Of a DNA stretch of 64,000 bases, positions 1 to 64,000 are shown in pieces; the first letter of the stretch is position 1; every line of letters starts with the position of its first letter. Made by a program: the position numbers and the translations under genes. The stretch covers positions 4,442,798-4,506,797 of the forward strand of contig NZ_KE386569.1 of NCBI RefSeq assembly GCF_000427625.1, given 5' to 3'. The notes under the pieces were generated by a model. It had not been told where the DNA came from. It saw only the letters and a program-made list of their open reading frames with translations, and made no database searches. This stretch comes from Methylobacter luteus IMV-B-3098. GTDB taxonomy: Bacteria; Pseudomonadota; Gammaproteobacteria; Methylococcales; Methylomonadaceae.

Positions 1-1
1 G

Positions 2-376
2 TACAGCGTGCGCTATGTCCGGCTCTCCCGCCTCATCCTGGCCCTGACCCAGGCCAAAGCCGACGGGAGTTACAGCAAACTGCTCAAAACCCTGGCCAAC
101 TTCGATTTGCTGATCATCGACGACTGGGGGTTGGAGCCGTTAAAAGCCGCCACCCGCAATGACTTAATGGAAATCATGGATGATCGGCATGACCAATCCG
201 CCACCGCCATCCTCAGTCAATTGCCCACCGATCAATGGTATCAGTCGATCGGCGACAACACCCTGGCCGACGCCATTTTGGACCGGTTGGTGCACAACTC
301 GCACCGGATCAATCTGAAAGGCGAATCGATGCGTAAAAAATTGAATTCCTTGACTCAAGTTGAACACTTGGGATAA
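2..376 (+). CDS. istB: IstB-like ATP-binding protein of an IS21-family element (5' truncated)
   Basis: Helper ATPase of IS21-type transposition, which works with the IstA transposase. The frame is open from base 2, so the gene begins before the window and only about 124 C-terminal residues are visible. The stretch LLIIDDWGL is the Walker B of the DnaA/IstB AAA+ fold, and the C-terminal LVHNSHRINLKGESMRKK is the usual IstB ending. The stop TAA is at 374-376. No further IS gene follows, so the right end of the element must lie close to position 377-413, but I could not identify its terminal repeat. The neighbouring CheB/CheR gene ends prematurely at this junction. Family assignment is firm; intactness of the element cannot be judged here. 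Confidence 0.85.
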   Translation, partial: YSVRYVRLSRLILALTQAKADGSYSKLLKTLANFDLLIIDDWGLEPLKAATRNDLMEIMDDRHDQSATAILSQLPTDQWYQSIGDNTLADAILDRLVHNSHRINLKGESMRKKLNSLTQVEHLG

Positions 377-413
377 AAATTCACTGCCACGGATGCGTTA
401 GGATTTTAACTGT

Positions 414-2666
414 TCAAATTGTCCAGAATCGGTGTTCAAATAAATCAGAATACGCAGTGCTGTCAAACAGATTTTTCATGTCGTCATTAGCTGACTGTAA
501 TTCATCGATTCTACTTTGCAGCTCCGCATTAACGGTGACGGCTTCTTCATTCAGTGATTGCAGTTCTTCTTTCGAGGTTTCCAGCTCTTCATTGGTGCTT
601 TGCAATTCTTCATTGGTGGACTGGAGTTCTTCGTTGGTCGATCTGAGTTCTTCATTGGAGGTTTCCAGTTCTTCGATGGTGGTTTGCAGATTTTCCTTGG
701 TAAAATCCAATTGCCTTTGCAGTGCTTCGATTTCTTTTGTCGTTGCCGGTAAGCGCTGTAATTTTGCCTGTTTTAACAGGGTTTCCTCCAACGTATCTTC
801 AAACGTCACCATCATTAATCCGGGCGTGGATGAGTGCTCCAGAATGGGGTTGACTGTCATATTCACGCCGATTTGACTGCCATCCTGCTGAATGGAGCGG
901 GCCTTTTTTCGCACTTTCTTCCTGGTCTGAGTCGCCTGGGTAATCGCCGAAGTCAGTTCAACCTTGAGTCCGTGGCGAACCATGTCCAAGATATTAACGC
1001 TGAATTTTCCTTCCGCGGGTTCCAGATACTTTCCCAGTTTGCCATGCACATAGATGATGTTGTTTTTTGCATCAATAATGGTGCAGGGAGGTGCCGAGCT
1101 ATGCTTGAGAATAGCTTCAACCAGTTGCAACATACTTAATTCTTCTGTTTTTTGAATGATGTTGGGTATTTTTACGTCATTGTTGATGATCGGATTGACC
1201 GCTTTGTGAAGATTCAGGGATCTGGGCATGGCGCCGGCTGAATGACTTCGTCGAAAAATTTTCCATTTTTTATCCAATACGGTGAAAAAATGGTCAGATT
1301 GCCCGGTAGTTTCCGAAGGACCCAGAAATAGAATGCCATCCTCTTTTAAACTGTAATGAAAGGCTGGCAAGATTTTTTTTTGCAATTCCGGTCCAAAATA
1401 AATCAGTAGATTTCTGCAACTGATGAGGTCCAGTTTGGTAAAGGGCGGGTCCATAATGACATTATGCGCGGCGAAGATCAGCATTTCCCGAATCGACTTT
1501 TTGATTCTGTAGCTATCGTCTTCCTTGATGAAAAAACGTTTAAGTCGCTCTGGATTAACATCAACGTTGATGCCGGAGAAATAAAGTCCGCGTCTGGCTG
1601 TTTCAAGGGCCCGTTCGTCAATATCGGTGCCGAAAATCTGTACATTGATATGATGGTTTATGTTATCCAGGCATTCCCGAACAACAATGGCAATGGAATA
1701 CGCTTCCTCACCCGTGCTGCACCCCGGAACCCATACGCGCAGGGTATAATCACTGGGTCTTTCATTAAGAAATGGCTGTAGAATCTTGTGCGCCAGAATG
1801 TCATAGGCATCGGGGTCTCTAAAAAAACTGGTCACGCCGATGAGCAATTCCTTAGACAGTGTGCCAACTTCCTGTTCATTTTTTTGCAAAAAAGCAACAT
1901 AATCCGCCATGTCTGTGATTTGATGCAAATGCATGCGCCGTTCGATGCGTCGGTAAATCGTGTTTTTTTTATACAACGAGAAATCGTGACGGGTCTGGTT
2001 GCGGATCAGAAAAAATATTGTTTGTAAAAGATCTTCAGTATTTCCCTGTTGACGGATAGAGGGCACTTTAATGCTTTTCTTGGATTGGCTATATTGAATT
2101 AGCCGGGCCGGCATCTCGCCGGGCGGTAGTATGTAATCAACAACACCCATGTTAATCGCATTTTTCGGCATGCCATTATATTGAGCCGAGGCTTCATCCT
2201 GCACCATCACCAGTCCGTTTGCCGCCTTTATTTCAGTTAATCCCAAACTGCCATCGGAGCCGGTACCGGATAGAATAATGCCAATTGCCTTGTCGCCCTG
2301 ATCCTGGGCGAGTGAACGAAGGAACAAGTCGACGGGTAAGTGGCTGGATCGTGGGAGCTCCAGATCCGTCAACTGTAATTTTCTGTTGAAGATGGATAAG
2401 CTTTTATTGGGCGGAATAACATAGACCCTGTTCGGCTCGACTAGCATGCCGTTGGTGATCTGGACGACTTTAATCGGCGTCTGTTTTTGCAATAGTTCAG
2501 GCAATAGACTGACGTGGCTTGGATCCAAATGTACCACTACAATAAAAGCGAGTTCTGTGTCGGCGGGCATGGCGTTAAAAAACTGTTGCAGTGCTTCCAG
2601 TCCTCCCGCCGAGGCACCTATGCCCACAATAGGGAATGTTTTGTCAGCTGATGATTTTTTTTTCAC
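414..2666 (-). CDS. CheB/CheR hybrid chemotaxis-type sensor protein, C-terminally truncated
   Basis: Fusion of a CheB methylesterase and a CheR methyltransferase, cytoplasmic, of the kind that normally continues into PAS and histidine kinase domains. The CheB part occupies about residues 10-190, with catalytic Ser19 (GASAGG), His46 (HLDPSH) and an Asp in GTGSDG. The CheR part spans about 210-480, with the SAM motif VPGCSTGEEAYS, then DIDERAL and SCRNLLIYF. A coiled coil of repeated NEELxSTNEEL units follows (about 640-730). The protein then stops at residue 750, where family members run on into a PAS domain (usually DSTxIATxFLxxDL). In the shifted frame the DNA still reads YLNTD, so a frameshift and/or the adjacent IS insertion probably removed the kinase half. 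The start is GTG at 2666, with no clear ribosome site. Confidence 0.85.
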   Translation of the reverse strand: MKKKSSADKTFPIVGIGASAGGLEALQQFFNAMPADTELAFIVVVHLDPSHVSLLPELLQKQTPIKVVQITNGMLVEPNRVYVIPPNKSLSIFNRKLQLTDLELPRSSHLPVDLFLRSLAQDQGDKAIGIILSGTGSDGSLGLTEIKAANGLVMVQDEASAQYNGMPKNAINMGVVDYILPPGEMPARLIQYSQSKKSIKVPSIRQQGNTEDLLQTIFFLIRNQTRHDFSLYKKNTIYRRIERRMHLHQITDMADYVAFLQKNEQEVGTLSKELLIGVTSFFRDPDAYDILAHKILQPFLNERPSDYTLRVWVPGCSTGEEAYSIAIVVRECLDNINHHINVQIFGTDIDERALETARRGLYFSGINVDVNPERLKRFFIKEDDSYRIKKSIREMLIFAAHNVIMDPPFTKLDLISCRNLLIYFGPELQKKILPAFHYSLKEDGILFLGPSETTGQSDHFFTVLDKKWKIFRRSHSAGAMPRSLNLHKAVNPIINNDVKIPNIIQKTEELSMLQLVEAILKHSSAPPCTIIDAKNNIIYVHGKLGKYLEPAEGKFSVNILDMVRHGLKVELTSAITQATQTRKKVRKKARSIQQDGSQIGVNMTVNPILEHSSTPGLMMVTFEDTLEETLLKQAKLQRLPATTKEIEALQRQLDFTKENLQTTIEELETSNEELRSTNEELQSTNEELQSTNEELETSKEELQSLNEEAVTVNAELQSRIDELQSANDDMKNLFDSTAYSDLFEHRFWTI

Positions 2667-2751
2667 AGGTGTGAGTGGTTGAATTATTTAACTAAGAATT
2701 GCAATAAAAAGTCGGTCTCGACAGCGTAGAGATAATTTGTAAGTTTATACC

Positions 2752-3065
2752 TGATGTTACGCAATAAGTTGAATTCAGATCCATTTAGCAAAGTGTCGCT
2801 AGTGCGACAGTTTGGTTTAATCGGGTTCTCGCACCCGAAGGCGAGTTACTTTCTTTTGCGTCGCCAAAAGAAAGTAACCAAAGAAAAGGCGACCCGTTGC
2901 CGCTTGTATCCTGTGCTCCTCGCTTTCGACGAGGGTTGCCAGAAGGGCCATCCTTGGCCCTCTGGCAACGCGCTGCATCCATGCAGCGCCCCTTCGGGCT
3001 GTTCTCGCCGAAAGCTGCGGTACTCGGCGCGGCAAACGGGATGAAATCGTCTGTGCGTAACATCA
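2752..3065. mobile_element. MITE-like repeat, 314 bp, with 12-bp TIRs and 9-bp target duplication
   Basis: The ends are perfect inverted repeats, TGATGTTACGCA at 2752-2763 and TGCGTAACATCA at 3054-3065. They are flanked by the direct repeat GTTTATACC at 2743-2751 and 3066-3074, which looks like a target-site duplication. The interior has no real gene but strong hairpins: TTACTTTCTTTTG with CCAAAAGAAAGTAA near 2847-2877, TTGCCAGA/AGGGCCA pairing with TGGCCCTCTGGCAA near 2935-2970, and GCTGCAT/ATGCAGC near 2973-2988. The interior motif is one I recall as a common dispersed repeat in proteobacterial genomes. The ORFs that cross it on both strands are artefacts of the repeat. Confidence 0.75.
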
Positions 3066-3211
3066 GTTTATACCTAATCTGACCGTTATTATTTTTTAGA
3101 CATATTCGTCATGCTAAATTCAGCCTATACGATGTATCAATATTTTCCGGACACAAAATTTTCAGTTATACGGCAAATATACCGTATAGCTACAATTAGC
3201 AGCAGGTAAGC

Positions 3212-3763
3212 ATGGCAATTGATCAGGAATTTGCTGACGAGTATACAAAACAGGAAAAGATCCAGTTGGGAATCCTTTACTTTGCTATTGGGGCGTTTAT
3301 TTATATCACTCATGAAAAGTGGGTTTTCCCTTGGATAAGGTGGTATGCGAGTACCGCGTATTGCCACAGCGTATTCGGATACTCCGGGGTTCTTGCCCTG
3401 TGGGCTGGATTATTCGTAGGGCTTCCAATATTCTTTGGGCTTCTTATTGGGGCTTGTACTGTCTGGCCGGGAATCAAGACTTTGAAGCAAGGGCAATATC
3501 CGCCAAAAGGCTCAAAAGTATTTAAACCGACAAAAATACTCAGAGGCAAAGCGGCAACTTTTCGCGGTTTAAGACTGCTGTTAGCGCCATGTCTTTTTGT
3601 CGCAATTGCCATCTGGGGCGCATTCCAGGTCCCCAGGATGCCTAAAGAAAATAGTATGAAACTTGATTATTCCGTGTGTAAAGCTAGCCAAGCATCTACA
3701 TGGACATCCATTGCCGAACAATGGACGCCGGTTAACTCTGCCTTGGGCACCAAGGAGAAATGA
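3212..3763 (+). CDS. membrane protein of unknown function
   Basis: I do not recognise this 183-aa protein. It has a short charged N-terminus, then hydrophobic segments at about residues 18-33 (LGILYFAIGAFIYI), 58-82 (GVLALWAGLFVGLPIFFGLLIGA) and 120-137 (LLLAPCLFVAIAIWG), so it is probably an inner-membrane protein with three spans and a soluble C-terminal tail. An AGG-containing site (AGCAGGTAAGC) precedes the ATG. It overlaps the next gene by four bases (ATGA), so the two are probably translationally coupled and made together. It begins about 150 bp after the MITE-like element. Confidence 0.6.
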   Translation: MAIDQEFADEYTKQEKIQLGILYFAIGAFIYITHEKWVFPWIRWYASTAYCHSVFGYSGVLALWAGLFVGLPIFFGLLIGACTVWPGIKTLKQGQYPPKGSKVFKPTKILRGKAATFRGLRLLLAPCLFVAIAIWGAFQVPRMPKENSMKLDYSVCKASQASTWTSIAEQWTPVNSALGTKEK

Positions 3764-4089
3764 TGCATGGCGTCAAGTTGATTCAATATCTGATCGTTAC
3801 TTGCATGGCACTATTCTTTGCCAGGCTGATCTTCGAAGCTACGCCCTATGCCAGCTTGTATCAAGTTGCCGGATTAGGCGTTACCTGCGAACTACTTATA
3901 TCGAATCTATTGCATTTTGTTCTTGGTTGGGTATTTCCGGGCGTGCTGGCAATATCGCTGGCGACTGCGCTGGTTTTGGCAGTGCGAGGACCTCGTCCGA
4001 ACCGAATCGCGGCAGTCTGGTTAGTTGGTGTAGTGACAGCCATTCTTATGATCCAGTATATGGCGCATGCCTTTCGATTCTCCGAATGA
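3760..4089 (+). CDS. small membrane protein of unknown function, coupled to the upstream gene
   Basis: A 109-aa, mostly hydrophobic protein with about three membrane segments (residues 6-25, 45-70 and 85-103). The ATG lies inside the stop of the 183-aa membrane protein (ATGA overlap), which indicates co-translation and perhaps a two-component membrane complex. It has no cysteines or charged motifs that would suggest a transporter or enzyme family. I cannot name its function. It converges with rsmA, and a shared hairpin lies in the gap after it. Confidence 0.55.
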   Translation: MMHGVKLIQYLIVTCMALFFARLIFEATPYASLYQVAGLGVTCELLISNLLHFVLGWVFPGVLAISLATALVLAVRGPRPNRIAAVWLVGVVTAILMIQYMAHAFRFSE

Positions 4090-4100
4090 AAAACGGCAGG

Positions 4101-4130
4101 CAAAAAAAATGCGACCATTAAGGTCGCATT
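4101..4130 (-). terminator. rho-independent terminator for the pdxA-rsmA transcript
   Basis: AATGCGACC (4108-4116) pairs with GGTCGCATT (4122-4130) across a 5-base loop. Read on the minus strand, the stem is followed by a run of T, so it suits the leftward rsmA transcript rather than the rightward membrane-protein pair. Confidence 0.7.
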
Positions 4131-4251
4131 TAAGAGGAGGATTAATTCTAAAGTCTCTAAGAGAGATTGCATCTCAAGAATTGAGCATATATTAGCAATA
4201 AATAATATTCTTTAGAATGTGACAGATTGTCGCGTGTCAGATTGTCGCAGA

Positions 4252-5040
4252 TCAGGCGGCATCGTTTTGCAACAGATTGCTCAGTTTTGCAAAATCGCTC
4301 AGGGAGATCGTTTCGGCGCGCAGCGTCGGGTCTATGTTCAAGGCCTCGATATCTTGCTCTGCAATCAATGTTTTCAGGGAATTACGCAGCGTTTTGCGTC
4401 GTTGCGAGAAGGCCTGCGTGACGACTTTGTTGAGTTTGGCGATATCATTGACTTCAACAGGCGGTTGCTGGTGTGGAATCAACCGCACGATGGCCGACGT
4501 GACCTGAGGCGCCGGGTCAAAGCTTTCGGGCGGCACGTCAAACAAGAGCTCTGTTGCGCAGTAATACTGCATCATGACGCTGAGCCTGCCGTATTTCTTG
4601 CTGCCGGGCGCGGCGCAAATCCGGTCCACGACTTCCTTCTGCAGCATGAAATGCATGTCCTGTATGCAGGCGGCATTGTCCAGCAGATGGAACATCAGCG
4701 GTGTGGAAATGTTGTAGGGCAGGTTACCGATAACGCGCAGTTTCTGGCTGTCGTCGGCCAGCGACGTGAAATCAAACTTCAGGGCGTCGGCACTGTGTAT
4801 ACGCAGGCGATCGTGCCGTTTGAATTTTTCCTTGAGCAGCGCGACCAGATCCCTGTCGAGCTCGACCACATCAAGGCGCACGCCTTCCTTCAGCAGCGGT
4901 TCGGTCAGCGCGCCCTGGCCCGGGCCGATCTCGACCCAGTGCTCACCGGGCCTGGCCTGTATGCTGGAGATAATGTTGTAAATAATCCTGTGGTCGTGCA
5001 GAAAGTTCTGACCGAAGCGCTTGCGTGGTATGTGGGCCAT
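4252..5040 (-). CDS. rsmA: 16S rRNA (adenine1518-N6/adenine1519-N6)-dimethyltransferase
   Basis: RsmA/KsgA dimethylates two adjacent adenosines near the 3' end of 16S rRNA, using SAM, late in 30S assembly. The protein of 262 aa starts MAHIPRKRFGQNFL, the typical family start. It has the SAM-binding motif EIGPGQGALT (about residues 36-45) and the catalytic NLPYNIS motif. The reading frame is open further upstream, but that part overlaps pdxA out of frame, so the ATG at 5040 is the correct start. Only one base (5041) separates it from the pdxA stop, so the two genes form an operon, an arrangement common in gammaproteobacteria. A terminator lies about 120 bp downstream. Confidence 0.95.
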   Translation of the reverse strand: MAHIPRKRFGQNFLHDHRIIYNIISSIQARPGEHWVEIGPGQGALTEPLLKEGVRLDVVELDRDLVALLKEKFKRHDRLRIHSADALKFDFTSLADDSQKLRVIGNLPYNISTPLMFHLLDNAACIQDMHFMLQKEVVDRICAAPGSKKYGRLSVMMQYYCATELLFDVPPESFDPAPQVTSAIVRLIPHQQPPVEVNDIAKLNKVVTQAFSQRRKTLRNSLKTLIAEQDIEALNIDPTLRAETISLSDFAKLSNLLQNDAA

Positions 5041-5041
5041 G

Positions 5042-6040
5042 TTATCGAGTCGTGTTGGTTGCCATGAGTAATGCGGTTTGTATGGCGCTGTGCAGGCTGC
5101 CGATTTCGGCTTTGCCGGTGCCGGCCAGATCCAGAGCCGTGCCGTGGTCCACCGAGGTGCGGATGATCGGCAGGCCCAGCGTGATATTGACGGCCTGTCC
5201 GAAGCCCATGTGCTTGAGCACGGGCAAGCCCTGGTCATGATACATGGCCAGTACGGCATCGGCTGCTGCCAGATATTTCGGCGTGAACAGGGTATCGGCC
5301 GGCAGCGGGCCCTGAAGATTCATGCCCTGTTTGCGCAGACTGTCGAGCACCGGCTCGATGATGTCGATTTCCTCGCGGCCGAGGTGGCCGTTTTCGCCGG
5401 CATGCGGATTCAGGCCGCAGACCAGGATGCGGGGATTGTCCAGCTTGAAGCGCGAACGCAGATCCTGATCCAGTATAAGCAGGACGGCTCTTAACCGCGA
5501 ATGCGTGATGGCCTGGCTGACTTCCGACAAGGGCAGGTGGGTCGTGACCAGCGCCACGCGCAGGCCGGGCGTGGCAAGCATCATGACCGGATGCCCGCCG
5601 GTAATGTCGGCAATGTATTCGGTATGGCCGCTGAAAGGGAAACCGGCGTCATTGATGATGCCTTTATGCACGGGGCCCGTCACCAGGGCGTCAAACATAC
5701 CCTCCATGCAGCCTTTGGTCGCTTTCGTGATGGTTTTCAGAACATAGCGGCTGTTGGCCGGGTTTAACCGGCCGCACTGGGCCGGTTCCGCCAGTTCGAC
5801 CGGCAGCACAGTCAGGCTGCCGGCCTGTTGGGGATTAGGCGGAAGTGTGCTGTCAAAAGTTTTGATCCTGACTGTCAGGCCCAGTTGCCTGGCGCGCTGT
5901 TCCAGTAAATCGGGGCTGGCGATGGCGACGATCTCGCAGGGCAAATCCTGTTGGGCCAGCTGGACGCATAGATCGGGGCCGATGCCTGCGGGTTCGCCTG
6001 GCGTCAATGCGAGGCGCGGTATGGATGGACTGGCGGTCAT
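5042..6040 (-). CDS. pdxA: 4-hydroxythreonine-4-phosphate dehydrogenase
   Basis: NAD-dependent enzyme of the DXP-dependent route to pyridoxal phosphate. It oxidises 4-phosphohydroxy-L-threonine to the product that condenses with deoxyxylulose phosphate. It is 332 aa, the normal length. Recognisable motifs are [12 protein letters not shown] at the N-terminus, [19 protein letters not shown] (a metal/substrate His) and [17 protein letters not shown], and a C-terminal [12 protein letters not shown]. It is followed immediately by rsmA. The ATG at 6040 is the first in frame and matches the family start. Confidence 0.95.
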
Positions 6041-6110
6041 AGTATTCGGGATAAAATGAAAGATTTTACAGTATAAAGAGTCAAGAAGATTCTAAAATCG
6101 CCCCGGCGGA

Positions 6111-7727
6111 TCATTCCATCTGGATCGAGCCGACTTTCTCGCTATCCACTTTTTTCAGGAATGGCGCGATGACCAATGAGCCTAGAAAGATTACGGCAAT
6201 AATCTGGAACAGGTTATTGAAAGTCATGACTTCCGCTTCACGCCAGGCCAATGCGGTGATCTGTTTCAATGCCGCTGACGAAGGTTCGGACAAATTGAAC
6301 TGGCCCATCGATTCGGCGAGCCCTTCCCACAGTTGCTGCGCCGGGTAGTCGGTGGCCGTCATCGATTCGCGCAAGTCCGCATAATGGCTTTTCGTCAAAT
6401 AGCTGACCAGTGTATTGGCCACGGCCAACCCAATTGCACCGCCCAGATTCCGCATCAGGTTATAAAGGCCGCTGGCGTTTTTGACTTCTTCGATCGGCAG
6501 CAGGCCTAATGCCAGCGTGTTGATTGGCAGAAAGCACAGCATCAGCGCTGTGCCGCGAATGGCCTGCGGCCAGAAGAATTCCCAATAGCCGGATTCGGCC
6601 GTCAGCCCGGCATTCATCCAGCAGCCCAGCGCGAACAGGCCAAAGCCCAGGCACAGCATCCAGCGCAGATCCATTTTCTTCTCCAGCGGGCCCGCGATAA
6701 ACGCCGACAATAGCTGGAACAGGCCGACCACCATCAGGTAATAGCCGATTTGCAGACTGTTCAGGCCTTTGACGCTGCCCAGGTAAATCGGCACCAGATA
6801 AATGATCGTAAAAAGCCCTATGCCCAGCACGAAGCTGTACAGACAGCCTACGGCAAAATTGACATTGCGGAAGGCGCGCAGGTCGATGATCGGATGCGGG
6901 TTTTTTAATTCCCAGATCAGCATGGCGATGCCGCTGACCACGGCGATCAGGGTCAGCGTCATGATCAGGCGATCCTCAAACCACTGGTAACGCACGCCTT
7001 CTTCTAGCACATATTGCATGCAGCCCAGGCAAACCGCGATCAGGGCGATGCCGATGAAGTCGATTTTTTGCAGCAGATGCCATTCGGGCTGATCGATATC
7101 GACGGTCAGCCAGACCAGTACGCAGACCACGATGCCCGGCACCACGTTGACCAGAAACAGCGATTGCCAGCTGTAATTTTCGGTCAGGAAGCCGCCCAGG
7201 ACCGGGCCGGCGGTCGGCGCGATCGTGACGATCAGGCCCAGCACGATGGTCATGGCCGGCTGCAGGCGCGGCGGGAACAGGATGAAGATGACCGTGAAGG
7301 TGACCGGAATCATCGCGCCGCCGAGAAAGCCTTGTATCAGGCGGAACATGACCATGGACGGCAGATTCCAGGCAAACGCGCAGAGCAGACTGGCCAGCGT
7401 GAACCCGCCGGCCGAGATGGCATACAGGTAGCGCGTCGAAAAGACCCGCCCCAGCCAGCCCGACAGGGGGATAATGATGACTTCGGCAATCAGATAGGAG
7501 GTCTGCACCCAGGCGATTTCATCCTGCGTGGCGGACAGCCCGGCCTGTATTTCTTTGAGCGAGCTGGCGACAATCTGAATGTCCAGCACTGCCATGAAAA
7601 CGCCGATCGCCATGCTGAAAAAGCCGATCCACTGCGTCGTGGTCAGCCCGGTTTCCTCTGGCCGGTTTTGTACTTCCGCCGACTGGTTTGGTACTTCCTC
7701 CGGCTGTTTTTGTAATTGCGCCGCCAT
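6111..7727 (-). CDS. DHA2-family drug:H+ antiporter, EmrB/QacA type
   Basis: Inner-membrane major facilitator transporter with 14 predicted spans, which would export drugs through a tripartite pump to the outer membrane. The 538-aa protein has the motif C region (GPVLGGFLTENYSW), the EmrB-like start of the first span (MAVLDIQIVASSL) and motif A-like GWLGRVFSTR. A polar, Gln-rich N-terminus of about 30 residues precedes the first span. Only four bases separate it from the upstream membrane-fusion gene, and the pair resembles emrAB. The matching TolC-type gene is on the opposite strand of the same locus. Substrate unknown. Confidence 0.9.
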   Translation of the reverse strand: MAAQLQKQPEEVPNQSAEVQNRPEETGLTTTQWIGFFSMAIGVFMAVLDIQIVASSLKEIQAGLSATQDEIAWVQTSYLIAEVIIIPLSGWLGRVFSTRYLYAISAGGFTLASLLCAFAWNLPSMVMFRLIQGFLGGAMIPVTFTVIFILFPPRLQPAMTIVLGLIVTIAPTAGPVLGGFLTENYSWQSLFLVNVVPGIVVCVLVWLTVDIDQPEWHLLQKIDFIGIALIAVCLGCMQYVLEEGVRYQWFEDRLIMTLTLIAVVSGIAMLIWELKNPHPIIDLRAFRNVNFAVGCLYSFVLGIGLFTIIYLVPIYLGSVKGLNSLQIGYYLMVVGLFQLLSAFIAGPLEKKMDLRWMLCLGFGLFALGCWMNAGLTAESGYWEFFWPQAIRGTALMLCFLPINTLALGLLPIEEVKNASGLYNLMRNLGGAIGLAVANTLVSYLTKSHYADLRESMTATDYPAQQLWEGLAESMGQFNLSEPSSAALKQITALAWREAEVMTFNNLFQIIAVIFLGSLVIAPFLKKVDSEKVGSIQME

Positions 7728-7731
7728 ACGC

Positions 7732-8748
7732 CTACAGCACTTTAACCTTGGCTTCGACCGACAGGCCCGGCTTCAGCAAGCTGATATCCTGGCCTTCATC
7801 GAAGATGATCTTGACCGGTACCCGGCGCACGATTTTCGTGAAGTTGCCGGTGGCGTTCTCGGGCGGCAGGATGCTGAATTCGGAACCGCTGGCCGGCGCA
7901 AAGCTGTCGACCTTGCCGTGCAGTTCGAAGCCGGGATAGGCATCCACTTTGATGGATACAGCTTGTCCCACTCGCATGTGTTCCAGCTGAGTCTCCTTGA
8001 AATTGGCTTCGACCCAGATTTTATGGTTTTCTATCAGATAGGCCAGGGTAACGCCCGGACGGACCAGTTGCCCGAGTTGCACGCCGCGCTTGCCGATGAT
8101 GCCGTCGACGGGCGCGTGCACCTTGGTATGGTCGAGCGCTATTTGAGCCAGCGTCAATTGGGCCTGAATATTTTTCAGGTGTGCTTCGGTTTCGGCGATT
8201 TCAATATCGAGCGTAGTCAACTGATTGCGCTCCGCCGCCAGCGTCGAATGCGTCGCCTTGAGTTCGGCGCCAGTCTGCTTGGATTCCGATTGGATTTTGT
8301 CGAGGGACTGAGCCGGCGCCGAGCCGCGCTCGATCAGATTGCTGAATCGGTGCAGATCTTTTTGGGTTTGCTCTTGCCGTGCTTGCGATGCGGTTATGTT
8401 GGCCCTGACTGCGTCTATGCGGGCATGTTGTGATGTCTTCATGGCCTGGAGGCGGTCAATATGCGCCATTTCGGCCGCGATGTCCGCTTCCGCCTGAGCG
8501 ACTCTGGCCTGATAATCGCGGTCGTCTATCGTGACCAGCACATCGCCCTGCCTGACAGCCTGATTATCATCGATGGCCAGCGTTGTCACATAACCCTCCA
8601 CCTTGGGGCTGATCAACACAATATTGGATCTCAAGTAAGCGTTGTCGGTGGTTTCATATTGGCGGCGGTCAAGCAGCCAATAGCCGACCGCGGCAACCAT
8701 GACAGCAGCAATCAATAAACCTAATAAAATGGAACGGGAGCGTCGCAT
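7732..8748 (-). CDS. HlyD/EmrA-type membrane fusion (periplasmic adaptor) protein
   Basis: Adaptor that links the inner-membrane antiporter to a TolC-like channel. The 338-aa protein has one N-terminal membrane anchor (residues 6-26), a biotinyl-lipoyl half motif (LRSNIVLISPKVEGYVTTLAIDDNQAVRQGDVL), a long helical hairpin at about residues 75-185 and the second lipoyl half (VHAPVDGIIGKRGVQLGQLV). The length matches EmrA. It is the first gene of the leftward pair, and its start lies 13 bp from a perfect palindrome that is probably the operator for the divergent TetR regulator. Confidence 0.9.
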   Translation of the reverse strand: MRRSRSILLGLLIAAVMVAAVGYWLLDRRQYETTDNAYLRSNIVLISPKVEGYVTTLAIDDNQAVRQGDVLVTIDDRDYQARVAQAEADIAAEMAHIDRLQAMKTSQHARIDAVRANITASQARQEQTQKDLHRFSNLIERGSAPAQSLDKIQSESKQTGAELKATHSTLAAERNQLTTLDIEIAETEAHLKNIQAQLTLAQIALDHTKVHAPVDGIIGKRGVQLGQLVRPGVTLAYLIENHKIWVEANFKETQLEHMRVGQAVSIKVDAYPGFELHGKVDSFAPASGSEFSILPPENATGNFTKIVRRVPVKIIFDEGQDISLLKPGLSVEAKVKVL

Positions 8749-8760
8749 AAACTACCTTGA

Positions 8761-8781
8761 TAAACTAAACGGTTTAGTTTA
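8761..8781. promoter_or_regulatory. 21-bp perfect palindrome, probable TetR-family operator
   Basis: TAAACTAAAC, then a central G, then GTTTAGTTTA. It lies in the 78-bp gap between the divergent emrA-type and tetR genes, directly in front of the emrA-type start. Size, symmetry and place fit an operator by which the adjacent TetR protein would repress both transcription units. Confidence 0.7.
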
Positions 8782-8826
8782 GTCTAGCTGATCAACTTTA
8801 TTTATCAAAACAGTTTTCTTTCGGCA

Positions 8827-9438
8827 ATGATGAAATCCATTGATCCCAAGCGGCAAGCCATTATTGACGCCGCCACGCGCATGTTTCTGGCGCACGGCTA
8901 CCGGAATGTCAGCATGGACAAAATCGCGCAGGCCGCGCCCGTTTCCAAGGCGACGCTGTACAATCACTTTGACAGCAAACCCGCGCTACTGGCCGCCGTC
9001 GTTTCAGCCTTATGCACAGCGTTATTGCGCACCATGACCGAGGCCGTTACCGAATCGGACGATGTCGAAAATAATCTGAAAAAGATCGCCACCTCGTTTA
9101 TGGATTTGCTTTTCGCGGAAGACGGGCTGGCCATCTACAGGCTGGTCATCGCGGAAAGCCACGACTTCCCGGAGCTGGGTCGACTAGTCTATGAAAGCGG
9201 CCCGTTGCCGGCCTTGAACTGGCTGGAAAACTATCTGCGACGACTGAATGCCGGCGGCCGCTTTAACATTGCCGATCCAACGTTTGCGGCGAATGCGTTT
9301 TTCAATCTGCTGAAAGGTGATCTGTATCTTCCCTGTCTGCTGGCGATCAAACCGCTGCCCTCGACGGACGAGAAAAACCGCGTGATTAATCAAGTCATTC
9401 CCTTTTATATGCGGGGCATTTTGCATGCTGACCAATAA
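8827..9438 (+). CDS. TetR/AcrR-family transcriptional regulator of the efflux locus
   Basis: A 203-aa regulator with an N-terminal TetR helix-turn-helix (IIDAATRMFLAHGYRNVSMDKIAQ, then ATLYNHF at about residue 45) and a C-terminal ligand domain of the AcrR C-type. It is divergent from the emrAB-type pair and overlaps the tolC-type gene by 14 bases, so it is co-transcribed with the outer-membrane component. It probably represses both operons through the palindrome at 8761-8781 until a drug ligand is bound. Two consecutive ATG codons are possible starts (8827 and 8830). Confidence 0.85.
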   Translation: MMKSIDPKRQAIIDAATRMFLAHGYRNVSMDKIAQAAPVSKATLYNHFDSKPALLAAVVSALCTALLRTMTEAVTESDDVENNLKKIATSFMDLLFAEDGLAIYRLVIAESHDFPELGRLVYESGPLPALNWLENYLRRLNAGGRFNIADPTFAANAFFNLLKGDLYLPCLLAIKPLPSTDEKNRVINQVIPFYMRGILHADQ

Positions 9439-10714
9439 CAACTATCTGCGCGCCAGCTTAATCAGCTTTTTAATCGGCCTGTGCGCGCCTGTCGTATCGG
9501 CCGAAACCCTGGAAGAGGCCTGGAACAGCGCCATTGATAATAACCACCAGATCAAGGCGGCCAAAACTGATACGTCCGCCGCCGAAGAGCAGCTGAATTC
9601 GGCCAGGGGGCAGCGGCTGCCGGAATTTAATGTCAGCAGCGGTTATACTCAGCGTAGTGAAACGCCGGGCGCCGTGACGCAGATAGACGGCAGAACGGCC
9701 CAGTTCAATACCGCGCAGCCCGGCAGCATGGATGCGGAGGCTATCGCTACGCTGCCTATTTATACGGGCGGCCGCATCAGCCACAGCATCAATGCCGCCG
9801 AAGCGTCCCTCCAGGCCGCGCAGCACAATGAAACCACGGCCCAGTTGGATATAAAAATGCAGGTGGCCGAAGCTTATATCGCGGTATTGCGCGCCGAAAG
9901 CTCTCTGCAGGTCGCGCAAAGCCATGTCGAGAGTCTGAAAGCGCATGCCGTCGACGTGAACAATCTGTTCGACCAGGGCATGGTGGCCCGTAATGATGTG
10001 CTGGCGGCGAACGTGGAACTGGTCAATGCCGAGCAGCAGGTCGTTCAGGTCGGCAACCGGCTCGATATTGCCAAAGCCGGCTATAACCGGCTGCTGGACC
10101 GCGATCTTGCCGATGAGGTCAAACTGGTCAAGCAATTTCCAGACATGCTCAAGGAAGACCTGAAAGCGCTGAGTGATAACGCCTTTAAGCAACGTTCCGA
10201 ACTGGCCGTGCTGACGCGGCAAATCGAGTCTCTGGAGCAACAGGCGCAGAGCGTCAAGGCCGGCGTATTGCCGCAGGTCGCCATCAACGGCGGTTATCAG
10301 TACCAGGAAAACCGCTACCAGGCCGCTGAAAGCATGTGGATGGTCAACGCCGGCGTCAAATGGAAACTGTTCGACGGCAGCACGCGCCATCAAAGCGACG
10401 CTATCTCCCGGCAGGCCATCTCCCTGAAGGAGCAGCGCGACGACTTGACCAGCACGATTGGCCTGCAAGTACGTCAGGCTTGGCTGGATCGGCAGGAAGC
10501 CCAAAAACGCATCGCCGTGACCGGACAAGCCATTGAGCAGGCTGAAGAAAACATGCGGGTGACTACCGATAGCTACCAGCAGGGCCTGTCGACCAATACC
10601 GACGTACTGAAAGCCGAAGACCTGCGCACTACATCGCACGATAATTTCAACAATGCCAACTACGATGCCGCGCTGGCTGCCTTGCGCCTGCGGCGTGCGG
10701 TGGGGGTGTTGTGA
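9425..10714 (+). CDS. TolC-family outer-membrane efflux protein
   Basis: Outer-membrane channel of a tripartite pump, 429 aa, with a signal peptide ending near VVSAETL (residues 1-27) and the two repeated OEP domains of long helices and short strands. It resembles the TolC/NodT group (TLEEAWNSAIDNNHQIKAA at the mature start; ATLPIYTGGRI and KWKLFDGS at the two strand regions). It overlaps tetR and is opposite the emrAB-type genes, which lack their own channel, so it almost certainly completes that pump. Confidence 0.88.
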   Translation: MLTNNNYLRASLISFLIGLCAPVVSAETLEEAWNSAIDNNHQIKAAKTDTSAAEEQLNSARGQRLPEFNVSSGYTQRSETPGAVTQIDGRTAQFNTAQPGSMDAEAIATLPIYTGGRISHSINAAEASLQAAQHNETTAQLDIKMQVAEAYIAVLRAESSLQVAQSHVESLKAHAVDVNNLFDQGMVARNDVLAANVELVNAEQQVVQVGNRLDIAKAGYNRLLDRDLADEVKLVKQFPDMLKEDLKALSDNAFKQRSELAVLTRQIESLEQQAQSVKAGVLPQVAINGGYQYQENRYQAAESMWMVNAGVKWKLFDGSTRHQSDAISRQAISLKEQRDDLTSTIGLQVRQAWLDRQEAQKRIAVTGQAIEQAEENMRVTTDSYQQGLSTNTDVLKAEDLRTTSHDNFNNANYDAALAALRLRRAVGVL

Positions 10715-10914
10715 GGTTTCCTAAGTTACCCGAATGGCGATGGTCTGACAAACAGCGAGGTTAGCTTACGGCACGTTGGCGCGTGCCGTGGGCACTTGAT
10801 TACTGCATTAATTCATGGTGAAAGCCTATGGCTTCCTGACGCGAAACTGGTCTGTGAATGTTTTCATATACTCCACGAGGGTTTTGTCCTCCTTTGGAGT
10901 CAAGTGCAGAACTA

Positions 10915-10980
10915 TAGGATGGGCTGACGAAGGAGGCCCGTCATTCGCGATTGATGCGCTTCCTTCGTCAGCACATCCTA
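10915..10980. repeat. 66-bp palindromic repeat
   Basis: Arms TAGGATGGGCTGACGAAGGA (10915-10934) and TCCTTCGTCAGCACATCCTA (10961-10980) are inverted repeats with one mismatch around a 26-base centre. The rest of the 10715-11058 gap holds no gene that I can support. A 62-codon frame on the minus strand across this repeat is a typical repeat-derived artefact. I recall this kind of unit as dispersed in methylotroph genomes. Confidence 0.65.
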
Positions 10981-11058
10981 CGGCTTTGTAAGGGAGCACA
11001 AACCACTCCGGCATCAGCTTTCATCGATGTGGGTCGTAGTATTTCCGGCCTGTCAAAA

Positions 11059-12480
11059 TTACTCTTCCTCTATTCCCAATTCCTTTATCTTGCGCGTCAA
11101 GGTATTCCGTCCGTAGCCGAGCATGATCGCCGCTTCGTGGCGTTTGCCGTGCGTGAAGTCCAATGCGGCCTTGATCAGCAGTATTTCGACGGTTGGAATG
11201 ATGTGTTTGGCGATTTCGGGCTTTTTGGCCTGCAGTTGCTGATCTACCGAGGTTCTCAGTAGCGATTGCCAATCGCCGTCTATGGCGTCTTTTTCCGAGT
11301 GGGTATGCAGTAGTTCGGGCGGCAGGTCGTGGATGTGAATTTCGCGGCCCGACGCCATGACCGTCATCCAGCGGCAGCAGTTTTCCAGTTGCCGTACGTT
11401 GCCGGGCCATTCCAGCGAACTCAGAAATGTCTCGGCTTCGGGCTTTAGGGTTTTGATTTCGGTATTCAGCTCAATCGCGGCCTGGCTAAGAAAATAGCGC
11501 AGCAGCAGCGGTATGTCCTGCTTCCTGTCGCGCAGCGGCGGAATATGGATGCGAATGACGTTCAGTCTATGAAATAAATCCTCGCGAAAGCGGCCTTCAT
11601 TGACCAGGATTTCCAGATTCTGGTGCGTGGCGGCAATAATGCGCACATCGACTTTCACGGACGCATGCGAACCGACCGGGTAGAATTCGCCATCGGCCAG
11701 CACGCGTAACAGCCGCGTTTGCAGTTCGGCCGGCATGTCGCCTATCTCGTCCAGAAACAGCGTCCCGCCATTGGCTTGTTCGAAACGGCCGGCTCGCCGG
11801 GCTTGCGCGCCGGTAAACGCGCCTTTTTCATGGCCGAACAGTTCCGATTCCATCAGGTCTTTCGGAATGGCGGCCATATTCAGGGCGATAAAAGGTTTTT
11901 GAGCTCGGGGGCTGTGCCGGTGCAGGGCTTTGGCGACCAGCTCCTTGCCGGTACCCGATTCGCCATTGATCAGCACGGTAATGTGCGAACGGGCCAGCCG
12001 ACCGATAGCGCGGAAGACTTCCTGCATGGCGGGTGCCTCGCCGATGATTTCCGGCGGGGTTTCTATCAGGGTGGCTTCTTCATGGCCGCGGGCGCGCTCC
12101 CGCTGCTGGCGGCTGTGAACGCAGGCGCGATGCGCGAGATCGACGACCTCCTTGATATCGAAGGGCTTGGGCAAATATTCGAAGGCGCCGCCGTGGAATG
12201 CCGAGACCGCGCTTTCGAGATCGGAGTGCGCGGTCATGACGATAACCGGCAGATCGGGATGGCTGTGCTGGATTTTATCGAGCAGTTCCAAACCATCCAT
12301 GCCGGGCATGCGGATATCGGTCAGCAGGGCATCGGGTGACTCATGCTGCAGGGCCGTCAGCAAATCCTTCGCGCTGGAAAAGCTGCGTGTTGTGATGGCG
12401 GCTTTTTCGAACGCTTTTTCCAGAACCCAACGTATGGATTTGTCGTCGTCAATGACCCAGACGGTTTCAAGGCTATGCAT
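11059..12480 (-). CDS. ntrC: nitrogen regulation response regulator NtrC (NRI)
   Basis: Sigma-54 activator of nitrogen-assimilation genes. The 473-aa protein has an N-terminal receiver domain ([10 protein letters not shown]; phospho-acceptor Asp in [12 protein letters not shown]), a central AAA+ domain with Walker A GESGTGKE, the sigma-54 contact loop [13 protein letters not shown] and Walker [10 protein letters not shown], and a C-terminal Fis-type HTH ([20 protein letters not shown]). It overlaps the kinase gene ntrB by eight bases. With glnA upstream this is the glnA-ntrB-ntrC order of enteric bacteria. Confidence 0.95.
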
Positions 12481-13564
12481 GGCCAGGCTCCACGGGTAAA
12501 AAGATCGAAAACACGGTATGGCTAGGTTCGCTGCTGCATTCGATCAGGCCGTTATGCTGATTAATCAGGGATTGCGCTATCGATAACCCCAGTCCGGTGC
12601 CTTCCGCGCGCCCCGTAATCATCGGATAAAAGATCTGGTTCAGCATGTCGGCATCTATGCCAGGGCCGTAGTCGATAATGTCGATTTTGACGGCCAGTTT
12701 GTAACGTTTGCGGCCTATGGTCATCTGCCGGTGTATACGGGTTTTGATCATGATTTCACCTTTGCCTTCCATAGCCTGTGCGGCATTTCTGGCGATATTC
12801 AGGATGGCCTGGATCAATTGGTCCTTGTCGGCATGAATCTCGGGGATGCTGGGGTCATAGTCATGTCTGACCTTGAGACCGGCCGATTCGGCTTGCACGA
12901 GTTGTCTGACGCGCTCCAAGACTTCATGAATGTTCAAGGCTTTTTTATCAGGCAGTTTGTTGGGGCCCAGCATTTTGTCCATTAATCCCTGTAGCCGGTC
13001 CGATTCGGCAATGATGATTTGCGTGTATTCCTTGAGCTCCGGTTCGTGCAGCTCCAGGTCCAGCAGTTGCGCCGCGCCGCGCAGGCCGCCCAGCGGATTC
13101 TTGATTTCATGGGCCAGCCCCCTGACCAGCAGTCGGGCTGTGTTTTGCCGGCTTAGTTGCTGTTCTTCCTTCGATATGCGCAGGTGAGTGTCGACCTGTT
13201 GCAGTTCTACCAGGATTTCCGACAGTTGCTGGTGCTTATGCAGGGGCGTCGCGCTAAAGTTGATAGTGACAGTCTGAGCCATGCGGTCCAGGCTCAGTTC
13301 GCGATCGACCAGCGGCTCTTCCATCGTCAGGCATTGCTGCAGGTTCAGGAGCAGGGCCGAATCGGAAGACCTGAATAAATCTTGAGCGCTGAGGCCTATC
13401 AGATGGCGTGCGCTGTCGGCCAATAACATCTCGCCTGCCGTATTGATGTAGGTGAGCTTCAACTGATGGTCAAACAGCAAAATGGCTTCGTTAAGGTGTT
13501 CAAGTATGCGTTTATACACGGTTCCTCTAAGGGCTTTATTGATGCTGTGCTTTAATCCAAGCAA
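12473..13564 (-). CDS. ntrB: nitrogen regulation sensor kinase/phosphatase NtrB (NRII)
   Basis: Cytosolic histidine kinase that phosphorylates or dephosphorylates NtrC under PII control. It is 363 aa: an N-terminal PAS-like domain (residues 18-130), then a dimerisation domain with the phospho-His in LAHEIKNPLGGLRGAAQLL, and an ATPase domain with NIARNAAQAM (N box), DYGPGI and TGLGLSIAQ (G boxes). There are no membrane segments, as expected. It is downstream of glnA, separated by a strong terminator, so it probably has a share of read-through plus its own promoter. Confidence 0.93.
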   Translation of the reverse strand: MLGLKHSINKALRGTVYKRILEHLNEAILLFDHQLKLTYINTAGEMLLADSARHLIGLSAQDLFRSSDSALLLNLQQCLTMEEPLVDRELSLDRMAQTVTINFSATPLHKHQQLSEILVELQQVDTHLRISKEEQQLSRQNTARLLVRGLAHEIKNPLGGLRGAAQLLDLELHEPELKEYTQIIIAESDRLQGLMDKMLGPNKLPDKKALNIHEVLERVRQLVQAESAGLKVRHDYDPSIPEIHADKDQLIQAILNIARNAAQAMEGKGEIMIKTRIHRQMTIGRKRYKLAVKIDIIDYGPGIDADMLNQIFYPMITGRAEGTGLGLSIAQSLINQHNGLIECSSEPSHTVFSIFLPVEPGHA

Positions 13565-13685
13565 TTATCAGACCATGGTGCATGGATTGTGTTTTAACGG
13601 TTTTAGAAAAAATGTCTGAGTGAACAGGCGGGTTTGCACCGCTATATGATAAAACGCCGGAACGGCAATGCAAGTCGCTAGAATG

Positions 13686-13712
13686 AAAAACGCCCCAAAA
13701 TGGGGCGTTTTT
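13686..13712 (-). terminator. bidirectional rho-independent terminator after glnA
   Basis: CGCCCCA (13691-13697) pairs with TGGGGCG (13701-13707) over a 3-base loop, with A5 before and T5 after. It is placed between the glnA stop and ntrB and separates strong glnA expression from the regulators. Confidence 0.85.
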
Positions 13713-13751
13713 GTGTAGGCTTGATAAGCGGTCAGTTGACCACTGCAGAGC

Positions 13752-15161
13752 TTACAAGCTGTAGTACAAATCAAATTCCACAGGGTGCGTGCTCATGCGC
13801 AGACGAGTGACTTCTTCCATTTTCAGTTTAATGTAGCCGTCAATCACGTCGTTAGTGAATACGCCGCCTTTGGTCAGGAATTCACGGTCTTTGTCCAATG
13901 CGTCCAGTGCCTGGTCAAAGGCGTGGCAGACTTGCGGGATTTCTTTCTCTTCTTCCGGCGGCAGGTCGTACAGGTCTTTATCCATGGCATCGCCAGGATG
14001 GATCTTGTTCTGAATGCCGTCCAGGCCGGCCATCATCATCGCTGAGAATGCCAGGTATGGGTTTGCGGTCGAGTCAGGGAAGCGCACTTCAATACGACGG
14101 CCTCTAGGGTTTTGTACGTATGGAATACGGATGGAAGCGGAACGGTTACGTGCGGAATAAGCCAGCATGACCGGGGCTTCAAAGCCTGGAACCAGACGTT
14201 TGTAGCTGTTGGTTGATGCGTTTGTGAAAGCGTTCAGGGCTTTCGCGTGTTTAATGATGCCGCCGATATAGTACAGGGCCGTTTCGGACAGGCCGCCGTA
14301 CAGGTCGCCTGAGAACAGGTTCACGCCGCCTTTGGCTAAAGACTGGTGTACGTGCATGCCGCTGCCGTTGTCGCCAACCAGGGGCTTAGGCATGAAAGTG
14401 ACGGTTTTGCCATAGGCGTGCGCGATGTTGGAGATGACATATTTCAGTTGCAATACTTCATCGGCTTTTTTAACCAGCGTATTGAATTTTACGCCGATTT
14501 CGCATTGGCCCGCCGTCGCCACTTCGTGGTGGTGAACTTCGGTTTGCATGCCCATTTCTTCCAGCGTCAGGCACATTGCGGAACGCATGTCCTGGAATGA
14601 GTCAACCGGTGGCACAGGGAAGTAACCGCCCTTAACGCCCGGACGGTGGCCGATGTTGCCGTCTTCATAGACTTTTTCCGAGTTCCAGCCGGCTTCCTGT
14701 GAATCGATTTTAAAGAAAGAGCCGCTCATGTCGGCGTTCCAGCGGACGTCATCGAAAATGAAAAATTCGTTTTCAGGACCGAAGAAAGCGGTATCGGCGA
14801 TGCCGGTTGATTGCAGGTAGGCTTCCGCGCGTTTGGCGATAGAGCGAGGGTCGCGCTCGTAACCTTGCATGTTGCTTGGCTCGATGATGTCGCAACGCAG
14901 GATCAGCGTGTTGTCATCGAAGAACGGATCCATGACCGCGGTAGTCGGATCGGGCATCAGGATCATGTCGGATTCATTGATGCCTTTCCAGCCGGCAACT
15001 GACGAACCGTCGAACATGTTGCCTTCTTCAAAGGTATCTTCATCAATGGTATGGGCCGGGAATGTGACATGCTGCTCCTTGCCGCGTGTGTCACAAAAAC
15101 GAAAATCGACGAATTTCACGTCGTTTTCTTTGATCATTTTAAGTACTTTTTCTACAGACAT
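13752..15161 (-). CDS. glnA: glutamine synthetase type I
   Basis: ATP-dependent ligation of ammonia to glutamate, the main ammonium-assimilation step, as a cytosolic dodecamer. The 469-aa GSI-beta form has the N-terminal beta-grasp ([17 protein letters not shown]), the latch [13 protein letters not shown], the catalytic [13 protein letters not shown] and [18 protein letters not shown] regions and the adenylylation loop with Tyr in [13 protein letters not shown]. It should therefore be controlled by GlnE adenylylation. A TATAAT hexamer lies on the minus strand at 15195-15200 upstream of the start. I found no convincing sigma-54 site in front of it. Neighbours ntrB/ntrC are downstream. Confidence 0.97.
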
Positions 15162-15194
15162 TTACTTTGTCTCCTGGATGGTCTTGAACGGATT

Positions 15195-15200
15195 ATTATA
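15195..15200 (-). promoter_or_regulatory. possible -10 hexamer (TATAAT) of glnA
   Basis: A perfect TATAAT on the minus strand, 34 bases before the glnA start. A small palindrome GGTAT/ATACC lies just upstream of it. No clear -35 hexamer at the usual distance, so the call is tentative. Confidence 0.3.
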
Positions 15201-15335
15201 AAAGGCAAACGGTATAACATACCTTTTTTTTTATAGCTTAGCCACTAAAAAAATGGGCTGAATAAGCCCGGTGTTAGTGCATCGCTTGAAATATGAAACA
15301 CATCCTTGTGTCGCATAAAATTTAAAGCTCTGGGA

Positions 15336-16508
15336 TTAAAAGCGAACGATTGCATCGGCTGAAATCAGGACCTGGTCATTGCTTAAACCATCGTTGTACG
15401 CGCTGTTTTCGATTGAATGGTCATATCTGACCTCGGGGCGCAGTGTCAGCCAGGACATGGGCTTGTAGTTCAGCCCTACAGTGGCGGCCAGAAAATGAGC
15501 TTTGTTGCCGTTGACCCTGAAGCCGTCTTCGTCGCGGAACCATTCCAGGCGCGTACCGACACCGACTTTGTCGGACACATCATAAGTCAGGTATTGGTTG
15601 ACGCCGTACCATTTGCCCGAATCCGCGCCTAGCGATTTTTCCTCTATGCCTAGATCGTGTTGCAGTTTGTAATGAAGACTGTCGGTAATGTCGTGGCTTA
15701 ACACAACGCTGTACATCGTGCGATTGTGCTCATCATTCTTGTTGACGTCGCCGGTGATCAGCGAGAAGGCCAATGACGTTTTTTCATCGTCGGTGGTATA
15801 GGTGGCGCCGCCCAGGAAATTGGCCGGTTCCTGAAAGAACGAATCCCAGCCTGACACAACACCGCCGGTAATGCTGATGTTCTTGTTGACGGGGTAGGAC
15901 GATATGATGCCGGTATGCGTGAACGGTTCGCCATATTGCATGGTGTAGGCATGAGAGAAAAAGAAGTTGTCCGGCGCGGTGACGACTTCATTGCCAATAA
16001 TGGTATAAAAATGGCCGATCTTGGTCGTGATGCCGTTGCCGACAGGCGCGAAAACTGTCGCATAGACTTGCGGGAACGCGAGTTTGTAAAGGCGTGAAGA
16101 ATTGTCCGTAATCAGGTTGTCGTCAAAGTTGGCTTGCGTGGTGTAAAAAGCGTCTATGCCATAAACCACATCGGCCCTGAATCCCAGGTCCCATTGGTCG
16201 CTTTCGGCGTCAACGGCTCTTTCAATGAAGCCATACAACTGATGGGCATTGAATTCGTTGGCGCGATTGTTGAAAGTGACGGGGCCATTTGTTCTGCTTT
16301 CTGGGGAGTCTGGATTGCCTGCGACACCCGCTGAGATCCAGCCGCCGACATTGATGCCCAGGTTTTTCATGGGCGCTGTTTCATTAATATTGAAACCGGT
16401 CAGACTTTCAACCGCGCCTTTGTCGTCCGCCTGTGCCAGTGATGAGCAAAGCAGGGCGCTGCACAAAGTCAGTGGCCAGCCATTATTTTTTTTGTGATGA
16501 GTCAGCAT
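15336..16508 (-). CDS. outer-membrane beta-barrel porin (OmpL-like, Bbp2 type)
   Basis: A 390-aa secreted protein with a signal peptide (cleavage near SLAQADDKG) and a long series of alternating strands rich in Tyr, Asp and Gly that ends in an aromatic residue (ISADAIVRF), the outer-membrane insertion signal. The pattern (LGINVGGWISAGVAGNPD, YGFIERAVD, YGIDAFY, PVGNGITTKIGHFYTIIGNE) matches the putative OmpL-like barrel family. It is a single gene between glnA and glnK-amtB. The position suggests, but does not prove, a nitrogen-linked uptake role. Substrate unknown. Confidence 0.75.
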   Translation of the reverse strand: MLTHHKKNNGWPLTLCSALLCSSLAQADDKGAVESLTGFNINETAPMKNLGINVGGWISAGVAGNPDSPESRTNGPVTFNNRANEFNAHQLYGFIERAVDAESDQWDLGFRADVVYGIDAFYTTQANFDDNLITDNSSRLYKLAFPQVYATVFAPVGNGITTKIGHFYTIIGNEVVTAPDNFFFSHAYTMQYGEPFTHTGIISSYPVNKNISITGGVVSGWDSFFQEPANFLGGATYTTDDEKTSLAFSLITGDVNKNDEHNRTMYSVVLSHDITDSLHYKLQHDLGIEEKSLGADSGKWYGVNQYLTYDVSDKVGVGTRLEWFRDEDGFRVNGNKAHFLAATVGLNYKPMSWLTLRPEVRYDHSIENSAYNDGLSNDQVLISADAIVRF

Positions 16509-17041
16509 AGGTAGTGCCTTTTGTCAGATGCTTATAAAACACCCCGGAAAATAATTGGTCGGGATGCCAGGCTTGGTCTAAATTAAAAATATATCGATAA
16601 AACTAATTTCAGACATTGTTGTTTGAAACGCAAATTGTGGCTTTATTAATACAGTCCAAATTTCAACAGCAAAATACGGGCCAAATATGCTTAGGCCGGG
16701 TTGGGATTAAGAATTAAAAGAATTCAGCCGAACCGATGCTGTCAGCTATGAGCAGAAATGGTGCGAAAAATTCTTTATTTGACCCAACTTGGTGCGGTTC
16801 TGTCATATGCGCAGTTCTGCCCTGAAGTTATTCCGCGGGAACGCATAATTTACATAATGCCAATAATTTAATTTATTGTAGCGCAAGCTGAATCATCTCA
16901 GGCGTTAGGTGTCTTTTGCAATAAAAATTTTGATTAAAGTTCTTTGCAATGATTTTGGCTATCCACAATCCGGGCGGCTAAAAACTTGCACTACTTTAAA
17001 GCGGTTTTAAGCTTCAAAATGGTGCTGAAAAAACCGGGTTT
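16509..17041. other. intergenic region without recognisable gene
   Basis: About 530 bp of AT-rich DNA between the divergent porin and glnK genes. No ORF here has a ribosome site or protein-like composition. It must contain the porin promoter and any distal NtrC sites for glnK. Two copies of TTTGCAAT occur in the 16.91-16.95 kb part. Confidence 0.5.
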
Positions 17042-17056
17042 GCACCGCAGTTGTGC
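17042..17056 (+). promoter_or_regulatory. possible NtrC site upstream of the glnK promoter
   Basis: GCAC, seven bases, GTGC, the core of the NtrC consensus (GCACC-N5-GGTGC), about 70 bp before the sigma-54 element. The same bases can also fold as CCGCA/TGCGG followed by T7, so it may instead be a terminator. Confidence 0.4.
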
Positions 17057-17108
17057 GGCTTTTTTTATAAAACACTATTTTTTTCAGCATTTATCAGGGG
17101 TTTTTGCT

Positions 17109-17124
17109 TGGCACAGTCTGTGCA
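17109..17124 (+). promoter_or_regulatory. sigma-54 (-24/-12) promoter of glnK-amtB
   Basis: TGGCACAGTCTGTGCA has GG and GC separated by exactly ten bases and the TGGCAC consensus at -24. It lies 41 bp before the glnK start. This fits NtrC-dependent expression in nitrogen limitation. Confidence 0.8.
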
Positions 17125-17149
17125 TTGGATATTCCAACAGTTAACGTAA

Positions 17150-17503
<354 letters not shown>

Positions 17504-17516
17504 ATTAGGGGGAGAT

Positions 17517-18959
17517 ATGAGAAGACTTTTAAACACCTTGATACTGTTTACGTTACTGGGATTTGCAGGGCTTTCATTCGCAGAGCCGAGCGTGGCTTTA
17601 GTGGAAACCGTAACGCCGGCTGTTCCTGCACCAACTGCGCCGGCGGCTACGCCGATCGAAAAAGGCGATACCGCCTGGATGATCGTTGCGACAGTGCTGG
17701 TCATTCTGATGGTCGTGCCCGGTCTGGCGCTATTCTATGGCGGCATGGTGCGCGCAAAGAATATGCTTTCCATGCTGATGCAGGTGTTCGTGATTTTTTC
17801 GATGATGGCGCTATTGTGGGCAATTTACGGTTACAGCATCGCATTTACCGAGGGCAACGCTTTCTTCGGCGGGCTCAGCAAGATGTTTCTTAAAGGCATA
17901 ACGCCGGAGTCGGCAGTCGGCACATTCAGCAAGGGCGTTTATGTGCCTGAATATATCTATGTTGCCTTTCAGCTTACCTTTGCCGGCATTACGCCTGCGC
18001 TGATCGTCGGCGCCTTTGCCGAGCGCGTCAAGTTTTCAGCCATATTATTGTTCATGCTGATCTGGTTTACTTTCGCCTATCTGCCGATGGCGCATATGGT
18101 CTGGTTTTGGGCGGGTCCTGATGCCTATACCGATGCCGCGGCTGCTGAAGCAGCCGGTGCTACGGCAGGGTTCCTGTTCCAAAAAGGTGCGCTGGATTTT
18201 GCCGGCGGCACGGTGGTGCATATCAATGCAGGCATTGCCGGTTTGATAGGTTGCCTGATGATCGGCAAACGCATCGGCTACAAAAAGGAATCCCTGGCGC
18301 CGCATAGCGTCACGATGACCATGGTCGGTGCGGCTTTGCTGTGGGTCGGCTGGTTTGGCTTTAATGTGGGCTCCAATCTGGAAGCCAACGGTCTAGCCGC
18401 TCTGGTTTTTGTCAATACACTGCTGGCCAGCTCGGCGGCTACCCTGGCCTGGATGGTTGCCGAATGGATAACTCGCGGCAAGCCCAGTATGTTGGGGGCG
18501 GCTTCGGGCGCTATTGCTGGCCTGGTTGCCATTACGCCTGCCTGTGGCTGGTCCGGGCCGATGGGCGCTATCATTCTTGGGCTGGTCGCCGGCGCTATCT
18601 GTTTCTGGTCAGTTACAAGCCTGAAAAGCCAGCTTAATTATGATGATTCGCTGGATGCGTTTGGTGTGCACGGGATCGGCGGCATCATTGGCGCTTTAGG
18701 CACAGGTATCGTTGCCAATCCGGCACTGGGCGGCACCGGCGTTTGGGACTATGTCACCAATAGCGTAGCCGAATACAGCGTGGCCGGCCAAATCGCCAGC
18801 CAGGCATGGGGGGTCGGCGTTGCAATCATATGGTCCGGTGTGGTGTCCTTCATTGCTTATAAGATCGTGGACATGCTGGTCGGATTGCGGGTCAGCGAAG
18901 AGGTCGAGCGCGCAGGACTTGATGTTTCGGAGCATGGCGAAACGGCCTATAACATTTAA
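17517..18959 (+). CDS. amtB: ammonium transporter AmtB
   Basis: Trimeric inner-membrane ammonium channel, 480 aa including a signal peptide (about 22 residues) and a Pro/Ala-rich linker before the first span (DTAWMIVATVLVILMVVPGLALFYGGMVR). The conserved twin pore histidines are in FAGGTVVHINAG and AFGVHGIGG. A GGGGGA site precedes the ATG. It is co-transcribed with glnK, whose product gates it. A second amtB follows, shorter and without the extended linker. Confidence 0.95.
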   Translation: MRRLLNTLILFTLLGFAGLSFAEPSVALVETVTPAVPAPTAPAATPIEKGDTAWMIVATVLVILMVVPGLALFYGGMVRAKNMLSMLMQVFVIFSMMALLWAIYGYSIAFTEGNAFFGGLSKMFLKGITPESAVGTFSKGVYVPEYIYVAFQLTFAGITPALIVGAFAERVKFSAILLFMLIWFTFAYLPMAHMVWFWAGPDAYTDAAAAEAAGATAGFLFQKGALDFAGGTVVHINAGIAGLIGCLMIGKRIGYKKESLAPHSVTMTMVGAALLWVGWFGFNVGSNLEANGLAALVFVNTLLASSAATLAWMVAEWITRGKPSMLGAASGAIAGLVAITPACGWSGPMGAIILGLVAGAICFWSVTSLKSQLNYDDSLDAFGVHGIGGIIGALGTGIVANPALGGTGVWDYVTNSVAEYSVAGQIASQAWGVGVAIIWSGVVSFIAYKIVDMLVGLRVSEEVERAGLDVSEHGETAYNI

Positions 18960-19046
18960 TTTGGGCGCTTTTGGATAGCTCAATAAAGTCAATATTTGGA
19001 GCATTATGAAACGGTGAACTGAAGTCATCGACACCGGATAGAAGAT

Positions 19047-19073
19047 GGGCGCGCAATGCGCCCGTTTTCGTTT
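19047..19073 (+). terminator. terminator of the first glnK-amtB operon
   Basis: GGGCGC (19047-19052) and GCGCCC (19058-19063) with a 5-base loop, followed by GTTTTCGTTT. Confidence 0.75.
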
Positions 19074-19184
19074 GGATTAATACGGGTTTTTCCGGCATGC
19101 CAAGGCGGCCGGACGGACAATTGTATGTTGATTGATAATTCACTATGATGACCGCTGATGTTATTCCTAATTTTTACTTAATAA

Positions 19185-19535
<351 letters not shown>

Positions 19536-19551
19536 TTATGTCGGAAATAGA

Positions 19552-20856
19552 ATGTTGTTTAAATTTGGTAAATTGTTTTTAACTTTATTATTACTGCCGG
19601 AGTTGGCTGTGGCCGGCGAGTTGAACCAGGCTAATACGGCCTGGGTTTTAACATCGACGACGCTGGTTTTGTTTATGACGATACCGGGACTGTCGCTGTT
19701 TTATGGGGGGCTGGTCAGAAGCAAAAACGTGCTGTCGGTTTTGATGCAGTGTTTTTCAATTACCTGTCTGGTTTCCATACTCTGGTTGGCCGGTGTCTAT
19801 AGCCTGATTTTTTCTGATGGCGGCGATCTGCAAAAGCTGATAGGCGGCACGTCGAAGTTTTTTTTACCGGATATCAGGACTGAATCACTGACAGGCGATA
19901 TTCCCGAAACAGTTTATTTCATGTTTGAAATGACATTCGCGATTATTTCACCGGCACTGATCGTCGGCGGTTTTGCCGAGCGCATGAAGTTTTCGGCAAT
20001 GCTCTGGTTCAGCGGTTTGTGGCTGATTCTCTGTTATCTGCCGGTTTGCCACTGGCTCTGGGGCGGTGGTTGGCTGGCCGATCTGGGTGCGATGGATTTC
20101 GCCGGCGGTATCGTGATTCACGTCAATGCCGGCGTTGCGGCCCTGGTGGCGGCGCTGGTGCTGGGCAATCGGCGCGGCTTTCCGACCACGGCCATGCCGC
20201 CGCATAACATGACCATGGTCGTGACCGGCGCCGGCATGTTGTGGGTGGGCTGGTTCGGTTTCAACGCCGGCAGCGCTTTGGCTGCTAATGGCAATGCCGG
20301 CATGGCCATGCTGGTCACGCACATCGGCGCGGCTTCCGGTTCTTTGGCCTGGATGTTTGTCGAATGGCAACATTTTGGCAAACCGAGTGTCTTAGGCATT
20401 GTGACCGGCATGGTAGCAGGATTGGGCACGATTACGCCGGCTTCCGGTTTCGTAGGTCCGGTCGGCGCCTTGGCAATCGGCATTACCGCCGGCATCGTCT
20501 GTTTCTACGCGACGCACTATGTAAAGCGCACGCTGAAAATCGACGATTCACTGGACGTGTTTCCCGTGCATGGAGTAGGCGGCATTGTCGGATCGTTATT
20601 GACCGGCGTGTTTGCGGCGGGCAGTCTGGGCGGCCTGGGATTGGCCGATGGCGTAACGATCATGGACCAGGTCGGCGTGCAGGCACTGGCGATTGCCGTT
20701 ACGGTGCTCTGGAGCGCTGGTTTCAGTTATCTGATATTGAAAATGCTGGATAAACTGATAGGCTTGCGGGTAACAGCCGATGAGGAAATGCAGGGACTGG
20801 ACATCGTGCTGCACGAAGAAACCGGCTATCAGAATTTATCAGAATATATAAGTTAA
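19552..20856 (+). CDS. second ammonium transporter (Amt family)
   Basis: A 434-aa Amt protein with signal peptide (residues 1-20) and eleven predicted spans. The pore histidines are in FAGGIVIHVNAG and VFPVHGVGG. I start it at ATG 19552, where GGAAAT precedes it. The upstream frame overlaps the PII gene and is not family-like. Compared with the first amtB it lacks the Ala/Pro linker and a segment between spans 5 and 6. It is paired with the second PII gene, 16 bp apart. Confidence 0.92.
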   Translation: MLFKFGKLFLTLLLLPELAVAGELNQANTAWVLTSTTLVLFMTIPGLSLFYGGLVRSKNVLSVLMQCFSITCLVSILWLAGVYSLIFSDGGDLQKLIGGTSKFFLPDIRTESLTGDIPETVYFMFEMTFAIISPALIVGGFAERMKFSAMLWFSGLWLILCYLPVCHWLWGGGWLADLGAMDFAGGIVIHVNAGVAALVAALVLGNRRGFPTTAMPPHNMTMVVTGAGMLWVGWFGFNAGSALAANGNAGMAMLVTHIGAASGSLAWMFVEWQHFGKPSVLGIVTGMVAGLGTITPASGFVGPVGALAIGITAGIVCFYATHYVKRTLKIDDSLDVFPVHGVGGIVGSLLTGVFAAGSLGGLGLADGVTIMDQVGVQALAIAVTVLWSAGFSYLILKMLDKLIGLRVTADEEMQGLDIVLHEETGYQNLSEYIS

Positions 20857-20874
20857 ATCTCAGTGGTTTGTCAC

Positions 20875-20904
20875 AAAAAAGGCGGCGGTAGGGTCGCCTT
20901 TTTT
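20875..20904 (+). terminator. terminator of the second glnK-amtB operon
   Basis: AAAAAAGGCG (20875-20884) pairs with CGCCTTTTTT (20895-20904), which gives a stem continuous with the U-run. Confidence 0.85.
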
Positions 20905-20947
20905 GTTTAAAATGGTTGCAGGTGAAACTGATCTGATTGCAGGGGTT

Positions 20948-23900
20948 ATGATAAACACACGGAAAGCAGTATCCATCATTGCAAAGGTTTTATTGACGAT
21001 CGCCATTGTTCTGGCTGTCTATGCCGTGGCCGGTTTTTATATTGTGCCGGCGGTATTGAAAGCAAAACTGCCCGACATGATTGAGCAGCAAACCGGCAGG
21101 AAAGCATCCGTGGAAAAGGTTCAGTTTAATCCGTTTACACTGTTTGCAAGCTTGCAGAACGTCGAGGTACAGGAAAAAAACGGCCAGCCTTTCGCCGCTT
21201 TCGATCACTTCCATTTCAATATTAATGCCTTTGAATCCATCAAACAGTCCGCATTGGTTATTGACGATGTACGGCTGGAAAAGCCTTTTGTTCATATCGC
21301 CAGACAAAAAAGCGGGGACTTCAATTTTACCGACTTGATCAAGGATGAAGCTGAACCCAAACAGGAAGAAGAGGAAATGTTTCCTGTAACGATCGGGAAA
21401 CTGTCGATGGCGGAAGGGAAACTGGCTTACGAAGATGCCTCTGCCGGGCGGCCGATAAAAGAGCAGATTTTCCCGATCAATCTCCAGATAGATAATTTCT
21501 CGACGCTGGCCGACAAGCTGTTCAAATTAAGTCTGTCGCTCGTGCTGTCGCCGGGCGGCCAGTTTGACTGGCAGGGCACGGCCGGCATTAACCCGGTGGT
21601 TTCAGAAGGCAGTATCAAGCTCGATAAAATCAAGCTGCAAAAAATCCTGGCGCTGGGCACACAGGAAAAAGCTCCGCTTGAATTCAAGGGCGACGAACTG
21701 CTGACGACCACTTACAAGATCAATTCTTTAAAAGAGAAAGGCCGATTCAGCATTGATTTGTCGTTAGTGCTGAATACGGGCGAGCACCTGACTTGGAAAG
21801 GCACGCTAAATACCGACCCTATATCCTCGGAAGGCCATGTCAAGCTGGAAAAGGTGACGCTTGAGAGAGTTCAGAAGCTGGCGTTGCAGGATTCAGTTCC
21901 CTATAACTTGAAGGGCGAAGAACTGCTCGAAGTCGATTACAAGGCCAGTTATGCGGACGACAACCTCAAACTTGTGATCAGCCAGGGACGGTTTGACATT
22001 CGCGACTTCCAGTTTTCGGAACGAGAGCAGGATAAAGTTTTAATTAAACTGCCGAGTTTTTCAGTGCGCGGAATCGACCTGGATCTGAGCCGGCAGCAAG
22101 TCGGAATCGATTCCGTTTCAGCCGACGGCGCCGATGTTCAGGCCTGGCTGAACAAAGAGGGCGTCATCAATTACCAGGCTTTGTTCGCGGCCAATAAAGG
22201 CGATGAAGCTCAGGCTCCCAACTCGGCGCCTCAACCGCCAGCCGCTGAAAAAACGCCATGGAAACTTAAAGTCAACAACATCGCGCTCAATAATTCAGCG
22301 CTGGCTTTTGAAGACAAGACGTTGAAAAACCCTGTCGCGGTGAAGCTCTCCGACGTTAATTTCAAGCTGAACAATTTCAGCACTGAGGCTGGCACTAGCA
22401 TGCCTTTTCAACTCAATGCAGGCGTCAATAAAAATGGGTCGATAGCGCTTAAAGGCGATATGGTCAGCGAGCCTTTTTCCACCCGAATGTCCGTCGGCGT
22501 CAAGAATATCGGCCTGGAAGCCTTCCAGTCTTATCTGGATAAGTTTGCTCGGCTCGATATCATGGATGGCAAATTCAATATGGACGGCAAACTGTCGGTC
22601 GCGCTACAGGAACAAAAGCCGCCGGATATCAAGTTTAACGGTAATACCGGCATTGCCTATTTATTGACGCGCGATCAGCTGGTCAATAAGGATTTTATCA
22701 AATGGAAAAATCTGGCCTTGAACGATATAAAGGCGGATGTGCTGGCCGAGCGTTATACGGCCGGCACATTGGCTATCGACAAACCTTACGCGAGGGTGAT
22801 CATCAAGAAGGACAAGTCGGTCAATTTCAATGACGTGATGGTGGCTGGTGAAAAAACCGAAACGAAGCCGGCTAAGAAAGCGCCGCCGGCTGCTAAAAAA
22901 GCGAAGCAGGGCAAAAAAACGCAGCCGGTCAAAACAAAGGCATCTGCCGATCGCAAAAAGTTATATTTTAAAATCGACCGGATTCGGATAACGGACGGCT
23001 CTTCGGATTTCGCCGATTTATCGTTGATTTTGCCTTTCGCGGCACATATTACCGATCTCAATGGTGGTGCCGGCGGATTTTCCTCGGAAGAAAAGTCCCG
23101 GATCAATGTCGCTTTAAAAGGTATGGCCTACGATCTGGCGCCGGTCGATATCAAGGGCGAAGTCAGCCCGTATCAGGGCGATTTCGATCTGGAAATGAAT
23201 TTTCGCGGCATGCCGATGCCGCTGATTTCGCCTTATATGGTGGAGTTTGCCGGTTATAAGGTTGAAAAAGGCAAGATGACACTGGGGCTGAAATATGCCG
23301 TTGATGACGGTAAATTAACCGCATCGAACAGCATCCTGATCGACCAGCTCACGTTGGGCGAGAAAGTGGAGAATCCTGATGCCGTGTCCTTGCCGCTTAA
23401 ATTGGCTGTGGCGCTGATGAAAGATTCAGAGGGAAAAATAAAAATCGATGTGCCGATTACCGGCAGTCTTGAAGACCCGAAATTCAGCATCGGCGCGATC
23501 ATTACCGATGCCCTGGTGAATGTCATTACCAAAATAGTCAAGTCGCCGTTTAATGCGCTGGCTTCACTGGCTAATGGCAAGGAGGATCTGAGCTCGATCA
23601 GTTTCGCCGCCGGCAAGGCCGAACTGGATGAACAGCAACAGAAGAAGCTGAAGGCAGTGGCCAAAGCGCTCAATGACCGGCCGGCGCTGAATGTCGACAT
23701 CAAAGGCGCTGCTTTCCTGGAGCAGGACTGGCCCGCCATGACCGATGCAGCCTTGTTGGATCAGCTCAAGAAAAGGCGGGTGTCGGAGATAGACAAAGAG
23801 GGTAGCAAAAAAATACTCGCGGAATATATCGAACTATCCGATGAACAATACAAGCGCTTACTGGCAGATATGTTTATAGAGAAGTTTCCGTTGCTGGCGG

Positions 23901-24166
23901 ACAGATCGTTTTTCGGCACACCGCGCTTAAAGGATTCGAAAGCCGGCGATTTTTACGAAGTCGCCAGGCAGAAGCTGACCGCCGCTATCCAGCCGGAACA
24001 AAAGCGGCTTAAAGAGCTGGCCGCGGACCGGGCTCAGGCGATTGCAAAATATCTCGTTCAGCAAGGCGGCATAGATAATGACCGCGTGTTTATTCTCGAT
24101 CCCTCGGTTGATCCTAAACGGGAGAATGACGAGATTATTAGCACGTTGTCGTTAAAGGTTGAATAA
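20948..24166 (+). CDS. AsmA-like DUF748 protein with C-terminal OmpA-like region
   Basis: A 1072-aa envelope protein. It has one N-terminal membrane anchor (about residues 11-33), then repeated AsmA/DUF748-type beta segments (for example VEKVQFNPFTLFASLQNVEV and FDWQGTAGINPVVSEGSIKL, then a second DLSLVLNTGEHLTWKGTL copy), a Lys/Ala-rich low-complexity linker near residue 640-665, a second beta domain and a C-terminal SFAAGKAELDEQQQKKLKAVAKAL reminiscent of OmpA-type peptidoglycan-binding regions. AsmA-like proteins are linked to phospholipid transport and envelope integrity; the precise role here is unknown. I chose ATG 20948 (AGGGG site) over upstream codons lying in the preceding terminator. 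Confidence 0.75.
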   Translation: MINTRKAVSIIAKVLLTIAIVLAVYAVAGFYIVPAVLKAKLPDMIEQQTGRKASVEKVQFNPFTLFASLQNVEVQEKNGQPFAAFDHFHFNINAFESIKQSALVIDDVRLEKPFVHIARQKSGDFNFTDLIKDEAEPKQEEEEMFPVTIGKLSMAEGKLAYEDASAGRPIKEQIFPINLQIDNFSTLADKLFKLSLSLVLSPGGQFDWQGTAGINPVVSEGSIKLDKIKLQKILALGTQEKAPLEFKGDELLTTTYKINSLKEKGRFSIDLSLVLNTGEHLTWKGTLNTDPISSEGHVKLEKVTLERVQKLALQDSVPYNLKGEELLEVDYKASYADDNLKLVISQGRFDIRDFQFSEREQDKVLIKLPSFSVRGIDLDLSRQQVGIDSVSADGADVQAWLNKEGVINYQALFAANKGDEAQAPNSAPQPPAAEKTPWKLKVNNIALNNSALAFEDKTLKNPVAVKLSDVNFKLNNFSTEAGTSMPFQLNAGVNKNGSIALKGDMVSEPFSTRMSVGVKNIGLEAFQSYLDKFARLDIMDGKFNMDGKLSVALQEQKPPDIKFNGNTGIAYLLTRDQLVNKDFIKWKNLALNDIKADVLAERYTAGTLAIDKPYARVIIKKDKSVNFNDVMVAGEKTETKPAKKAPPAAKKAKQGKKTQPVKTKASADRKKLYFKIDRIRITDGSSDFADLSLILPFAAHITDLNGGAGGFSSEEKSRINVALKGMAYDLAPVDIKGEVSPYQGDFDLEMNFRGMPMPLISPYMVEFAGYKVEKGKMTLGLKYAVDDGKLTASNSILIDQLTLGEKVENPDAVSLPLKLAVALMKDSEGKIKIDVPITGSLEDPKFSIGAIITDALVNVITKIVKSPFNALASLANGKEDLSSISFAAGKAELDEQQQKKLKAVAKALNDRPALNVDIKGAAFLEQDWPAMTDAALLDQLKKRRVSEIDKEGSKKILAEYIELSDEQYKRLLADMFIEKFPLLADRSFFGTPRLKDSKAGDFYEVARQKLTAAIQPEQKRLKELAADRAQAIAKYLVQQGGIDNDRVFILDPSVDPKRENDEIISTLSLKVE

Positions 24167-24217
24167 TGGATCCTCTCGCATTTACCGCATTCAAGAGGCG
24201 GCAAGAGTTTGGTCTCT

Positions 24218-25402
24218 TTACATGATATTAGTATCGATTACGCCATTAAACTGTTCCCCAGGATTAACTCCAATTTCTGCATCAGTCAGATAACAGCCCG
24301 GATCTTCGGCCCAGGCATTACCTGATGTTTGCTGCGCCCTGACCCGGGTATTGCCGTTGCAGATGCGTTGGAAATGGCAGGTTGCGCAACGGCCTTCCAA
24401 GGGCCTCGGGTTCTGTTTAAGCCCGGCCATCAGCGGGTCGGAAACATCCATCCAGATTTCCGAAAAAGGGCGCTGCCTGACATTGCCCAAATCGTAATGC
24501 CACCAGAACGTGTCCGGGTGCACATGGCCGAGATTGTCGATATTGGCCACATTGACGCCGGAGGCGTTGCCGCCCCATTGTTCCAGCTTGGCCTTGATAT
24601 GGTCGGCTTTATCGGGGAATTTTCTGGCGACCCAGTGCAGAAAATAAACGGCATCGGCATCGTTGTTGCCGGTGACGAATTCGCGGTCCTTGCCGGCTTT
24701 AAGCCATTCGTAGCTCGTCTCGAACAGCAAATCCATCGCTTCTCGCGTCATCTGAAAATGCGCGTCATCCTTGCGGTTTCTGTTGCCGCGGCCGCCGTAG
24801 TTCAGGTGCGACAGGTAGAACTTGTCGATGTCATGGTCGTCCATTAATTGCAGCAGGGCCGGAAAGTCCTGGTAGTTATCCTGCGTCAAGGTGAAGCGGA
24901 TGCCGACCTTGATGCCTTTCTCCAGACACAGATGCACGCCGCGCAGCGCCTCGTCGAACGAACCCGGCATGCGCCGGAACCGGTCATGCGTGTCTTTGAT
25001 GCCATCCAGGCTGACGCCGATATATTGATAATCAATCGAAGCGATTTCATCGATATTGTCGGCCGTAATTTTCGTGCCGTTGCTCGACAGTGCGACGTAA
25101 AAGCCCATGTCTTTAGCCCGGCGCGAAATGTCGAAAATATCAGGGCGCAGCAGCGGCTCGCCGCCCGACAGGATCAGCACCGGCACCTTGAACGCCTTCA
25201 AGTCGTCCATGACCCTATAGACTTCCTGCGTGCTCAGTTCGTCAGGGAAATCGATATCGGCCGAGGTCGTGTAGCAGTGCTTGCAGGCCAGGTTGCACCG
25301 GCGGATCAGGTTCCAGATAACGACCGGCGCGGCCGGCTTGCGTGCCGGTTTTATCGGCGTCGGGGCTATCAGTTCCCGCATGTAGTGGCTGAGTCTGAAC
25401 AT
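24218..25402 (-). CDS. nirJ: heme d1 biosynthesis radical SAM protein NirJ
   Basis: Radical SAM enzyme that acts in the late conversion of 12,18-didecarboxysiroheme towards heme d1 (replacement of propionates by oxo groups). The 394-aa protein has the CX3CX2C cluster motif at Cys36, Cys40 and Cys43 (RRCNLACKHCYTT), GGEPLLRPD and SLDG motifs, and a C-terminal SPASM-like Cys set (GRCATCHFQRICNGNTR, then a further Cys in DPGCYL). It is the last gene of the leftward nir run and begins one base after nirH. Length and C-terminal Cys set agree with NirJ. Confidence 0.93.
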   Translation of the reverse strand: MFRLSHYMRELIAPTPIKPARKPAAPVVIWNLIRRCNLACKHCYTTSADIDFPDELSTQEVYRVMDDLKAFKVPVLILSGGEPLLRPDIFDISRRAKDMGFYVALSSNGTKITADNIDEIASIDYQYIGVSLDGIKDTHDRFRRMPGSFDEALRGVHLCLEKGIKVGIRFTLTQDNYQDFPALLQLMDDHDIDKFYLSHLNYGGRGNRNRKDDAHFQMTREAMDLLFETSYEWLKAGKDREFVTGNNDADAVYFLHWVARKFPDKADHIKAKLEQWGGNASGVNVANIDNLGHVHPDTFWWHYDLGNVRQRPFSEIWMDVSDPLMAGLKQNPRPLEGRCATCHFQRICNGNTRVRAQQTSGNAWAEDPGCYLTDAEIGVNPGEQFNGVIDTNIM

Positions 25403-25403
25403 A

Positions 25404-25910
25404 TTATGGGGCTACGGTATCGGATGGGGTACTTTTAGAGCGGCTGCGAAAACCGGTTTTTTTCAGGATTTTCGTGCTGTACAGCACATCGCAGCCGCGA
25501 TTGTAGTCGCCAAGCAGGTCGGCGATCTGCCGGATCTGTCGGTCAACGTCGGCCTGCGTTTTGCCATGCACCATCGCGAACAGGTTATAGGGCCAGTCGG
25601 GCAGATGTCTCGGGCGGTGGTAGCAATGGCTGACGAATTCCAGTTGCCCGACTTGCCGCCCCAGTTCGTCGATCCTGCCATCGGGTATGTCCCAGACCGT
25701 CATGCCGTTGTAATGGTAACCCAGCTTGTAGTGATTGGGCACGGCGCCGATGCGGCGGATGATGCCGCTGGCCTGCATGGCCGACAGGCGCGTCATGACC
25801 TCATCGGCGGTCAGATTCAGTTTTTCGGCGATCGTCTGGTAAGGTTCCGGCGTCAGCGGCAGGCCGGCCTGCGTGGCTTCGATGATTTTGCGGTCTATGG
25901 CATCGAGCAT
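25404..25910 (-). CDS. nirH: siroheme decarboxylase subunit NirH
   Basis: One of four small Lrp/AsnC-like paralogues in the cluster, 168 aa. The NirD/L/G/H proteins together decarboxylate siroheme to 12,18-didecarboxysiroheme. It has an N-terminal winged HTH (AIDRKIIEATQAGLPLTPEPYQTIAEKLNLT) and a C-terminal ferredoxin-like domain with the conserved segment CYHRPRHLPDWPYNLFAMVHGK. It pairs in type with NirL. Only two bases separate it from nirG, and one from nirJ. The name is assigned from gene order (S-C-F-D-L-G-H-J) and is less certain than the family. Confidence 0.85.
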   Translation of the reverse strand: MLDAIDRKIIEATQAGLPLTPEPYQTIAEKLNLTADEVMTRLSAMQASGIIRRIGAVPNHYKLGYHYNGMTVWDIPDGRIDELGRQVGQLEFVSHCYHRPRHLPDWPYNLFAMVHGKTQADVDRQIRQIADLLGDYNRGCDVLYSTKILKKTGFRSRSKSTPSDTVAP

Positions 25911-25912
25911 GG

Positions 25913-26356
25913 TCAGGCCTCCAGCTTCAGGTTGACGAAGTACTCTTTTATTTTCGGCATATTGTAGACGGCCAGTCCAGTTTGCTGCTCTATCGCTTCA
26001 ATGGTCTGCCAGACTTGTTCGGGCGTTTCCGTGGCGATCACGAACCACATGTTCAGGGTATGTTGGCGTGCATAATTGTGGGCTACTTCGGGAAAGGCAT
26101 TGATAATGCCGGCGATTTCATCAACCCGGTCTTCAGGGGCTTTAACGGCAGCCAGTGTCAGTGCGCCGCCCATTTGCTCGGCATTATAAAGCGGTCCGAA
26201 GCGCGTCAGTATACCGTTAGCCCGCAGATTCTGGAGCCGGGTCAGCAGTTCGGCTTCCGTGATATTCAGTGTCAAGGCGACCTGCCGGTAAGGCGCATCG
26301 CAAATCGGAAAGCCGCCTTGCAATGCATTGATGATTTTTCTGTCCAGATTATCCAT
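25913..26356 (-). CDS. nirG: siroheme decarboxylase subunit NirG
   Basis: 147-aa Lrp/AsnC-like protein, the NirD-type partner of NirH. The HTH part is at residues 1-55, and the ligand domain contains HNYARQHTLNMWFVIATETP, the counterpart of HNYEREHRFNLWFVV in NirD. It overlaps nirL by eight bases and precedes nirH. It serves in siroheme decarboxylation for heme d1, not in transcription. The specific letter follows gene order. Confidence 0.85.
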   Translation of the reverse strand: MDNLDRKIINALQGGFPICDAPYRQVALTLNITEAELLTRLQNLRANGILTRFGPLYNAEQMGGALTLAAVKAPEDRVDEIAGIINAFPEVAHNYARQHTLNMWFVIATETPEQVWQTIEAIEQQTGLAVYNMPKIKEYFVNLKLEA

Positions 26357-26858
26357 GGGCTACTTCCGCGTCAGCTACGGTTGCGATGTTCTTGTAGACG
26401 GCGCCGCGCTGCTTGAAACAGCGGCGGCTGAATAAAACTTCGTGGTCAAAGCTCGTCAGGCCGCAGGCGTCGGCAAGCTGTTCGAGTTGCTGCAGGACAG
26501 TAGCTCTGTCTTTGCCGTGGATCATGCAATACAAATTATAAGGCCAGTCCGGTCGTCTCGGCCGCTGATAGCACAGTGTCACGAACGGAAACCGGCTCAT
26601 GTGGCCGCCCAGTTGCTTGACCAGATCGTCGGGCACGTTCCAGACGACCATGGCGTTGGCGCGATAACCCAGCTTCCGATGCTTGACAATGACGCCCATG
26701 CGTTTGATGAGGCCCTGTTGTTTCAGCCGGGCCAGGCGTTCAATCACTTCCGATTCGGGCATGTCGCACCAGTGCCCGATTTCGGCATACGGTCGGGAAC
26801 AAACGGGCAGTCCCGTTTGTATGTGCTCCAGTAGTTCAAGGTCGCGGCTGTCAATCAT
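26349..26858 (-). CDS. nirL: siroheme decarboxylase subunit NirL
   Basis: 169-aa Lrp/AsnC-like protein related to NirH (CYQRPRRPDWPYNLYCMIHGKD matches the NirH segment). It should form a heteromer with the NirD-type subunit in siroheme decarboxylation. It overlaps nirD and nirG by eight bases on each side, which implies tight translational coupling and a fixed stoichiometry. Confidence 0.87.
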   Translation of the reverse strand: MIDSRDLELLEHIQTGLPVCSRPYAEIGHWCDMPESEVIERLARLKQQGLIKRMGVIVKHRKLGYRANAMVVWNVPDDLVKQLGGHMSRFPFVTLCYQRPRRPDWPYNLYCMIHGKDRATVLQQLEQLADACGLTSFDHEVLFSRRCFKQRGAVYKNIATVADAEVAHG

Positions 26859-27309
26859 TATTCAGGTCCAGCTTAAAGCCTAAATCAATAAAAAAATCAT
26901 CCAGCAAAGGCAGTTGCATGATTTTATAAGTGGTTTCATGTTCGATGGCGTCAATTACGTCCTGCAGGTGGGCGGCATCGGAGGCGATGACCACGAACCA
27001 GAGGTTGAACCTGTGCTCGCGCTCGTAATTATGGTTGACTTCCGCATAGGCGCTGATTTTGTCGGCGACTTCCTGCAGCCGCTCTTCTGGCACCGCCATC
27101 GCGGCCAGCGTGCTGATGCCGATGTGATTGGGCGGAATAACGGGCCCTATGCGGCTGATAAAGTGGTTGTCGTTCAGATCGTTCAAGGCCGAGATCACAT
27201 CATCTTCAGCAACGCCCAGTTCATCGGCAATGGCCTGATAAGGGCGCTCCGTGAGCGGAAAATCGTGCTGGAAATCATTCAGCAGTCGCTTGTGCAATGG
27301 CGTCAGCAT
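26851..27309 (-). CDS. nirD: siroheme decarboxylase subunit NirD
   Basis: 152-aa Lrp/AsnC-like protein with the HTH part at residues 5-55 (KRLLNDFQHDFPLTERPYQAI) and the ligand part HNYEREHRFNLWFVVIAS. In some bacteria NirD and NirL are fused; here all four subunits are separate genes, as in Pseudomonas aeruginosa. It begins one base after the nirF stop. This NirD is the heme d1 protein and is unrelated to the NirD subunit of assimilatory NirBD. Confidence 0.88.
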   Translation of the reverse strand: MLTPLHKRLLNDFQHDFPLTERPYQAIADELGVAEDDVISALNDLNDNHFISRIGPVIPPNHIGISTLAAMAVPEERLQEVADKISAYAEVNHNYEREHRFNLWFVVIASDAAHLQDVIDAIEHETTYKIMQLPLLDDFFIDLGFKLDLNND

Positions 27310-27310
27310 G

Positions 27311-28474
27311 TTACAGACCTATCTGGTGCGCCCGCGAGCTGAAGAAAATACCGCTGGGCGTTTTTGCCGGCAGACGAGCTATTTCAGTTAGTGTTTCGGT
27401 ATCGTAAACAACCAGCTGATTGTCATCCCGTACGGCCACCCAGACCTGCTCGCCGCGCGGCGTAAATTCCATGTGCAGCACGGCCTTGCCTGGCGTCAGG
27501 GTTTTACTGATGTTCAGATCCTTGACGTCAATGACCTGCACCTGGCTGTTATCGGGGAAGGCAAAATTAACCCAGATTTGCCGGCCATCGGGCCGGGCTC
27601 TGACAAAAACCGGTTGTCCGGCTACCGGGATGGCTTTCACCAGTTGCCATTGGCGTTTGTCGATCACCAGCACTTCGTGTTTGCCGATGGTCGGTACGAG
27701 CAGATAATCGCCGGCAATAGCCCAGCCTTCAAGGTGCGGCATTTTGTAAACCGGCAGTTTTTCATCGGTTTTGCCGTATTCCGGCAGTATGCGTTTTATG
27801 CCTTCTGACGTATTCCATAAGTCCAGCAGGGCCAGGCCAGGCTCGCCGAATAAACCGGCGATATAATAACGGCCATCCGGCGATATCAAGGCATCATATG
27901 GCTGCTTGCCGATATTCCTGAATTTTTGCACGGCAGGCTGTTTAGGGTTTTTAAGGTCCAGCACCCAGATTTCGCCGGCATCGAACAGGCTGAAGACAAA
28001 GCGCTGTCCGGGCGCGTCGACAATCCCTACCACTTTGGATAGCTTGCCATCGTCATATTCGGCCGGAATGTCGGCGATCAGTTCCAGCGTATCAGAGGAA
28101 AAAACCTTGACGCCGCCAGGCGTGTAATTAGATACGGCGATGAAGCGGCCGTCCTGTGAGATAGCGCCGCCAATGCTGTTGCCGGCCTGAACGATGCGCT
28201 TGGCTATGGCATCATTGAGCAGATCGACTTTGGTCAGGCCTCCGTCGCGGCCGAAAACATAGGCATAGCGCTCGTCTCGAGAGAAGACAACCGACGCATG
28301 CGATAAGTCCCCCAGTCCTTCGATTTCAGCCAGTTGTTTGTGCTCAGTGCTGTTAATAATCAGGGTCTTGCCGTCTTCGCGTTGAATAACGACGCCTAAA
28401 TCCCCTGTAGCGCGCGGTTCCGCCACGGCATTAAGGGAAAATATGAAGCCTAGAATGGGGATTAGCTTTTTCAT
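27311..28474 (-). CDS. nirF: heme d1 biosynthesis protein NirF
   Basis: Periplasmic eight-bladed propeller of the cytochrome cd1 d1-domain type, without a cytochrome c domain, 387 aa, that binds a late heme d1 precursor. The signal peptide is residues 1-18 (MKKLIPILGFIFSLNAVA). Blades are visible as repeated Asp-Gly-Arg-Tyr motifs (SPDGRYYIAGLFG, RPDGRQIWVNFA, TPRGEQVWVAV). The C-terminus TPSGIFFSSRAHQIGL is the typical NirF ending. It is placed between nirC and nirD, with a strong hairpin in the 81-bp gap to nirC. Confidence 0.92.
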   Translation of the reverse strand: MKKLIPILGFIFSLNAVAEPRATGDLGVVIQREDGKTLIINSTEHKQLAEIEGLGDLSHASVVFSRDERYAYVFGRDGGLTKVDLLNDAIAKRIVQAGNSIGGAISQDGRFIAVSNYTPGGVKVFSSDTLELIADIPAEYDDGKLSKVVGIVDAPGQRFVFSLFDAGEIWVLDLKNPKQPAVQKFRNIGKQPYDALISPDGRYYIAGLFGEPGLALLDLWNTSEGIKRILPEYGKTDEKLPVYKMPHLEGWAIAGDYLLVPTIGKHEVLVIDKRQWQLVKAIPVAGQPVFVRARPDGRQIWVNFAFPDNSQVQVIDVKDLNISKTLTPGKAVLHMEFTPRGEQVWVAVRDDNQLVVYDTETLTEIARLPAKTPSGIFFSSRAHQIGL

Positions 28475-28518
28475 AATGGATCAATAATGCGCTTGCGCAC
28501 CTTAAAGTTTTGAACAGG

Positions 28519-28542
28519 ACAGGATGCGCGGGCGCATCCTGT
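28519..28542 (-). other. strong intercistronic hairpin between nirC and nirF
   Basis: ACAGGATGCGC and GCGCATCCTGT form an 11-bp perfect stem with a 2-base centre. No T-run follows on either strand, so it is more likely a processing or mRNA-stability element than a terminator. It divides the cytochrome genes from the biosynthetic genes. Confidence 0.6.
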
Positions 28543-28555
28543 TGCTTAGTATGGA

Positions 28556-28861
28556 TTAATGCTCAGGATTGCGTAAAACTTTAATTAGCCAGAGCGCTTC
28601 ATCGCGGTTGATAAATTGTTGCCAGGGCGGCATGGCAGTGCCTTTGCGGCCGTTAAGAATGGCATCGGCCAGAAAATCATCCGACTTCCCGGCCAATGCC
28701 TCAGGCAGCAGGGCAGGGCCCAGGCCGCCTTTTAATGTTAAGCCATGACACGCGCCGCAATCATGCTTGAGCATGTTGCGCAGCGCGTTTTGCCTGTCTG
28801 CCGATGGTTCACCGGCAAGAGCTGTACTGGAAACCAGCATTAACAGCAGCAGTTTTCTCAT
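28556..28861 (-). CDS. nirC: c-type cytochrome NirC
   Basis: 101-aa periplasmic monoheme cytochrome c with a signal peptide (residues 1-16, ALAGEP) and the heme motif CGACH near residue 36; the distal Met is in GTAMPPW. NirC proteins donate electrons in heme d1 maturation or to NirS. The length and the sequence LKHDCGACHGLTLKGGLGPAL match NirC. It lies directly after the other small cytochrome, six bases away. Confidence 0.87.
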   Translation of the reverse strand: MRKLLLLMLVSSTALAGEPSADRQNALRNMLKHDCGACHGLTLKGGLGPALLPEALAGKSDDFLADAILNGRKGTAMPPWQQFINRDEALWLIKVLRNPEH

Positions 28862-28867
28862 GCGCGT

Positions 28868-29179
28868 TTACGGTTTCAGCCTTGCATAATAGGCGACCAC
28901 ATTATCGATATCGTTATCGCTTAATGAGCCGGCAATATTATTCATGATGTCCGATACGCGCGTCTTATCGCGGTATTGCTTCAGCGCTGATTTCAGATAT
29001 TCGGCATCACGTCCGGCCAACGGCGGAAAAGGCGCGCCGGCGGACGGGGTTGTAATGCCGTGGCACTGTGAGCAGACAGCTGCCGCAATCGCATGGCCTG
29101 CATAAATGCTTGCCGCGTTAGCGCTTTGAGCGACGGCCAGACCTGCAATCAACACAGTGGAAAGAGCAAATATTCTCAT
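28868..29179 (-). CDS. small periplasmic cytochrome c (NirM position)
   Basis: 103-aa monoheme cytochrome with signal peptide (residues 1-22) and heme motif CSQCH near residue 36. It is related to c553/c4-type cytochromes (YAGHAIAAAVCSQCHG, FPPLAGRDAEYLKSALKQYRDK, MNNIAGSLSDNDIDNVVAYYA) rather than to c551. Its ATG overlaps the nirS stop (TAATG), so it occupies the place of nirM and is the likely electron donor to NirS. The start and stop coupling argues strongly for joint expression. Confidence 0.8.
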   Translation of the reverse strand: MRIFALSTVLIAGLAVAQSANAASIYAGHAIAAAVCSQCHGITTPSAGAPFPPLAGRDAEYLKSALKQYRDKTRVSDIMNNIAGSLSDNDIDNVVAYYARLKP

Positions 29180-30765
29180 TATTTCGCCCCTTCCATTTCG
29201 TCCGGAGAAAGACCGCGGGTCATGTATTTAACGCGGCCGTGCGAGAAAATACCGGCCGGGCTTTCCATCGAGACGGAAGCGACTTTTTTCAGCGAGTTGG
29301 AATCATAGACTACGACTTCATCGCCGCTGTAACCGGCGCTGACATACAGGAATTTGCCGTCCGCGCTGTATTCAGGGAAGTAGGCGTGGCCACCGACATC
29401 CAGCGTTTTTGCGACTTCCAGCGTTTTCTTGTCAATCAGCTGAACAGTACGCGCGCGTCTGTCTTTGCTGATGATATCCACGGCTACATAAGGCGCGTTA
29501 GCGTGTGCGGCCGGTGATTCGGTGCCGCCGGAAACCGGGATTTGTTTGACGACTTCCATGGTATCCAGATCCCAGACGCTGACGACTGTTTTGTCGCAAT
29601 CGCCGAAGTTGGTGCCGAAGCCCAGCGTGCGGCCGTCAACCTTCACGGCGGAACCGCCGCCTACATGCGGCACGCAGCCCGCTTCCAGTTTCTTGATGAC
29701 CTTGCGGTCTTTCAGGTCGATCGCGGCGACGATGCTGTCATCGTAAGAAGCGATCATCAGTTTGCGGCCGTTGTGGGTCAGGAACGCATCGTGCAGATGG
29801 CGGCCGACATCAGTGATTTTAGTGACGGGGAAATCCTGATCTTTTTTCAAGTCGACCACCCAGACCTGGCCGGCGTTTTCCAGCGCAATGGCGAAAATGT
29901 CGTCATAGGGCGTACCGATCACCATGCCGGAATCGGAGGTAACCATTTTGCCGTCCGGGTCAACACCTTCCAGTTCAAAGGTTTTCAAAGGTTCCAGCGT
30001 GTCGGCGTCCAGGATGACGGCATTGTGCGGCACGAATGAACCGGCCATGATGTATTTGCCGTCACGCGATACGCCCATGCCCGGGCCGTTAAAGCCGGTC
30101 TTGATGCTACGCACGGCTTTCATGGAATACAGGTCGACTTTGAAAATTTCCGCCGTGTCGGTTTTTACATAAGCCCAGCGCGGATTGGCCGGGTTGTAGT
30201 CGATGATGTGCGCTGCAGTGCCAGTTGGGACTTCGCCGATTTGTTTATGTGTGGTGCTGTCGATGAAAACGGCTTTGGAGCCATCACCGCGTCCGTACTT
30301 GCCGCGCGCTGCCACACCGATGACATCATCCATGCTGCTGATTTCGTAGGTCGGTTTGTCGGGCAAGGTGCTCTCGTCTTTGACGTACACTTTTAATGAC
30401 GATTTCATGTCATCAATCGTCCAGGCCGGGTTATCCAGCGTGGGTGTTTTTTGCAGATGACTGACCAGGCCGCGGATCTGATCGTCCGTTAAACGGCCGT
30501 AAAATGGAGGCATCAGCGTGTCGAAACTTCCAGTCATGATCACGGTGCGCAAAGCGGTAGGACTGCGGCCTTTCAGTGTATCGGCATTCAACGCCGGCGC
30601 CAGGTAGCCGCCATGATCGGAGCCGTGACAGCTGGCGCAGTTATCTTCATACAACTGGTGCATGTTTTGGGCGTTATCGGATTTAGCCTGTACGGCTAAA
30701 GGCAAAACGAGAGCGGTTAAGCCGGCAATGACTGATTGAGACAAAAGCTTTTTGGTATTTTTCAT
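29179..30765 (-). CDS. nirS: divergent cytochrome cd1 nitrite reductase (NirS family)
   Basis: Periplasmic reductase of nitrite to nitric oxide. The 528-aa protein has a signal peptide (1-27), a cytochrome c domain with CASCH (Cys43, Cys46, His47) and an eight-bladed d1 propeller. By eye, His186 (TAAHII) matches the heme d1 ligand, and His325 (HLHD) and His367 (CVPH) match the two catalytic distal histidines of Pseudomonas NirS. It is shorter than classical NirS (about 560-600) and lacks the usual C-terminal TPTGKFNVYNT motif, ending SPAGIFSHGR instead, nearer to NirF. A NirN-type function is a less likely alternative. First gene of the nir run; an FNR-like site lies 60 bp upstream. Confidence 0.8.
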   Translation of the reverse strand: MKNTKKLLSQSVIAGLTALVLPLAVQAKSDNAQNMHQLYEDNCASCHGSDHGGYLAPALNADTLKGRSPTALRTVIMTGSFDTLMPPFYGRLTDDQIRGLVSHLQKTPTLDNPAWTIDDMKSSLKVYVKDESTLPDKPTYEISSMDDVIGVAARGKYGRGDGSKAVFIDSTTHKQIGEVPTGTAAHIIDYNPANPRWAYVKTDTAEIFKVDLYSMKAVRSIKTGFNGPGMGVSRDGKYIMAGSFVPHNAVILDADTLEPLKTFELEGVDPDGKMVTSDSGMVIGTPYDDIFAIALENAGQVWVVDLKKDQDFPVTKITDVGRHLHDAFLTHNGRKLMIASYDDSIVAAIDLKDRKVIKKLEAGCVPHVGGGSAVKVDGRTLGFGTNFGDCDKTVVSVWDLDTMEVVKQIPVSGGTESPAAHANAPYVAVDIISKDRRARTVQLIDKKTLEVAKTLDVGGHAYFPEYSADGKFLYVSAGYSGDEVVVYDSNSLKKVASVSMESPAGIFSHGRVKYMTRGLSPDEMEGAK

Positions 30766-30797
30766 TCTTTATGGACTCCAGGTAGTATTGAATCAAT

Positions 30798-30840
30798 ATT
30801 ATCTAATTAACACTGAAAGCTCAAGTTTGATTACGATCAT
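30798..30840 (-). promoter_or_regulatory. FNR/DNR-type promoter of the nir operon
   Basis: On the minus strand ATGAT-CGTA-ATCAA (30827-30840) matches the FNR-family site TTGAT-N4-ATCAA with one mismatch. Twenty-three bases further a GATAAT -10 hexamer follows, the spacing of a class II activated promoter (about 22 expected). The site overlaps the 3' end of the upstream exporter gene. It implies induction at low oxygen or by NO. Confidence 0.6.
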
Positions 30841-31738
30841 TGTTTTTTTGTACCGTATGTGCCCATAGCCATATCCGATAAGACAGCATAATGAGCAGAA
30901 TGGTCGATGCCCCGAGAATAAAGTCCTGATGGCGTATGACGAGGTCTTTTAACTGCGCAATCATGGGTGGATTGATCTCGCGATAGAGCAGGAAACAGCC
31001 GAGAATGAAAACGAACAGGCCGAAGCCGCGTCTTAAATGGTGGCCGGAGACCTTGCCGGACAAGCTACTGCCGACAAAACTGCCGATAATGGCGAAAGCT
31101 GTAAACAACGCCGTTAAAACAATGTCGATGGTCATATGGTTGGCGTGTCCGGCCAAGGCCGCCGAAGATTGCATAACGATAATAAACAGTGACGTGCCTA
31201 TGGCGGCATGCATGGGCAGTCCTGCCAGGTTATTCAGTGCCGGAACCATCAGGAAACCGCCGCCCACGCCGATCAGACCCGTCACTGAGCCTACCAGAAA
31301 GCCGTCAAGCATCAGCGCTATAAACGGTAAGTGTCGGGGGCAGGGCTTTTGTGATGACAGTTGCGGCGTCTGCACGGGCTTGGGCGTTTTTTCATTGCGC
31401 AGCATCGACAGCGAAGCAGTCAGCATGATGGCGGCAAACAGTACCAACAGCAGCGAGTCCGGAACGTAAGTTGCGAGCCGTCCGCCCAGAAAAGCGCCGA
31501 TCATGCCGGTCAGGCCGAAGGCCAGCCCGGTCGTCCAGCAAACCTTGCCGCGGCGGGCATGGTTGGCTACGGCTATCAAGCTGGTCAGGCAGACGACGAT
31601 TAATGATGTGATGATCGCGTTTTTAGCCGACAGGCCGGCCAGATAAACCAGGACCGGCACGGTCAGGATTGAGCCCCCGCCACCGAGAAGGCCCAGCAGA
31701 ACACCGATCAACAGAGAAAGCGCAATTAACAGCAGCAT
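30821..31738 (-). CDS. TauE/SafE-family (TSUP) anion exporter
   Basis: 305-aa inner-membrane protein with about eight spans in two repeats, each starting with the family's glycine motif (LIGVLLGLLGGGGSILTVPVL and LVGSVTGLIGVGGGFLMVPAL). TSUP members move sulfite, sulfonates or related organosulfur anions. It directly follows an ETHE1-like persulfide dioxygenase (2-bp gap), so export of sulfite made by that enzyme is a sensible guess. An FNR-type site for nirS lies inside its last codons. Confidence 0.85.
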   Translation of the reverse strand: MLLLIALSLLIGVLLGLLGGGGSILTVPVLVYLAGLSAKNAIITSLIVVCLTSLIAVANHARRGKVCWTTGLAFGLTGMIGAFLGGRLATYVPDSLLLVLFAAIMLTASLSMLRNEKTPKPVQTPQLSSQKPCPRHLPFIALMLDGFLVGSVTGLIGVGGGFLMVPALNNLAGLPMHAAIGTSLFIIVMQSSAALAGHANHMTIDIVLTALFTAFAIIGSFVGSSLSGKVSGHHLRRGFGLFVFILGCFLLYREINPPMIAQLKDLVIRHQDFILGASTILLIMLSYRIWLWAHTVQKNNDRNQT

Positions 31739-31740
31739 CG

Positions 31741-32454
31741 TTAACCTTGTATGACTTGTTCGTGTTTATCCGGCTTACCGCAGGACTGATTGGCGGGCAG
31801 TGCTTCATCAATATATTTGGGATAGGGCAGGTTCAGATTCGCCATGATTTCAATGAATTCATCGCGTGTCTTGCCGCCGCCCAAACGGGTATTGGTCGCT
31901 ATTTCCTGTTTGATCGTGGATACTGTTTTGCCGTTGTAATCATGGCCTGGATATAGCAGCGTGTCAGGCGGCAGCGTGAATAGCTTTTGCGTGATGCTGT
32001 CATACAGCATGCCGGCATCGCCCTGCTGGAAGTCCGTGCGTCCGCAGCCATTGATGAATAATGCATCACCGGAAAAAACACGGTCTCCGACCACGTAACT
32101 GACACAGCCCGAGGTGTGGCCCGGTGTATGGAGAACGAGTATTTCAATCTCGCCCGCCTGAAGCGGCACACCATCGGTGACCAGTAAATCGGCGCACATG
32201 GCGCCGGCATCGCGGTGAACGATGCCTTTGCTGCCCAGCCTGTCTCTCAACAGGCCTGCGCCGGTGATGTGATCGGCGTGGACATGGGTTTCCATTGTAT
32301 AGATCAGCGTTAGGCCCAATTCATTTAAAAGCGCCACATAGCTATCCACCTCGCTTGCGACAGGATCGATCAGGACGGCTTTTTGAGTGAATTCGCAGCC
32401 GATGAGATAGCTGTATGTGCAGGTGTCGGGTTCAAAAAGTTGTCTGAAGATCAT
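31741..32454 (-). CDS. ETHE1-like persulfide dioxygenase (MBL fold)
   Basis: Iron-dependent enzyme that oxidises glutathione persulfide to sulfite. The 237-aa protein has the metallo-beta-lactamase motif THVHADH (His57, His59, Asp61, His62), a further metal His in HTPGHTSG, an Asp in GDALFINGCGRTDFQQGDAG (the ETHE1 signature) and YPGHDYNG. The last about 20 residues are an extra Cys/His-containing tail (NQSCGKPDKHEQ). It is coupled to the TSUP exporter gene, forming a sulfide/persulfide detoxification pair. Confidence 0.88.
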   Translation of the reverse strand: MIFRQLFEPDTCTYSYLIGCEFTQKAVLIDPVASEVDSYVALLNELGLTLIYTMETHVHADHITGAGLLRDRLGSKGIVHRDAGAMCADLLVTDGVPLQAGEIEILVLHTPGHTSGCVSYVVGDRVFSGDALFINGCGRTDFQQGDAGMLYDSITQKLFTLPPDTLLYPGHDYNGKTVSTIKQEIATNTRLGGGKTRDEFIEIMANLNLPYPKYIDEALPANQSCGKPDKHEQVIQG

Positions 32455-32629
32455 CGGGGTAACCTCTTTATTTAAGTAAATAATAAAAAACTAATGTTTG
32501 ATTATAAAACAATACCTGACAGCGTTTGATAATCTTATTAAAAATTAGACCGGATCTGTCAGCCTTTATTTCAAATTGCCGGGATCTACGCGGGCTCGGG
32601 TATTTAATTGAATGATCTGATCAAGTGGT

Positions 32630-33907
32630 TTAGAAACTGACCTCGGCTTGCAGCCAGAAGTTATGCGTGTCGGTTAGGCCGGTAAGCGCGCCGTTGTCAT
32701 CGTAATAAGCATACTTGGCGAGCAGGCTGTAGTGTTTGCCGAAGGTTTTGACGGCCATGAAATCCCATTCTTCGCCATAGTCGATTTTGCCGGTGTCATC
32801 GGTAAAGTCATGATAAATGCCTTCGATATCGATGCCCATGACTGTGGTGCCGATCGAGCCATAGGTGTCGCGCAGTCCATTGACCGGTATGACCGTGAAC
32901 TGATCCGACCAGCCATTAAAGTAGTGATCCGATGCCAGAGGCGTTTGGAAAGCAGGGCCGGCGCCTTTACCTCCCAGCTGTTCCACGGCGCCCTTGACAA
33001 TGAATCCATAAGCATTCAGGCCGGCTATTAACAGGGCATAGTCGGCTTCGTAATCGTCGGGATTATTCGCATAATCCTGTTGATAGGCATACTCGCTGGT
33101 AAAGATCGTTGAGACATCGTCATTGATCGTGGCGCCTCCGTTGAAACGCACGCCATAGGTCTGACTGGATTTTATGTTGTCGGTTGGCCGGTCGTTGAAG
33201 TCTAGCAGGTAGGTGTAAGCCGATAAGGTGCCGATGCGCTTGAAATCATAGCCGGCGTTGATAAACTGGCTGTCCATGTCGATTTTTTCGGCAGTAACAT
33301 CCCTGACACTGGTTATGTAGCCGGCATGGATGGTCGTGTTGTGCAATGATTTATTGGTAATCGTTAGCGCGTCAAAGGTTCGCTGCATTTGCCGCCAGTC
33401 CTGATCGCCAATAAAACGCTGGTTGTTCAGTGTGATATGCTGGCGGCCCAGTTTGATTTTTGTGTCGGGCAGGCCATTGTAGCTGAGCCAGAATTGATTC
33501 AGTTCGTGCTGCTGCGGATCGGCGATGGTCTCATAGGTATCGTGGCCGTTTCTGAGGCTGTTGTAGGTATTGGCGCCTACATCCTGATTGCCTTCATATT
33601 CGGCGAAAATCTGGAAACTGTGGAATTCGGGCGTCAAATAGCCCAGGCGCAGGCGAACAGTCGAGGCATTGCCGACGGCTTTGTCAGGCGCTTTGCTGTC
33701 ATCATTCTCATACCGATAGCGCAGGTTGAATTTTATCTGTCCGTATTTGGCGTCATCGGCCTGACCGAATTTCAATGCCTTTTCGATGGAATCGTCCATC
33801 GCAGCCAGGGCAGTCGTATGGGCTATCAAAAGTGATAAAACGGTCGTTGATAAAAGCGTTATTTTGACACTGAAGGTGCTATTAGCCGATGCTTTATATA
33901 AAGACAT
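32630..33907 (-). CDS. outer-membrane channel, alginate-export/porin-like barrel
   Basis: A 425-aa protein with a signal peptide ending near TALAAMDD and beta-barrel composition, ending in FWLQAEVSF (C-terminal Phe). The segments RYRYENDDSKAPDKAVGNASTVRLRLGY and LGRQHITLNNQRFIGDQDWRQMQRTFDAL are those of the alginate-export (AlgE-like) family, often of unknown substrate in methylotrophs. I start it at ATG 33907, preceded by GGGAA; ATG codons at 33940 and 33919 are alternatives. It is a single gene between gltA and the sulfur pair. Confidence 0.8.
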   Translation of the reverse strand: MSLYKASANSTFSVKITLLSTTVLSLLIAHTTALAAMDDSIEKALKFGQADDAKYGQIKFNLRYRYENDDSKAPDKAVGNASTVRLRLGYLTPEFHSFQIFAEYEGNQDVGANTYNSLRNGHDTYETIADPQQHELNQFWLSYNGLPDTKIKLGRQHITLNNQRFIGDQDWRQMQRTFDALTITNKSLHNTTIHAGYITSVRDVTAEKIDMDSQFINAGYDFKRIGTLSAYTYLLDFNDRPTDNIKSSQTYGVRFNGGATINDDVSTIFTSEYAYQQDYANNPDDYEADYALLIAGLNAYGFIVKGAVEQLGGKGAGPAFQTPLASDHYFNGWSDQFTVIPVNGLRDTYGSIGTTVMGIDIEGIYHDFTDDTGKIDYGEEWDFMAVKTFGKHYSLLAKYAYYDDNGALTGLTDTHNFWLQAEVSF

Positions 33908-33988
33908 TTTATTTCCCATGATTGATCGCGAACAATACAAGACCGATGCTGCTGACCGATAATACGCCCTACATGCTATGTTTAATAA

Positions 33989-35287
33989 TTAGCGCGCGGC
34001 CATAGGCAGAACATCGCGGCTTGTTTGGCCGATATAAAGCTGTCTGGGACGGCCGATTTTCTGTTCCGGATCCGATATCATTTCATCCCAATGCGAAATC
34101 CAGCCCACGCTGCGGCCCATGGCAAACAAGGCGGTAAACATATTACTCGGTATCCCTAGGGCGCGCAGTACGATGCCTGAATAGAAGTCGACATTCGGAT
34201 ACAGTTTTTTCTCGATGAAATATTCGTCTTCTAGGGCAATGCGTTCCAGTTCCAGCGCCAGCTTGAACAACCTGTCGTCATGCAGTCCCAACTCATTAAG
34301 CACCTCATGGCAGGTTGCCCGCATTAATTTGGCGCGCGGGTCATAATTTTTATAAACGCGGTGACCGAATCCCATCAATCTGAACGGATCGTTTTTATCC
34401 TTGGCCCGGTTGATATAAGAATCGATATTGGACACATCGCCGATTTCTTCCAGCATGTTCAATACCGCTTCATTGGCGCCACCGTGCGCGGCCCCCCATA
34501 AACAGGCAATTCCCGAAGTGATGCAGGCATAAGGATTGGCGCCGCTGGAGCCGGCCAGACGGACTGTTGACGTGGAGGCATTCTGTTCATGATCGGCATG
34601 CAAAATCAGGATTCTGTCCAGTGCCCGCACCAGGATCGGGTTGGGTTGAAAATCCTCGCAGGGTGTGGCCAGCATCATGCGCATGAAGTTTTCCACATAA
34701 CTCAGCTTGTTTTGCGGATACATGAATGGCAGGCCGATGCTGTACTTATGGCTCATGGCTACGATAGTGGGTATTTTCGCAATCAGGCGAATGGCGCACA
34801 GGTCGCGGTCATTCTTGTTGGTAATGTCCAGGGCATCATGATAGAAGGCCGACAGGGCGCCGACTACGCCAACTATGATCGCCATAGGATGGGCGTCCCG
34901 GCGAAAGCCTTTAAAGAAATTAGTGAGCTGATCATGCACCATCGTATGTTTGGTGATGGATTGTTCAAACTGCTTCAGTTGATCACTGTTTGGCAGTTCG
35001 CCGTTCAGCAGCAAATAGCAAACTTCCAGAAAAGTGCATTGTTCCGCCAATTGCTCGATCGGATAACCGCGGTACAGCAATATGCCGGCTTCACCATCAA
35101 TATACGTTATCTTTGAAGAACAGCTGGCCGTCGAAGTGTAGCCGGGGTCATAGGTAAACATACCGGTCTTTTTATACAACTCCTGGACATCGATGACGTC
35201 GGGCCCCGTAGTGCCTGATAAAACAGGCAACTCACAGATGGGCTGAGTTTCCTCGTTAACTAGGGTAACACTGCGCTGGTTAGTCAT
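33989..35287 (-). CDS. gltA: citrate synthase
   Basis: Condenses acetyl-CoA and oxaloacetate, first step of the TCA cycle. The 432-aa protein is the proteobacterial hexameric type, with the three catalytic regions [27 protein letters not shown] and [15 protein letters not shown], and the N-terminal extension typical of that group ([37 protein letters not shown]). The ATG at 35287 is preceded by GGAGATCAGTACC. It is a monocistronic gene. Function certain. Confidence 0.96.
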
Positions 35288-35574
35288 GGTACTGATCTCC
35301 GTTGTAAAAATGTTACTTCATGACAGTATCACAAAGCTAAATGATATTTAAACAGAAATTACATGCTCAGCTATTTGACCCGCGTAAAGAACCATAATTC
35401 GAAATGGAGAAGGTTAATCTCGGATGAAATATCGCTGCCGGAGAAAAAATAATTTAGAGGACTGTCTCATAAAGAAGTCAAGACTGATAACAAAAGAAGA
35501 GAACTCTACTCCTTGATATTCAAGGTTGGAATTAGGCGATGGAAAACAGTTTGAGAGAGGACTGTAATGTATCG

Positions 35575-35754
35575 CTAAATTTCAAATATGTAATTGAGTT
35601 TTTTTTGTATGGCGAGATTGCTGTAATCCCAGGTAAACCGTAACAGAAAGCCGATAAATAAAAGGCTTGAGGCAATAAATGCGCTCAAAATAAAGCTGAT
35701 AAACACAATAACAGTCAGTGAGCCAAACAAGGCGTTTTTGCAGAAATAATACAT
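35575..35754 (-). CDS. 59-aa small hydrophobic membrane protein
   Basis: I do not know this protein. It starts MYYFCKNALFGSLTVIV and ends KKLNYIFEI, with a continuous hydrophobic core (residues 10-40) that suggests one long or two short membrane segments, followed by a charged tail. A good ribosome site, GAGAGG, lies seven bases before the ATG. A longer frame of 65 codons in another phase covers the same DNA, but its composition is not protein-like. It stands alone in a poorly coding region of about 1 kb after gltA. Confidence 0.55.
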   Translation of the reverse strand: MYYFCKNALFGSLTVIVFISFILSAFIASSLLFIGFLLRFTWDYSNLAIQKKLNYIFEI

Positions 35755-36123
35755 GGAAAGCCTCTCTAAATTTAGTCAACGTCCTCTATTGATTGTCAGT
35801 CAGGCATATCGTTAAGAGATATCAAGGTGATTCTCCCGGAAAACTAGAGTTTCCGAGCTATCTAAAAAAACAGTTTTTTTATTTAAAGAGTAATTAATAG
35901 TCGTTTTAGTTTCATACTCTTCAAATAAATATAAAACTGCGCCAAATACTTTTTTAAAAAAATCACGCCAAACTGTGGCTGAACAATGCCAAGACTACGG
36001 TAGGAAAGGGTTGCTCTTTGTCGGCGCCGATTGCAAAAGTCGAAGATTAGCTCAAGTAGATTTTATTGCTCTGAAGGCGGGAGGAAGGTAAGATCAATTT
36101 CATTTAGTATTGATTCGATATTT
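35755..36123. other. intergenic region, no gene seen
   Basis: About 370 bp of AT-rich sequence between the 59-aa membrane protein and a strong promoter at 36124. I see no supportable ORF, repeat or RNA in it. Confidence 0.5.
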
Positions 36124-36152
36124 ATTTGACAGTGGGCCTGGGCTTTCCTATA
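36124..36152 (+). promoter_or_regulatory. strong sigma-70 promoter
   Basis: TTGACA (36124-36129), a 17-base spacer and TATAGT (36147-36152), a near-consensus promoter. It reads into a 200-base transcript closed by a terminator and contains a short ORF. Confidence 0.7.
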
Positions 36153-36182
36153 GTATCGATTCACTACTAGGTGAGAGGTTTT

Positions 36183-36239
36183 ATGAGTTCAGCAATTTCT
36201 AGCATGCCCTATTCCAGCATAGGGCAAAGCAGAGCGTGA
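36183..36239 (+). CDS. putative 18-aa peptide
   Basis: ATG at 36183 preceded by GAGAGG; product starts MSSAISSMPYSS and is rich in Ser. It lies inside the small transcript between promoter 36124 and terminator 36366. Its reality rests only on the ribosome site and position. Confidence 0.3.
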   Translation: MSSAISSMPYSSIGQSRA

Positions 36240-36335
36240 CTGATGCCAATGATCGTGCAATATCAGACTGAAATCGTCCTCTTTGCGGAAATTACTGGAT
36301 GCGTAAATAAAAAGATGCTTCAGCTGTGATTTAGT

Positions 36336-36366
36336 TCCGGCACGGGTTTTAGGCCGGAGCTTTTTT
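36336..36366 (+). terminator. rho-independent terminator of the small transcript
   Basis: TCCGGC and GCCGGA form a 6-bp stem over an 11-base loop, followed by GC and TTTTTT. Confidence 0.75.
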
Positions 36367-36414
36367 ATCAGCTGTGACATCCATAGATAATTGATAAACA
36401 TAAAGGTGCAAAAA

Positions 36415-36588
36415 ATGAATGATGAATCACAAACAAAAGATAAATTCTGGCTGTATGTCGGCTGCTTAACATTTGCTTTAGTGACGGTTATGGTCCTGGT
36501 TAAGAAAAGTGAGGAAGATAAATTTGCTCCGATCAAAGAGCAGTTGCAAGAAGAATCCGCGCTTATGAATATTCGCGTTTTAAACTAA
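36415..36588 (+). CDS. 57-aa single-span membrane protein, type shared with 43391-43585
   Basis: Starts MNDESQTKDKFWLYVG; one membrane segment (about residues 11-29) with a soluble charged C-terminus (EEDKFAPIKEQLQEES). AAGGTG lies seven bases before the ATG; the upstream in-frame ATG at 36391 lacks a site. It resembles the minus-strand protein at 43391-43585 in layout and in the block FWLYVG/FWLYIG followed by a hydrophobic span ending in Lys, so the two are probably paralogues. Function unknown. Confidence 0.65.
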   Translation: MNDESQTKDKFWLYVGCLTFALVTVMVLVKKSEEDKFAPIKEQLQEESALMNIRVLN

Positions 36589-36727
36589 ATCCTGGGTACA
36601 CGGGATATTTTGTTGATCCCTTTTTTGCAGAAAAGGCAGTATGCCATGGTTTAGGGACAACACCATAATATAGAAGATATAGCGCATCAACGATCGCTTA
36701 AAATAATAGAATGATGAGGAGAAAATT

Positions 36728-37093
36728 ATGAAATTTAACTTGATAGGCCTATTGGCGGCATTATCGCTTTTTTCAGGTGGCGCATCGGCGACAGAGTATA
36801 TTTACAGGGATCTTATGGCGAATACGCTGCCTTCCGCAAAGTGCGAGGCTAAGTCTGCAGCGATTGAAACTGCTTCAAAGCAATATAATGTGAACAGATT
36901 CAGCAAGAAGTTTTGCCAAACACAAGGTTACGGCTGGCACGTTGAAGAAGTGAAAAATCTCGGCACACCCGTCTGTGACGAATGTACGGATGCCGATAGC
37001 AAGGGCAAAGCTCAATGTCACTTGGAAGATATGGTCGTTACTTGTAAACGCATTAAACCCGGTTCAGTAGGCATGCTGCCCGGAAAAGGCTAA
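36728..37093 (+). CDS. secreted Cys-rich protein of unknown function
   Basis: 121 aa with a clear signal peptide (MKFNLIGLLAALSLFSGGASA). The mature part of about 100 residues has six cysteines (AKC, FC, CDEC, QCH, TCK), which suggests disulfide bonds or metal binding in the periplasm. There is no heme motif. AGGAG precedes the ATG. It is followed by a perfect 11-bp hairpin. I do not recognise the family. Confidence 0.65.
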   Translation: MKFNLIGLLAALSLFSGGASATEYIYRDLMANTLPSAKCEAKSAAIETASKQYNVNRFSKKFCQTQGYGWHVEEVKNLGTPVCDECTDADSKGKAQCHLEDMVVTCKRIKPGSVGMLPGKG

Positions 37094-37108
37094 CAGGAAG
37101 TTTGAGCG

Positions 37109-37134
37109 GCAAGAGATCCGAATGGATCTCTTGC
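37109..37134. terminator. 11-bp hairpin after the secreted Cys-rich gene
   Basis: GCAAGAGATCC and GGATCTCTTGC with a 4-base loop, 16 bases after the stop. There is no T-run, so termination efficiency is uncertain. Confidence 0.5.
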
Positions 37135-37381
37135 TCACATTAACGGTATTGTTGGGCAGTGGGTTTAAATTCATTCTGATGTGAGAGATATCTGTCAATG
37201 ATGTGTCGAACGCATTAGCATGGCCAATGCAGAATATGAGAAACAGGATGGGACTTGGCTTTTCCTGCAAGCAAGGAAACGGCGCGACGCAACGTTTGCC
37301 AGATAAAAGATAATGACTGTCACTGTTTGTCAGCGGAAAGAAAATAACGATTTTCGCAAATTTGCAGCCCCTTTCGGTTTT

Positions 37382-37833
37382 TCATATCATTTTTTGATAT
37401 TCTTCCTCAAACTCTGGGCAATTGCTCTTCTGCGCCAATTCTCCCAGGCGATGGAATCGCACTAATTCACCGCTTAATAATTGCCGGCAAAATCAGAAAT
37501 AGCCCGCGAGTGCCAGCGCCAAATCCTCAAAATTTTCCAGATCCCGGCCTGTAAATAAAAAATAAAAAACCGCCAATTGAAGACCTATGTAAGGGAGCAA
37601 TCCTATATTCGGCCGCGCACACTGTTTTGTATTACTTCGGTAAGAGTTGGCTCCACATGTATTAAATCAAAGAACAGTATTCCAGTTAAGTATCGGATAA
37701 GCGAAGGCAAGTTAAAAGCGCTACGTGCCATTACAGGCTTATCTTGAAACGGCCAAACGGCGAAGAAAAACGTCGAAATACTATCCCTCCCTCCAGTTAT
37801 TTCAGTTTCAGTCGTGTCATTTCGTTTATTCAA
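37382..37833 (-). pseudogene. decayed gene with one frameshift and one in-frame stop
   Basis: The minus-strand frame from 37833 (75 residues, ending LTEVIQNSVRGRI) stops at 37603. From there a shifted frame continues with a protein-like sequence (PNIGLLPYIGLQLAVFYFL, then GRDLENFEDLALALAGYF), meets a TGA at 37493-37495 and goes on in the same phase (CRQLLSGELVRFHRLGELAQ) to a final TGA at 37382-37384. Charged and hydrophobic patterns are protein-like throughout, so I read this as a former gene of about 150 codons. I cannot name the family. Confidence 0.45.
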
Positions 37834-38122
37834 TCCGGCAATTCATTATTGTTTTTCAGTATTTTTGATTAACTATAAACATTAACTTACTGAAGCCAAA
37901 AGCAGATGTCTGCCCAGAAAAATTTCAATTACACGGTGCTTGCCCGTACTGCTTTTCTTGAATGGCCATAACAGATTCCCTGATCAGGGCTTCCGTCAAT
38001 GGCCTGTAGGCTATGCAAAAAACTTAAGAAACATCACCGCGACATTTATGAGATAATTTTATATTTAACTATTAACAGGACCCGTTGTGTCCGGATTATT
38101 CTGATACTGAAAGGAGTAACAC

Positions 38123-38620
38123 ATGACAGCACTGGTTGGCATCATTATGGGCTCGACCTCTGACTGGGAAACCATGCGCTTTGCCGCGGAAACGCTTGAT
38201 CGACTAAAAGTGCCGTATGAGGCTGAAGTCGTTTCGGCGCACCGGACGCCGGACAAACTGTTTCAGTATGCCGAGGCGGCGGAAGCTAAAGGCCTGGAAG
38301 TGATCATCGCGGGCGCCGGCGGCGCCGCTCATCTGCCCGGTATGGCGGCAGCGAAAACCGCCGTCCCTGTTCTGGGCGTTCCGGTACAGTCCAAGGCGTT
38401 AAACGGCATGGACTCCTTGTTATCGATCGTTCAGATGCCTGCCGGCATTCCGGTCGGTACATTGGCTATCGGCAAAGCAGGAGCCATTAATGCAGCTTTA
38501 CTGGCGACAGCCATTATCAGCAACAAGCACAGCGAATACCGTACGGCATTAAACGATTATCGACGTGAACAGACCGAAACAGTGCTTGAGCATTCAGATC
38601 CGAGGGAGGATAGGATATGA
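38123..38620 (+). CDS. purE: 5-(carboxyamino)imidazole ribonucleotide mutase
   Basis: Class I PurE, which converts N5-CAIR to CAIR in purine synthesis. The 165-aa protein contains GSTSDWETM (phosphate binding), [24 protein letters not shown] and [16 protein letters not shown] precedes the ATG by seven bases. The last four bases overlap purK (ATGA), so the two genes form the usual purEK operon. A rather long C-terminal tail ([15 protein letters not shown]) is not part of the fold. Confidence 0.95.
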
Positions 38621-39711
38621 AAATTGGAATTCTCGGAGCCGGGCAACTGGCGCGTATGATTGCGTTAGCGGGTTATCCGTTAGGGCTGGATTTTATTTTT
38701 CTGGACCCGTCGGCCGATGCCTGCGCCAACAAATTGGGTGAACACCTGCATGGGGACTACAGCGATCCAGCCTTGCTCGCGCAACTGGCGGAGCGCGCCG
38801 ATGTCGTCACCTATGAGTTTGAGAATGTCCCGGCGCATGTCGCCGAGTTTCTGTCGGCGCGGACACAGGTGCATCCTGCCCCCAAGGCGCTGGCGGTTGC
38901 TCAGGATCGGCTCATTGAAAAAAGCTTTTTCCGGGAAATCGGGATTCCGACACCGGCTTTCGCAGCCGTGAACAGTCTTGAAGATCTGAGACAGGCTATG
39001 CCGGGCATCGGCTGGCCGGCCATTTTGAAAAGCCGCACCCTGGGCTATGATGGTAAAGGCCAGTCTGTGCTCAAGTCGGTTGACGACCTGGAGCCGGCCT
39101 GGGAATTGCTGCAAGGCGTGCCCGCTATCGTTGAGGCGTTTGTGCCATTCAGACGCGAAGTGTCGATTATTGCGGTACGCAATGTTTCAGGTGCTATCGT
39201 TTTCTATCCGTTATCTGAAAATTTGCATCGCGGCGGCATTCTGCGGGTTTCTGAATGCTGTGATGGCGATACGCTGCAAAAGCAGGCTGAATCTCATGTT
39301 TCTATGTTAATGGAAGCGCTGGATTATGTCGGCGTGCTGGCGTTGGAACTGTTTGAGGTGGACGGTAAGCTGGTCGCCAATGAATTCGCACCGCGTGTGC
39401 ATAACTCCGGCCATTGGACGATTGAAGGCGCTGAGACCAGTCAGTTCGAAAATCATCTGCGCGCCATTCTGGATCAGCCTTTAGGTGCTACGACACCAGT
39501 TGGCAAGGCCGCCATGGTGAATTTTATCGGTGGCTTGCCGGCTAACGATGATGTCTTGAAAATTCCGAACGCACATCTGCATCTTTATGACAAAGTCCCG
39601 AGGAAGGGCCGTAAAGTCGCCCATGCGACAGTGCGTGCGGAAGATTCGGAGAAGTTATCAGACCTGGTTAGAGCATTGGTTGCGCTTGCCGATCAGGTTG
39701 ATGATTCATAA
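38617..39711 (+). CDS. purK: 5-(carboxyamino)imidazole ribonucleotide synthase
   Basis: ATP-grasp enzyme that makes N5-CAIR from AIR, bicarbonate and ATP, the substrate of PurE. The 364-aa protein starts with the [11 protein letters not shown] nucleotide motif and contains [45 protein letters not shown] and the C-terminal PurK domain. It overlaps purE. After its stop there is a small hairpin (GCGGC/GCCGC near 39731-39746) but no T-run. Confidence 0.95.
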
Positions 39712-39779
39712 CCCCAGTCTCTTGCAGGTTGCGGCGACAAAGCCGCGGACGGAGGATTCCTCGTGCGGAGCAAATTCAT

Positions 39780-40688
39780 TTATGAATTTGCCTTGTTGCG
39801 GGATAGCCATTCTCCGGCCTTGGCAGTAATAGCTGTTACGGCCGGATGGGATACTTTTCTCAGCATCGAAATGGCATAGAATTGAACGGTTAAATCTTCA
39901 GCCTCGCCAATAGAAATCACCTCGCATTTGTCTTCTATTTCTGCCTTGATGGCCGTCGGTACGGCAAAAATACCGATACCGGCCTGGCCAAATTTCTCCA
40001 TCAGCGCGCTGTCATCAAATTCGCCAATAACGCGCGGATGGATATGCCGCCTGTCAAACCATTGTTGTAGTTGAGTCCTTATTCCGCTGGCGATGCCCGG
40101 CAATAATAGCGGAGCATTATCGAGGCAATTCGGGAACGCCTGTTCAAAAGTGTCTGCCAATTTGGGCGCGGCAAAAAAAGTCAGCGTTGATTCCCCTAGT
40201 AGCCTGCTGAAGCCGCGAATATTGGTATCCACAGGAATCTGGTTGTCTGATATGACCAGATCCAGCTTGTGCAGATCCAGATCGCCCAAAAGCGAGTCAA
40301 GATCTCTTTCCCGGCAGTTGATGCGTACCAGGGTCGGCATGCGCAAAGCCGGCTCAAGCAGCCGATAGACGATGGATTTAGGCACGACGTCGGCAATGCC
40401 TACATTGAATGTCAATACTGGTTCAGTAGGCTTATCATGAACCACGTTCTCCAATTCGCTGCCTAGCGAGAAAATTTCATCGGCGTAAGTTAAAACCTTA
40501 TGTCCGGTATCTGTGAGTTCGAGATGGCGTCCTACACGATCAAATAAAGCCACCCCTAAAGTTTCTTCCAGCAGGCTTAGCTGTCCACTGATAGTCTGCG
40601 GTGTCAGATTCAAGCGTTCACTGGCTCGGACAATGCTTTTTTCCTTGGCGACCATCCAGAAGTAATGGAGATGCTTATAGTTAATCAT
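39780..40688 (-). CDS. LysR-family regulator, NhaR-like
   Basis: 302-aa LysR-type regulator. The N-terminus INYKHLHYFWMVAKEKSIVRASERLNLTPQTISGQL is the NhaR form of the LysR helix-turn-helix, and the rest is a periplasmic-binding-like effector domain. E. coli NhaR activates the Na+/H+ antiporter gene nhaA and the pga operon in response to sodium. Here no antiporter is adjacent. It is divergent from hpf, and a LysR-type palindrome lies in the gap. The gene end coincides with a 10-bp hairpin (39770-39791) shared with the convergent purK end. Confidence 0.82.
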   Translation of the reverse strand: MINYKHLHYFWMVAKEKSIVRASERLNLTPQTISGQLSLLEETLGVALFDRVGRHLELTDTGHKVLTYADEIFSLGSELENVVHDKPTEPVLTFNVGIADVVPKSIVYRLLEPALRMPTLVRINCRERDLDSLLGDLDLHKLDLVISDNQIPVDTNIRGFSRLLGESTLTFFAAPKLADTFEQAFPNCLDNAPLLLPGIASGIRTQLQQWFDRRHIHPRVIGEFDDSALMEKFGQAGIGIFAVPTAIKAEIEDKCEVISIGEAEDLTVQFYAISMLRKVSHPAVTAITAKAGEWLSRNKANS

Positions 40689-40827
40689 AAATATTGCTCA
40701 GTTCATGCGCTGATTCAGGTCATTAGAACATTATCACTGATTAAATAATACTCCGACGATTTTTTATTTACTCACTTAATCCAGTACGGCAATAGACATT
40801 TGCTTCTTTAAAAAATAAAAAAGTTCG

Positions 40828-40846
40828 ATTAATTCGATCAATTAAT
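40828..40846. promoter_or_regulatory. LysR-type palindrome between the NhaR-like gene and hpf
   Basis: ATTAATT, five bases, AATTAAT: a perfect inverted repeat containing a T-N11-A core, in the divergent promoter region. It may bind the LysR protein, but the sequence is AT-rich and chance is possible. Confidence 0.4.
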
Positions 40847-40926
40847 AAAAAATATCCGACTTTTTATTTGGTACGGTACGAGGTAATTTAAAAGCTCATC
40901 TGGTAATACTCATCTAGGAGTGCAGT

Positions 40927-41271
40927 ATGCAAATTGATATTCAAGCTCGAAACTTTTCCTTGACCGAAGCATTGCAGCGTTATGTCGTTAAACGCATTAA
41001 TAGCGCCTTAGTCAGCAGCAATGATTCTGTTCAGCGTATTATCGTGCGCCTTTCCAGTATCAATGGCCTTAAAGGCGGAGCTGATAAACGCTGTCATATT
41101 CAAGTAGTGATTCCGCATCAATCAGATGTCATTATTGATGATGTTGAGGACAACATGTATGCGGCTGTTGACAATGCGACCGATCGAGCCGGGCGCACTG
41201 TCACGCGTCATGTAGCTAAACATCGCAAATTCAAACGCCCATTACACCCGGTTGATTCAACTGCTGCGTAG
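40927..41271 (+). CDS. hpf: ribosome hibernation promoting factor / RaiA family
   Basis: 114-aa short-type HPF/RaiA protein that binds the 30S decoding region and keeps ribosomes dormant. The start MQIDIQARNFSLTEALQRYVVKRI and the basic C-terminus (HVAKHRKFKRPLH) fit the S30EA domain. TAGGAG precedes the ATG. In many gammaproteobacteria hpf follows rpoN; here it is isolated and divergent from a LysR-family gene, so it may be a second paralogue with another trigger. Confidence 0.85.
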   Translation: MQIDIQARNFSLTEALQRYVVKRINSALVSSNDSVQRIIVRLSSINGLKGGADKRCHIQVVIPHQSDVIIDDVEDNMYAAVDNATDRAGRTVTRHVAKHRKFKRPLHPVDSTAA

Positions 41272-41310
41272 ATTAATTCATACTATTTTTTTCAATTAAA
41301 ACACTCACGC

Positions 41311-41333
41311 GCCCTCTCCATTCGGGAGAGGGC
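41311..41333 (+). terminator. hairpin downstream of hpf
   Basis: GCCCTCTCC and GGAGAGGGC with a 5-base loop, a 9-bp GC-rich stem 40 bases after hpf. No good T-run follows, so it is a tentative terminator. Confidence 0.5.
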
Positions 41334-41483
41334 CATTTACAACGCCACAGTTAAGTGCAGTATTAATCAAGCTTTGGCGCTCTAACCATCTGCCGAATCA
41401 ATTTTTATCCAAGCCCAGGGATTAATTTACTGTATCTGCCCGAATCGTCCAGCTAATCCAACTTATACTCCAAAGGAGAATGC

Positions 41484-41993
41484 ATGAACTCTCGTATACG
41501 ACAGATGATTGCCTTATCGGTCTTGTGTTTGACAAGCCTGAACAGCTTTGCCCAGCAGCGTATCGCCGTTTTGGATTTCGAGCTGAAAGATCTGACTCTG
41601 GCGCCCGGTATACCGGCTGAGGTTGAACGCACGGCTGGCATAAGAGCTATGCTGGAAAACGGACTGATAAAAGCCGGGTATGAAGTCGTACCGGTAAGCC
41701 TGGAGGCTCAGCGGCGCGCCAATGCCGGGGTCGGCTATCTCTTCGATCATGATGATGTGGCGGCCGAACTGGCCAGAAAAGCCGGTGCCGACTATATACT
41801 GGTCGGGCGCCTGCATAAGCCCAGTTTCCTGTTTGCTTATCTTATGGGACATTTGGTCAGCGTGCGCGACAGCCAATTAATAGGTAACTACATTTCAGAG
41901 ATTAAAGGCAGCGATAAAAAACTGACGTTAAAAGGCGTGGAAAGCTTGATCGTTAAAATCGATAATACTCTGAAAACCATAAAACAACCCTGA
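41484..41993 (+). CDS. secreted DUF2380-type protein
   Basis: 169 aa with a signal peptide (MNSRIRQMIALSVLCLTSLNSFAQQ) and a mature domain starting RIAVLDFELKDLTLAPG. That pattern is the start of the DUF2380/DUF3280 family, seen in methylotrophs and plant-associated bacteria and of unknown function. AAGGAG lies five bases before the ATG. The gene is single, with about 200-bp gaps to its neighbours. Confidence 0.7.
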   Translation: MNSRIRQMIALSVLCLTSLNSFAQQRIAVLDFELKDLTLAPGIPAEVERTAGIRAMLENGLIKAGYEVVPVSLEAQRRANAGVGYLFDHDDVAAELARKAGADYILVGRLHKPSFLFAYLMGHLVSVRDSQLIGNYISEIKGSDKKLTLKGVESLIVKIDNTLKTIKQP

Positions 41994-42122
41994 ATGCCGG
42001 AGAATCCTCTTTATTAAAAGTGTATTTTGTCATACCGAATTATAAGTTTTTGCTAAACTATTCTTTTCAGTAACTATGTGCCATATAGTTTGGCGCTATA
42101 ACAAAATAATAGCAGGAACAAT

Positions 42123-43163
42123 ATGCCGGTTATATTAAGAGAACTTGCCGATTTTTGCGGAGCCCGGATTGAAGGCGGGGATGCATCAGCATTAATTCAT
42201 TCCGCAGCGGATATCATGACGGCACAAAGCGGACAGGTCACGCAATTGACTAACAGCCGTTATGCCGGACATATCAAGGATTCCACGGCTTCCGCCTGTT
42301 TTGTTGCCGAAGGTTTTGTTGTTGAAAACGTTCCGCCAGGCATGGCGTTATTGGTCTGCGCCGATCCTGAGATCAGTTTTATTAAAGCCGTCGAGTTGCT
42401 GCACCCGGCCAGAATTTACCGCCGACAAATCTCGCCACAGGCCGTGCTCGAAGATAATGTCGTATTGGGTAGCGAGCTGTATATCGGTCCGTACGCCGTG
42501 ATTGGTGAAAATGCGTTGATTGGTGATGGCAGTGAAGTTCTGGCTGGCGTCTATATCGGTAAAAACGCAAAAATAGGCAAGAATTGCCGCATTCATCCGT
42601 ATGCCGTTATTTATGACGATGTGGAAATCGGCGATAACGTCATCATACATTCCGGTGCCGTTATCGGTGCCGAAGGATTCGGCTATAAATTCCGCAACGG
42701 TGCTCACGTTAAAGTGCCGCAGGTCGGCAATGTCATTATCGAAGATAACGTCGAAATCGGCGCCAATACCTGTATCGACAGGGGCGCATTGGGCAGTACG
42801 GTTATCGGAATGGGCAGCAAGATAGATAATCTGGTGCAGATCGGGCATAACAACAAAGTCGGTAAGCACGTAATCATGTGCGGTCAGACCGGGGTATCCG
42901 GTTCCTGCACGATTGAAGACTATGCCATCCTGGCCGGCAGCGCCGGCGTTGCCGATCATGTCACGATCGGTCGTGGAGCAGTAGTCATGGCGCGTTCGGG
43001 CATAGCCGGCGATGTCAAAGCCGGTACTCAGGTGTTCGGTAGTCCTGCCAAGGACAAGAAGGTGGCTTATAAGGAACAGGTTGCCATTAGCAAACTACCT
43101 GAGCTTTTGAAGAAAGTGAAAGTCCTGGAAGAGAGGCTCAGTCTTCTTGAAAAGGACGTATAA
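42123..43163 (+). CDS. lpxD: UDP-3-O-acylglucosamine N-acyltransferase
   Basis: Third committed step of lipid A synthesis: transfers the second acyl chain from acyl-ACP. The 346-aa protein has the N-terminal LpxD domain (residues 1-95), then a left-handed beta-helix of hexapeptide repeats ([19 protein letters not shown] onward) and the catalytic His in [12 protein letters not shown]. It ends with a coiled C-terminal helix. In most genomes lpxD lies in the bamA-lpxD-fabZ-lpxA cluster; here it stands alone, so it may be a second copy with different acyl preference. AGGAAC precedes the ATG. Confidence 0.93.
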
Positions 43164-43350
43164 GTGGTACGCCTCAAGAAATTCTAAAACAGGCAAATAT
43201 CGACATGAAATGCTGCTCTGGTTGGGGAGAGCGGCGTTTCTGATACAACGGCAAGCTTTCTGATAGAGATTAGGAAGGGGATACTGTTACGTGGCAAAAC
43301 TGTTTAATAACAGTGTCGGAAAAATACTAAAGGACTAATAACTTTTAACA

Positions 43351-43382
43351 TACCCCCCTCGCAGACATATACGAGGGGGGTA
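43351..43382 (-). terminator. 11-bp hairpin after the small membrane protein gene
   Basis: TACCCCCCTCG (43351-43361) and CGAGGGGGGTA (43372-43382) flank a 10-base loop. It lies eight bases after the stop of the minus-strand 64-aa gene; no long T-run. Confidence 0.6.
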
Positions 43383-43390
43383 GCAGTATC

Positions 43391-43585
43391 TTATTCTACA
43401 GCTTTATTTTTAGTTGCTTTTCTTGCTTCAATTTGTTGGAAAGTTTCTTTTTGAAGCTCAGCTACTGCGCCGCTTTTCAAATGCTCAGTTTCTCTGCCTT
43501 TGAGCATAACAACTAATACGATAGTTAGAACGATGATTCCGCCAATATACAGCCAGAAATTATCTCTTTGTTGTTCTTCAGCCAT
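43391..43585 (-). CDS. 64-aa single-span membrane protein, type shared with 36415-36588
   Basis: Starts MAEEQQRDNFWLYIGGIIVLTIVLVVMLKG, with a short polar N-terminus, one membrane span (residues 10-28) and a helical charged C-terminus (AVAELQKETFQQIEARKATKNKAVE). GAGGA lies seven bases before the ATG. It shares the FWLYxG-span-Lys layout with the protein at 36415-36588. Its position before a very stable hairpin suggests a short monocistronic mRNA. Function unknown. Confidence 0.7.
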   Translation of the reverse strand: MAEEQQRDNFWLYIGGIIVLTIVLVVMLKGRETEHLKSGAVAELQKETFQQIEARKATKNKAVE

Positions 43586-43956
43586 TTTTAAATCCTCATA
43601 TAGTTATTGTAGTAATGTTTTTTGTCCCCTCTCCTCAAAGGGGTAACTCAGTAATTATTTATTCACCGAGTCGATCGTCGAAGTTTTTATAAACGACGGG
43701 ATAATTTTTATCATGAGATAAGGTGTTGTGTCAAAACTAAAATAAAATGTTCTTGATCGCCTTGTTGTTTGGCCTTGCACAAGCGCCTTATCTATTGGCA
43801 AAATTTTTAATCATTAGTTAATATGTTATTGATAATAAAGTAATTTAATTTTTTTGTTTTTACAGCAAGCATAAAGTCTGTCGCAACGTATTTTTAGCCA
43901 TGAGGTGATGTACAGCCGGTTAAAAATCGCATTGATGAGGCAGAAGGAAGGTCAGA
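43586..43956. other. intergenic region, no gene seen
   Basis: About 370 bp of AT-rich DNA between the divergent 64-aa protein gene and the PPK2-type gene. I see no ORF with a ribosome site and no clear regulatory palindrome. Confidence 0.5.
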
Positions 43957-45438
43957 ATGTTTGAAATTGCCGAGTTGGGTCATACCTTAAAGAAATCCGA
44001 TTATGATAAGCAAGTGCCTGATTTGAGAACGCGATTACTGACGGCTCAGCAGGAGATCCGGCAAACAGGTTTTCCTGTCGTTGTCCTTATATCGGGTGTT
44101 GACGGAGGCGGCAAAGGTGAGGTGATCAATTTGTTGAATGAATGGATGGACCCGCATTATATACAGACCAATGCATTCGATGAACCGAGTGATGAAGAGA
44201 AGGAGCGGCCTAAATTCTGGCGATTCTGGCGCACTTTGCCGGCTAAAGGCGCTATCGGCATTTATGCCGGTTCCTGGTACAGTGAGCCGTTATCGCGACA
44301 TGTTCATCATGAGATCAATGATGAACAACTGCAGATGGATCTCATGCATATCAAACAATTCGAGCAGATGCTGATCGATGATGGCGCTTTGATCATTAAA
44401 TGCTGGTTGCATCTTGGCCGGGAAGCACAGAAAAAGCGGCTGAAAAAACTCGAAAAAAATCCGGAAACCAGTTGGCGGGTAACCAGTCGCGATAAAAAGC
44501 ATCTGGAAATGTATGACGACTTTATCGACGTGGCTGAGAAGGTATTGTCCGAAACCAGCACCGGCGCATCGCCGTGGCTGATCATTGACGGTACGGATAG
44601 ACATTACAGACGCCTAGCGGTGGGCCGGCATGTGCTGGACAGAATCAGCCGACATATTGAGCAGAGAGACGCAGACAAAAGAGTTATCGAAAAAACAGCT
44701 GCTTCCGGCGTCATTAATGCGAGACATAATCCGCTGGATAAGCTCGACCTGTCGCTTAAACTGGATGAAAAAACTTACCATAATCAACTGAATTTTTACC
44801 AGGGCAAACTGAGCAAATTGGCAAGGCTGGCGCGCCAGAAAAAGCGCTCCAGCATATTAGTTTTCGAAGGTTGGGATGCCGGCGGGAAGGGCGGGGCCAT
44901 CAGGCGCTTGATTCATGCGCTTGATGCAAGAAATTATCGTGTGATTCCTGTTTTCGCACCCACAGATGAAGAACGCTCCCAGCATTACTTGTGGCGATTC
45001 TGGCGCCATATCCCGCGCGCAGGCAAAATCACTATTTACGATAGAAGCTGGTACGGGCGTGTGCTGGTTGAGCGTGTCGAAGGCTTTGCGGCGGAATATG
45101 AATGGGCGCGCGGTTTTTCAGAAATCGTTAATTTTGAGGAAGAATTGATGCGTGACGGCATTATCATCCTGAAATTCTGGCTGCATATTGATCAGGACGA
45201 GCAATTAAGACGATTTAGGGCTCGTGAACAGATCAGTTATAAACGATACAAAATAACCGAGGAAGATTACCGCAATCGCGAGAAATGGGCCGAGTATGAA
45301 TTGGCCGTTAATGAAATGATTACCCGGACCAGTACCCAGGCAGCACCTTGGGTATTGATTGAAGGCAATGATAAAAAATACGCCCGTATTAAAGCGTTGA
45401 AAAGTTATTGTGAGAAGCTGGAATCGGCTTTGGGCTGA
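43957..45438 (+). CDS. pap: polyphosphate:AMP phosphotransferase (two-domain PPK2)
   Basis: Class II PPK2 enzyme that phosphorylates AMP with polyphosphate to give ADP. At 493 aa it holds two tandem PPK2 domains, each with its own Walker A (GVDGGGKG near residue 47, GWDAGGKG near 307) and lid/Walker B motifs (WRFWRTLPAKGAIGIYAGSWY and WRFWRHIPRAGKITIYDRSWYGRV). The two-domain form is the class II type. GAAGGAAGG precedes the ATG. It is the last host gene before the integrated element. Confidence 0.9.
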   Translation: MFEIAELGHTLKKSDYDKQVPDLRTRLLTAQQEIRQTGFPVVVLISGVDGGGKGEVINLLNEWMDPHYIQTNAFDEPSDEEKERPKFWRFWRTLPAKGAIGIYAGSWYSEPLSRHVHHEINDEQLQMDLMHIKQFEQMLIDDGALIIKCWLHLGREAQKKRLKKLEKNPETSWRVTSRDKKHLEMYDDFIDVAEKVLSETSTGASPWLIIDGTDRHYRRLAVGRHVLDRISRHIEQRDADKRVIEKTAASGVINARHNPLDKLDLSLKLDEKTYHNQLNFYQGKLSKLARLARQKKRSSILVFEGWDAGGKGGAIRRLIHALDARNYRVIPVFAPTDEERSQHYLWRFWRHIPRAGKITIYDRSWYGRVLVERVEGFAAEYEWARGFSEIVNFEEELMRDGIIILKFWLHIDQDEQLRRFRAREQISYKRYKITEEDYRNREKWAEYELAVNEMITRTSTQAAPWVLIEGNDKKYARIKALKSYCEKLESALG

Positions 45439-45854
45439 AAGCTGTCTATTTTAAAATATGTTCACTGACGTTATGGTGCCAAATCGGACTATCTACATCT
45501 TTTTAATTTTGTCACAAAAATTCTATATCAGATGTCAGAAGTAAAGCTTGAGCCTCTTTTCTTTCATTGGGCCACAATTACCGCACAGGCTGATCAATTT
45601 TGGAAATTAATCGCTTCAGTCCAATAACCTTTTCATACCCAAGGCGGGCTAAATTTCAACAGGTTACTGATAAAAAATATGAAAAGCGGTTCATTGCTCA
45701 ATCCTGGCAAGGGTGCGTGCTCAATCATAATCGAGAGCGCGTCTAATTTAAGCAGTAAACTGGAAACGTTAAAAAAATAGGTCAAGATTTCCCTAATGCT
45801 GAACAGAAAACACCGAACTTCTCAAAACCAGCTAATCAGTATTTTTTAATGTTC
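45439..45854. other. intergenic region, no gene seen
   Basis: 416 bp between the PPK2 gene and the left boundary of the integrated element. AT-rich, no supportable ORF or terminator. Confidence 0.5.
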
Positions 45855-45871
45855 ATAAGTAGTCATACGAA
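45855..45871. repeat. left copy of 17-bp direct repeat, candidate attL core
   Basis: ATAAGTAGTCATACGAA, identical to 57374-57390. It is the outermost repeat around the element and lies outside the 22-bp nested repeat. Confidence 0.65.
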
Positions 45872-45976
45872 CACAAAAAACCACAATAAACCGCAGTAAC
45901 CAATAATAGATAAATCAATCACTTATAGTCTATTGCTTGTTGCTGAATATTGCTATTTATTGCCTGTTTTTATGGT

Positions 45977-45998
45977 CAAGTGCGACAAAATTGCGACA
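45977..45998. repeat. left copy of 22-bp inner repeat, candidate integrase arm site
   Basis: Begins CAAGTGCGACAAAATTG and is identical over 22 bp to 57269-57290. It contains two direct TGCGACA units. It lies inside the outer repeat at both ends, as arm-type integrase sites do. It could alternatively be the true attachment core. Confidence 0.55.
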
Positions 45999-46153
45999 AA
46001 AATATATAATAGAACCCTAGACACAAAGCGGGCCAGAAGGTGTTTCCAGCACCAACCAGCCCATGACCAAATACTTAATTAACCGGATTAAGCAATGGCT
46101 TCACTCATTATATCAAGTGCCTATTGCCTACCCTATAAATATAGAAGGCAAGC

Positions 46154-47221
46154 ATGGCTACTATCAAAGAACGCACATCAAAAGACGGAAGCATCCGTTA
46201 TACAGCCGAAGTTCGACTGAAAGGCTATCCGCGCCAAACGGCAACATTCAAACGAAAGACCGATGCAAAAAAATGGGTTCAGGACACAGAGTCAGCAATC
46301 CGCGAAGGCAGGCACTTTAAGACAGCCGCAGCAAAAAAGCATACGTTGGCTGAACTGGTGGACAGATACATTAATGAAGTATTGCCAAGCAAATCAAAGA
46401 GGCCCAGAGTTCAGAAGCAGCAGCTTGGGTGGTGGAAAGATAAGATTGGGGCGTATGTTCTAGCGGATATTACACCAGCGTTAATTGCCCAATGCCGTGA
46501 TGAACTAGGCGAAGGTATAACGCTAAGAGGGAAGCCGCGCGGCAATTCAACAAAAGTAAGATATATGGCCGTATTGTCTAGCGCATTTTCTCATGCCGTG
46601 AAGGAGTGGCAATGGCTAGAATCAAATCCTATGAAAAGCGTATCAAAGCCACCGGAGCCAAAAGGTAGAGTTCGATTTCTGGATGATGAAGAACGCGACA
46701 AGCTCTTGCAAGCCTGCAAGCAATCCAAAAACAAGCATCTATATATATGCGTCACGTTGGCACTGTCTACCGGAATGAGACAAGCCGAATTGATGAATTT
46801 GAAATGGTCTGACGTAAATCTTAAAGACCGCTATATCATCTTGCACGAAACCAAAAACGGAGACCGCCGCCGAGTTCCGTTGGCCGGTCATGCTTTAGAG
46901 TTGCTACTGAATCACGCCAAAGTAAGACGACTTGACACGCAGCTATTATTCCCGGGCAAGAAAAACAAAGACCAGCCTATCAACCTAAGGCCATCCTTTC
47001 AAAAAGCACTAAAAGCCGCAGGAATAAACAATTTCCGCTGGCATGATTTACGCCATTGCACAGCTTCCTATTTAGCCATGAACGGGGCGAGCTTGGCTGA
47101 AATAGCCGAGATTCTAGGACATAGAACTTTAAATATGGTTCGGCGCTATGCCCACCTATCAGACGGTCATGTAAGCTCAGTAATTGAGTCCATGAATACT
47201 AAAATCTTTGGGGGCGTGTGA
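46154..47221 (+). CDS. int: tyrosine recombinase (phage-type integrase)
   Basis: 355-aa integrase. The N-terminal arm-binding domain (ATIKERTSKDGSIRYTAEVRLKGYPRQTATFKRKTDAKKW) is followed by a SAM-like core-binding domain (about 64-160) and the catalytic domain with Arg209 (STGMRQAELM), HDLR (His297, Arg300), His323 (LGHRT) and nucleophile Tyr332. All catalytic residues are present, so it should be active. It reads into the element, about 280 bp from the left boundary. AAGGCAAGC precedes the ATG. Confidence 0.92.
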   Translation: MATIKERTSKDGSIRYTAEVRLKGYPRQTATFKRKTDAKKWVQDTESAIREGRHFKTAAAKKHTLAELVDRYINEVLPSKSKRPRVQKQQLGWWKDKIGAYVLADITPALIAQCRDELGEGITLRGKPRGNSTKVRYMAVLSSAFSHAVKEWQWLESNPMKSVSKPPEPKGRVRFLDDEERDKLLQACKQSKNKHLYICVTLALSTGMRQAELMNLKWSDVNLKDRYIILHETKNGDRRRVPLAGHALELLLNHAKVRRLDTQLLFPGKKNKDQPINLRPSFQKALKAAGINNFRWHDLRHCTASYLAMNGASLAEIAEILGHRTLNMVRRYAHLSDGHVSSVIESMNTKIFGGV

Positions 47222-47940
47222 TGGTTAATTTTTCAGGCTGGGCCGCACCAAAGACAATAGACTTTATTTCGCTGCACGAACTAATGGAGGAATTAGCCAG
47301 CTATACCGAACTGCAATATTCAAACAGTGAAGAAGCACGTTTTTCAGAAGCCGCCGATAATCTCTATCAAGCCTTAAGTAACTCAGCAAAACCCCCTAAA
47401 TGGGCAAAAATCAACAAAGAGCCATTTAAGCTAGAGAACGCGCTAAAGCCCAAAAAAGGCCCACTCAAGCCAATATTTTGTGACGACGTATCAATTGAAG
47501 GAATGGAAATGCTAAGACACATGGCGGGATGGCATGAAAGAAAAATATACGCCGATAACCTGTATATCAAGGAACAGAAAAGCGCCAGAGAACAAGGTAT
47601 AGATGAGTCATTAGTGCTTAGAAGCCACAACCCAAATGATGGAGCATATAAAGGAGCAGACTTCATTAGGTCTATGGAAATAGGATTTGACCGGCACGAG
47701 ATAGCTGCATTCTTGGGATGCCAGACGGACCCGGCAATTTGTAGAGACAGGGAACGGACAGAGCACGTTAAGGAATGGGTAAAGAGAACAGATTACAAGG
47801 GCGGGAAAGTAGATAAGGTTATAATAGCTGAGCTTCAAGAAGATAAGCCAGACTTATGGGGGAAAAACGATGCAGTTTTTAGAAAGTGGATTCAGCTACC
47901 AGAAGCTAAGCCGTTATTGCCAAATACAAGGCGGCGTTAA
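47221..47940 (+). CDS. element-borne protein of unknown function
   Basis: 239-aa soluble protein that I do not recognise. The ATG overlaps the integrase stop (TGATG), so it is co-translated with int; a GTG three bases earlier is an alternative start. It contains charged segments with Cys/His-poor composition (YTELQYSNSEEARFSEAADNLYQAL; ICRDRERTEHVKEWVKR). Coupling to int and the following terminator make it a likely cargo or control gene (immunity, defence or excision control are all possible). Confidence 0.6.
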   Translation: MVNFSGWAAPKTIDFISLHELMEELASYTELQYSNSEEARFSEAADNLYQALSNSAKPPKWAKINKEPFKLENALKPKKGPLKPIFCDDVSIEGMEMLRHMAGWHERKIYADNLYIKEQKSAREQGIDESLVLRSHNPNDGAYKGADFIRSMEIGFDRHEIAAFLGCQTDPAICRDRERTEHVKEWVKRTDYKGGKVDKVIIAELQEDKPDLWGKNDAVFRKWIQLPEAKPLLPNTRRR

Positions 47941-47946
47941 ATAGAG

Positions 47947-47969
47947 AAAGGGCGATAAGCCCTTTTTTT
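47947..47969 (+). terminator. terminator after the int operon
   Basis: AAAGGGC (47947-47953) and GCCCTTT (47959-47965), continuing as T7. Confidence 0.8.
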
Positions 47970-47996
47970 ATGCTTGCCGATAAATCAGAGCATTAG

Positions 47997-48039
47997 ATAT
48001 AGGAGATTTTCTTTATATAGGAAATCCTATATTTCCTAG
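47997..48039. promoter_or_regulatory. ATATAGGA operator array before the HTH gene
   Basis: ATATAGGA occurs at 47997-48004 and 48015-48022. The second copy forms a perfect palindrome with TCCTATAT at 48025-48032, and TTCCTAG follows at 48033-48039. The array lies about 80-125 bp before the excisionase-like gene and looks like a repressor or activator binding region of the early operon. Confidence 0.55.
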
Positions 48040-48120
48040 TTTTTTAATAAAATCAACTACTTATAATTTATCTCAACCGCTAGCAAAACAGCGGAACAAT
48101 TCAGAAACAAAAGGTAAATT

Positions 48121-48336
48121 ATGAGCACTCAAACATTATTATCATACTTAACAGTAAATCAATTTTCAGAAAAACACCCCGCTTTCACTCGCGGCGGGTT
48201 ACGCGCCTTAATCTTTAATGAAGCCCAAAACGGACTTGCTAAGGCTGGCGCGATCGTTCGTATTGGGCGAAAAGTCTTAATTGATGAAGGAAAGTTCTTT
48301 GGATGGGTTGCTGGTCAAAATCAAGGGGGTAAGTAA
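48121..48336 (+). CDS. small HTH protein, excisionase/AlpA-like
   Basis: 71-aa basic protein with a MerR/excisionase-type winged helix (YLTVNQFSEKHPAFTRGGLRALIFNE, then AIVRIGRKVLIDEGKFFGWV). Proteins of this type in satellites act as excisionase or as transcription activator (AlpA, Vis). It is first in the replication operon, preceded by AAAAGGT and an ATATAGGA operator array, and overlaps the next gene by one base (TAATG). Confidence 0.7.
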   Translation: MSTQTLLSYLTVNQFSEKHPAFTRGGLRALIFNEAQNGLAKAGAIVRIGRKVLIDEGKFFGWVAGQNQGGK

Positions 48337-48671
48337 TGATTACCCCAACATTACCCAGAATCGACACTCTTACAGCCCGCGCCCTAATGCGCCTTTTAAC
48401 AGGCCGTAAGTTCACACATAAAGAATTCCAGATTGAAACCGGCTCTTACCGGCTATCAGGTTATATCGAGCAACTACGGAACCGGCACCACTGGACAATT
48501 CAAACCAAGGAAGAGACAGCCCCAACAAGCGACCCCACCGGCAGGACGGCGACTTATGGCCGGTATTTAATCGAGTCTGAGATTTTGGCAGGCTTGAGGC
48601 AGGAATTAGGCGAGCGGTTAGACAAATTTATTGAAGCGGTTAAGCGCTTTGAAGGCAATCGGGGGGCATGA
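48336..48671 (+). CDS. small protein with possible HTH fold
   Basis: 111-aa protein (MITPTLPRIDTLTARALMRLLTGRKFTHKEFQ). The segment LMRLLTGRKFTHKEFQIETGSYRLSGYIEQLRNRHHWTI resembles a winged helix of the kind found in phage Orf1/HTH_36-like proteins; that is a resemblance only. Overlaps both neighbours by one to four bases, so it belongs to one operon with the primase. Confidence 0.55.
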   Translation: MITPTLPRIDTLTARALMRLLTGRKFTHKEFQIETGSYRLSGYIEQLRNRHHWTIQTKEETAPTSDPTGRTATYGRYLIESEILAGLRQELGERLDKFIEAVKRFEGNRGA

Positions 48672-48820
48672 TGGGGAACAGTAAACAGGCCGCCCGGTAC
48701 AGCAATACCAAGGCGGCCAATATCAAAAAACTGCAAAGCCATTTTACCGAAACTGTGCGACAGGTAAAGGCCGAATTTATCCGGTTATCCGTTTGGCTGG
48801 TAATCGTGAGGGGCGCATGA
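48668..48820 (+). CDS. 50-aa basic protein in the replication operon
   Basis: Starts MMGNSKQAARYSNTKAANIK and overlaps the previous gene (ATGA) and the primase (ATGA) by four bases each. It is Lys/Arg-rich with a hydrophobic C-terminus (RLSVWLVIVRGA). The perfect overlaps on both sides are the main support. It is too short to be assigned a family. Confidence 0.5.
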   Translation: MMGNSKQAARYSNTKAANIKKLQSHFTETVRQVKAEFIRLSVWLVIVRGA

Positions 48821-51171
48821 TGGCGACCTTACCCGATGCAATGAAAGCGGCGGGTTTCGACCCGCCTGACACTATCCCGCCCGGTAAGACTACCCGCTTT
48901 TCGACCAATGGAAAACGCTCTGATTTATCAGGATGGGTTCATTTATTTGCAGACGAACAAGGCGCGGCGTTTGGTTGCTGGCGGTCTGGTGAACACCACA
49001 CATGGCAAGCCCAACGAGATAAGCCGTTAAACGCGATCGAGCAAGCAGAGTTCAAACGTAAGATAAAAGCCGCACGGAAATCGGCACATCAAGAACGGGA
49101 ATCCGGCTATCAAGCAGCGGCGGCCAATGCTCGGGCGGAATGGGAACCGGCACCACCCGCGCCGGAATCGCACCCTTATTTAGTCAAAAAAGGCATTAAG
49201 CCGCACATGGCGCGCATTGATAGCAAAGGCTGGTTATTGATTCCCGTTTATAGCGCGGCTGGCACTATCCAAAGCCTGCAAAGAATCGCACCAGACGGCG
49301 CTAAACGCTTTATGACAGGCGGCAAAATGCGTCATGGTCATATATGGATTGGTGAGCCTAAAAACGCGCCTATATTGCTTCTAAGCGAAGGGTTCGCGAC
49401 CGCTTGCAGCTTACATCAGGCGACAGGTTATCCGGTCTGTGTGTGCTTTTCGGCAGGCAATTTAAAACCAGTGGCGGAAATGGTCAGAAAAAGCGCGTTT
49501 ACATCATCAGCCCGGCTTTTAATCTGCGGTGATGATGACACCCAGACCGAAGGCAACCCCGGGCGCACCAAGGCCACCGAAGCAGCGCAGGCCGTAGCCG
49601 CTGGCGTGGTGTTTCCGGTATCGGCTGGGGATTTTAACGACATGGCGCAGGATGAAGGATTAGAAGCGGTACAGGCGCATATTGAGCAAGCCCTAGAAGA
49701 ATCAAAGGTTGTTCCGGTTGAGCTCTCTATCCCGTCATTATCTGGCATGGATGCCAGAGACGGAACGCACAACACGCGCCCATTATCCGAGCTTGGTAAT
49801 GCTATGCGGCTGATGGATGCTTATAGTGAAAATATCCGTTATACCCATGATGCCAAAGCATGGGTGCATTGGCGGGATGGCGCGTGGATATGGGACTTAG
49901 ACGGGGCAATAACTAAAGGGTTGGCGGCTAAGCTACCGGCCCAGATATATAACGAAGGCGCGCTTCATTTAGCCGAGTCTGAATATTTCTACAAATGGTC
50001 ACGCACCAGCCAGAAGCAACGCACCATTGAAGCGGCTGTATCGCTACTCAGTAATGAAGAACGTATAAGGCTATCTATTAGCATGATGGATGCCGACCTA
50101 TTCAAAATTGGTTTTGATAATGCGCGAATGGTGATTGACCTGAAAACAGGCGAAGCACGACCAGCGCAACAGTCCGACTTAATCACCAAGTCAGTGAATG
50201 TGGCAAGGCTGGGCGATTCCTCAAAGGCTGAGCAATGGACTAAGTTTATCAGCCAGCTATTTAACGATGACGCCGAGTTAATAAGCTGGTTTAAACGCTG
50301 GTGCGGCTATCTTCTAACAGGCTCTACAAGTGAACAAATCTTTGTTTTTTGCTATGGCTTGGGAAGCAACGGTAAAGGCATATTATCCGAGACTATACGC
50401 TATCTCATGGGCGATTATGCCAGAGCCGCCGATGTAGACACATTCACGGAAGGAAAGCGGCAAGCAGGCGCTGCCAGTCCTGATATGGCTGATTTAATCG
50501 GGGCTAGACTGGCTATCACGACAGAAACCGAGGATGGTGTAGCGTTCTCAGAATCGAAAGTAAAAGCCATTACCGGACAGGACACCATTACTACAAGGAA
50601 ACTGCATCAAAACCCCGTACAGTTCACACCACAATTTAAGCTGATGATGAGCGGCAACCATAAGCCCATCATTAAGGGCAATGATTACGGAATCTGGCGG
50701 CGAGTGATGCTAATACCCTTTACGCGCCAGTTCAAAGGCAAGGACAAAGACCCGAATCTATTAAACAAACTCAGAACCGAATCAGAACACATTTTAGCCT
50801 GGATGGTTGAAGGGTGTCTTGAATGGCAAAAGCGCGGCTTATCCGATGTGCCAAAGGTTATAAAGGATGCCACCGGAGAATATCAGCAGGAACAGGACAT
50901 TACTGGCAGATGGATTGAAGAATGTTGCGAGCTTTCACCAAGTCATGAGACATCATCAGCCGATATGTATATCTGCTACAAAAACTGGTGCATCAGTAAC
51001 GGGTTAAGACCCAATAGCAATATAGCATTAGGGCGCAGGCTTGCGGAGCGCGGCCTTTATTGCCGCCAATCAAACGGAAAAAGGCTATGGTTTGGCATAG
51101 GCGTAAAAGAGTCACCAAGTGTAAATGACTCAACTTATGCTGATTCATATAGAGCAACTAAAGGTTGGTAA
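48817..51171 (+). CDS. P4-alpha-type DNA primase/helicase (TOPRIM plus SF3/D5)
   Basis: 784-aa replication protein. The N-terminal part (1-100) resembles the zinc-type primase region, a TOPRIM domain follows (SEGFATA near 190, GDDD near 238), and the C-terminal half is an SF3/D5-type helicase with Walker A GLGSNGKGI at about 514-522 and LAITTETE, then a winged C-terminal domain (ADMYICYKNWC). In P4-like elements this single protein melts the origin and primes DNA synthesis. ATG 48817 overlaps the previous stop; an earlier TTG in frame is less likely. Candidate origin repeats lie directly downstream. Confidence 0.88.
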   Translation: MMATLPDAMKAAGFDPPDTIPPGKTTRFSTNGKRSDLSGWVHLFADEQGAAFGCWRSGEHHTWQAQRDKPLNAIEQAEFKRKIKAARKSAHQERESGYQAAAANARAEWEPAPPAPESHPYLVKKGIKPHMARIDSKGWLLIPVYSAAGTIQSLQRIAPDGAKRFMTGGKMRHGHIWIGEPKNAPILLLSEGFATACSLHQATGYPVCVCFSAGNLKPVAEMVRKSAFTSSARLLICGDDDTQTEGNPGRTKATEAAQAVAAGVVFPVSAGDFNDMAQDEGLEAVQAHIEQALEESKVVPVELSIPSLSGMDARDGTHNTRPLSELGNAMRLMDAYSENIRYTHDAKAWVHWRDGAWIWDLDGAITKGLAAKLPAQIYNEGALHLAESEYFYKWSRTSQKQRTIEAAVSLLSNEERIRLSISMMDADLFKIGFDNARMVIDLKTGEARPAQQSDLITKSVNVARLGDSSKAEQWTKFISQLFNDDAELISWFKRWCGYLLTGSTSEQIFVFCYGLGSNGKGILSETIRYLMGDYARAADVDTFTEGKRQAGAASPDMADLIGARLAITTETEDGVAFSESKVKAITGQDTITTRKLHQNPVQFTPQFKLMMSGNHKPIIKGNDYGIWRRVMLIPFTRQFKGKDKDPNLLNKLRTESEHILAWMVEGCLEWQKRGLSDVPKVIKDATGEYQQEQDITGRWIEECCELSPSHETSSADMYICYKNWCISNGLRPNSNIALGRRLAERGLYCRQSNGKRLWFGIGVKESPSVNDSTYADSYRATKGW

Positions 51172-51172
51172 A

Positions 51173-51273
51173 AGTGCGGATAGTGCGGATTTTTAGAGTT
51201 TTTCCTTTTTCCTCCATACAAACTTTATATGGGGGACTTTTGAAAAATGACATTTATCCGCACTATCCGCACT
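51173..51273. repeat. 18-bp inverted repeat of double AGTGCGGAT units, candidate origin iterons
   Basis: 51173-51190 holds AGTGCGGAT twice in tandem; 51256-51273 is its perfect inverse complement. The 65-bp spacer is AT-rich. The four 9-bp units immediately follow the primase gene, the place where P4 carries cis replication sequences. Confidence 0.6.
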
Positions 51274-51318
51274 GAAATATAAATCTTAATCAATCACAAC
51301 TAAGCACAACATTAATTT

Positions 51319-51564
51319 ATGAAAACAGACTTAAAGTCAAAACGGAACATTGGCGAATGGATTACTAAAAGATGCAGTATTAAGAACAAGAGCGCCGAAA
51401 CACGGCTATGTAATCTATATGGTGATTATTTTGAATGGTGTCTTGCTAAATCCGATAGGTTTATGACCAGGGGGAATTTTAATAAAACTCTTTTAAGGAT
51501 GGGGTTCAAGACAAGACGAGAAAAAACGGCGCGCCTTTTGTTGGGCATATCTCTAAATGACTAA
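51319..51564 (+). CDS. stand-alone primase C-terminal-like domain protein
   Basis: 81-aa basic protein. Its middle (SAETRLCNLYGDYFEWCLAK, then FMTRGNFNKTLLRMGFKTRREKTARLLLGISL) aligns by eye with the C-terminal part of the primase gene (SADMYICYKNWCISNG, then NSNIALGRRLAERGLYCRQ, RLWFGIGV), so it looks like a separate copy of the D5-associated winged domain. It may modulate replication as a DNA-binding factor. The start has no strong ribosome site. Confidence 0.6.
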   Translation: MKTDLKSKRNIGEWITKRCSIKNKSAETRLCNLYGDYFEWCLAKSDRFMTRGNFNKTLLRMGFKTRREKTARLLLGISLND

Positions 51565-51574
51565 AGGAAAACAA

Positions 51575-51907
51575 ATGACAGAGAAAACTATTCAATTCCC
51601 AATAAACCAATATTCCCACCTTCCTTTGGTGAGACAACTGGAAGAAAGAGCCATTAGAACGGCAATAGTGACCGGCTACCTATCCAGCAGAGCAGGAGTA
51701 ACGCAGGAAGCGGCACTAATCGACCTTATAAACAATGATGACGACCTGACTTATAAAGACACCAACGAGCAGACGCTGAGAGATTATATAGCAGCAGGCT
51801 TTAGTCTCTACCAAGAAAGACCAGAATTAACCGGACATGAGGCTTTTCACCTGTCCAAAAACCACTATGAAGCGATGATTAAACGCACACCAAAGGCTAA
51901 TAAATGA
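51575..51907 (+). CDS. element-borne protein of unknown function
   Basis: 110-aa acidic protein starting MTEKTIQFPINQYSHLPLVR. AAAGGA lies five to six bases before this ATG; a frame start at 51557 overlaps the previous gene and is less likely. Overlaps the tape-measure gene by four bases (ATGA). Polar, with probable helices; no motif I can name. Position suggests a tape-measure-associated role such as chaperone or assembly factor. Confidence 0.5.
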   Translation: MTEKTIQFPINQYSHLPLVRQLEERAIRTAIVTGYLSSRAGVTQEAALIDLINNDDDLTYKDTNEQTLRDYIAAGFSLYQERPELTGHEAFHLSKNHYEAMIKRTPKANK

Positions 51908-53814
51908 ACGTAATAGACACCTTAATAGTAACTCTCGGATTGGACGCAACCGAGTTCAAAAAAGGCACACAGGAAGCTAACAAAGCGCAAACAGCCTTTA
52001 TCAATCAATCCAGAAGCCAAGGCAATGAACTTGAAGCTATCGACAAAAAGAACGCCGAAGCACAGAAAGCCAGATTTAGAGAAATTGAATCGCAATCAAA
52101 AATAATTGCTCAAGGTTTCGCCAAAATAAGAAATCAGGCATTGTCTATGCTGGCCGTGTTTACGGCTGGCAAGGGGCTATCTAACTTTACATCAGACACC
52201 ATTCAATCATCAGCGGAACTTGACCGGCTATCTGAGAATTTAGGCATTGGTGCAGAGAGACTTAACGGTTACGCATTGGCGGCAAAGAACGCAGGCGGCA
52301 CAGCTCAGGGAATGTTTGAGTTGTTACAGCGACAGTCTAAAGCGGCGGCCGATTTTAAAATGGGGATGCCGAACGAGGACATTAACGCTTTTTTTCAATG
52401 GGGCGGAAGATATGGTGCAAAAGCTGACGACTTCAAAGACGCTGAAACTCTACTATTAGCAAAGGCTGATATATTGCATGAGGCCATGATGAAGCAAGGC
52501 GAACAGGAAGCCTTAGCGATTGCCGATAGAATGGGCATAAATCGAGAGCAATACAACCTATTAAAAATGGGTTCAGTTGCTCTAAAGGAAAAACGCGACG
52601 GATACGCCAAACTGACCGGACTTACCAAAGAACAGACCGAGGAATTAGGCAAGCTCGCGGAAAAATGGAACAACTTAAGCGCGTCATTTGAAGGCACGGG
52701 TAAGATTATTCTATCCAAGCTTGAGCCACAGATTGAAAGTTTAATAGATAACTTAATGGAGTTTTCAAACTGGCTTAGGTCTGATGATGTTGAGAACTGG
52801 TTTTCTGATGCCGTTAAGGAAGTAGACAGCTTTTTAACCAAAATAGAAGAATTGCTTAATGTTCCTGATAAGTTCGGCGCAATGGTCAATGAAGTGTTTG
52901 AGTCTGGCGCGCCGGACGTTGTTAAAGATGCCGCTAACGCTGTTACTGATGCGGTAGGCATGGACGGAGAGACTAAGCACGACAAAGCACACGCGCACAT
53001 GAGCCTAAAGGATGCGGCCTGGAATTATCGCGGCGGTGAAATCATGGGCTTAAATGACCACCAGACACGGGCGCTGGCCGCTGAAACGATGAAGCATGAA
53101 TCAAGCGGCGGCGACCTGAGAGCAGAGAACAAATACGGCTACATCGGGAAATATCAATTTGGCGCGGATGCCCTGGCCGATGCCGGTCTAGTGGACTTGG
53201 AAAAACTGAAAGCGGCTAAAAAGGAAGCGGGCAAAGGCTGGTTTAAAGGCGGGCAGGCTAAGTTCTTACACAACAATGAAAACTGGACGACTGAGGGCGG
53301 TTTTGAAGGCTTTATGCGGTCTGGTGAACTCCAAGACAGGGCTTTTGCTAAAAACGCCAATATGAACATTCAGACCGGCGTCAAATCGGGCGCATTGAAA
53401 GCAAGCAGTTCACCGGAGGACATATCAGGCTTTGTCATGGCGGCGCATTTAAAAGGGGCTGGCGCGGCTATCAACCTTTATAAAAATGGCAAGGATAGTT
53501 CGGATGCCAACGGAACAAAGGCGAGCCAGTACGCGCAATATGGGCGCGATATTGTTTCTCTATTTGCCGGACAGCCACAGCAACAGAGCGCGGCTATCCA
53601 ATCACCGGCAAGACAGGCCATTAATGCTAAACATGAATCGACCACCAACAGCACTGTGAACAGTCACAACAGCAATGTGACTTCTGAAACGAATATACAA
53701 AACGTGAATATCCAGACAGCCGCAACAGACCCGGCAGGAATAGCAAAAGAGATCGTTCCAGAGATACAGCGTCAAACACTGGTATTTAATGCTGCATCAG
53801 GTATGCGGCAGTAA
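51904..53814 (+). CDS. phage tail tape-measure-like protein with muramidase-type domain
   Basis: 636 aa. The N-terminus IDTLIVTLGLDATEFKKGTQEANKAQTAFI is that of lambda-like tape-measure proteins, followed by long helices (50-330) with a hydrophobic patch near 80. Residues about 385-500 (ALAAETMKHESSGGD, NKYGYIGKYQFGADALADAG) look like a lysozyme/transglycosylase domain with a Glu in HESS. The C-terminal NIQTAATDPAGIAKEI is also typical of tape-measure proteins. This protein sets tail length and opens the peptidoglycan during injection. It is the only structural gene in the element, which is unusual. Confidence 0.7.
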   Translation: MNVIDTLIVTLGLDATEFKKGTQEANKAQTAFINQSRSQGNELEAIDKKNAEAQKARFREIESQSKIIAQGFAKIRNQALSMLAVFTAGKGLSNFTSDTIQSSAELDRLSENLGIGAERLNGYALAAKNAGGTAQGMFELLQRQSKAAADFKMGMPNEDINAFFQWGGRYGAKADDFKDAETLLLAKADILHEAMMKQGEQEALAIADRMGINREQYNLLKMGSVALKEKRDGYAKLTGLTKEQTEELGKLAEKWNNLSASFEGTGKIILSKLEPQIESLIDNLMEFSNWLRSDDVENWFSDAVKEVDSFLTKIEELLNVPDKFGAMVNEVFESGAPDVVKDAANAVTDAVGMDGETKHDKAHAHMSLKDAAWNYRGGEIMGLNDHQTRALAAETMKHESSGGDLRAENKYGYIGKYQFGADALADAGLVDLEKLKAAKKEAGKGWFKGGQAKFLHNNENWTTEGGFEGFMRSGELQDRAFAKNANMNIQTGVKSGALKASSSPEDISGFVMAAHLKGAGAAINLYKNGKDSSDANGTKASQYAQYGRDIVSLFAGQPQQQSAAIQSPARQAINAKHESTTNSTVNSHNSNVTSETNIQNVNIQTAATDPAGIAKEIVPEIQRQTLVFNAASGMRQ

Positions 53815-53819
53815 TGGAA

Positions 53820-53892
53820 CTGTCTCAATAAAAGACAGATGAGACAAAGCCTGCAATGGGTTTTGTCTCACTTCCCTATGTGAACCGAGACA
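53820..53892. promoter_or_regulatory. alternating TGTCTC/GAGACA repeats
   Basis: TGTCTC at 53821-53826 and 53874-53879, GAGACA at 53841-53846 and 53887-53892. They pair into stems CTGTCT/AGACAG and GAGACAAA/TTTGTCTC. They end eight bases before the likely start of the next small gene. Confidence 0.45.
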
Positions 53893-53900
53893 ATTCAATA

Positions 53901-54107
53901 ATGTTTAATCATTCCTCATGGCATTTAGCCAAAGTCCTAAACCTAGACCATAGAGAACTGCGTCTATTTATTGACGAACTCAAAGACAAGCTCAATAACA
54001 ACCGGTTTGAGCAGAATTTTGAACGGTTGATATTTAAAAACGTGCTTACCTACTACATCATAACGGATGACGGGCTTGAGATATTGCTTAAAGCTTTAGC
54101 CGAATAG
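53901..54107 (+). CDS. small protein of unknown function (possible regulator)
   Basis: 68 aa from ATG 53901 (MFNHSSWHLAKVLNLDHRELR); a frame start at 53856 would add 15 residues but would run through the repeats. The helical segment HLAKVLNLDHRELRLFIDELKDKL and the ending YIITDDGLEILLKALA look like a phage regulator or antirepressor tail, a resemblance only. It follows the tape-measure gene on the same strand. Confidence 0.5.
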   Translation: MFNHSSWHLAKVLNLDHRELRLFIDELKDKLNNNRFEQNFERLIFKNVLTYYIITDDGLEILLKALAE

Positions 54108-54174
54108 CATAACAATCTGGCGCGGTTCTGATTCAACAGGCCGCGCATTTTGCGCGGTGGTCAGTTTAATTAAT

Positions 54175-54738
54175 TTACATCTGCGTAGTAAGAACAGTAA
54201 CAGCCTTCATAGTATTTAAATTATAAACACATAACGTCTTTGTCTTGACCTTTGCCCCGTATATATTTTCATACATTGCCACATCATCAATGACAGTAAC
54301 CTCCTTTTTATCTCCAGAAAAATCTTCTGGAATATAAGAGGAAAAATTAGGAGAAAAGAATCCTCCCCAATCAATTGATTGAGTATGCTTTTCCTCGGAC
54401 GCCATTTTACAGGCAACTTGAATTTGTATTGCCATCTCTTTATTTTCGTTAATAAGATCGCTTGTTGTTTTGCATAATTTCCAATCAGTTGCACAGGAGA
54501 GTTTAACAGGCTCTTTTGGCGCTGGTTCCGTTGTTACTGCTTGGGTTACTACTGGCTCCTTATGGTATTTTGTCTCATTATCATTAGTCGCAAAATAAAA
54601 GACAACAAATCCTCCAAACAAGATAAAGCCCATCGACTCAATAAAAGAATATCTTTTTGGCATCTTAATACCGCATGACGGGCATTTATCGGCTTTATCG
54701 CTGACTTGGTGTCCGCATTCCTTGCATGTAATTAGCAT
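54175..54738 (-). CDS. zinc-ribbon membrane protein, probable cargo
   Basis: 187-aa protein on the opposite strand to the rest of the element. It starts MLITCKECGHQVSDKADKCPSCG, a zinc ribbon (two CxxC pairs), then one membrane span (SMGFILFGGFVVFYFA, about 30-47) and a periplasmic or cytosolic C-terminal domain of about 130 residues with a few Cys. The upstream frame extends to 54801 but the ribbon start at 54738 fits the family. Zinc-ribbon plus span proteins are common small bacterial and phage proteins. Opposite orientation and isolation suggest an accessory gene such as a host-modifying or defence function. Confidence 0.65.
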   Translation of the reverse strand: MLITCKECGHQVSDKADKCPSCGIKMPKRYSFIESMGFILFGGFVVFYFATNDNETKYHKEPVVTQAVTTEPAPKEPVKLSCATDWKLCKTTSDLINENKEMAIQIQVACKMASEEKHTQSIDWGGFFSPNFSSYIPEDFSGDKKEVTVIDDVAMYENIYGAKVKTKTLCVYNLNTMKAVTVLTTQM

Positions 54739-54902
54739 TGTGTTTTCTCTTATTATTTTTGTTGAAAAACAAATATATCTCAAACAGGAACTTCGCACCA
54801 TTACTCGAAATGGTTATCTGAGAACTCGTTTTTGAACATATCCGGGAATATCGACATGACCATCTAGGATTTCAGCGCGCATTGCCACACTTTGAAAGCG
54901 TT

Positions 54903-55058
54903 ATGATGCGTCAAAAAGAAACAGCTATTTTATGCAGAATCGGGATTGCTCAAGGCATTGAGCTTCGGATAGAAGCAAAAGAAACACCAAAAGAAACAGA
55001 TTCTCAAACGGTATTTTCTCTCAAATTGAGTAAAAATCGTTACCCTGTCAGAGCGTAA
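54903..55058 (+). CDS. putative 51-aa protein
   Basis: Starts MMRQKETAILCRIGIAQGIE and runs to a TAA at 55056-55058 (end LSKNRYPVRA). It is divergent from the zinc-ribbon gene. Only a weak GAAAG lies upstream. Composition is protein-like (Lys/Glu-rich with alternating hydrophobics), but support is limited. Confidence 0.3.
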   Translation: MMRQKETAILCRIGIAQGIELRIEAKETPKETDSQTVFSLKLSKNRYPVRA

Positions 55059-55100
55059 CGGAAAAATTCCGATTCTAAAAGGTACGGAATCGCACCCTTT

Positions 55101-55141
55101 AATAGCAGGAATTCCTGCTATTTAATTGCTGGATATCCAGC
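55101..55141. repeat. two adjacent perfect palindromes (22 bp and 14 bp)
   Basis: A 22-bp palindrome with core AGCAGGAATTCCTGCT at 55101-55122 and GCTGGATATCCAGC at 55128-55141. Imperfect relatives of the first (GCAGGAAATTCTGC, GCAGGAAATCCTGC) recur at 57071-57084 and 57208-57221 near the right end. Confidence 0.6.
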
Positions 55142-55142
55142 T

Positions 55143-55440
55143 AAAAAGCCGAATATTTCTAAACGATTGTGAGCGCCATCATGAGCGCCAAGGTCAAGAA
55201 AGGACACGGTTTAGGGGCTTATTGTGAGCAGGAGTATCGAAACGGCAGCCTAATGATTCTCAACAGTTCATTCTAGTATTGGCGCGGCTTTGACGCCCAT
55301 TTTCAACAGAATAACGCAACAGAATAGCCGAATGATTGTGAACGCTTGGTTCTAGGATTGGCGCGCTCTGTAATGCCATTATGGACGCGAATAAAGCAAC
55401 AGAAAAAGCCGAGCATGGTTCGCGGCAGAACTAAGTCCGT
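55143..55440. repeat. degenerate tandem repeats, about 80-bp period
   Basis: Units beginning AGCC recur at 55247, 55326 and 55407 (periods 79 and 81). Shared blocks include AATGATT, TTCTAG, ATTGGCGCG, GCCATT-like and GCAACAGAA. An earlier, weaker unit starts near 55145. The periods are not multiples of three and no frame is open, so this is not coding. Confidence 0.55.
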
Positions 55441-55639
55441 ATGCGGCATAGGATTCGATTTCAGGCGGTTTTAGTGCGTAGCTTAGTACGCAAGTATTCC
55501 GCTCAATCCGATGAACCGCAGCATATCAGAATTGATTTATTGCCCCAATATCCTGATTTTGTTAAATTTCCTGATATTATCGGCGCAAGCTCTACCCCTG
55601 CACTATTGACCGTTTTACTTTTGGCGACTATGCTTATAT

Positions 55640-55790
55640 TGCACTGTACAAACAGTGTCGGGCGTGAGAACCCGTTTATATAGGCAGCACAGCGCCTTAC
55701 ATGGCGTTTTTTTGTGTCCGCAGTTTTGTGGGCATATCCGTTTTATTGTCCATTCTGTTATGACTGGCTTGCTTGGGACAGCTCCGGCTG
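55640..55790 (+). ncRNA. candidate C4/CI-like antisense immunity RNA region
   Basis: A structured noncoding segment: hairpin CACTG/CAGTG (55642-55657), CGGG/CCCG (55659-55674), then CGCC/GGCG followed by T7 (55693-55713), then TGTCCGCAGTTTTGTGGGCA. This order and the last motif resemble what I remember of the region around the P4 CI RNA and P1 C4 RNA, upstream of the ash/icd-type frame. The ORFs crossing it are probably not translated. No covariance search was possible. Confidence 0.4.
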
Positions 55791-55879
55791 GATCGCTCTA
55801 TATAACGATTTCTCACACCCATTTAAGCCAGTCGCCAAAGTTGGCGGCGTTATTCAACCCAAGAACAAGAAGAACCGCT

Positions 55880-56173
55880 ATGAATACAGAGACAAAATTA
55901 AACCCAAACTTTAGCCACCGTCTAGCTGGCCTGGATGAAGAAGCAACGCCGCTTAATTTATCAGACTCTATTGATACATTGGCGTTACAGGCCGATAGCA
56001 TGCTGGCATTGATTAGCGATCAATTTGTTAATGACGATGACGAGCCGGTAAAAATGTCTGACGAAATTATGTATTGGTCTTTAGAGTCAGTGAGGCAGAT
56101 GGTTAAGGATATGCGGTGCATTGTTGACGCATATCACGAAGCAAACAGACAGGCAGCAAGGGAAAACGTATGA
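55880..56173 (+). CDS. small acidic protein of unknown function
   Basis: 97 aa starting MNTETKLNPNFSHRLAGLDE, acidic and helical, with the C-terminus EANRQAARENV. An AAGAAG site precedes the ATG. Longer frames begin upstream at 55655, but they run through the structured RNA and lack protein-like composition. The gene overlaps the next by four bases (ATGA). Such Asp/Glu-rich small proteins are common downstream of C4-type RNAs in satellites; no function can be named. Confidence 0.6.
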   Translation: MNTETKLNPNFSHRLAGLDEEATPLNLSDSIDTLALQADSMLALISDQFVNDDDEPVKMSDEIMYWSLESVRQMVKDMRCIVDAYHEANRQAARENV

Positions 56174-56409
56174 TTGCCGATATTAGTCCGAAACGCGAAC
56201 GAGAGTTTTCAGCCTTATGGAATGAAGGCAGATTTGAAAGAATTCATAGCATTACCTTTGAGGGCTATTGCGTTTTAAGCCGGTTACTTGAGAAATGCGA
56301 ATCAACTGAGGATGCAAAACTGATTGAGTGGGCTTTGCCAGCAATCAAAGCCGAACTTACCGATATGAATACCTTTAGGGCAGCAAAGACAGCAGGCGCG
56401 GAAGCATAA
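56170..56409 (+). CDS. small protein of unknown function
   Basis: 79 aa (MIADISPKREREFSALWNEGRFERIHSITFEGYC), overlapping the previous gene by ATGA and followed by a terminator after about 30 bp. Mixed charge, probably helical; a single Cys pair is present in SRLLEKCEST and EGYC. The tight coupling suggests that the two small proteins act together. Confidence 0.6.
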   Translation: MIADISPKREREFSALWNEGRFERIHSITFEGYCVLSRLLEKCESTEDAKLIEWALPAIKAELTDMNTFRAAKTAGAEA

Positions 56410-56438
56410 CACTAAAGAGCAATAATCCTTCATCAATC

Positions 56439-56465
56439 AAGGCTGGCTAATCACCGGCCTTTTTT
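56439..56465 (+). terminator. terminator after the two-gene unit
   Basis: AAGGCTGG pairs (with a bulge) with CCGGCCTT and is followed by T6. Confidence 0.65.
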
Positions 56466-56516
56466 GTTTCTGGATGCGGAAAAACTCCGCTACTAATTCC
56501 CCGATTCGGGGTAATT

Positions 56517-56543
56517 AAAAGGACGACATACCGACCTTTTTAC
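56517..56543. repeat. hairpin repeat AAAAGGACGACATACCGACC, copy 1
   Basis: AAAAGG and CCTTTTT enclose ACGACATACCGA. A near-identical unit occurs at 56889-56914. They flank the small zinc-ribbon gene 56645-56851. Confidence 0.5.
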
Positions 56544-56644
56544 CCCAATGGGGGAATATTAAATTTTAGCCGGGGTATTAATGCAAAATCCCATGATTCC
56601 GGTTAATATCAGCCAATAGGATAAACAGTATAAACAGGACATTT

Positions 56645-56851
56645 ATGGCCGAACAAAGAAAATCAGGATACTGCAAAAATTGCAAAAAAGACGTGATCGT
56701 ATTCAGGCCCGGAACAAATCACATACTGCATTTGCTGATTAGTATTGTAACCATGGGCGTATGGTTGATTCCGTGGTTTCTCCATTCAATAAAAATAGGC
56801 GGCTGGCGATGTCAAACTTGTGGTTCAAAATCAGTAAACAGTATTAAGTAA
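56645..56851 (+). CDS. zinc-ribbon single-span small protein
   Basis: 68 aa (MAEQRKSGYCKNCKKDVIVF) with CKNC before and CQTC after one or two hydrophobic segments (HLLISIVTMGVWLIPWFLHSI). The two CxxC pairs bracket the membrane part, so they can form one zinc ribbon on one face of the membrane. This small family is frequent in phage and host genomes. The gene is isolated between two copies of the same hairpin. Confidence 0.65.
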   Translation: MAEQRKSGYCKNCKKDVIVFRPGTNHILHLLISIVTMGVWLIPWFLHSIKIGGWRCQTCGSKSVNSIK

Positions 56852-57268
56852 TCCCGGCATATTTCACTACCATGGCAGAGGGTAGCTAAAAGGACGGCAT
56901 ATCGCCCTTTTACGACCTAAGCAATACTTAGCCCCAATTCCGATAAAAGGGGCTAATTCCCACCTTTAGCCGACGCAATATTGCATTGGCCTCACAAGTC
57001 TGGAATCTATTTAAATCGCTACGAGATTCACGGCACAGTATCGGGCCGCCATTGGCGGATGGATTCAACAGCAGGAAATTCTGCATAAATGTAGAGTTTA
57101 GTAGCCGCGCCAGACAGAGCGGTATTTTTGCGTTTCCGAAAAATCGGTAGCGGCAAGGATGCACTAACTCGATGCCGCCTTTAGAGATTCCCACCATTGG
57201 TGGATAGCAGGAAATCCTGCCATTAATCAATGCCCGATAAATCGGCAACAAGTGCGGCATTTTTTTAG
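56852..57268. other. right-end region of the element with palindromes, no confident gene
   Basis: Contains the second AAAAGGAC hairpin (56889-56914), CCGCCATTGGCGG near 57049, GCAGGAAATTCTGC (57071-57084), CCACC-ATT-GGTGG (57192-57204) and GCAGGAAATCCTGC (57208-57221). A minus-strand frame of 185 codons crosses it but also runs across the att repeat, and its composition reflects the palindromes. Confidence 0.5.
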
Positions 57269-57290
57269 CAAGTGCGACAAAATTGCGACA
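57269..57290. repeat. right copy of the 22-bp inner repeat (arm site)
   Basis: Identical over 22 bp to 45977-45998, inside the outer repeat; see left copy for motif. An imperfect third partial match (CAAGTGCGGCA) lies just upstream at 57249. Confidence 0.55.
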
Positions 57291-57373
57291 TTTTCTGCAA
57301 TAAGAAACTGAAGCACATAGTAAGCTATTGATTATATTTATACTATTTACTAAATGACTAATTAAATTGTCGG

Positions 57374-57390
57374 ATAAGTAGTCATACGAA
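57374..57390. repeat. right copy of the 17-bp direct repeat, candidate attR core
   Basis: ATAAGTAGTCATACGAA, identical to 45855-45871. Host sequence resumes after it, 134 bp before the lipoprotein gene. Confidence 0.65.
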
Positions 57391-57524
57391 TTTTCTCCTG
57401 CTCTATTCTGAGTATAAATGATTGCATCTATGTCATGAATTGAGGGAAAACTCATGGAATGATGTTCAGCATTTCCTTCCTTCATCTGGAAATTTTTCTA
57501 AGCATGAATTTAAGGAGAATATTA

Positions 57525-57914
57525 ATGACACATGAATATCAACCATTTAACCCATCCAAGCCCTTGCTACTGCTGTCTGCTATGTTCCTGCTGGGCGGTT
57601 GCGAAGGTAATCCCCCTGTCGACAAAATCTCCGCCGCGGAACATGCCTTTAATCAGGCCAATGTAGACGGCGGCGATAGGTATGCTCCGTTAGAGATGCG
57701 AATCGCCCATGAGAAACTGGATCAGGCCAGGGCGGCAATGTTCGAAGAGCATTACGAAAAAGCCGCGGCACTGGCCGATGAAGCGATGATTAGCGCCAAT
57801 CTGGCTGCCGCAAAAATTGATTCTGCAACATCCACGAAGAAACTGGAAGAGTTAAAGAAAAGCATCGGCTCATTACGCCAAGAAATAGGGACTCAGCAAC
57901 AGATGCAAAGATAA
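57525..57914 (+). CDS. DUF4398-type lipoprotein
   Basis: 129 aa starting at ATG 57525, with AAGGAG seven to eight bases before it; the frame opens earlier at 57459 without a site. The signal peptide ends in a lipobox (FLLGGC, Cys26), so it is a lipoprotein. The mature part is a helical repeat of the DUF4398 kind (APLEMRIAHEKLDQARAAMFEEHYEKAAALADEAMISANLA), of unknown function but often next to OmpA lipoproteins, as here. First gene to the right of the integrated element. Confidence 0.7.
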   Translation: MTHEYQPFNPSKPLLLLSAMFLLGGCEGNPPVDKISAAEHAFNQANVDGGDRYAPLEMRIAHEKLDQARAAMFEEHYEKAAALADEAMISANLAAAKIDSATSTKKLEELKKSIGSLRQEIGTQQQMQR

Positions 57915-57987
57915 AATGAAGGTAAATAAACAATCAGGCGGCTGTTCTTGAGCGTTAGGTAGTTAACCTTGATTAAGGAGTAACACT

Positions 57988-58773
57988 ATGTCAACTAAAA
58001 AGTGGAATGCGGCTTCAGTTTATTGCAAGGCAGGAATTCTAATAGGGAGTGTATTAATGCTGGCGGGGTGTGCCTCAGAGCCGCATAGGGGATTAGAGGA
58101 AGCAAGGCAGAATCTGAACCAGATCAAACAGGACCCGAAAATTGCCAGTAATGCGCCTGTGGCCTTGTACGATGCCGAGCAGGCTCTCAATAGGGCCCAT
58201 GATGCCTGGGAAGATGACGACGATGAAGAATATGTTGATCATTTGGTTTACATGGCAAATCAGAATATAAAAATTGCCGAGGCAAATGCCCAGGAAAAGA
58301 TAAGCCATGATGAGTTTGAAAGGTTAAGCGATAAAAGTAAGCAAATGCAACTGGACGCCAGAAAAAAAGAGCTTGAGGAGTTAAGGGCACGGCAAACCGA
58401 TCGCGGCATGATGGTCACTATGGGGGATGTGCTGTTTCAGACAGGCAGGGCCGATCTCAAGCCGGGTGCGTTGCAGAACCTTTACCGGTTGGCATCCTTT
58501 TTGAAAGAAAATCCCAAGCGCAATATCATGGTTGAAGGGCATACGGACAGTGTCGGTTCAAGCCAGAGCAATCAGCTTCTGTCTGAAAGGCGTGCCCACT
58601 CCGTGGCAAACTTTCTCATTTCCAACGGCGTGGACAGTTCGCGTGTAACCGATGTCGGTTATGGCGAAGAGTATCCTGTCGACACCAACAGCACCGCAGC
58701 CGGACGTGCAAATAACCGGCGGGTGGAAGTCACTATCTTGAACGAAGGCGAACAGTCCAGGCTGAGACGTTGA
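57988..58773 (+). CDS. OmpA-family lipoprotein with N-terminal DUF4398
   Basis: 261 aa. Signal peptide with lipobox LMLAGC (about Cys28), a helical DUF4398-like part (residues 30-125: NLNQIKQDPKIASNAPVALYDAEQALNRAHDAWEDDDDEEYVDHLVYMANQ) and a C-terminal OmpA domain (about 145-255) with the peptidoglycan-binding motif VEGHTDSVGSSQSNQLLSERRAHSV and NNRRVEV. It should tether the outer membrane to the cell wall. AAGGAG precedes the ATG. It follows the smaller DUF4398 lipoprotein by 73 bp, likely in one operon. Confidence 0.85.
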   Translation: MSTKKWNAASVYCKAGILIGSVLMLAGCASEPHRGLEEARQNLNQIKQDPKIASNAPVALYDAEQALNRAHDAWEDDDDEEYVDHLVYMANQNIKIAEANAQEKISHDEFERLSDKSKQMQLDARKKELEELRARQTDRGMMVTMGDVLFQTGRADLKPGALQNLYRLASFLKENPKRNIMVEGHTDSVGSSQSNQLLSERRAHSVANFLISNGVDSSRVTDVGYGEEYPVDTNSTAAGRANNRRVEVTILNEGEQSRLRR

Positions 58774-58829
58774 TGATTTGGGTGAAATCTGCGTTCCTGC
58801 GCCGGTATTATTGCCGGTGCAGGGATTGC

Positions 58830-61511
58830 TCATTGCCTTAAATCCTTAACCACGCGCACGACTTCATTGTCGCCGGGAATGGCTTCGATGCTGAATCCCA
58901 GTTTTCTCATCAGTGACAGCATGGGTTCATTGATTGCCAGTACCTCGCCTTCAAAAAAAGACATGCCTTTGTATTTGGCCGCCTGCATCAAGGTCTTCAT
59001 GATGCGGGTGCCTATGCCCAGGCCCTGGCAGTCATCGGAGACCACCAGCGCAAATTCCACGGAGTGGCCGTCGGGATTCATCATGTAACGGCCTACTCCC
59101 AGTTCGGCGGGCATGTTGTCATGATCGGTGATAGCTACAAAGGCCATTTCACGGTCGTAATCGATCTGCGTAAAGCGCACGATCATCTCCGGTGTCAGTT
59201 CCTGCAACGATTGCATGAAGCGGAAATACTTGGTGCGCTCCGACAAGCGATGTACGAAATCCTTTTCCATGTCCGCGTCTTCGGGGCGAATAGGGCGGAT
59301 GGTGATGTTCATGCCGTTGGCCAATTGATAATGCTGGGTCAATTCATGCGGATAGGGATGAATCGCCATGTGCGAGTAGGGCATGAGCTGATGAGAGACT
59401 TCGGCCTTGATACGGGCATCCACGGCCATGACGCCGTGCTCGTCGACGATCAGCGGATTGATGTCCAGCTCCAGAATTTCCGGCAGTTCGCTGACCATGA
59501 TAGAGATATTCAATAACACATCAACCAGGGTTTTCATATGGGCCGGCGGCAACTGGCGGAAAGCCTGCAAGTACTTGGCCGCCTTGGTTTTGGCAATTAG
59601 ATGCTCGACCATATAGGCATTGAGCGGCGGCAGCGCGACGGCGGTGTCCTGCATAATCTCCACCATGGTGCCACCTAAGCCGAAACTGATGGCGGGTCCG
59701 AATACCGGGTCTCTGACCACGCCGATCATCAGTTCGCGACCGCTGGGCGAGCGGAACATCGGCTCAACCGTCATGCCGACTTCAGCAATCTCGGCGTGTT
59801 GGCGTTTGATGGCTGATTCCATTTCGGTGAAGTTGCGGGAAACGTCCAGGGCGCTGTTGATATTCAGCCTGACGCCGCCGATATCAGATTTATGGCTGAA
59901 TTCGGCCATGTTGACTTTCAATACCACCGGAAATCCCAGGGTTTCCGCGGCAATCATGGCATCCTTGGCGCTGGATACCTTCACGGTTTGCGTGACCGGA
60001 ATATGGAAGGCCGCCAGTATCGCTTTCGACTCCTGCGTTGTTAAAATTTGCCGGCCTTCCGACAGCACACGCTCGATAATCAGCCGCGCGCCAGCTACAT
60101 CGGGCAGCGCCAGCTCATCAGAAGGCGAAGGGATTTGCTTGAGCAGGATCTGGTTGCGGCTATAAGTCGCTAAAAACGAAAAGGCATCGACCGCGACTTC
60201 CGGCGTATTGAAGTGGGCGATCTTGCTGTTATCGAACAGGTTCCGGCCTTCCTGCACGCGCGCACCGCCCGTCCATGAAGCCAGAACAGGTTTCTGACTT
60301 GAGCTGGCGCCCTCGATAACGTACTGGGCGACCTGGGTAGGATTCGTCATGGCCTGCGGCGTCAGAATAACCAGCACGCCGTCGATGTTTTTGTCTTTCA
60401 GGCAGATATCCAGCGCCTGCTTGTAACGTTCGGGCGTGGCATCGCCGAGAATGTCGATAGGATTGGCATGCGACCAGTGCGCCGGCAATACCGCGTTCAA
60501 TGCTTCCAGACTGGCCGGGTTCAGCTCGGCCATCTTTATGCCGACATCCTCGGCGCGGTCGGTGCTCATGACGCCGGGGCCGCCGGCGTTGGTAATAATC
60601 GCCAGCCGATCCTGACGGACTATGTAATTATTGGCCAATACGCGCGCGGCCGAAAACAGCTCGGCGATGCTATAAACCCGGACGACGCCTGCCCGCTCGA
60701 TGGCCGCGTCAAAGACATTATCGCCGCCGACCAGCGCGCCGGTATGCGACATAGCCGCCTTGCTGCCCGCCTCATGGCGGCCGGACTTGATCAGGATAAC
60801 CGGCTTCAGGCGCGCGGCGGCTTTCAGACCGCTTAAAAAGCGGCGGGCATCGCGTATGCCTTCCACATACATCAGAATGCCGGTTGTTTTGGCATCCATG
60901 GCCAGATAATCCAGCACTTCACCGAAGTCGACATCGGCGGCTGCGCCCATCGAAACGACCGTGGAAAAACCGATGCCCTGGGATTTGGCCCAGTCCAGAA
61001 TGGCTGTGCAGACGGCGCCCGATTGCGACAGCAGCGCCAGGCGGCCGTCTTTGACCGTGCCGTCGCCAAAGGTTGCATTCAGATGGCTGCTGGGCCGGAT
61101 GATGCCGAGGCAGTTCGGCCCTACGATGCGTATGCTGTAACGGTGTGCGATATCGAGCACTTCCTGTTGCAGTCGTCTGCCTTCAGGGCCCAGTTCACCG
61201 AAGCCCGCTGTTATGATGATGACCGAGGCGACGCCTTTCTCGCCGCATTGGCGCATGATGTCCGGCACAGAGGCGGCCGGTGTCGCAATCACGACCAGAT
61301 CCAGTTCTTCGGGAACGGCGCTCAGATCCGGATAGGCTTTTAAACCCTGCATCGTTTCCCGTTTGTTGTTGACCGGATACAGCCCGCCTCTGAAGCCCGC
61401 TTCCTGCATATTGAGCAACAGGCGATAGCCGACGCTGTTCTCGCGACCGGATGCGCCCACGATAGCTACTGTCTTGGGCGTGAAAAAAGGGCTTAGATAA
61501 TGAGGTCCCAT
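58830..61511 (-). CDS. acyl-CoA synthetase (ADP-forming)-GNAT fusion, protein acetyltransferase type
   Basis: 893 aa. The N-terminal 500 residues are an ADP-forming acetyl-CoA synthetase alpha-like domain (IVGASGRENSVG, CoA-binding SQSGAVCTAILDW, His in MSHTGALVGG), then an ATP-grasp beta-like domain (510-700), and a C-terminal GNAT domain (about 740-890) with VVSDDCQGLGIGTRIM as the acetyl-CoA motif. This layout is that of Pat/PatZ lysine acetyltransferases. I start at ATG 61511 (GGAG seven bases before) rather than 61577. Convergent with the OmpA gene. Confidence 0.87.
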   Translation of the reverse strand: MGPHYLSPFFTPKTVAIVGASGRENSVGYRLLLNMQEAGFRGGLYPVNNKRETMQGLKAYPDLSAVPEELDLVVIATPAASVPDIMRQCGEKGVASVIIITAGFGELGPEGRRLQQEVLDIAHRYSIRIVGPNCLGIIRPSSHLNATFGDGTVKDGRLALLSQSGAVCTAILDWAKSQGIGFSTVVSMGAAADVDFGEVLDYLAMDAKTTGILMYVEGIRDARRFLSGLKAAARLKPVILIKSGRHEAGSKAAMSHTGALVGGDNVFDAAIERAGVVRVYSIAELFSAARVLANNYIVRQDRLAIITNAGGPGVMSTDRAEDVGIKMAELNPASLEALNAVLPAHWSHANPIDILGDATPERYKQALDICLKDKNIDGVLVILTPQAMTNPTQVAQYVIEGASSSQKPVLASWTGGARVQEGRNLFDNSKIAHFNTPEVAVDAFSFLATYSRNQILLKQIPSPSDELALPDVAGARLIIERVLSEGRQILTTQESKAILAAFHIPVTQTVKVSSAKDAMIAAETLGFPVVLKVNMAEFSHKSDIGGVRLNINSALDVSRNFTEMESAIKRQHAEIAEVGMTVEPMFRSPSGRELMIGVVRDPVFGPAISFGLGGTMVEIMQDTAVALPPLNAYMVEHLIAKTKAAKYLQAFRQLPPAHMKTLVDVLLNISIMVSELPEILELDINPLIVDEHGVMAVDARIKAEVSHQLMPYSHMAIHPYPHELTQHYQLANGMNITIRPIRPEDADMEKDFVHRLSERTKYFRFMQSLQELTPEMIVRFTQIDYDREMAFVAITDHDNMPAELGVGRYMMNPDGHSVEFALVVSDDCQGLGIGTRIMKTLMQAAKYKGMSFFEGEVLAINEPMLSLMRKLGFSIEAIPGDNEVVRVVKDLRQ

Positions 61512-61634
61512 GGTGGCTCCGGTGACAATATGAAAAAGAACCGAAATGTTACCATTTTGCGCTTCCAGGCCAACCAAATTTTAGTGGCAAGGGCTGAGGG
61601 CGGGCCAAAATGGTACACTGGTCTTTTTGAATGA

Positions 61635-62222
61635 ATGATGGTTATGTTGACACGTTTGATCTCAAAGTTATTCATGGCCGCGCTGTTTGGCCTTGTTATG
61701 TCCGAGCCCGTATTCGCGCATGCCGGAGAGCATCACAGCCAGAACTGTTTTATTGACGTAGGCGATACCAGGCTTCGGGTGAGCGGCTACCAGTTTCAGC
61801 CGGGGCTGGAGAATGAGCATTTTTGTCGTGTTTTTCCTGAACTCGGGCAGATCATTATCGCGGTCGAGCCACTGGAAGAAGGGCTGGAAAACAGCCAGAT
61901 CGCGCTGGAATTGCTGGAACTATCTTCATGGTCAGACTGGCTTTTAAATGCCGAAAAGGCTTTTACCGTTATCAAGCAGCAGCCCGCCAAACAGTTCGGG
62001 GCGGGGCTTGTTTCGATTCAACAAGCCATCCGTCAACGCGGCGTTCATGCCTTGAAAGTGATCATACAGGATGAGTCAGGTCATCTTCGGCATCAGTACT
62101 TTGTATTTTTAGTGGGCGTTCCGGTCAATAAAATACTGGCGGTTCTGGCCGGCTTAGTAATGCTGGGATTGGGTTTTATCTGGAGCCGGAAAATAGCGGC
62201 GGGGGGAGACAGGGCGGCTTAG
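61635..62222 (+). CDS. periplasmic or membrane-anchored protein of unknown function
   Basis: 195 aa with a signal peptide ending near VFAHAGEHH. The mature N-terminus is His-rich (HAGEHHSQNC), the central 130 residues form a compact beta-type domain (FIDVGDTRLRVSGYQF, FCRVFPELGQIIIAVEPL), and a membrane span lies at the C-terminus (ILAVLAGLVMLGLGFIWSRK). The His-rich start hints at metal binding but is not proof. Several ATG codons (61635, 61638, 61644) are possible starts. Divergent from the acetyltransferase gene. Confidence 0.55.
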   Translation: MMVMLTRLISKLFMAALFGLVMSEPVFAHAGEHHSQNCFIDVGDTRLRVSGYQFQPGLENEHFCRVFPELGQIIIAVEPLEEGLENSQIALELLELSSWSDWLLNAEKAFTVIKQQPAKQFGAGLVSIQQAIRQRGVHALKVIIQDESGHLRHQYFVFLVGVPVNKILAVLAGLVMLGLGFIWSRKIAAGGDRAA

Positions 62223-62249
62223 GTCGCCCCACAGATAAGGTGCGTGCAG

Positions 62250-62345
62250 TGTAGGTGCGAATTCATTCGCACTGGATAGAGCCGGTACACGAGCGTTTGT
62301 CCCGGGTCGAATACCCTAAAGGGCACAAGTGAATTCGACCTTACA
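62250..62345. repeat. palindromic repeat in the 62223-62356 gap
   Basis: Contains GTGCGAAT-TC-ATTCGCAC (62255-62272). Its outer ends TGTAGGTGCGAATTCA and, inverted, TGTAAGGTCGAATTCA (to 62345) are imperfect inverted repeats. A TGATGTTGCG, similar to the TIR of the MITE-like element, follows on the minus strand at about 62349-62358. The small gap holds no gene. Confidence 0.5.
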
Positions 62346-62356
62346 ACTACGCAACA

Positions 62357-62986
62357 TCAGTTAATCAATAGTAAGGCACGATAACGATCCAGATCTCTCA
62401 CCGTATCAAGATCCCACTGCTCCCTCAATTCATAATGGCGTAGCTGCAATTGATCGATGTGGGCGCGGGTTTGCGCTAGAACCTTCGATGTGCCCCAGAT
62501 CATGCCGGTAAACAATTCGGGGCAGGGCCGGTTAAGGCCGATCAAGACATAGCCACCATCTTCGGCGGGCGCCAGAACCAGATCCTGGTCCTCACGCAAG
62601 GCTTTTATGGCTTCTTCCAGATCGGATTCAGTTAATGACGGGCAATCACAGCCCATGAGCAAGGCGTGCGGATAAGCAGCCAGCGCCGATTCGAAAGCCA
62701 GATGCATGCGCTCGCCCAGACCGGTGCCCTGTTGCTGCTTCAGCTCCAGGCGATAAGCGGTCGCCGAGGCGGTGAAAAAGCCATGATCGATAGATGGCGC
62801 GCACCAGAGTTGCACGGGGCATAATCGGCTTTGCGTCGCCAGTTTCAGCGCTCTTTTGGTAAGTTGAACATGAACGTCGGCCGCTTGTTCAGCGGTCAAT
62901 GCCGGCGTTAATCGGGTTTTAACCTGGCCCGGAACCGGCGCCTTGCAGAAAACCATTAATACAGTATCGGGGTATTTGTATGTCAT
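62357..62986 (-). CDS. TIGR04282/DUF2064-family glycosyltransferase
   Basis: 209 aa. It contains the DUF2064 patterns FCKAPVPGQVKTRLTP (nucleotide-binding start), LLMGCDCPSLTESDLEEA (DxD-like CDCPS) and APAEDGGYVLIGL. Families of this type are annotated as arsenosugar biosynthesis glycosyltransferases, though most members sit outside arsenic loci. The stop TAA is at 62357-62359. Last gene of a leftward operon with the fatty acid hydroxylase and the TIGR04283-type gene; four bases separate it from the hydroxylase. Confidence 0.8.
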   Translation of the reverse strand: MTYKYPDTVLMVFCKAPVPGQVKTRLTPALTAEQAADVHVQLTKRALKLATQSRLCPVQLWCAPSIDHGFFTASATAYRLELKQQQGTGLGERMHLAFESALAAYPHALLMGCDCPSLTESDLEEAIKALREDQDLVLAPAEDGGYVLIGLNRPCPELFTGMIWGTSKVLAQTRAHIDQLQLRHYELREQWDLDTVRDLDRYRALLLIN

Positions 62987-62990
62987 TGAA

Positions 62991-63782
62991 TCAACCGCGT
63001 TTTAGCGCTTTAAATGGCAACAGCAACAAGCGCGCGAAACTCAAGTCCTTTGGGCTGCGGTAGGCGTTCAGGCCAATCGGCATGGTCGTCTGGCCGTATC
63101 TGGGATCGGGCGTATAGGTATTGCAAAGCCTGTCCCACCATGAAATCGAAAAGCCGTAATTGCTGTCCGTTTCAACAGGGACAGTGGAATGATGTACACG
63201 GTGCATGTCGGGCGTAATGATCAGCCAGCGCAATTTCCTGTCGATGGCCGGCGGGATGTATACATTGCTGTGGTTGAATGTAGCCGCTCCGTTCAGAATG
63301 ATCTCAAAGGCGATCACGGCTGTGGGATGGGCGCCGATCAGATAAATGCAGGCCGCCTTGTAAAGCATCGACAGCATGATTTCCAGCGGATGGAAGCGCA
63401 CGGCTGTCGTGGCGTCAAATTCCAGATCGGTATGGTGGATCTGGTGCAGGCGCCAGAGCGGCGGCCATTTATGGGTAAGAATATGCTGGCAATAGAGCGC
63501 GAAATCGAGAAACAGCAGCGTGACGATGATCGACAGCCAGGTCGGCGTGCGCCACTGGTTCAGAAGGCCCCAGGAAATGTCGGCGGCATGGACCGCGCTC
63601 AGATAGGCAATGCCGCCCAGTGTCAGGCTCATGATCGTCATATTGAACAGGGCAAGTCCCAAATTGACGGACCAGCGCTGCCGCAGGCTGATGTTTAATT
63701 TTCTTCGGGGGCTAATGCGCTCCCAGCCGATCATGGTTAAAAAGATGCCGATCGATGCCGACAGGCGAATCAGGGCTTCCAT
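62991..63782 (-). CDS. fatty acid hydroxylase/sterol desaturase-family membrane protein
   Basis: 263 aa from ATG 63782 (GGAGG seven bases before); the frame opens to 63896 but the extra 38 residues overlap the upstream gene. Several membrane spans and the His-box clusters of the family: HILTHKWPPLWRLHQIHH, FHPLEIML and HRVHHSTVPVETDSNYG. These bind the di-iron site of C-4 methyl/fatty acid oxygenases. Substrate unknown (sterol or hopanoid side reactions are possible in methanotrophs). Overlaps the next gene by 13 bases. Confidence 0.85.
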   Translation of the reverse strand: MEALIRLSASIGIFLTMIGWERISPRRKLNISLRQRWSVNLGLALFNMTIMSLTLGGIAYLSAVHAADISWGLLNQWRTPTWLSIIVTLLFLDFALYCQHILTHKWPPLWRLHQIHHTDLEFDATTAVRFHPLEIMLSMLYKAACIYLIGAHPTAVIAFEIILNGAATFNHSNVYIPPAIDRKLRWLIITPDMHRVHHSTVPVETDSNYGFSISWWDRLCNTYTPDPRYGQTTMPIGLNAYRSPKDLSFARLLLLPFKALKRG

Positions 63783-64000
63783 AAATGTCCTCCACTGTAA
63801 AGCCGGGCCAGTGTTTGCGGATCTTCGCCGAAAAAGTAACGCAGGCGCAGGCTCCACATGAGCAGTATGGTTTTGTACAGGCCGAATTGCAACCATCGCC
63901 GGCCCGAGCTGGTCACCTTGGCTTTCAGACAGAGCGGCGGGCTGATTTTATTCAGCGCCTTGCAAATGGCGATATCCTCCATCAGGCTGATGTCGGGATA
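63770..64000 (-). CDS. TIGR04283-type glycosyltransferase, C-terminal part
   Basis: About 76 C-terminal residues of a gene that runs off the right end of the window. The segment SLMEDIAICKALNKISPPLCLKAKVTSSGRRWLQFG is typical of the TIGR04283 glycosyltransferases; the tail FGEDPQTLARLYSGGH also matches. Together with the TIGR04282-type gene and the hydroxylase it forms a leftward operon. The start is not in the window. Confidence 0.7.
   Translation of the reverse strand, partial: YPDISLMEDIAICKALNKISPPLCLKAKVTSSGRRWLQFGLYKTILLMWSLRLRYFFGEDPQTLARLYSGGHLWKP

Follow-up and report, generated by a model that had tools for sequence, protein, structure and literature searches.

An intact tape-measure protein gene as the only recognised phage-particle gene in a PICMI-like element of Methylobacter luteus

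An integrated 11.5-kb element of Methylobacter luteus IMV-B-3098 encodes what is, judging from its sequence, an intact tape-measure protein (TMP) of the Popoffvirus/BcepNY3 type, the type of small contractile-tailed phages, and the TMP gene appears to be the only recognised phage-particle gene in the element. The element occupies positions 45855–57390 of the stretch of DNA analysed here (64,000 nucleotides of the 4.5-Mb contig NZ_KE386569.1; hereafter, the window), and the TMP gene lies at 51904–53814 on the forward strand. The reading that we favour, with a probability of roughly 0.58, is that the element is an integrated PICMI-like phage satellite whose TMP joins tails otherwise built by a helper phage.

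The element is bounded by a direct 17-bp repeat, ATAAGTAGTCATACGAA; when the pair of end regions was randomised 500 times, common words reached at most 14, never 17. Its features are listed below (positions in the window; strand; description and basis).

45855..45871, +, attL core ATAAGTAGTCATACGAA; exact 17-bp repeat of 57374–57390
45977..45998, +, 22-bp direct repeat, possibly an integrase arm site; exact copy at 57269–57290
46154..47221, +, tyrosine integrase; PF00589, E 8.6e-35; phrog_1
47218..47940, +, 240-aa gene in the place of PICMI iolg, with a 4-nt overlap with int; coordinates and bases, no profile match
48121..48336, +, 71-aa putative regulator at the alpA position; homologues 35–77% identical in 11 of 20 primase loci
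48336..48671, +, orf111, winged-helix-like; PF22324, E 0.001, below cut-off; 40–76% homologues in 7 of 20 primase loci
48668..48820, +, 50-aa ORF, uncertain; ORF list only
48793..51171, +, P4-family primase/D5 helicase; TIGR01613, E 5e-79; PF08706, PF13362, PF19263
51319..51564, +, orf81, free-standing end of a second primase/helicase; phrog_1883 positions 680–748 of 756, E 5e-7
51557..51907, +, orf116, sharing 4 nt with the TMP gene; no match among phages up to E 1; single-sequence model, pLDDT 53
51904..53814, +, TMP gene, 636 aa; ORF, PHROGs, tblastn, TMP profile, AlphaFold model, single comparisons
51904..52842, +, TMP N-terminal region, aa 1–313; 37–39% identity to phage-contig TMPs L122, L124, L126 and L131
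53014..53553, +, lysozyme-like domain, about aa 371–550; model; 38–51% identity to tail-type proteins L014–L018
53602..53805, +, TMP C-terminal tail, about aa 567–634; 32–36% identity to the ends of TMPs L122, L124, L126 and L131
53856..54107, +, orf83; no significant match
54175..54801, −, zinc-ribbon protein; PF13240, E 4.5e-5, just under cut-off; phrog_38187, E 1.6e-10
55880..56173, +, orf97; weak homologues in L022, L033, L259 and L266
56170..56409, +, orf79; ORF list
56645..56851, +, orf68; ORF list, no NCBIfam match
57269..57290, +, second copy of the 22-bp repeat; matches 45977–45998
57374..57390, +, attR core; one-mismatch copy in sister species (L213, L214) before the same OmpA-like gene

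Homology to the right side of the window begins in two sister species (G053 and G029) at 57371–57373, at the core, and each has a single copy of the core, differing at one position, ahead of the OmpA-like gene that follows it in the window. The left flanking gene lies about 1.1 kb off in G029, with one other gene between; in G053 it is separated from the core by about 12 kb of intervening genes, some of which look transposase-like. In another genome (G074), the core is conserved at 14 of 17 positions, and the left gene did not turn up in the stretch extracted. Since the ~400 bp left of the attL core has no counterpart in either sister species, the vacant site is supported by the core and right flank only. 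The element is flanked by a polyphosphate-kinase-like gene and the OmpA-like gene, both named by inspection, and these flanks look like host genes. A specific attachment site, as present here, belongs to the features of Gram-negative PICIs listed in an excerpt of PMC6092414. No Rfam match was obtained for 45000–58500, promoter-like sites were at chance level, and terminator-like sites numbered 21, compared with 12.3 (sd 4.2) for shuffled sequence. In its right part, which is poor in genes, the element also contains two 40-nt copies, 79 nt apart and 80% identical (55247–55365).

With respect to gene content, a PHROGs scan of 10 of the 14 element ORFs (orf50, orf97, orf79 and orf68 lying outside it) returned the integrase, primase/helicase and TMP, several unknowns, and matches to a 'moron' (0.036) and a 'virion structural' family (0.096). 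The 71-aa protein does not match the AlpA profile; among its 13 homologues there are weak DUF6462 matches in 9 and HTH_17 matches in 2, with a best E of 0.049. The gene orf116 overlaps orf81 by 8 nt, and the start of the TMP gene overlaps the end of orf116 by 4 nt. The orf81 product resembles only the last ~70 residues of P4-type primases, which suggests recombination of an orf81–orf116–TMP block into the place beside the primase, perhaps from an element in which the block likewise followed a primase. One weak match to orf116 (17% identity, E 2e-4) was found in another int-bearing region, which is without a TMP. As a candidate tail assembly chaperone (TAC), orf116 found no support, having no TAC-profile, phage or NCBIfam match and a poor model.

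The identification of the TMP is based on several lines of comparison. The frame 51904–53814 is uninterrupted over 636 codons. In PHROGs, residues 2–324 match phrog_2013 'lytic tail protein' (E 3e-29), the N-terminal part also matches TMP families (phrog_2276, E 2e-20; phrog_9570, E 1e-16; and phrog_8125), and aa 213–583 match phrog_27932 'baseplate hub and tail lysozyme' (E 5e-20). A tblastn search matched Aeromonas phage 56 gp69 (E 6e-15), annotated as tail length tape measure protein and encoded after a sheath, a virion structural protein and a tail assembly chaperone, as well as a hypothetical protein at the corresponding position of Pseudomonas phage Orisa01, where some of the neighbouring genes are annotated as BcepNY3-like; both proteins share the N-terminal region and C-terminal tail of the satellite TMP. 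Compared singly with four phage-contig TMPs (L122, L124, L126 and L131), residues 2–313 are 37–39% identical, and the C-terminal end is 32–36% identical within aa 552–635, with E-values for the tail of 2e-6 to 0.004 computed in a set of 4 proteins. Pfam gave no match above cut-off. Because TMP homology is present at both the N- and C-terminal ends, identification as a plain muramidase, which would have undone the sequence-only reading, was rejected.

The AlphaFold model, built with a 59-row alignment, has a mean pLDDT of 76 and a pTM of 0.42, with well-modelled blocks at residues 111–240 (pLDDT 84–97) and 371–550 (pLDDT 91–98, all 10-residue blocks at least 91), followed by a C-terminal hairpin and helix (pLDDT about 81). 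A fold search against viral models returned 50 matches at E 0.001, many of them tail tape measures or tail lysozymes; no PDB structure was matched at E 0.001 or less, with phiKZ gp144 (E 0.25) ranking first. The part of the earlier claim that concerned a 636-aa TMP with a lysozyme-like domain is upheld by PHROGs, tblastn and the model together. Within this domain, E399 is invariant in all 7 rows of alignment A1 and is a candidate catalytic residue. The domain is 38–51% identical to that of the L014–L018 tail-type proteins from five other genomes of the bacterial family, and 50–53% identical to several viral-contig proteins.

A scan of viral contigs with a five-row alignment yielded 390 TMP relatives, of which 80 were kept, several as near-duplicates. 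No relative was confirmed in scans that used the TMP or the primase on its own; alignment queries did yield relatives. All 80 kept loci contain another Popoffvirus-type structural gene and 78 contain a tail gene, as counted with profiles trained on those loci themselves; the two loci without a tail gene are short contigs. The related phage TMPs are 429–733 aa long, with a median of 611 (72 proteins, one 157-aa fragment being counted in the median and left out of the range). A hydrolase domain exceeded the Pfam cut-off in all nine family TMPs chosen (8 Phage_lysozyme2, 1 glucosaminidase), and was not found above cut-off in a tenth protein scanned, L042, a relative of the lysozyme part only; furthermore, Phage_lysozyme2 was matched in 25 of the 59 members of mixed alignment A4. 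Hydrolase domains are, by these matches, normal for this TMP family. The window's lysozyme-domain profile matched none of the 72 Popoffvirus-type phage-contig TMPs at E 0.01, and its domain is, by this comparison, of a different sequence family from the hydrolase domains of the related phage TMPs. As a separate observation, a 33.7-kb Methylobacterium plasmid (L032, NZ_CP155002.1) carries, among many hypothetical genes, an unannotated 867-aa ORF related to the TMP.

Phage TMPs of the Popoffvirus type sit in a tail cluster, whereas neither sheath, tube nor chaperone was detected in the window by Popoffvirus-type profiles. When 13 other Popoffvirus-type head and tail profiles were compared with window ORFs of at least 40 aa, the best match was only E 0.029. 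The TMP profile matched ORF 51904–53814 at E 2.5e-103 among the same ORFs, a value that is partly circular, as the training loci were found with an alignment including the window protein; the PHROGs and tblastn evidence is not circular. The Popoffvirus-type TAC and hub profiles had no match in these ORFs, an unrelated TAC, e.g. orf116, being conceivable. The large terminase family phrog_2 was unmatched in the window. These results agree with the earlier description of an 11.5-kb element having an integrase and primase-helicase and no other structural gene. Nor were flanking capsid or tail genes, which would have told against that description, found in the window, which covers 46 kb to the left of the element and 6.6 kb to its right; a flanking prophage was accordingly rejected, the rest of the window having no detected structural gene.

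Nor was a resident helper phage found. The sheath profile was negative in four of four genomes of the genus, including the window's own, in a search whose control was weak, as both positive genomes had themselves contributed sequences to the profile. In the window's own genome (G000), phrog_2 gave three weak matches (best E 3.9e-6), all outside the window, and this family is also matched in 11 of 14 control genomes. Another genome, G162 (7% contamination), contains regions that encode portal, neck, sheath and baseplate proteins of Popoffvirus type, and phages with such tails may infect the bacterial family.

Relatives of the element were traced by the primase, for which 137 of the 237 family genomes gave matches, many of them partial. 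Among the 20 best primase loci besides the window's own (L253–L272), integrase, 71-aa gene and primase occur together in 11, a 4-nt int-overlapping gene in 11, and both in 9. Small elements of this kind, with an integrase, an overlapping gene, a small regulator and a primase, and with a variable slot to the right of the primase, are thus frequent in the family. At E 0.001, none of the 20 loci contained the TMP, the lysozyme-like domain or Popoffvirus-type structural genes, with at least 2.8 kb to the right of the primase covered in 18 loci and under 600 bases in two. The same TMP gene, for which the earlier note had proposed a search beside int and primase in related elements, was thus not met with in these 20 loci, and no close copy of the TMP was found. 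The TMP occupies the variable slot and is accessory in this element group; as it is absent from all 20 related loci, it is not needed for the life cycle of the element family. In two loci (L262:3278–3676 and L264:11005–11406), a small gene right of the primase has a GNPKGRP/GNPNGRP-like motif and resembles, by eye, small near-terminase phage genes.

A different tail-type protein, with an 'SDSQGFL' N-terminus and the same lysozyme-like domain, is found in L014–L018, L033, L034, L058, L067, L290 and L291. Several elements of this group have int and replication genes, and some have terminase-like and PmgG-like genes. L014–L018 and their flanks contained no Popoffvirus-type structural gene in the profile search; PHROGs were applied to part of their ORFs, those scanned including the terminase-like and PmgG-like genes. 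In a 70-kb phage contig (L294), an 'SDSQGFL' relative lies between portal/tube-like genes and baseplate genes. The L015 element resembles the window element in its integrase (53%) and its 71-aa gene at the alpA position (56%) and differs in its replication genes; its tail-type protein has the same lysozyme-like domain (51%) and a different N-terminus, relatives of which occur in viral contigs, many of them 60–79 kb long. Elements of this integrase lineage may thus have acquired a second tail-type gene.

PICMIs, as far as described in the excerpts of PMC10803314, have the gene order int-iolg-alpA-up1-prim-up2, with a gene overlapping int by 1, 4 or 13 nt in 21 of 35 subfamilies. The window element shares int, a 4-nt overlapping gene, a small putative regulator, one or two genes, a primase and a variable slot; int and prim correspond, and the 71-aa gene stands in the alpA place with the AlpA profile unmatched. 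However, the window element is not at fis, is outside Vibrio, and measures 11.5 kb versus a PICMI average of 6.7 kb in the same excerpts. Because complete PICMIs are found there only in Vibrio and integration at fis is their hallmark (PMC10803314, in part), the element is called PICMI-like rather than a PICMI. The words 'tape measure' are absent from the PICMI paper (PMC10803314).

The sequence-only reading had envisaged a new kind of piracy, a claim that is overtaken by PLE satellites of Vibrio cholerae, which build chimeric tails with their own TMP (PMC12987554, 2026). Indeed, PLE11 virions contain the PLE TMP and lack that of ICP1, and in PLE11 the ICP1 hub protein is likewise replaced. The tails of PLE satellite virions are shorter by about 10 nm, and deleting tmp lowers PLE transfer by 96% to about 99.9% (PMC12987554). 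Like PLE, the window element has its own TMP without a full tail set, its satellite status here being deduced from its genes; PLE11 adds a chaperone (TAC) and a hub protein (BhuB), whereas only the TMP is recognised in the window element. No Vibrio phage was among the 49 phage records matched by the window TMP. The novelty would lie in a PICMI-like satellite whose sole recognised structural gene encodes a muramidase-type TMP; no PICMI-like TMP carrier was found in the one open-access library searched, which does not cover bioRxiv. The cf-PICIs are non-PLE satellites that, in the part of the literature seen, resemble the window element in having a putative tmp. They make their own capsids, as their name states, whereas no capsid gene was detected in the window element. 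Putative tmp genes are also reported in other Vibrio satellites and, according to the legend of Extended Data Fig. 10, in cf-PICIs (PMC12987554, in part).

Under the favoured reading, a contractile-tailed helper phage with a tail of the Popoffvirus/BcepNY3 type would infect the cell, and the satellite would excise and replicate. Its TMP would then enter tails whose tube, sheath, chaperone and baseplate would be the helper's, with the TMP N-terminal region and C-terminal tail fitting the helper's tail machinery. Hydrolase domains in phage TMPs are usually credited with cutting the cell wall at DNA entry, and the lysozyme-like domain would do the same here. The gain would be particles having the satellite's own TMP, e.g. 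one escaping TMP-directed defences. Consistent with this reading are the homology at both ends in the right order, the occurrence of related TMPs beside other structural genes in all 80 kept viral loci, the hydrolase domains normal for the TMP family, the intact gene, the 4-nt overlap, a core common to related elements, the PLE precedent, and the L015 element of the same integrase lineage with a tail-type gene. Against it stands the absence of the TMP from all 20 primase relatives; nor was a resident helper, a chaperone or hub partner, or an AlpA match recognised, and the vacant site lacks comparative support on its left. Of the earlier interpretation as a whole, the orphan TMP in an element is retained and the novelty of the piracy is not; an altered tail length finds no support in the sequence, 636 aa falling inside the 429–733 aa range (median 611) of related phage TMPs, and neither does an altered host range, no fibre or receptor-binding gene having been recognised.

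Unlikely, yet to be weighed seriously, is that the TMP, perhaps together with orf116, is a decoy or blocker that spoils tail assembly in phages whose tails are of this type, serving as a defence beside the primase. In PICMI115, a defence gene (up2) occupies the slot to the right of prim (PMC10803314, in part), Tai tail-assembly inhibitors adjoin pri in PICIs and Tab and Rta act on TMPs in the portions of the literature consulted, and the TMP is accessory in this element group. However, TMPs are the targets of Tab and Rta, which those portions do not themselves describe as TMPs; PADLOC found no defence gene among ten ORFs at E 0.01; and the TMP keeps its full length, its hydrolase domain and the conserved sequence at either end. 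A TMP so complete is easier to explain as a usable part than as a poison. A similarly low probability is assigned to captured cargo—that is, a TMP gene acquired by recombination and kept by chance with no present role—in line with its absence from the 20 primase relatives, the lack of partner genes, and the likeness of orf81 to another primase's end, which points to recombination on the left side of the cassette, but at odds with the 636 open codons, the 4-nt overlap with the preceding gene, the motifs kept at both TMP ends, and the lack of any other detected tail remnant.

Two further accounts are highly improbable. A stand-alone cell-wall hydrolase, acting in lysis or entry and not as a TMP, would accord with the C-terminal lysozyme-like domain and the weak fold match to phiKZ gp144 (E 0.25), but leaves unexplained the TMP homology of residues 2–313 and about 567–634 and the PHROG tail families (E 3e-29). 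A decayed full prophage would account for a TMP of myophage type; however, the element ends in direct repeats, two sister species have a single core with one mismatch, the genes on either side look like host genes, and the core order is common to related elements, with no other structural gene detected. Distinctly doubtful is that satellites swap tail parts as freely as defence genes, the orf81–orf116–TMP cassette in the slot having come from another satellite, with orf116 disabling the helper's TMP and the satellite's muramidase TMP substituting for it; PLE11 does likewise with separate rta and tmp genes, whereas blocking and substitution would here share one operon.

Overall, a large group of PICMI-like elements is indicated in the methanotroph family, versus complete PICMIs known only from Vibrio (PMC10803314, in part). 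In the literature found, tail takeover by satellites has been demonstrated only in PLEs. If the favoured reading is true, a satellite of another build would carry a lone intact TMP of another phage type, and tail parts would be traded among satellites. With one recognised structural gene, the element would also represent a minimal case of how a satellite makes helper tails use a foreign ruler.
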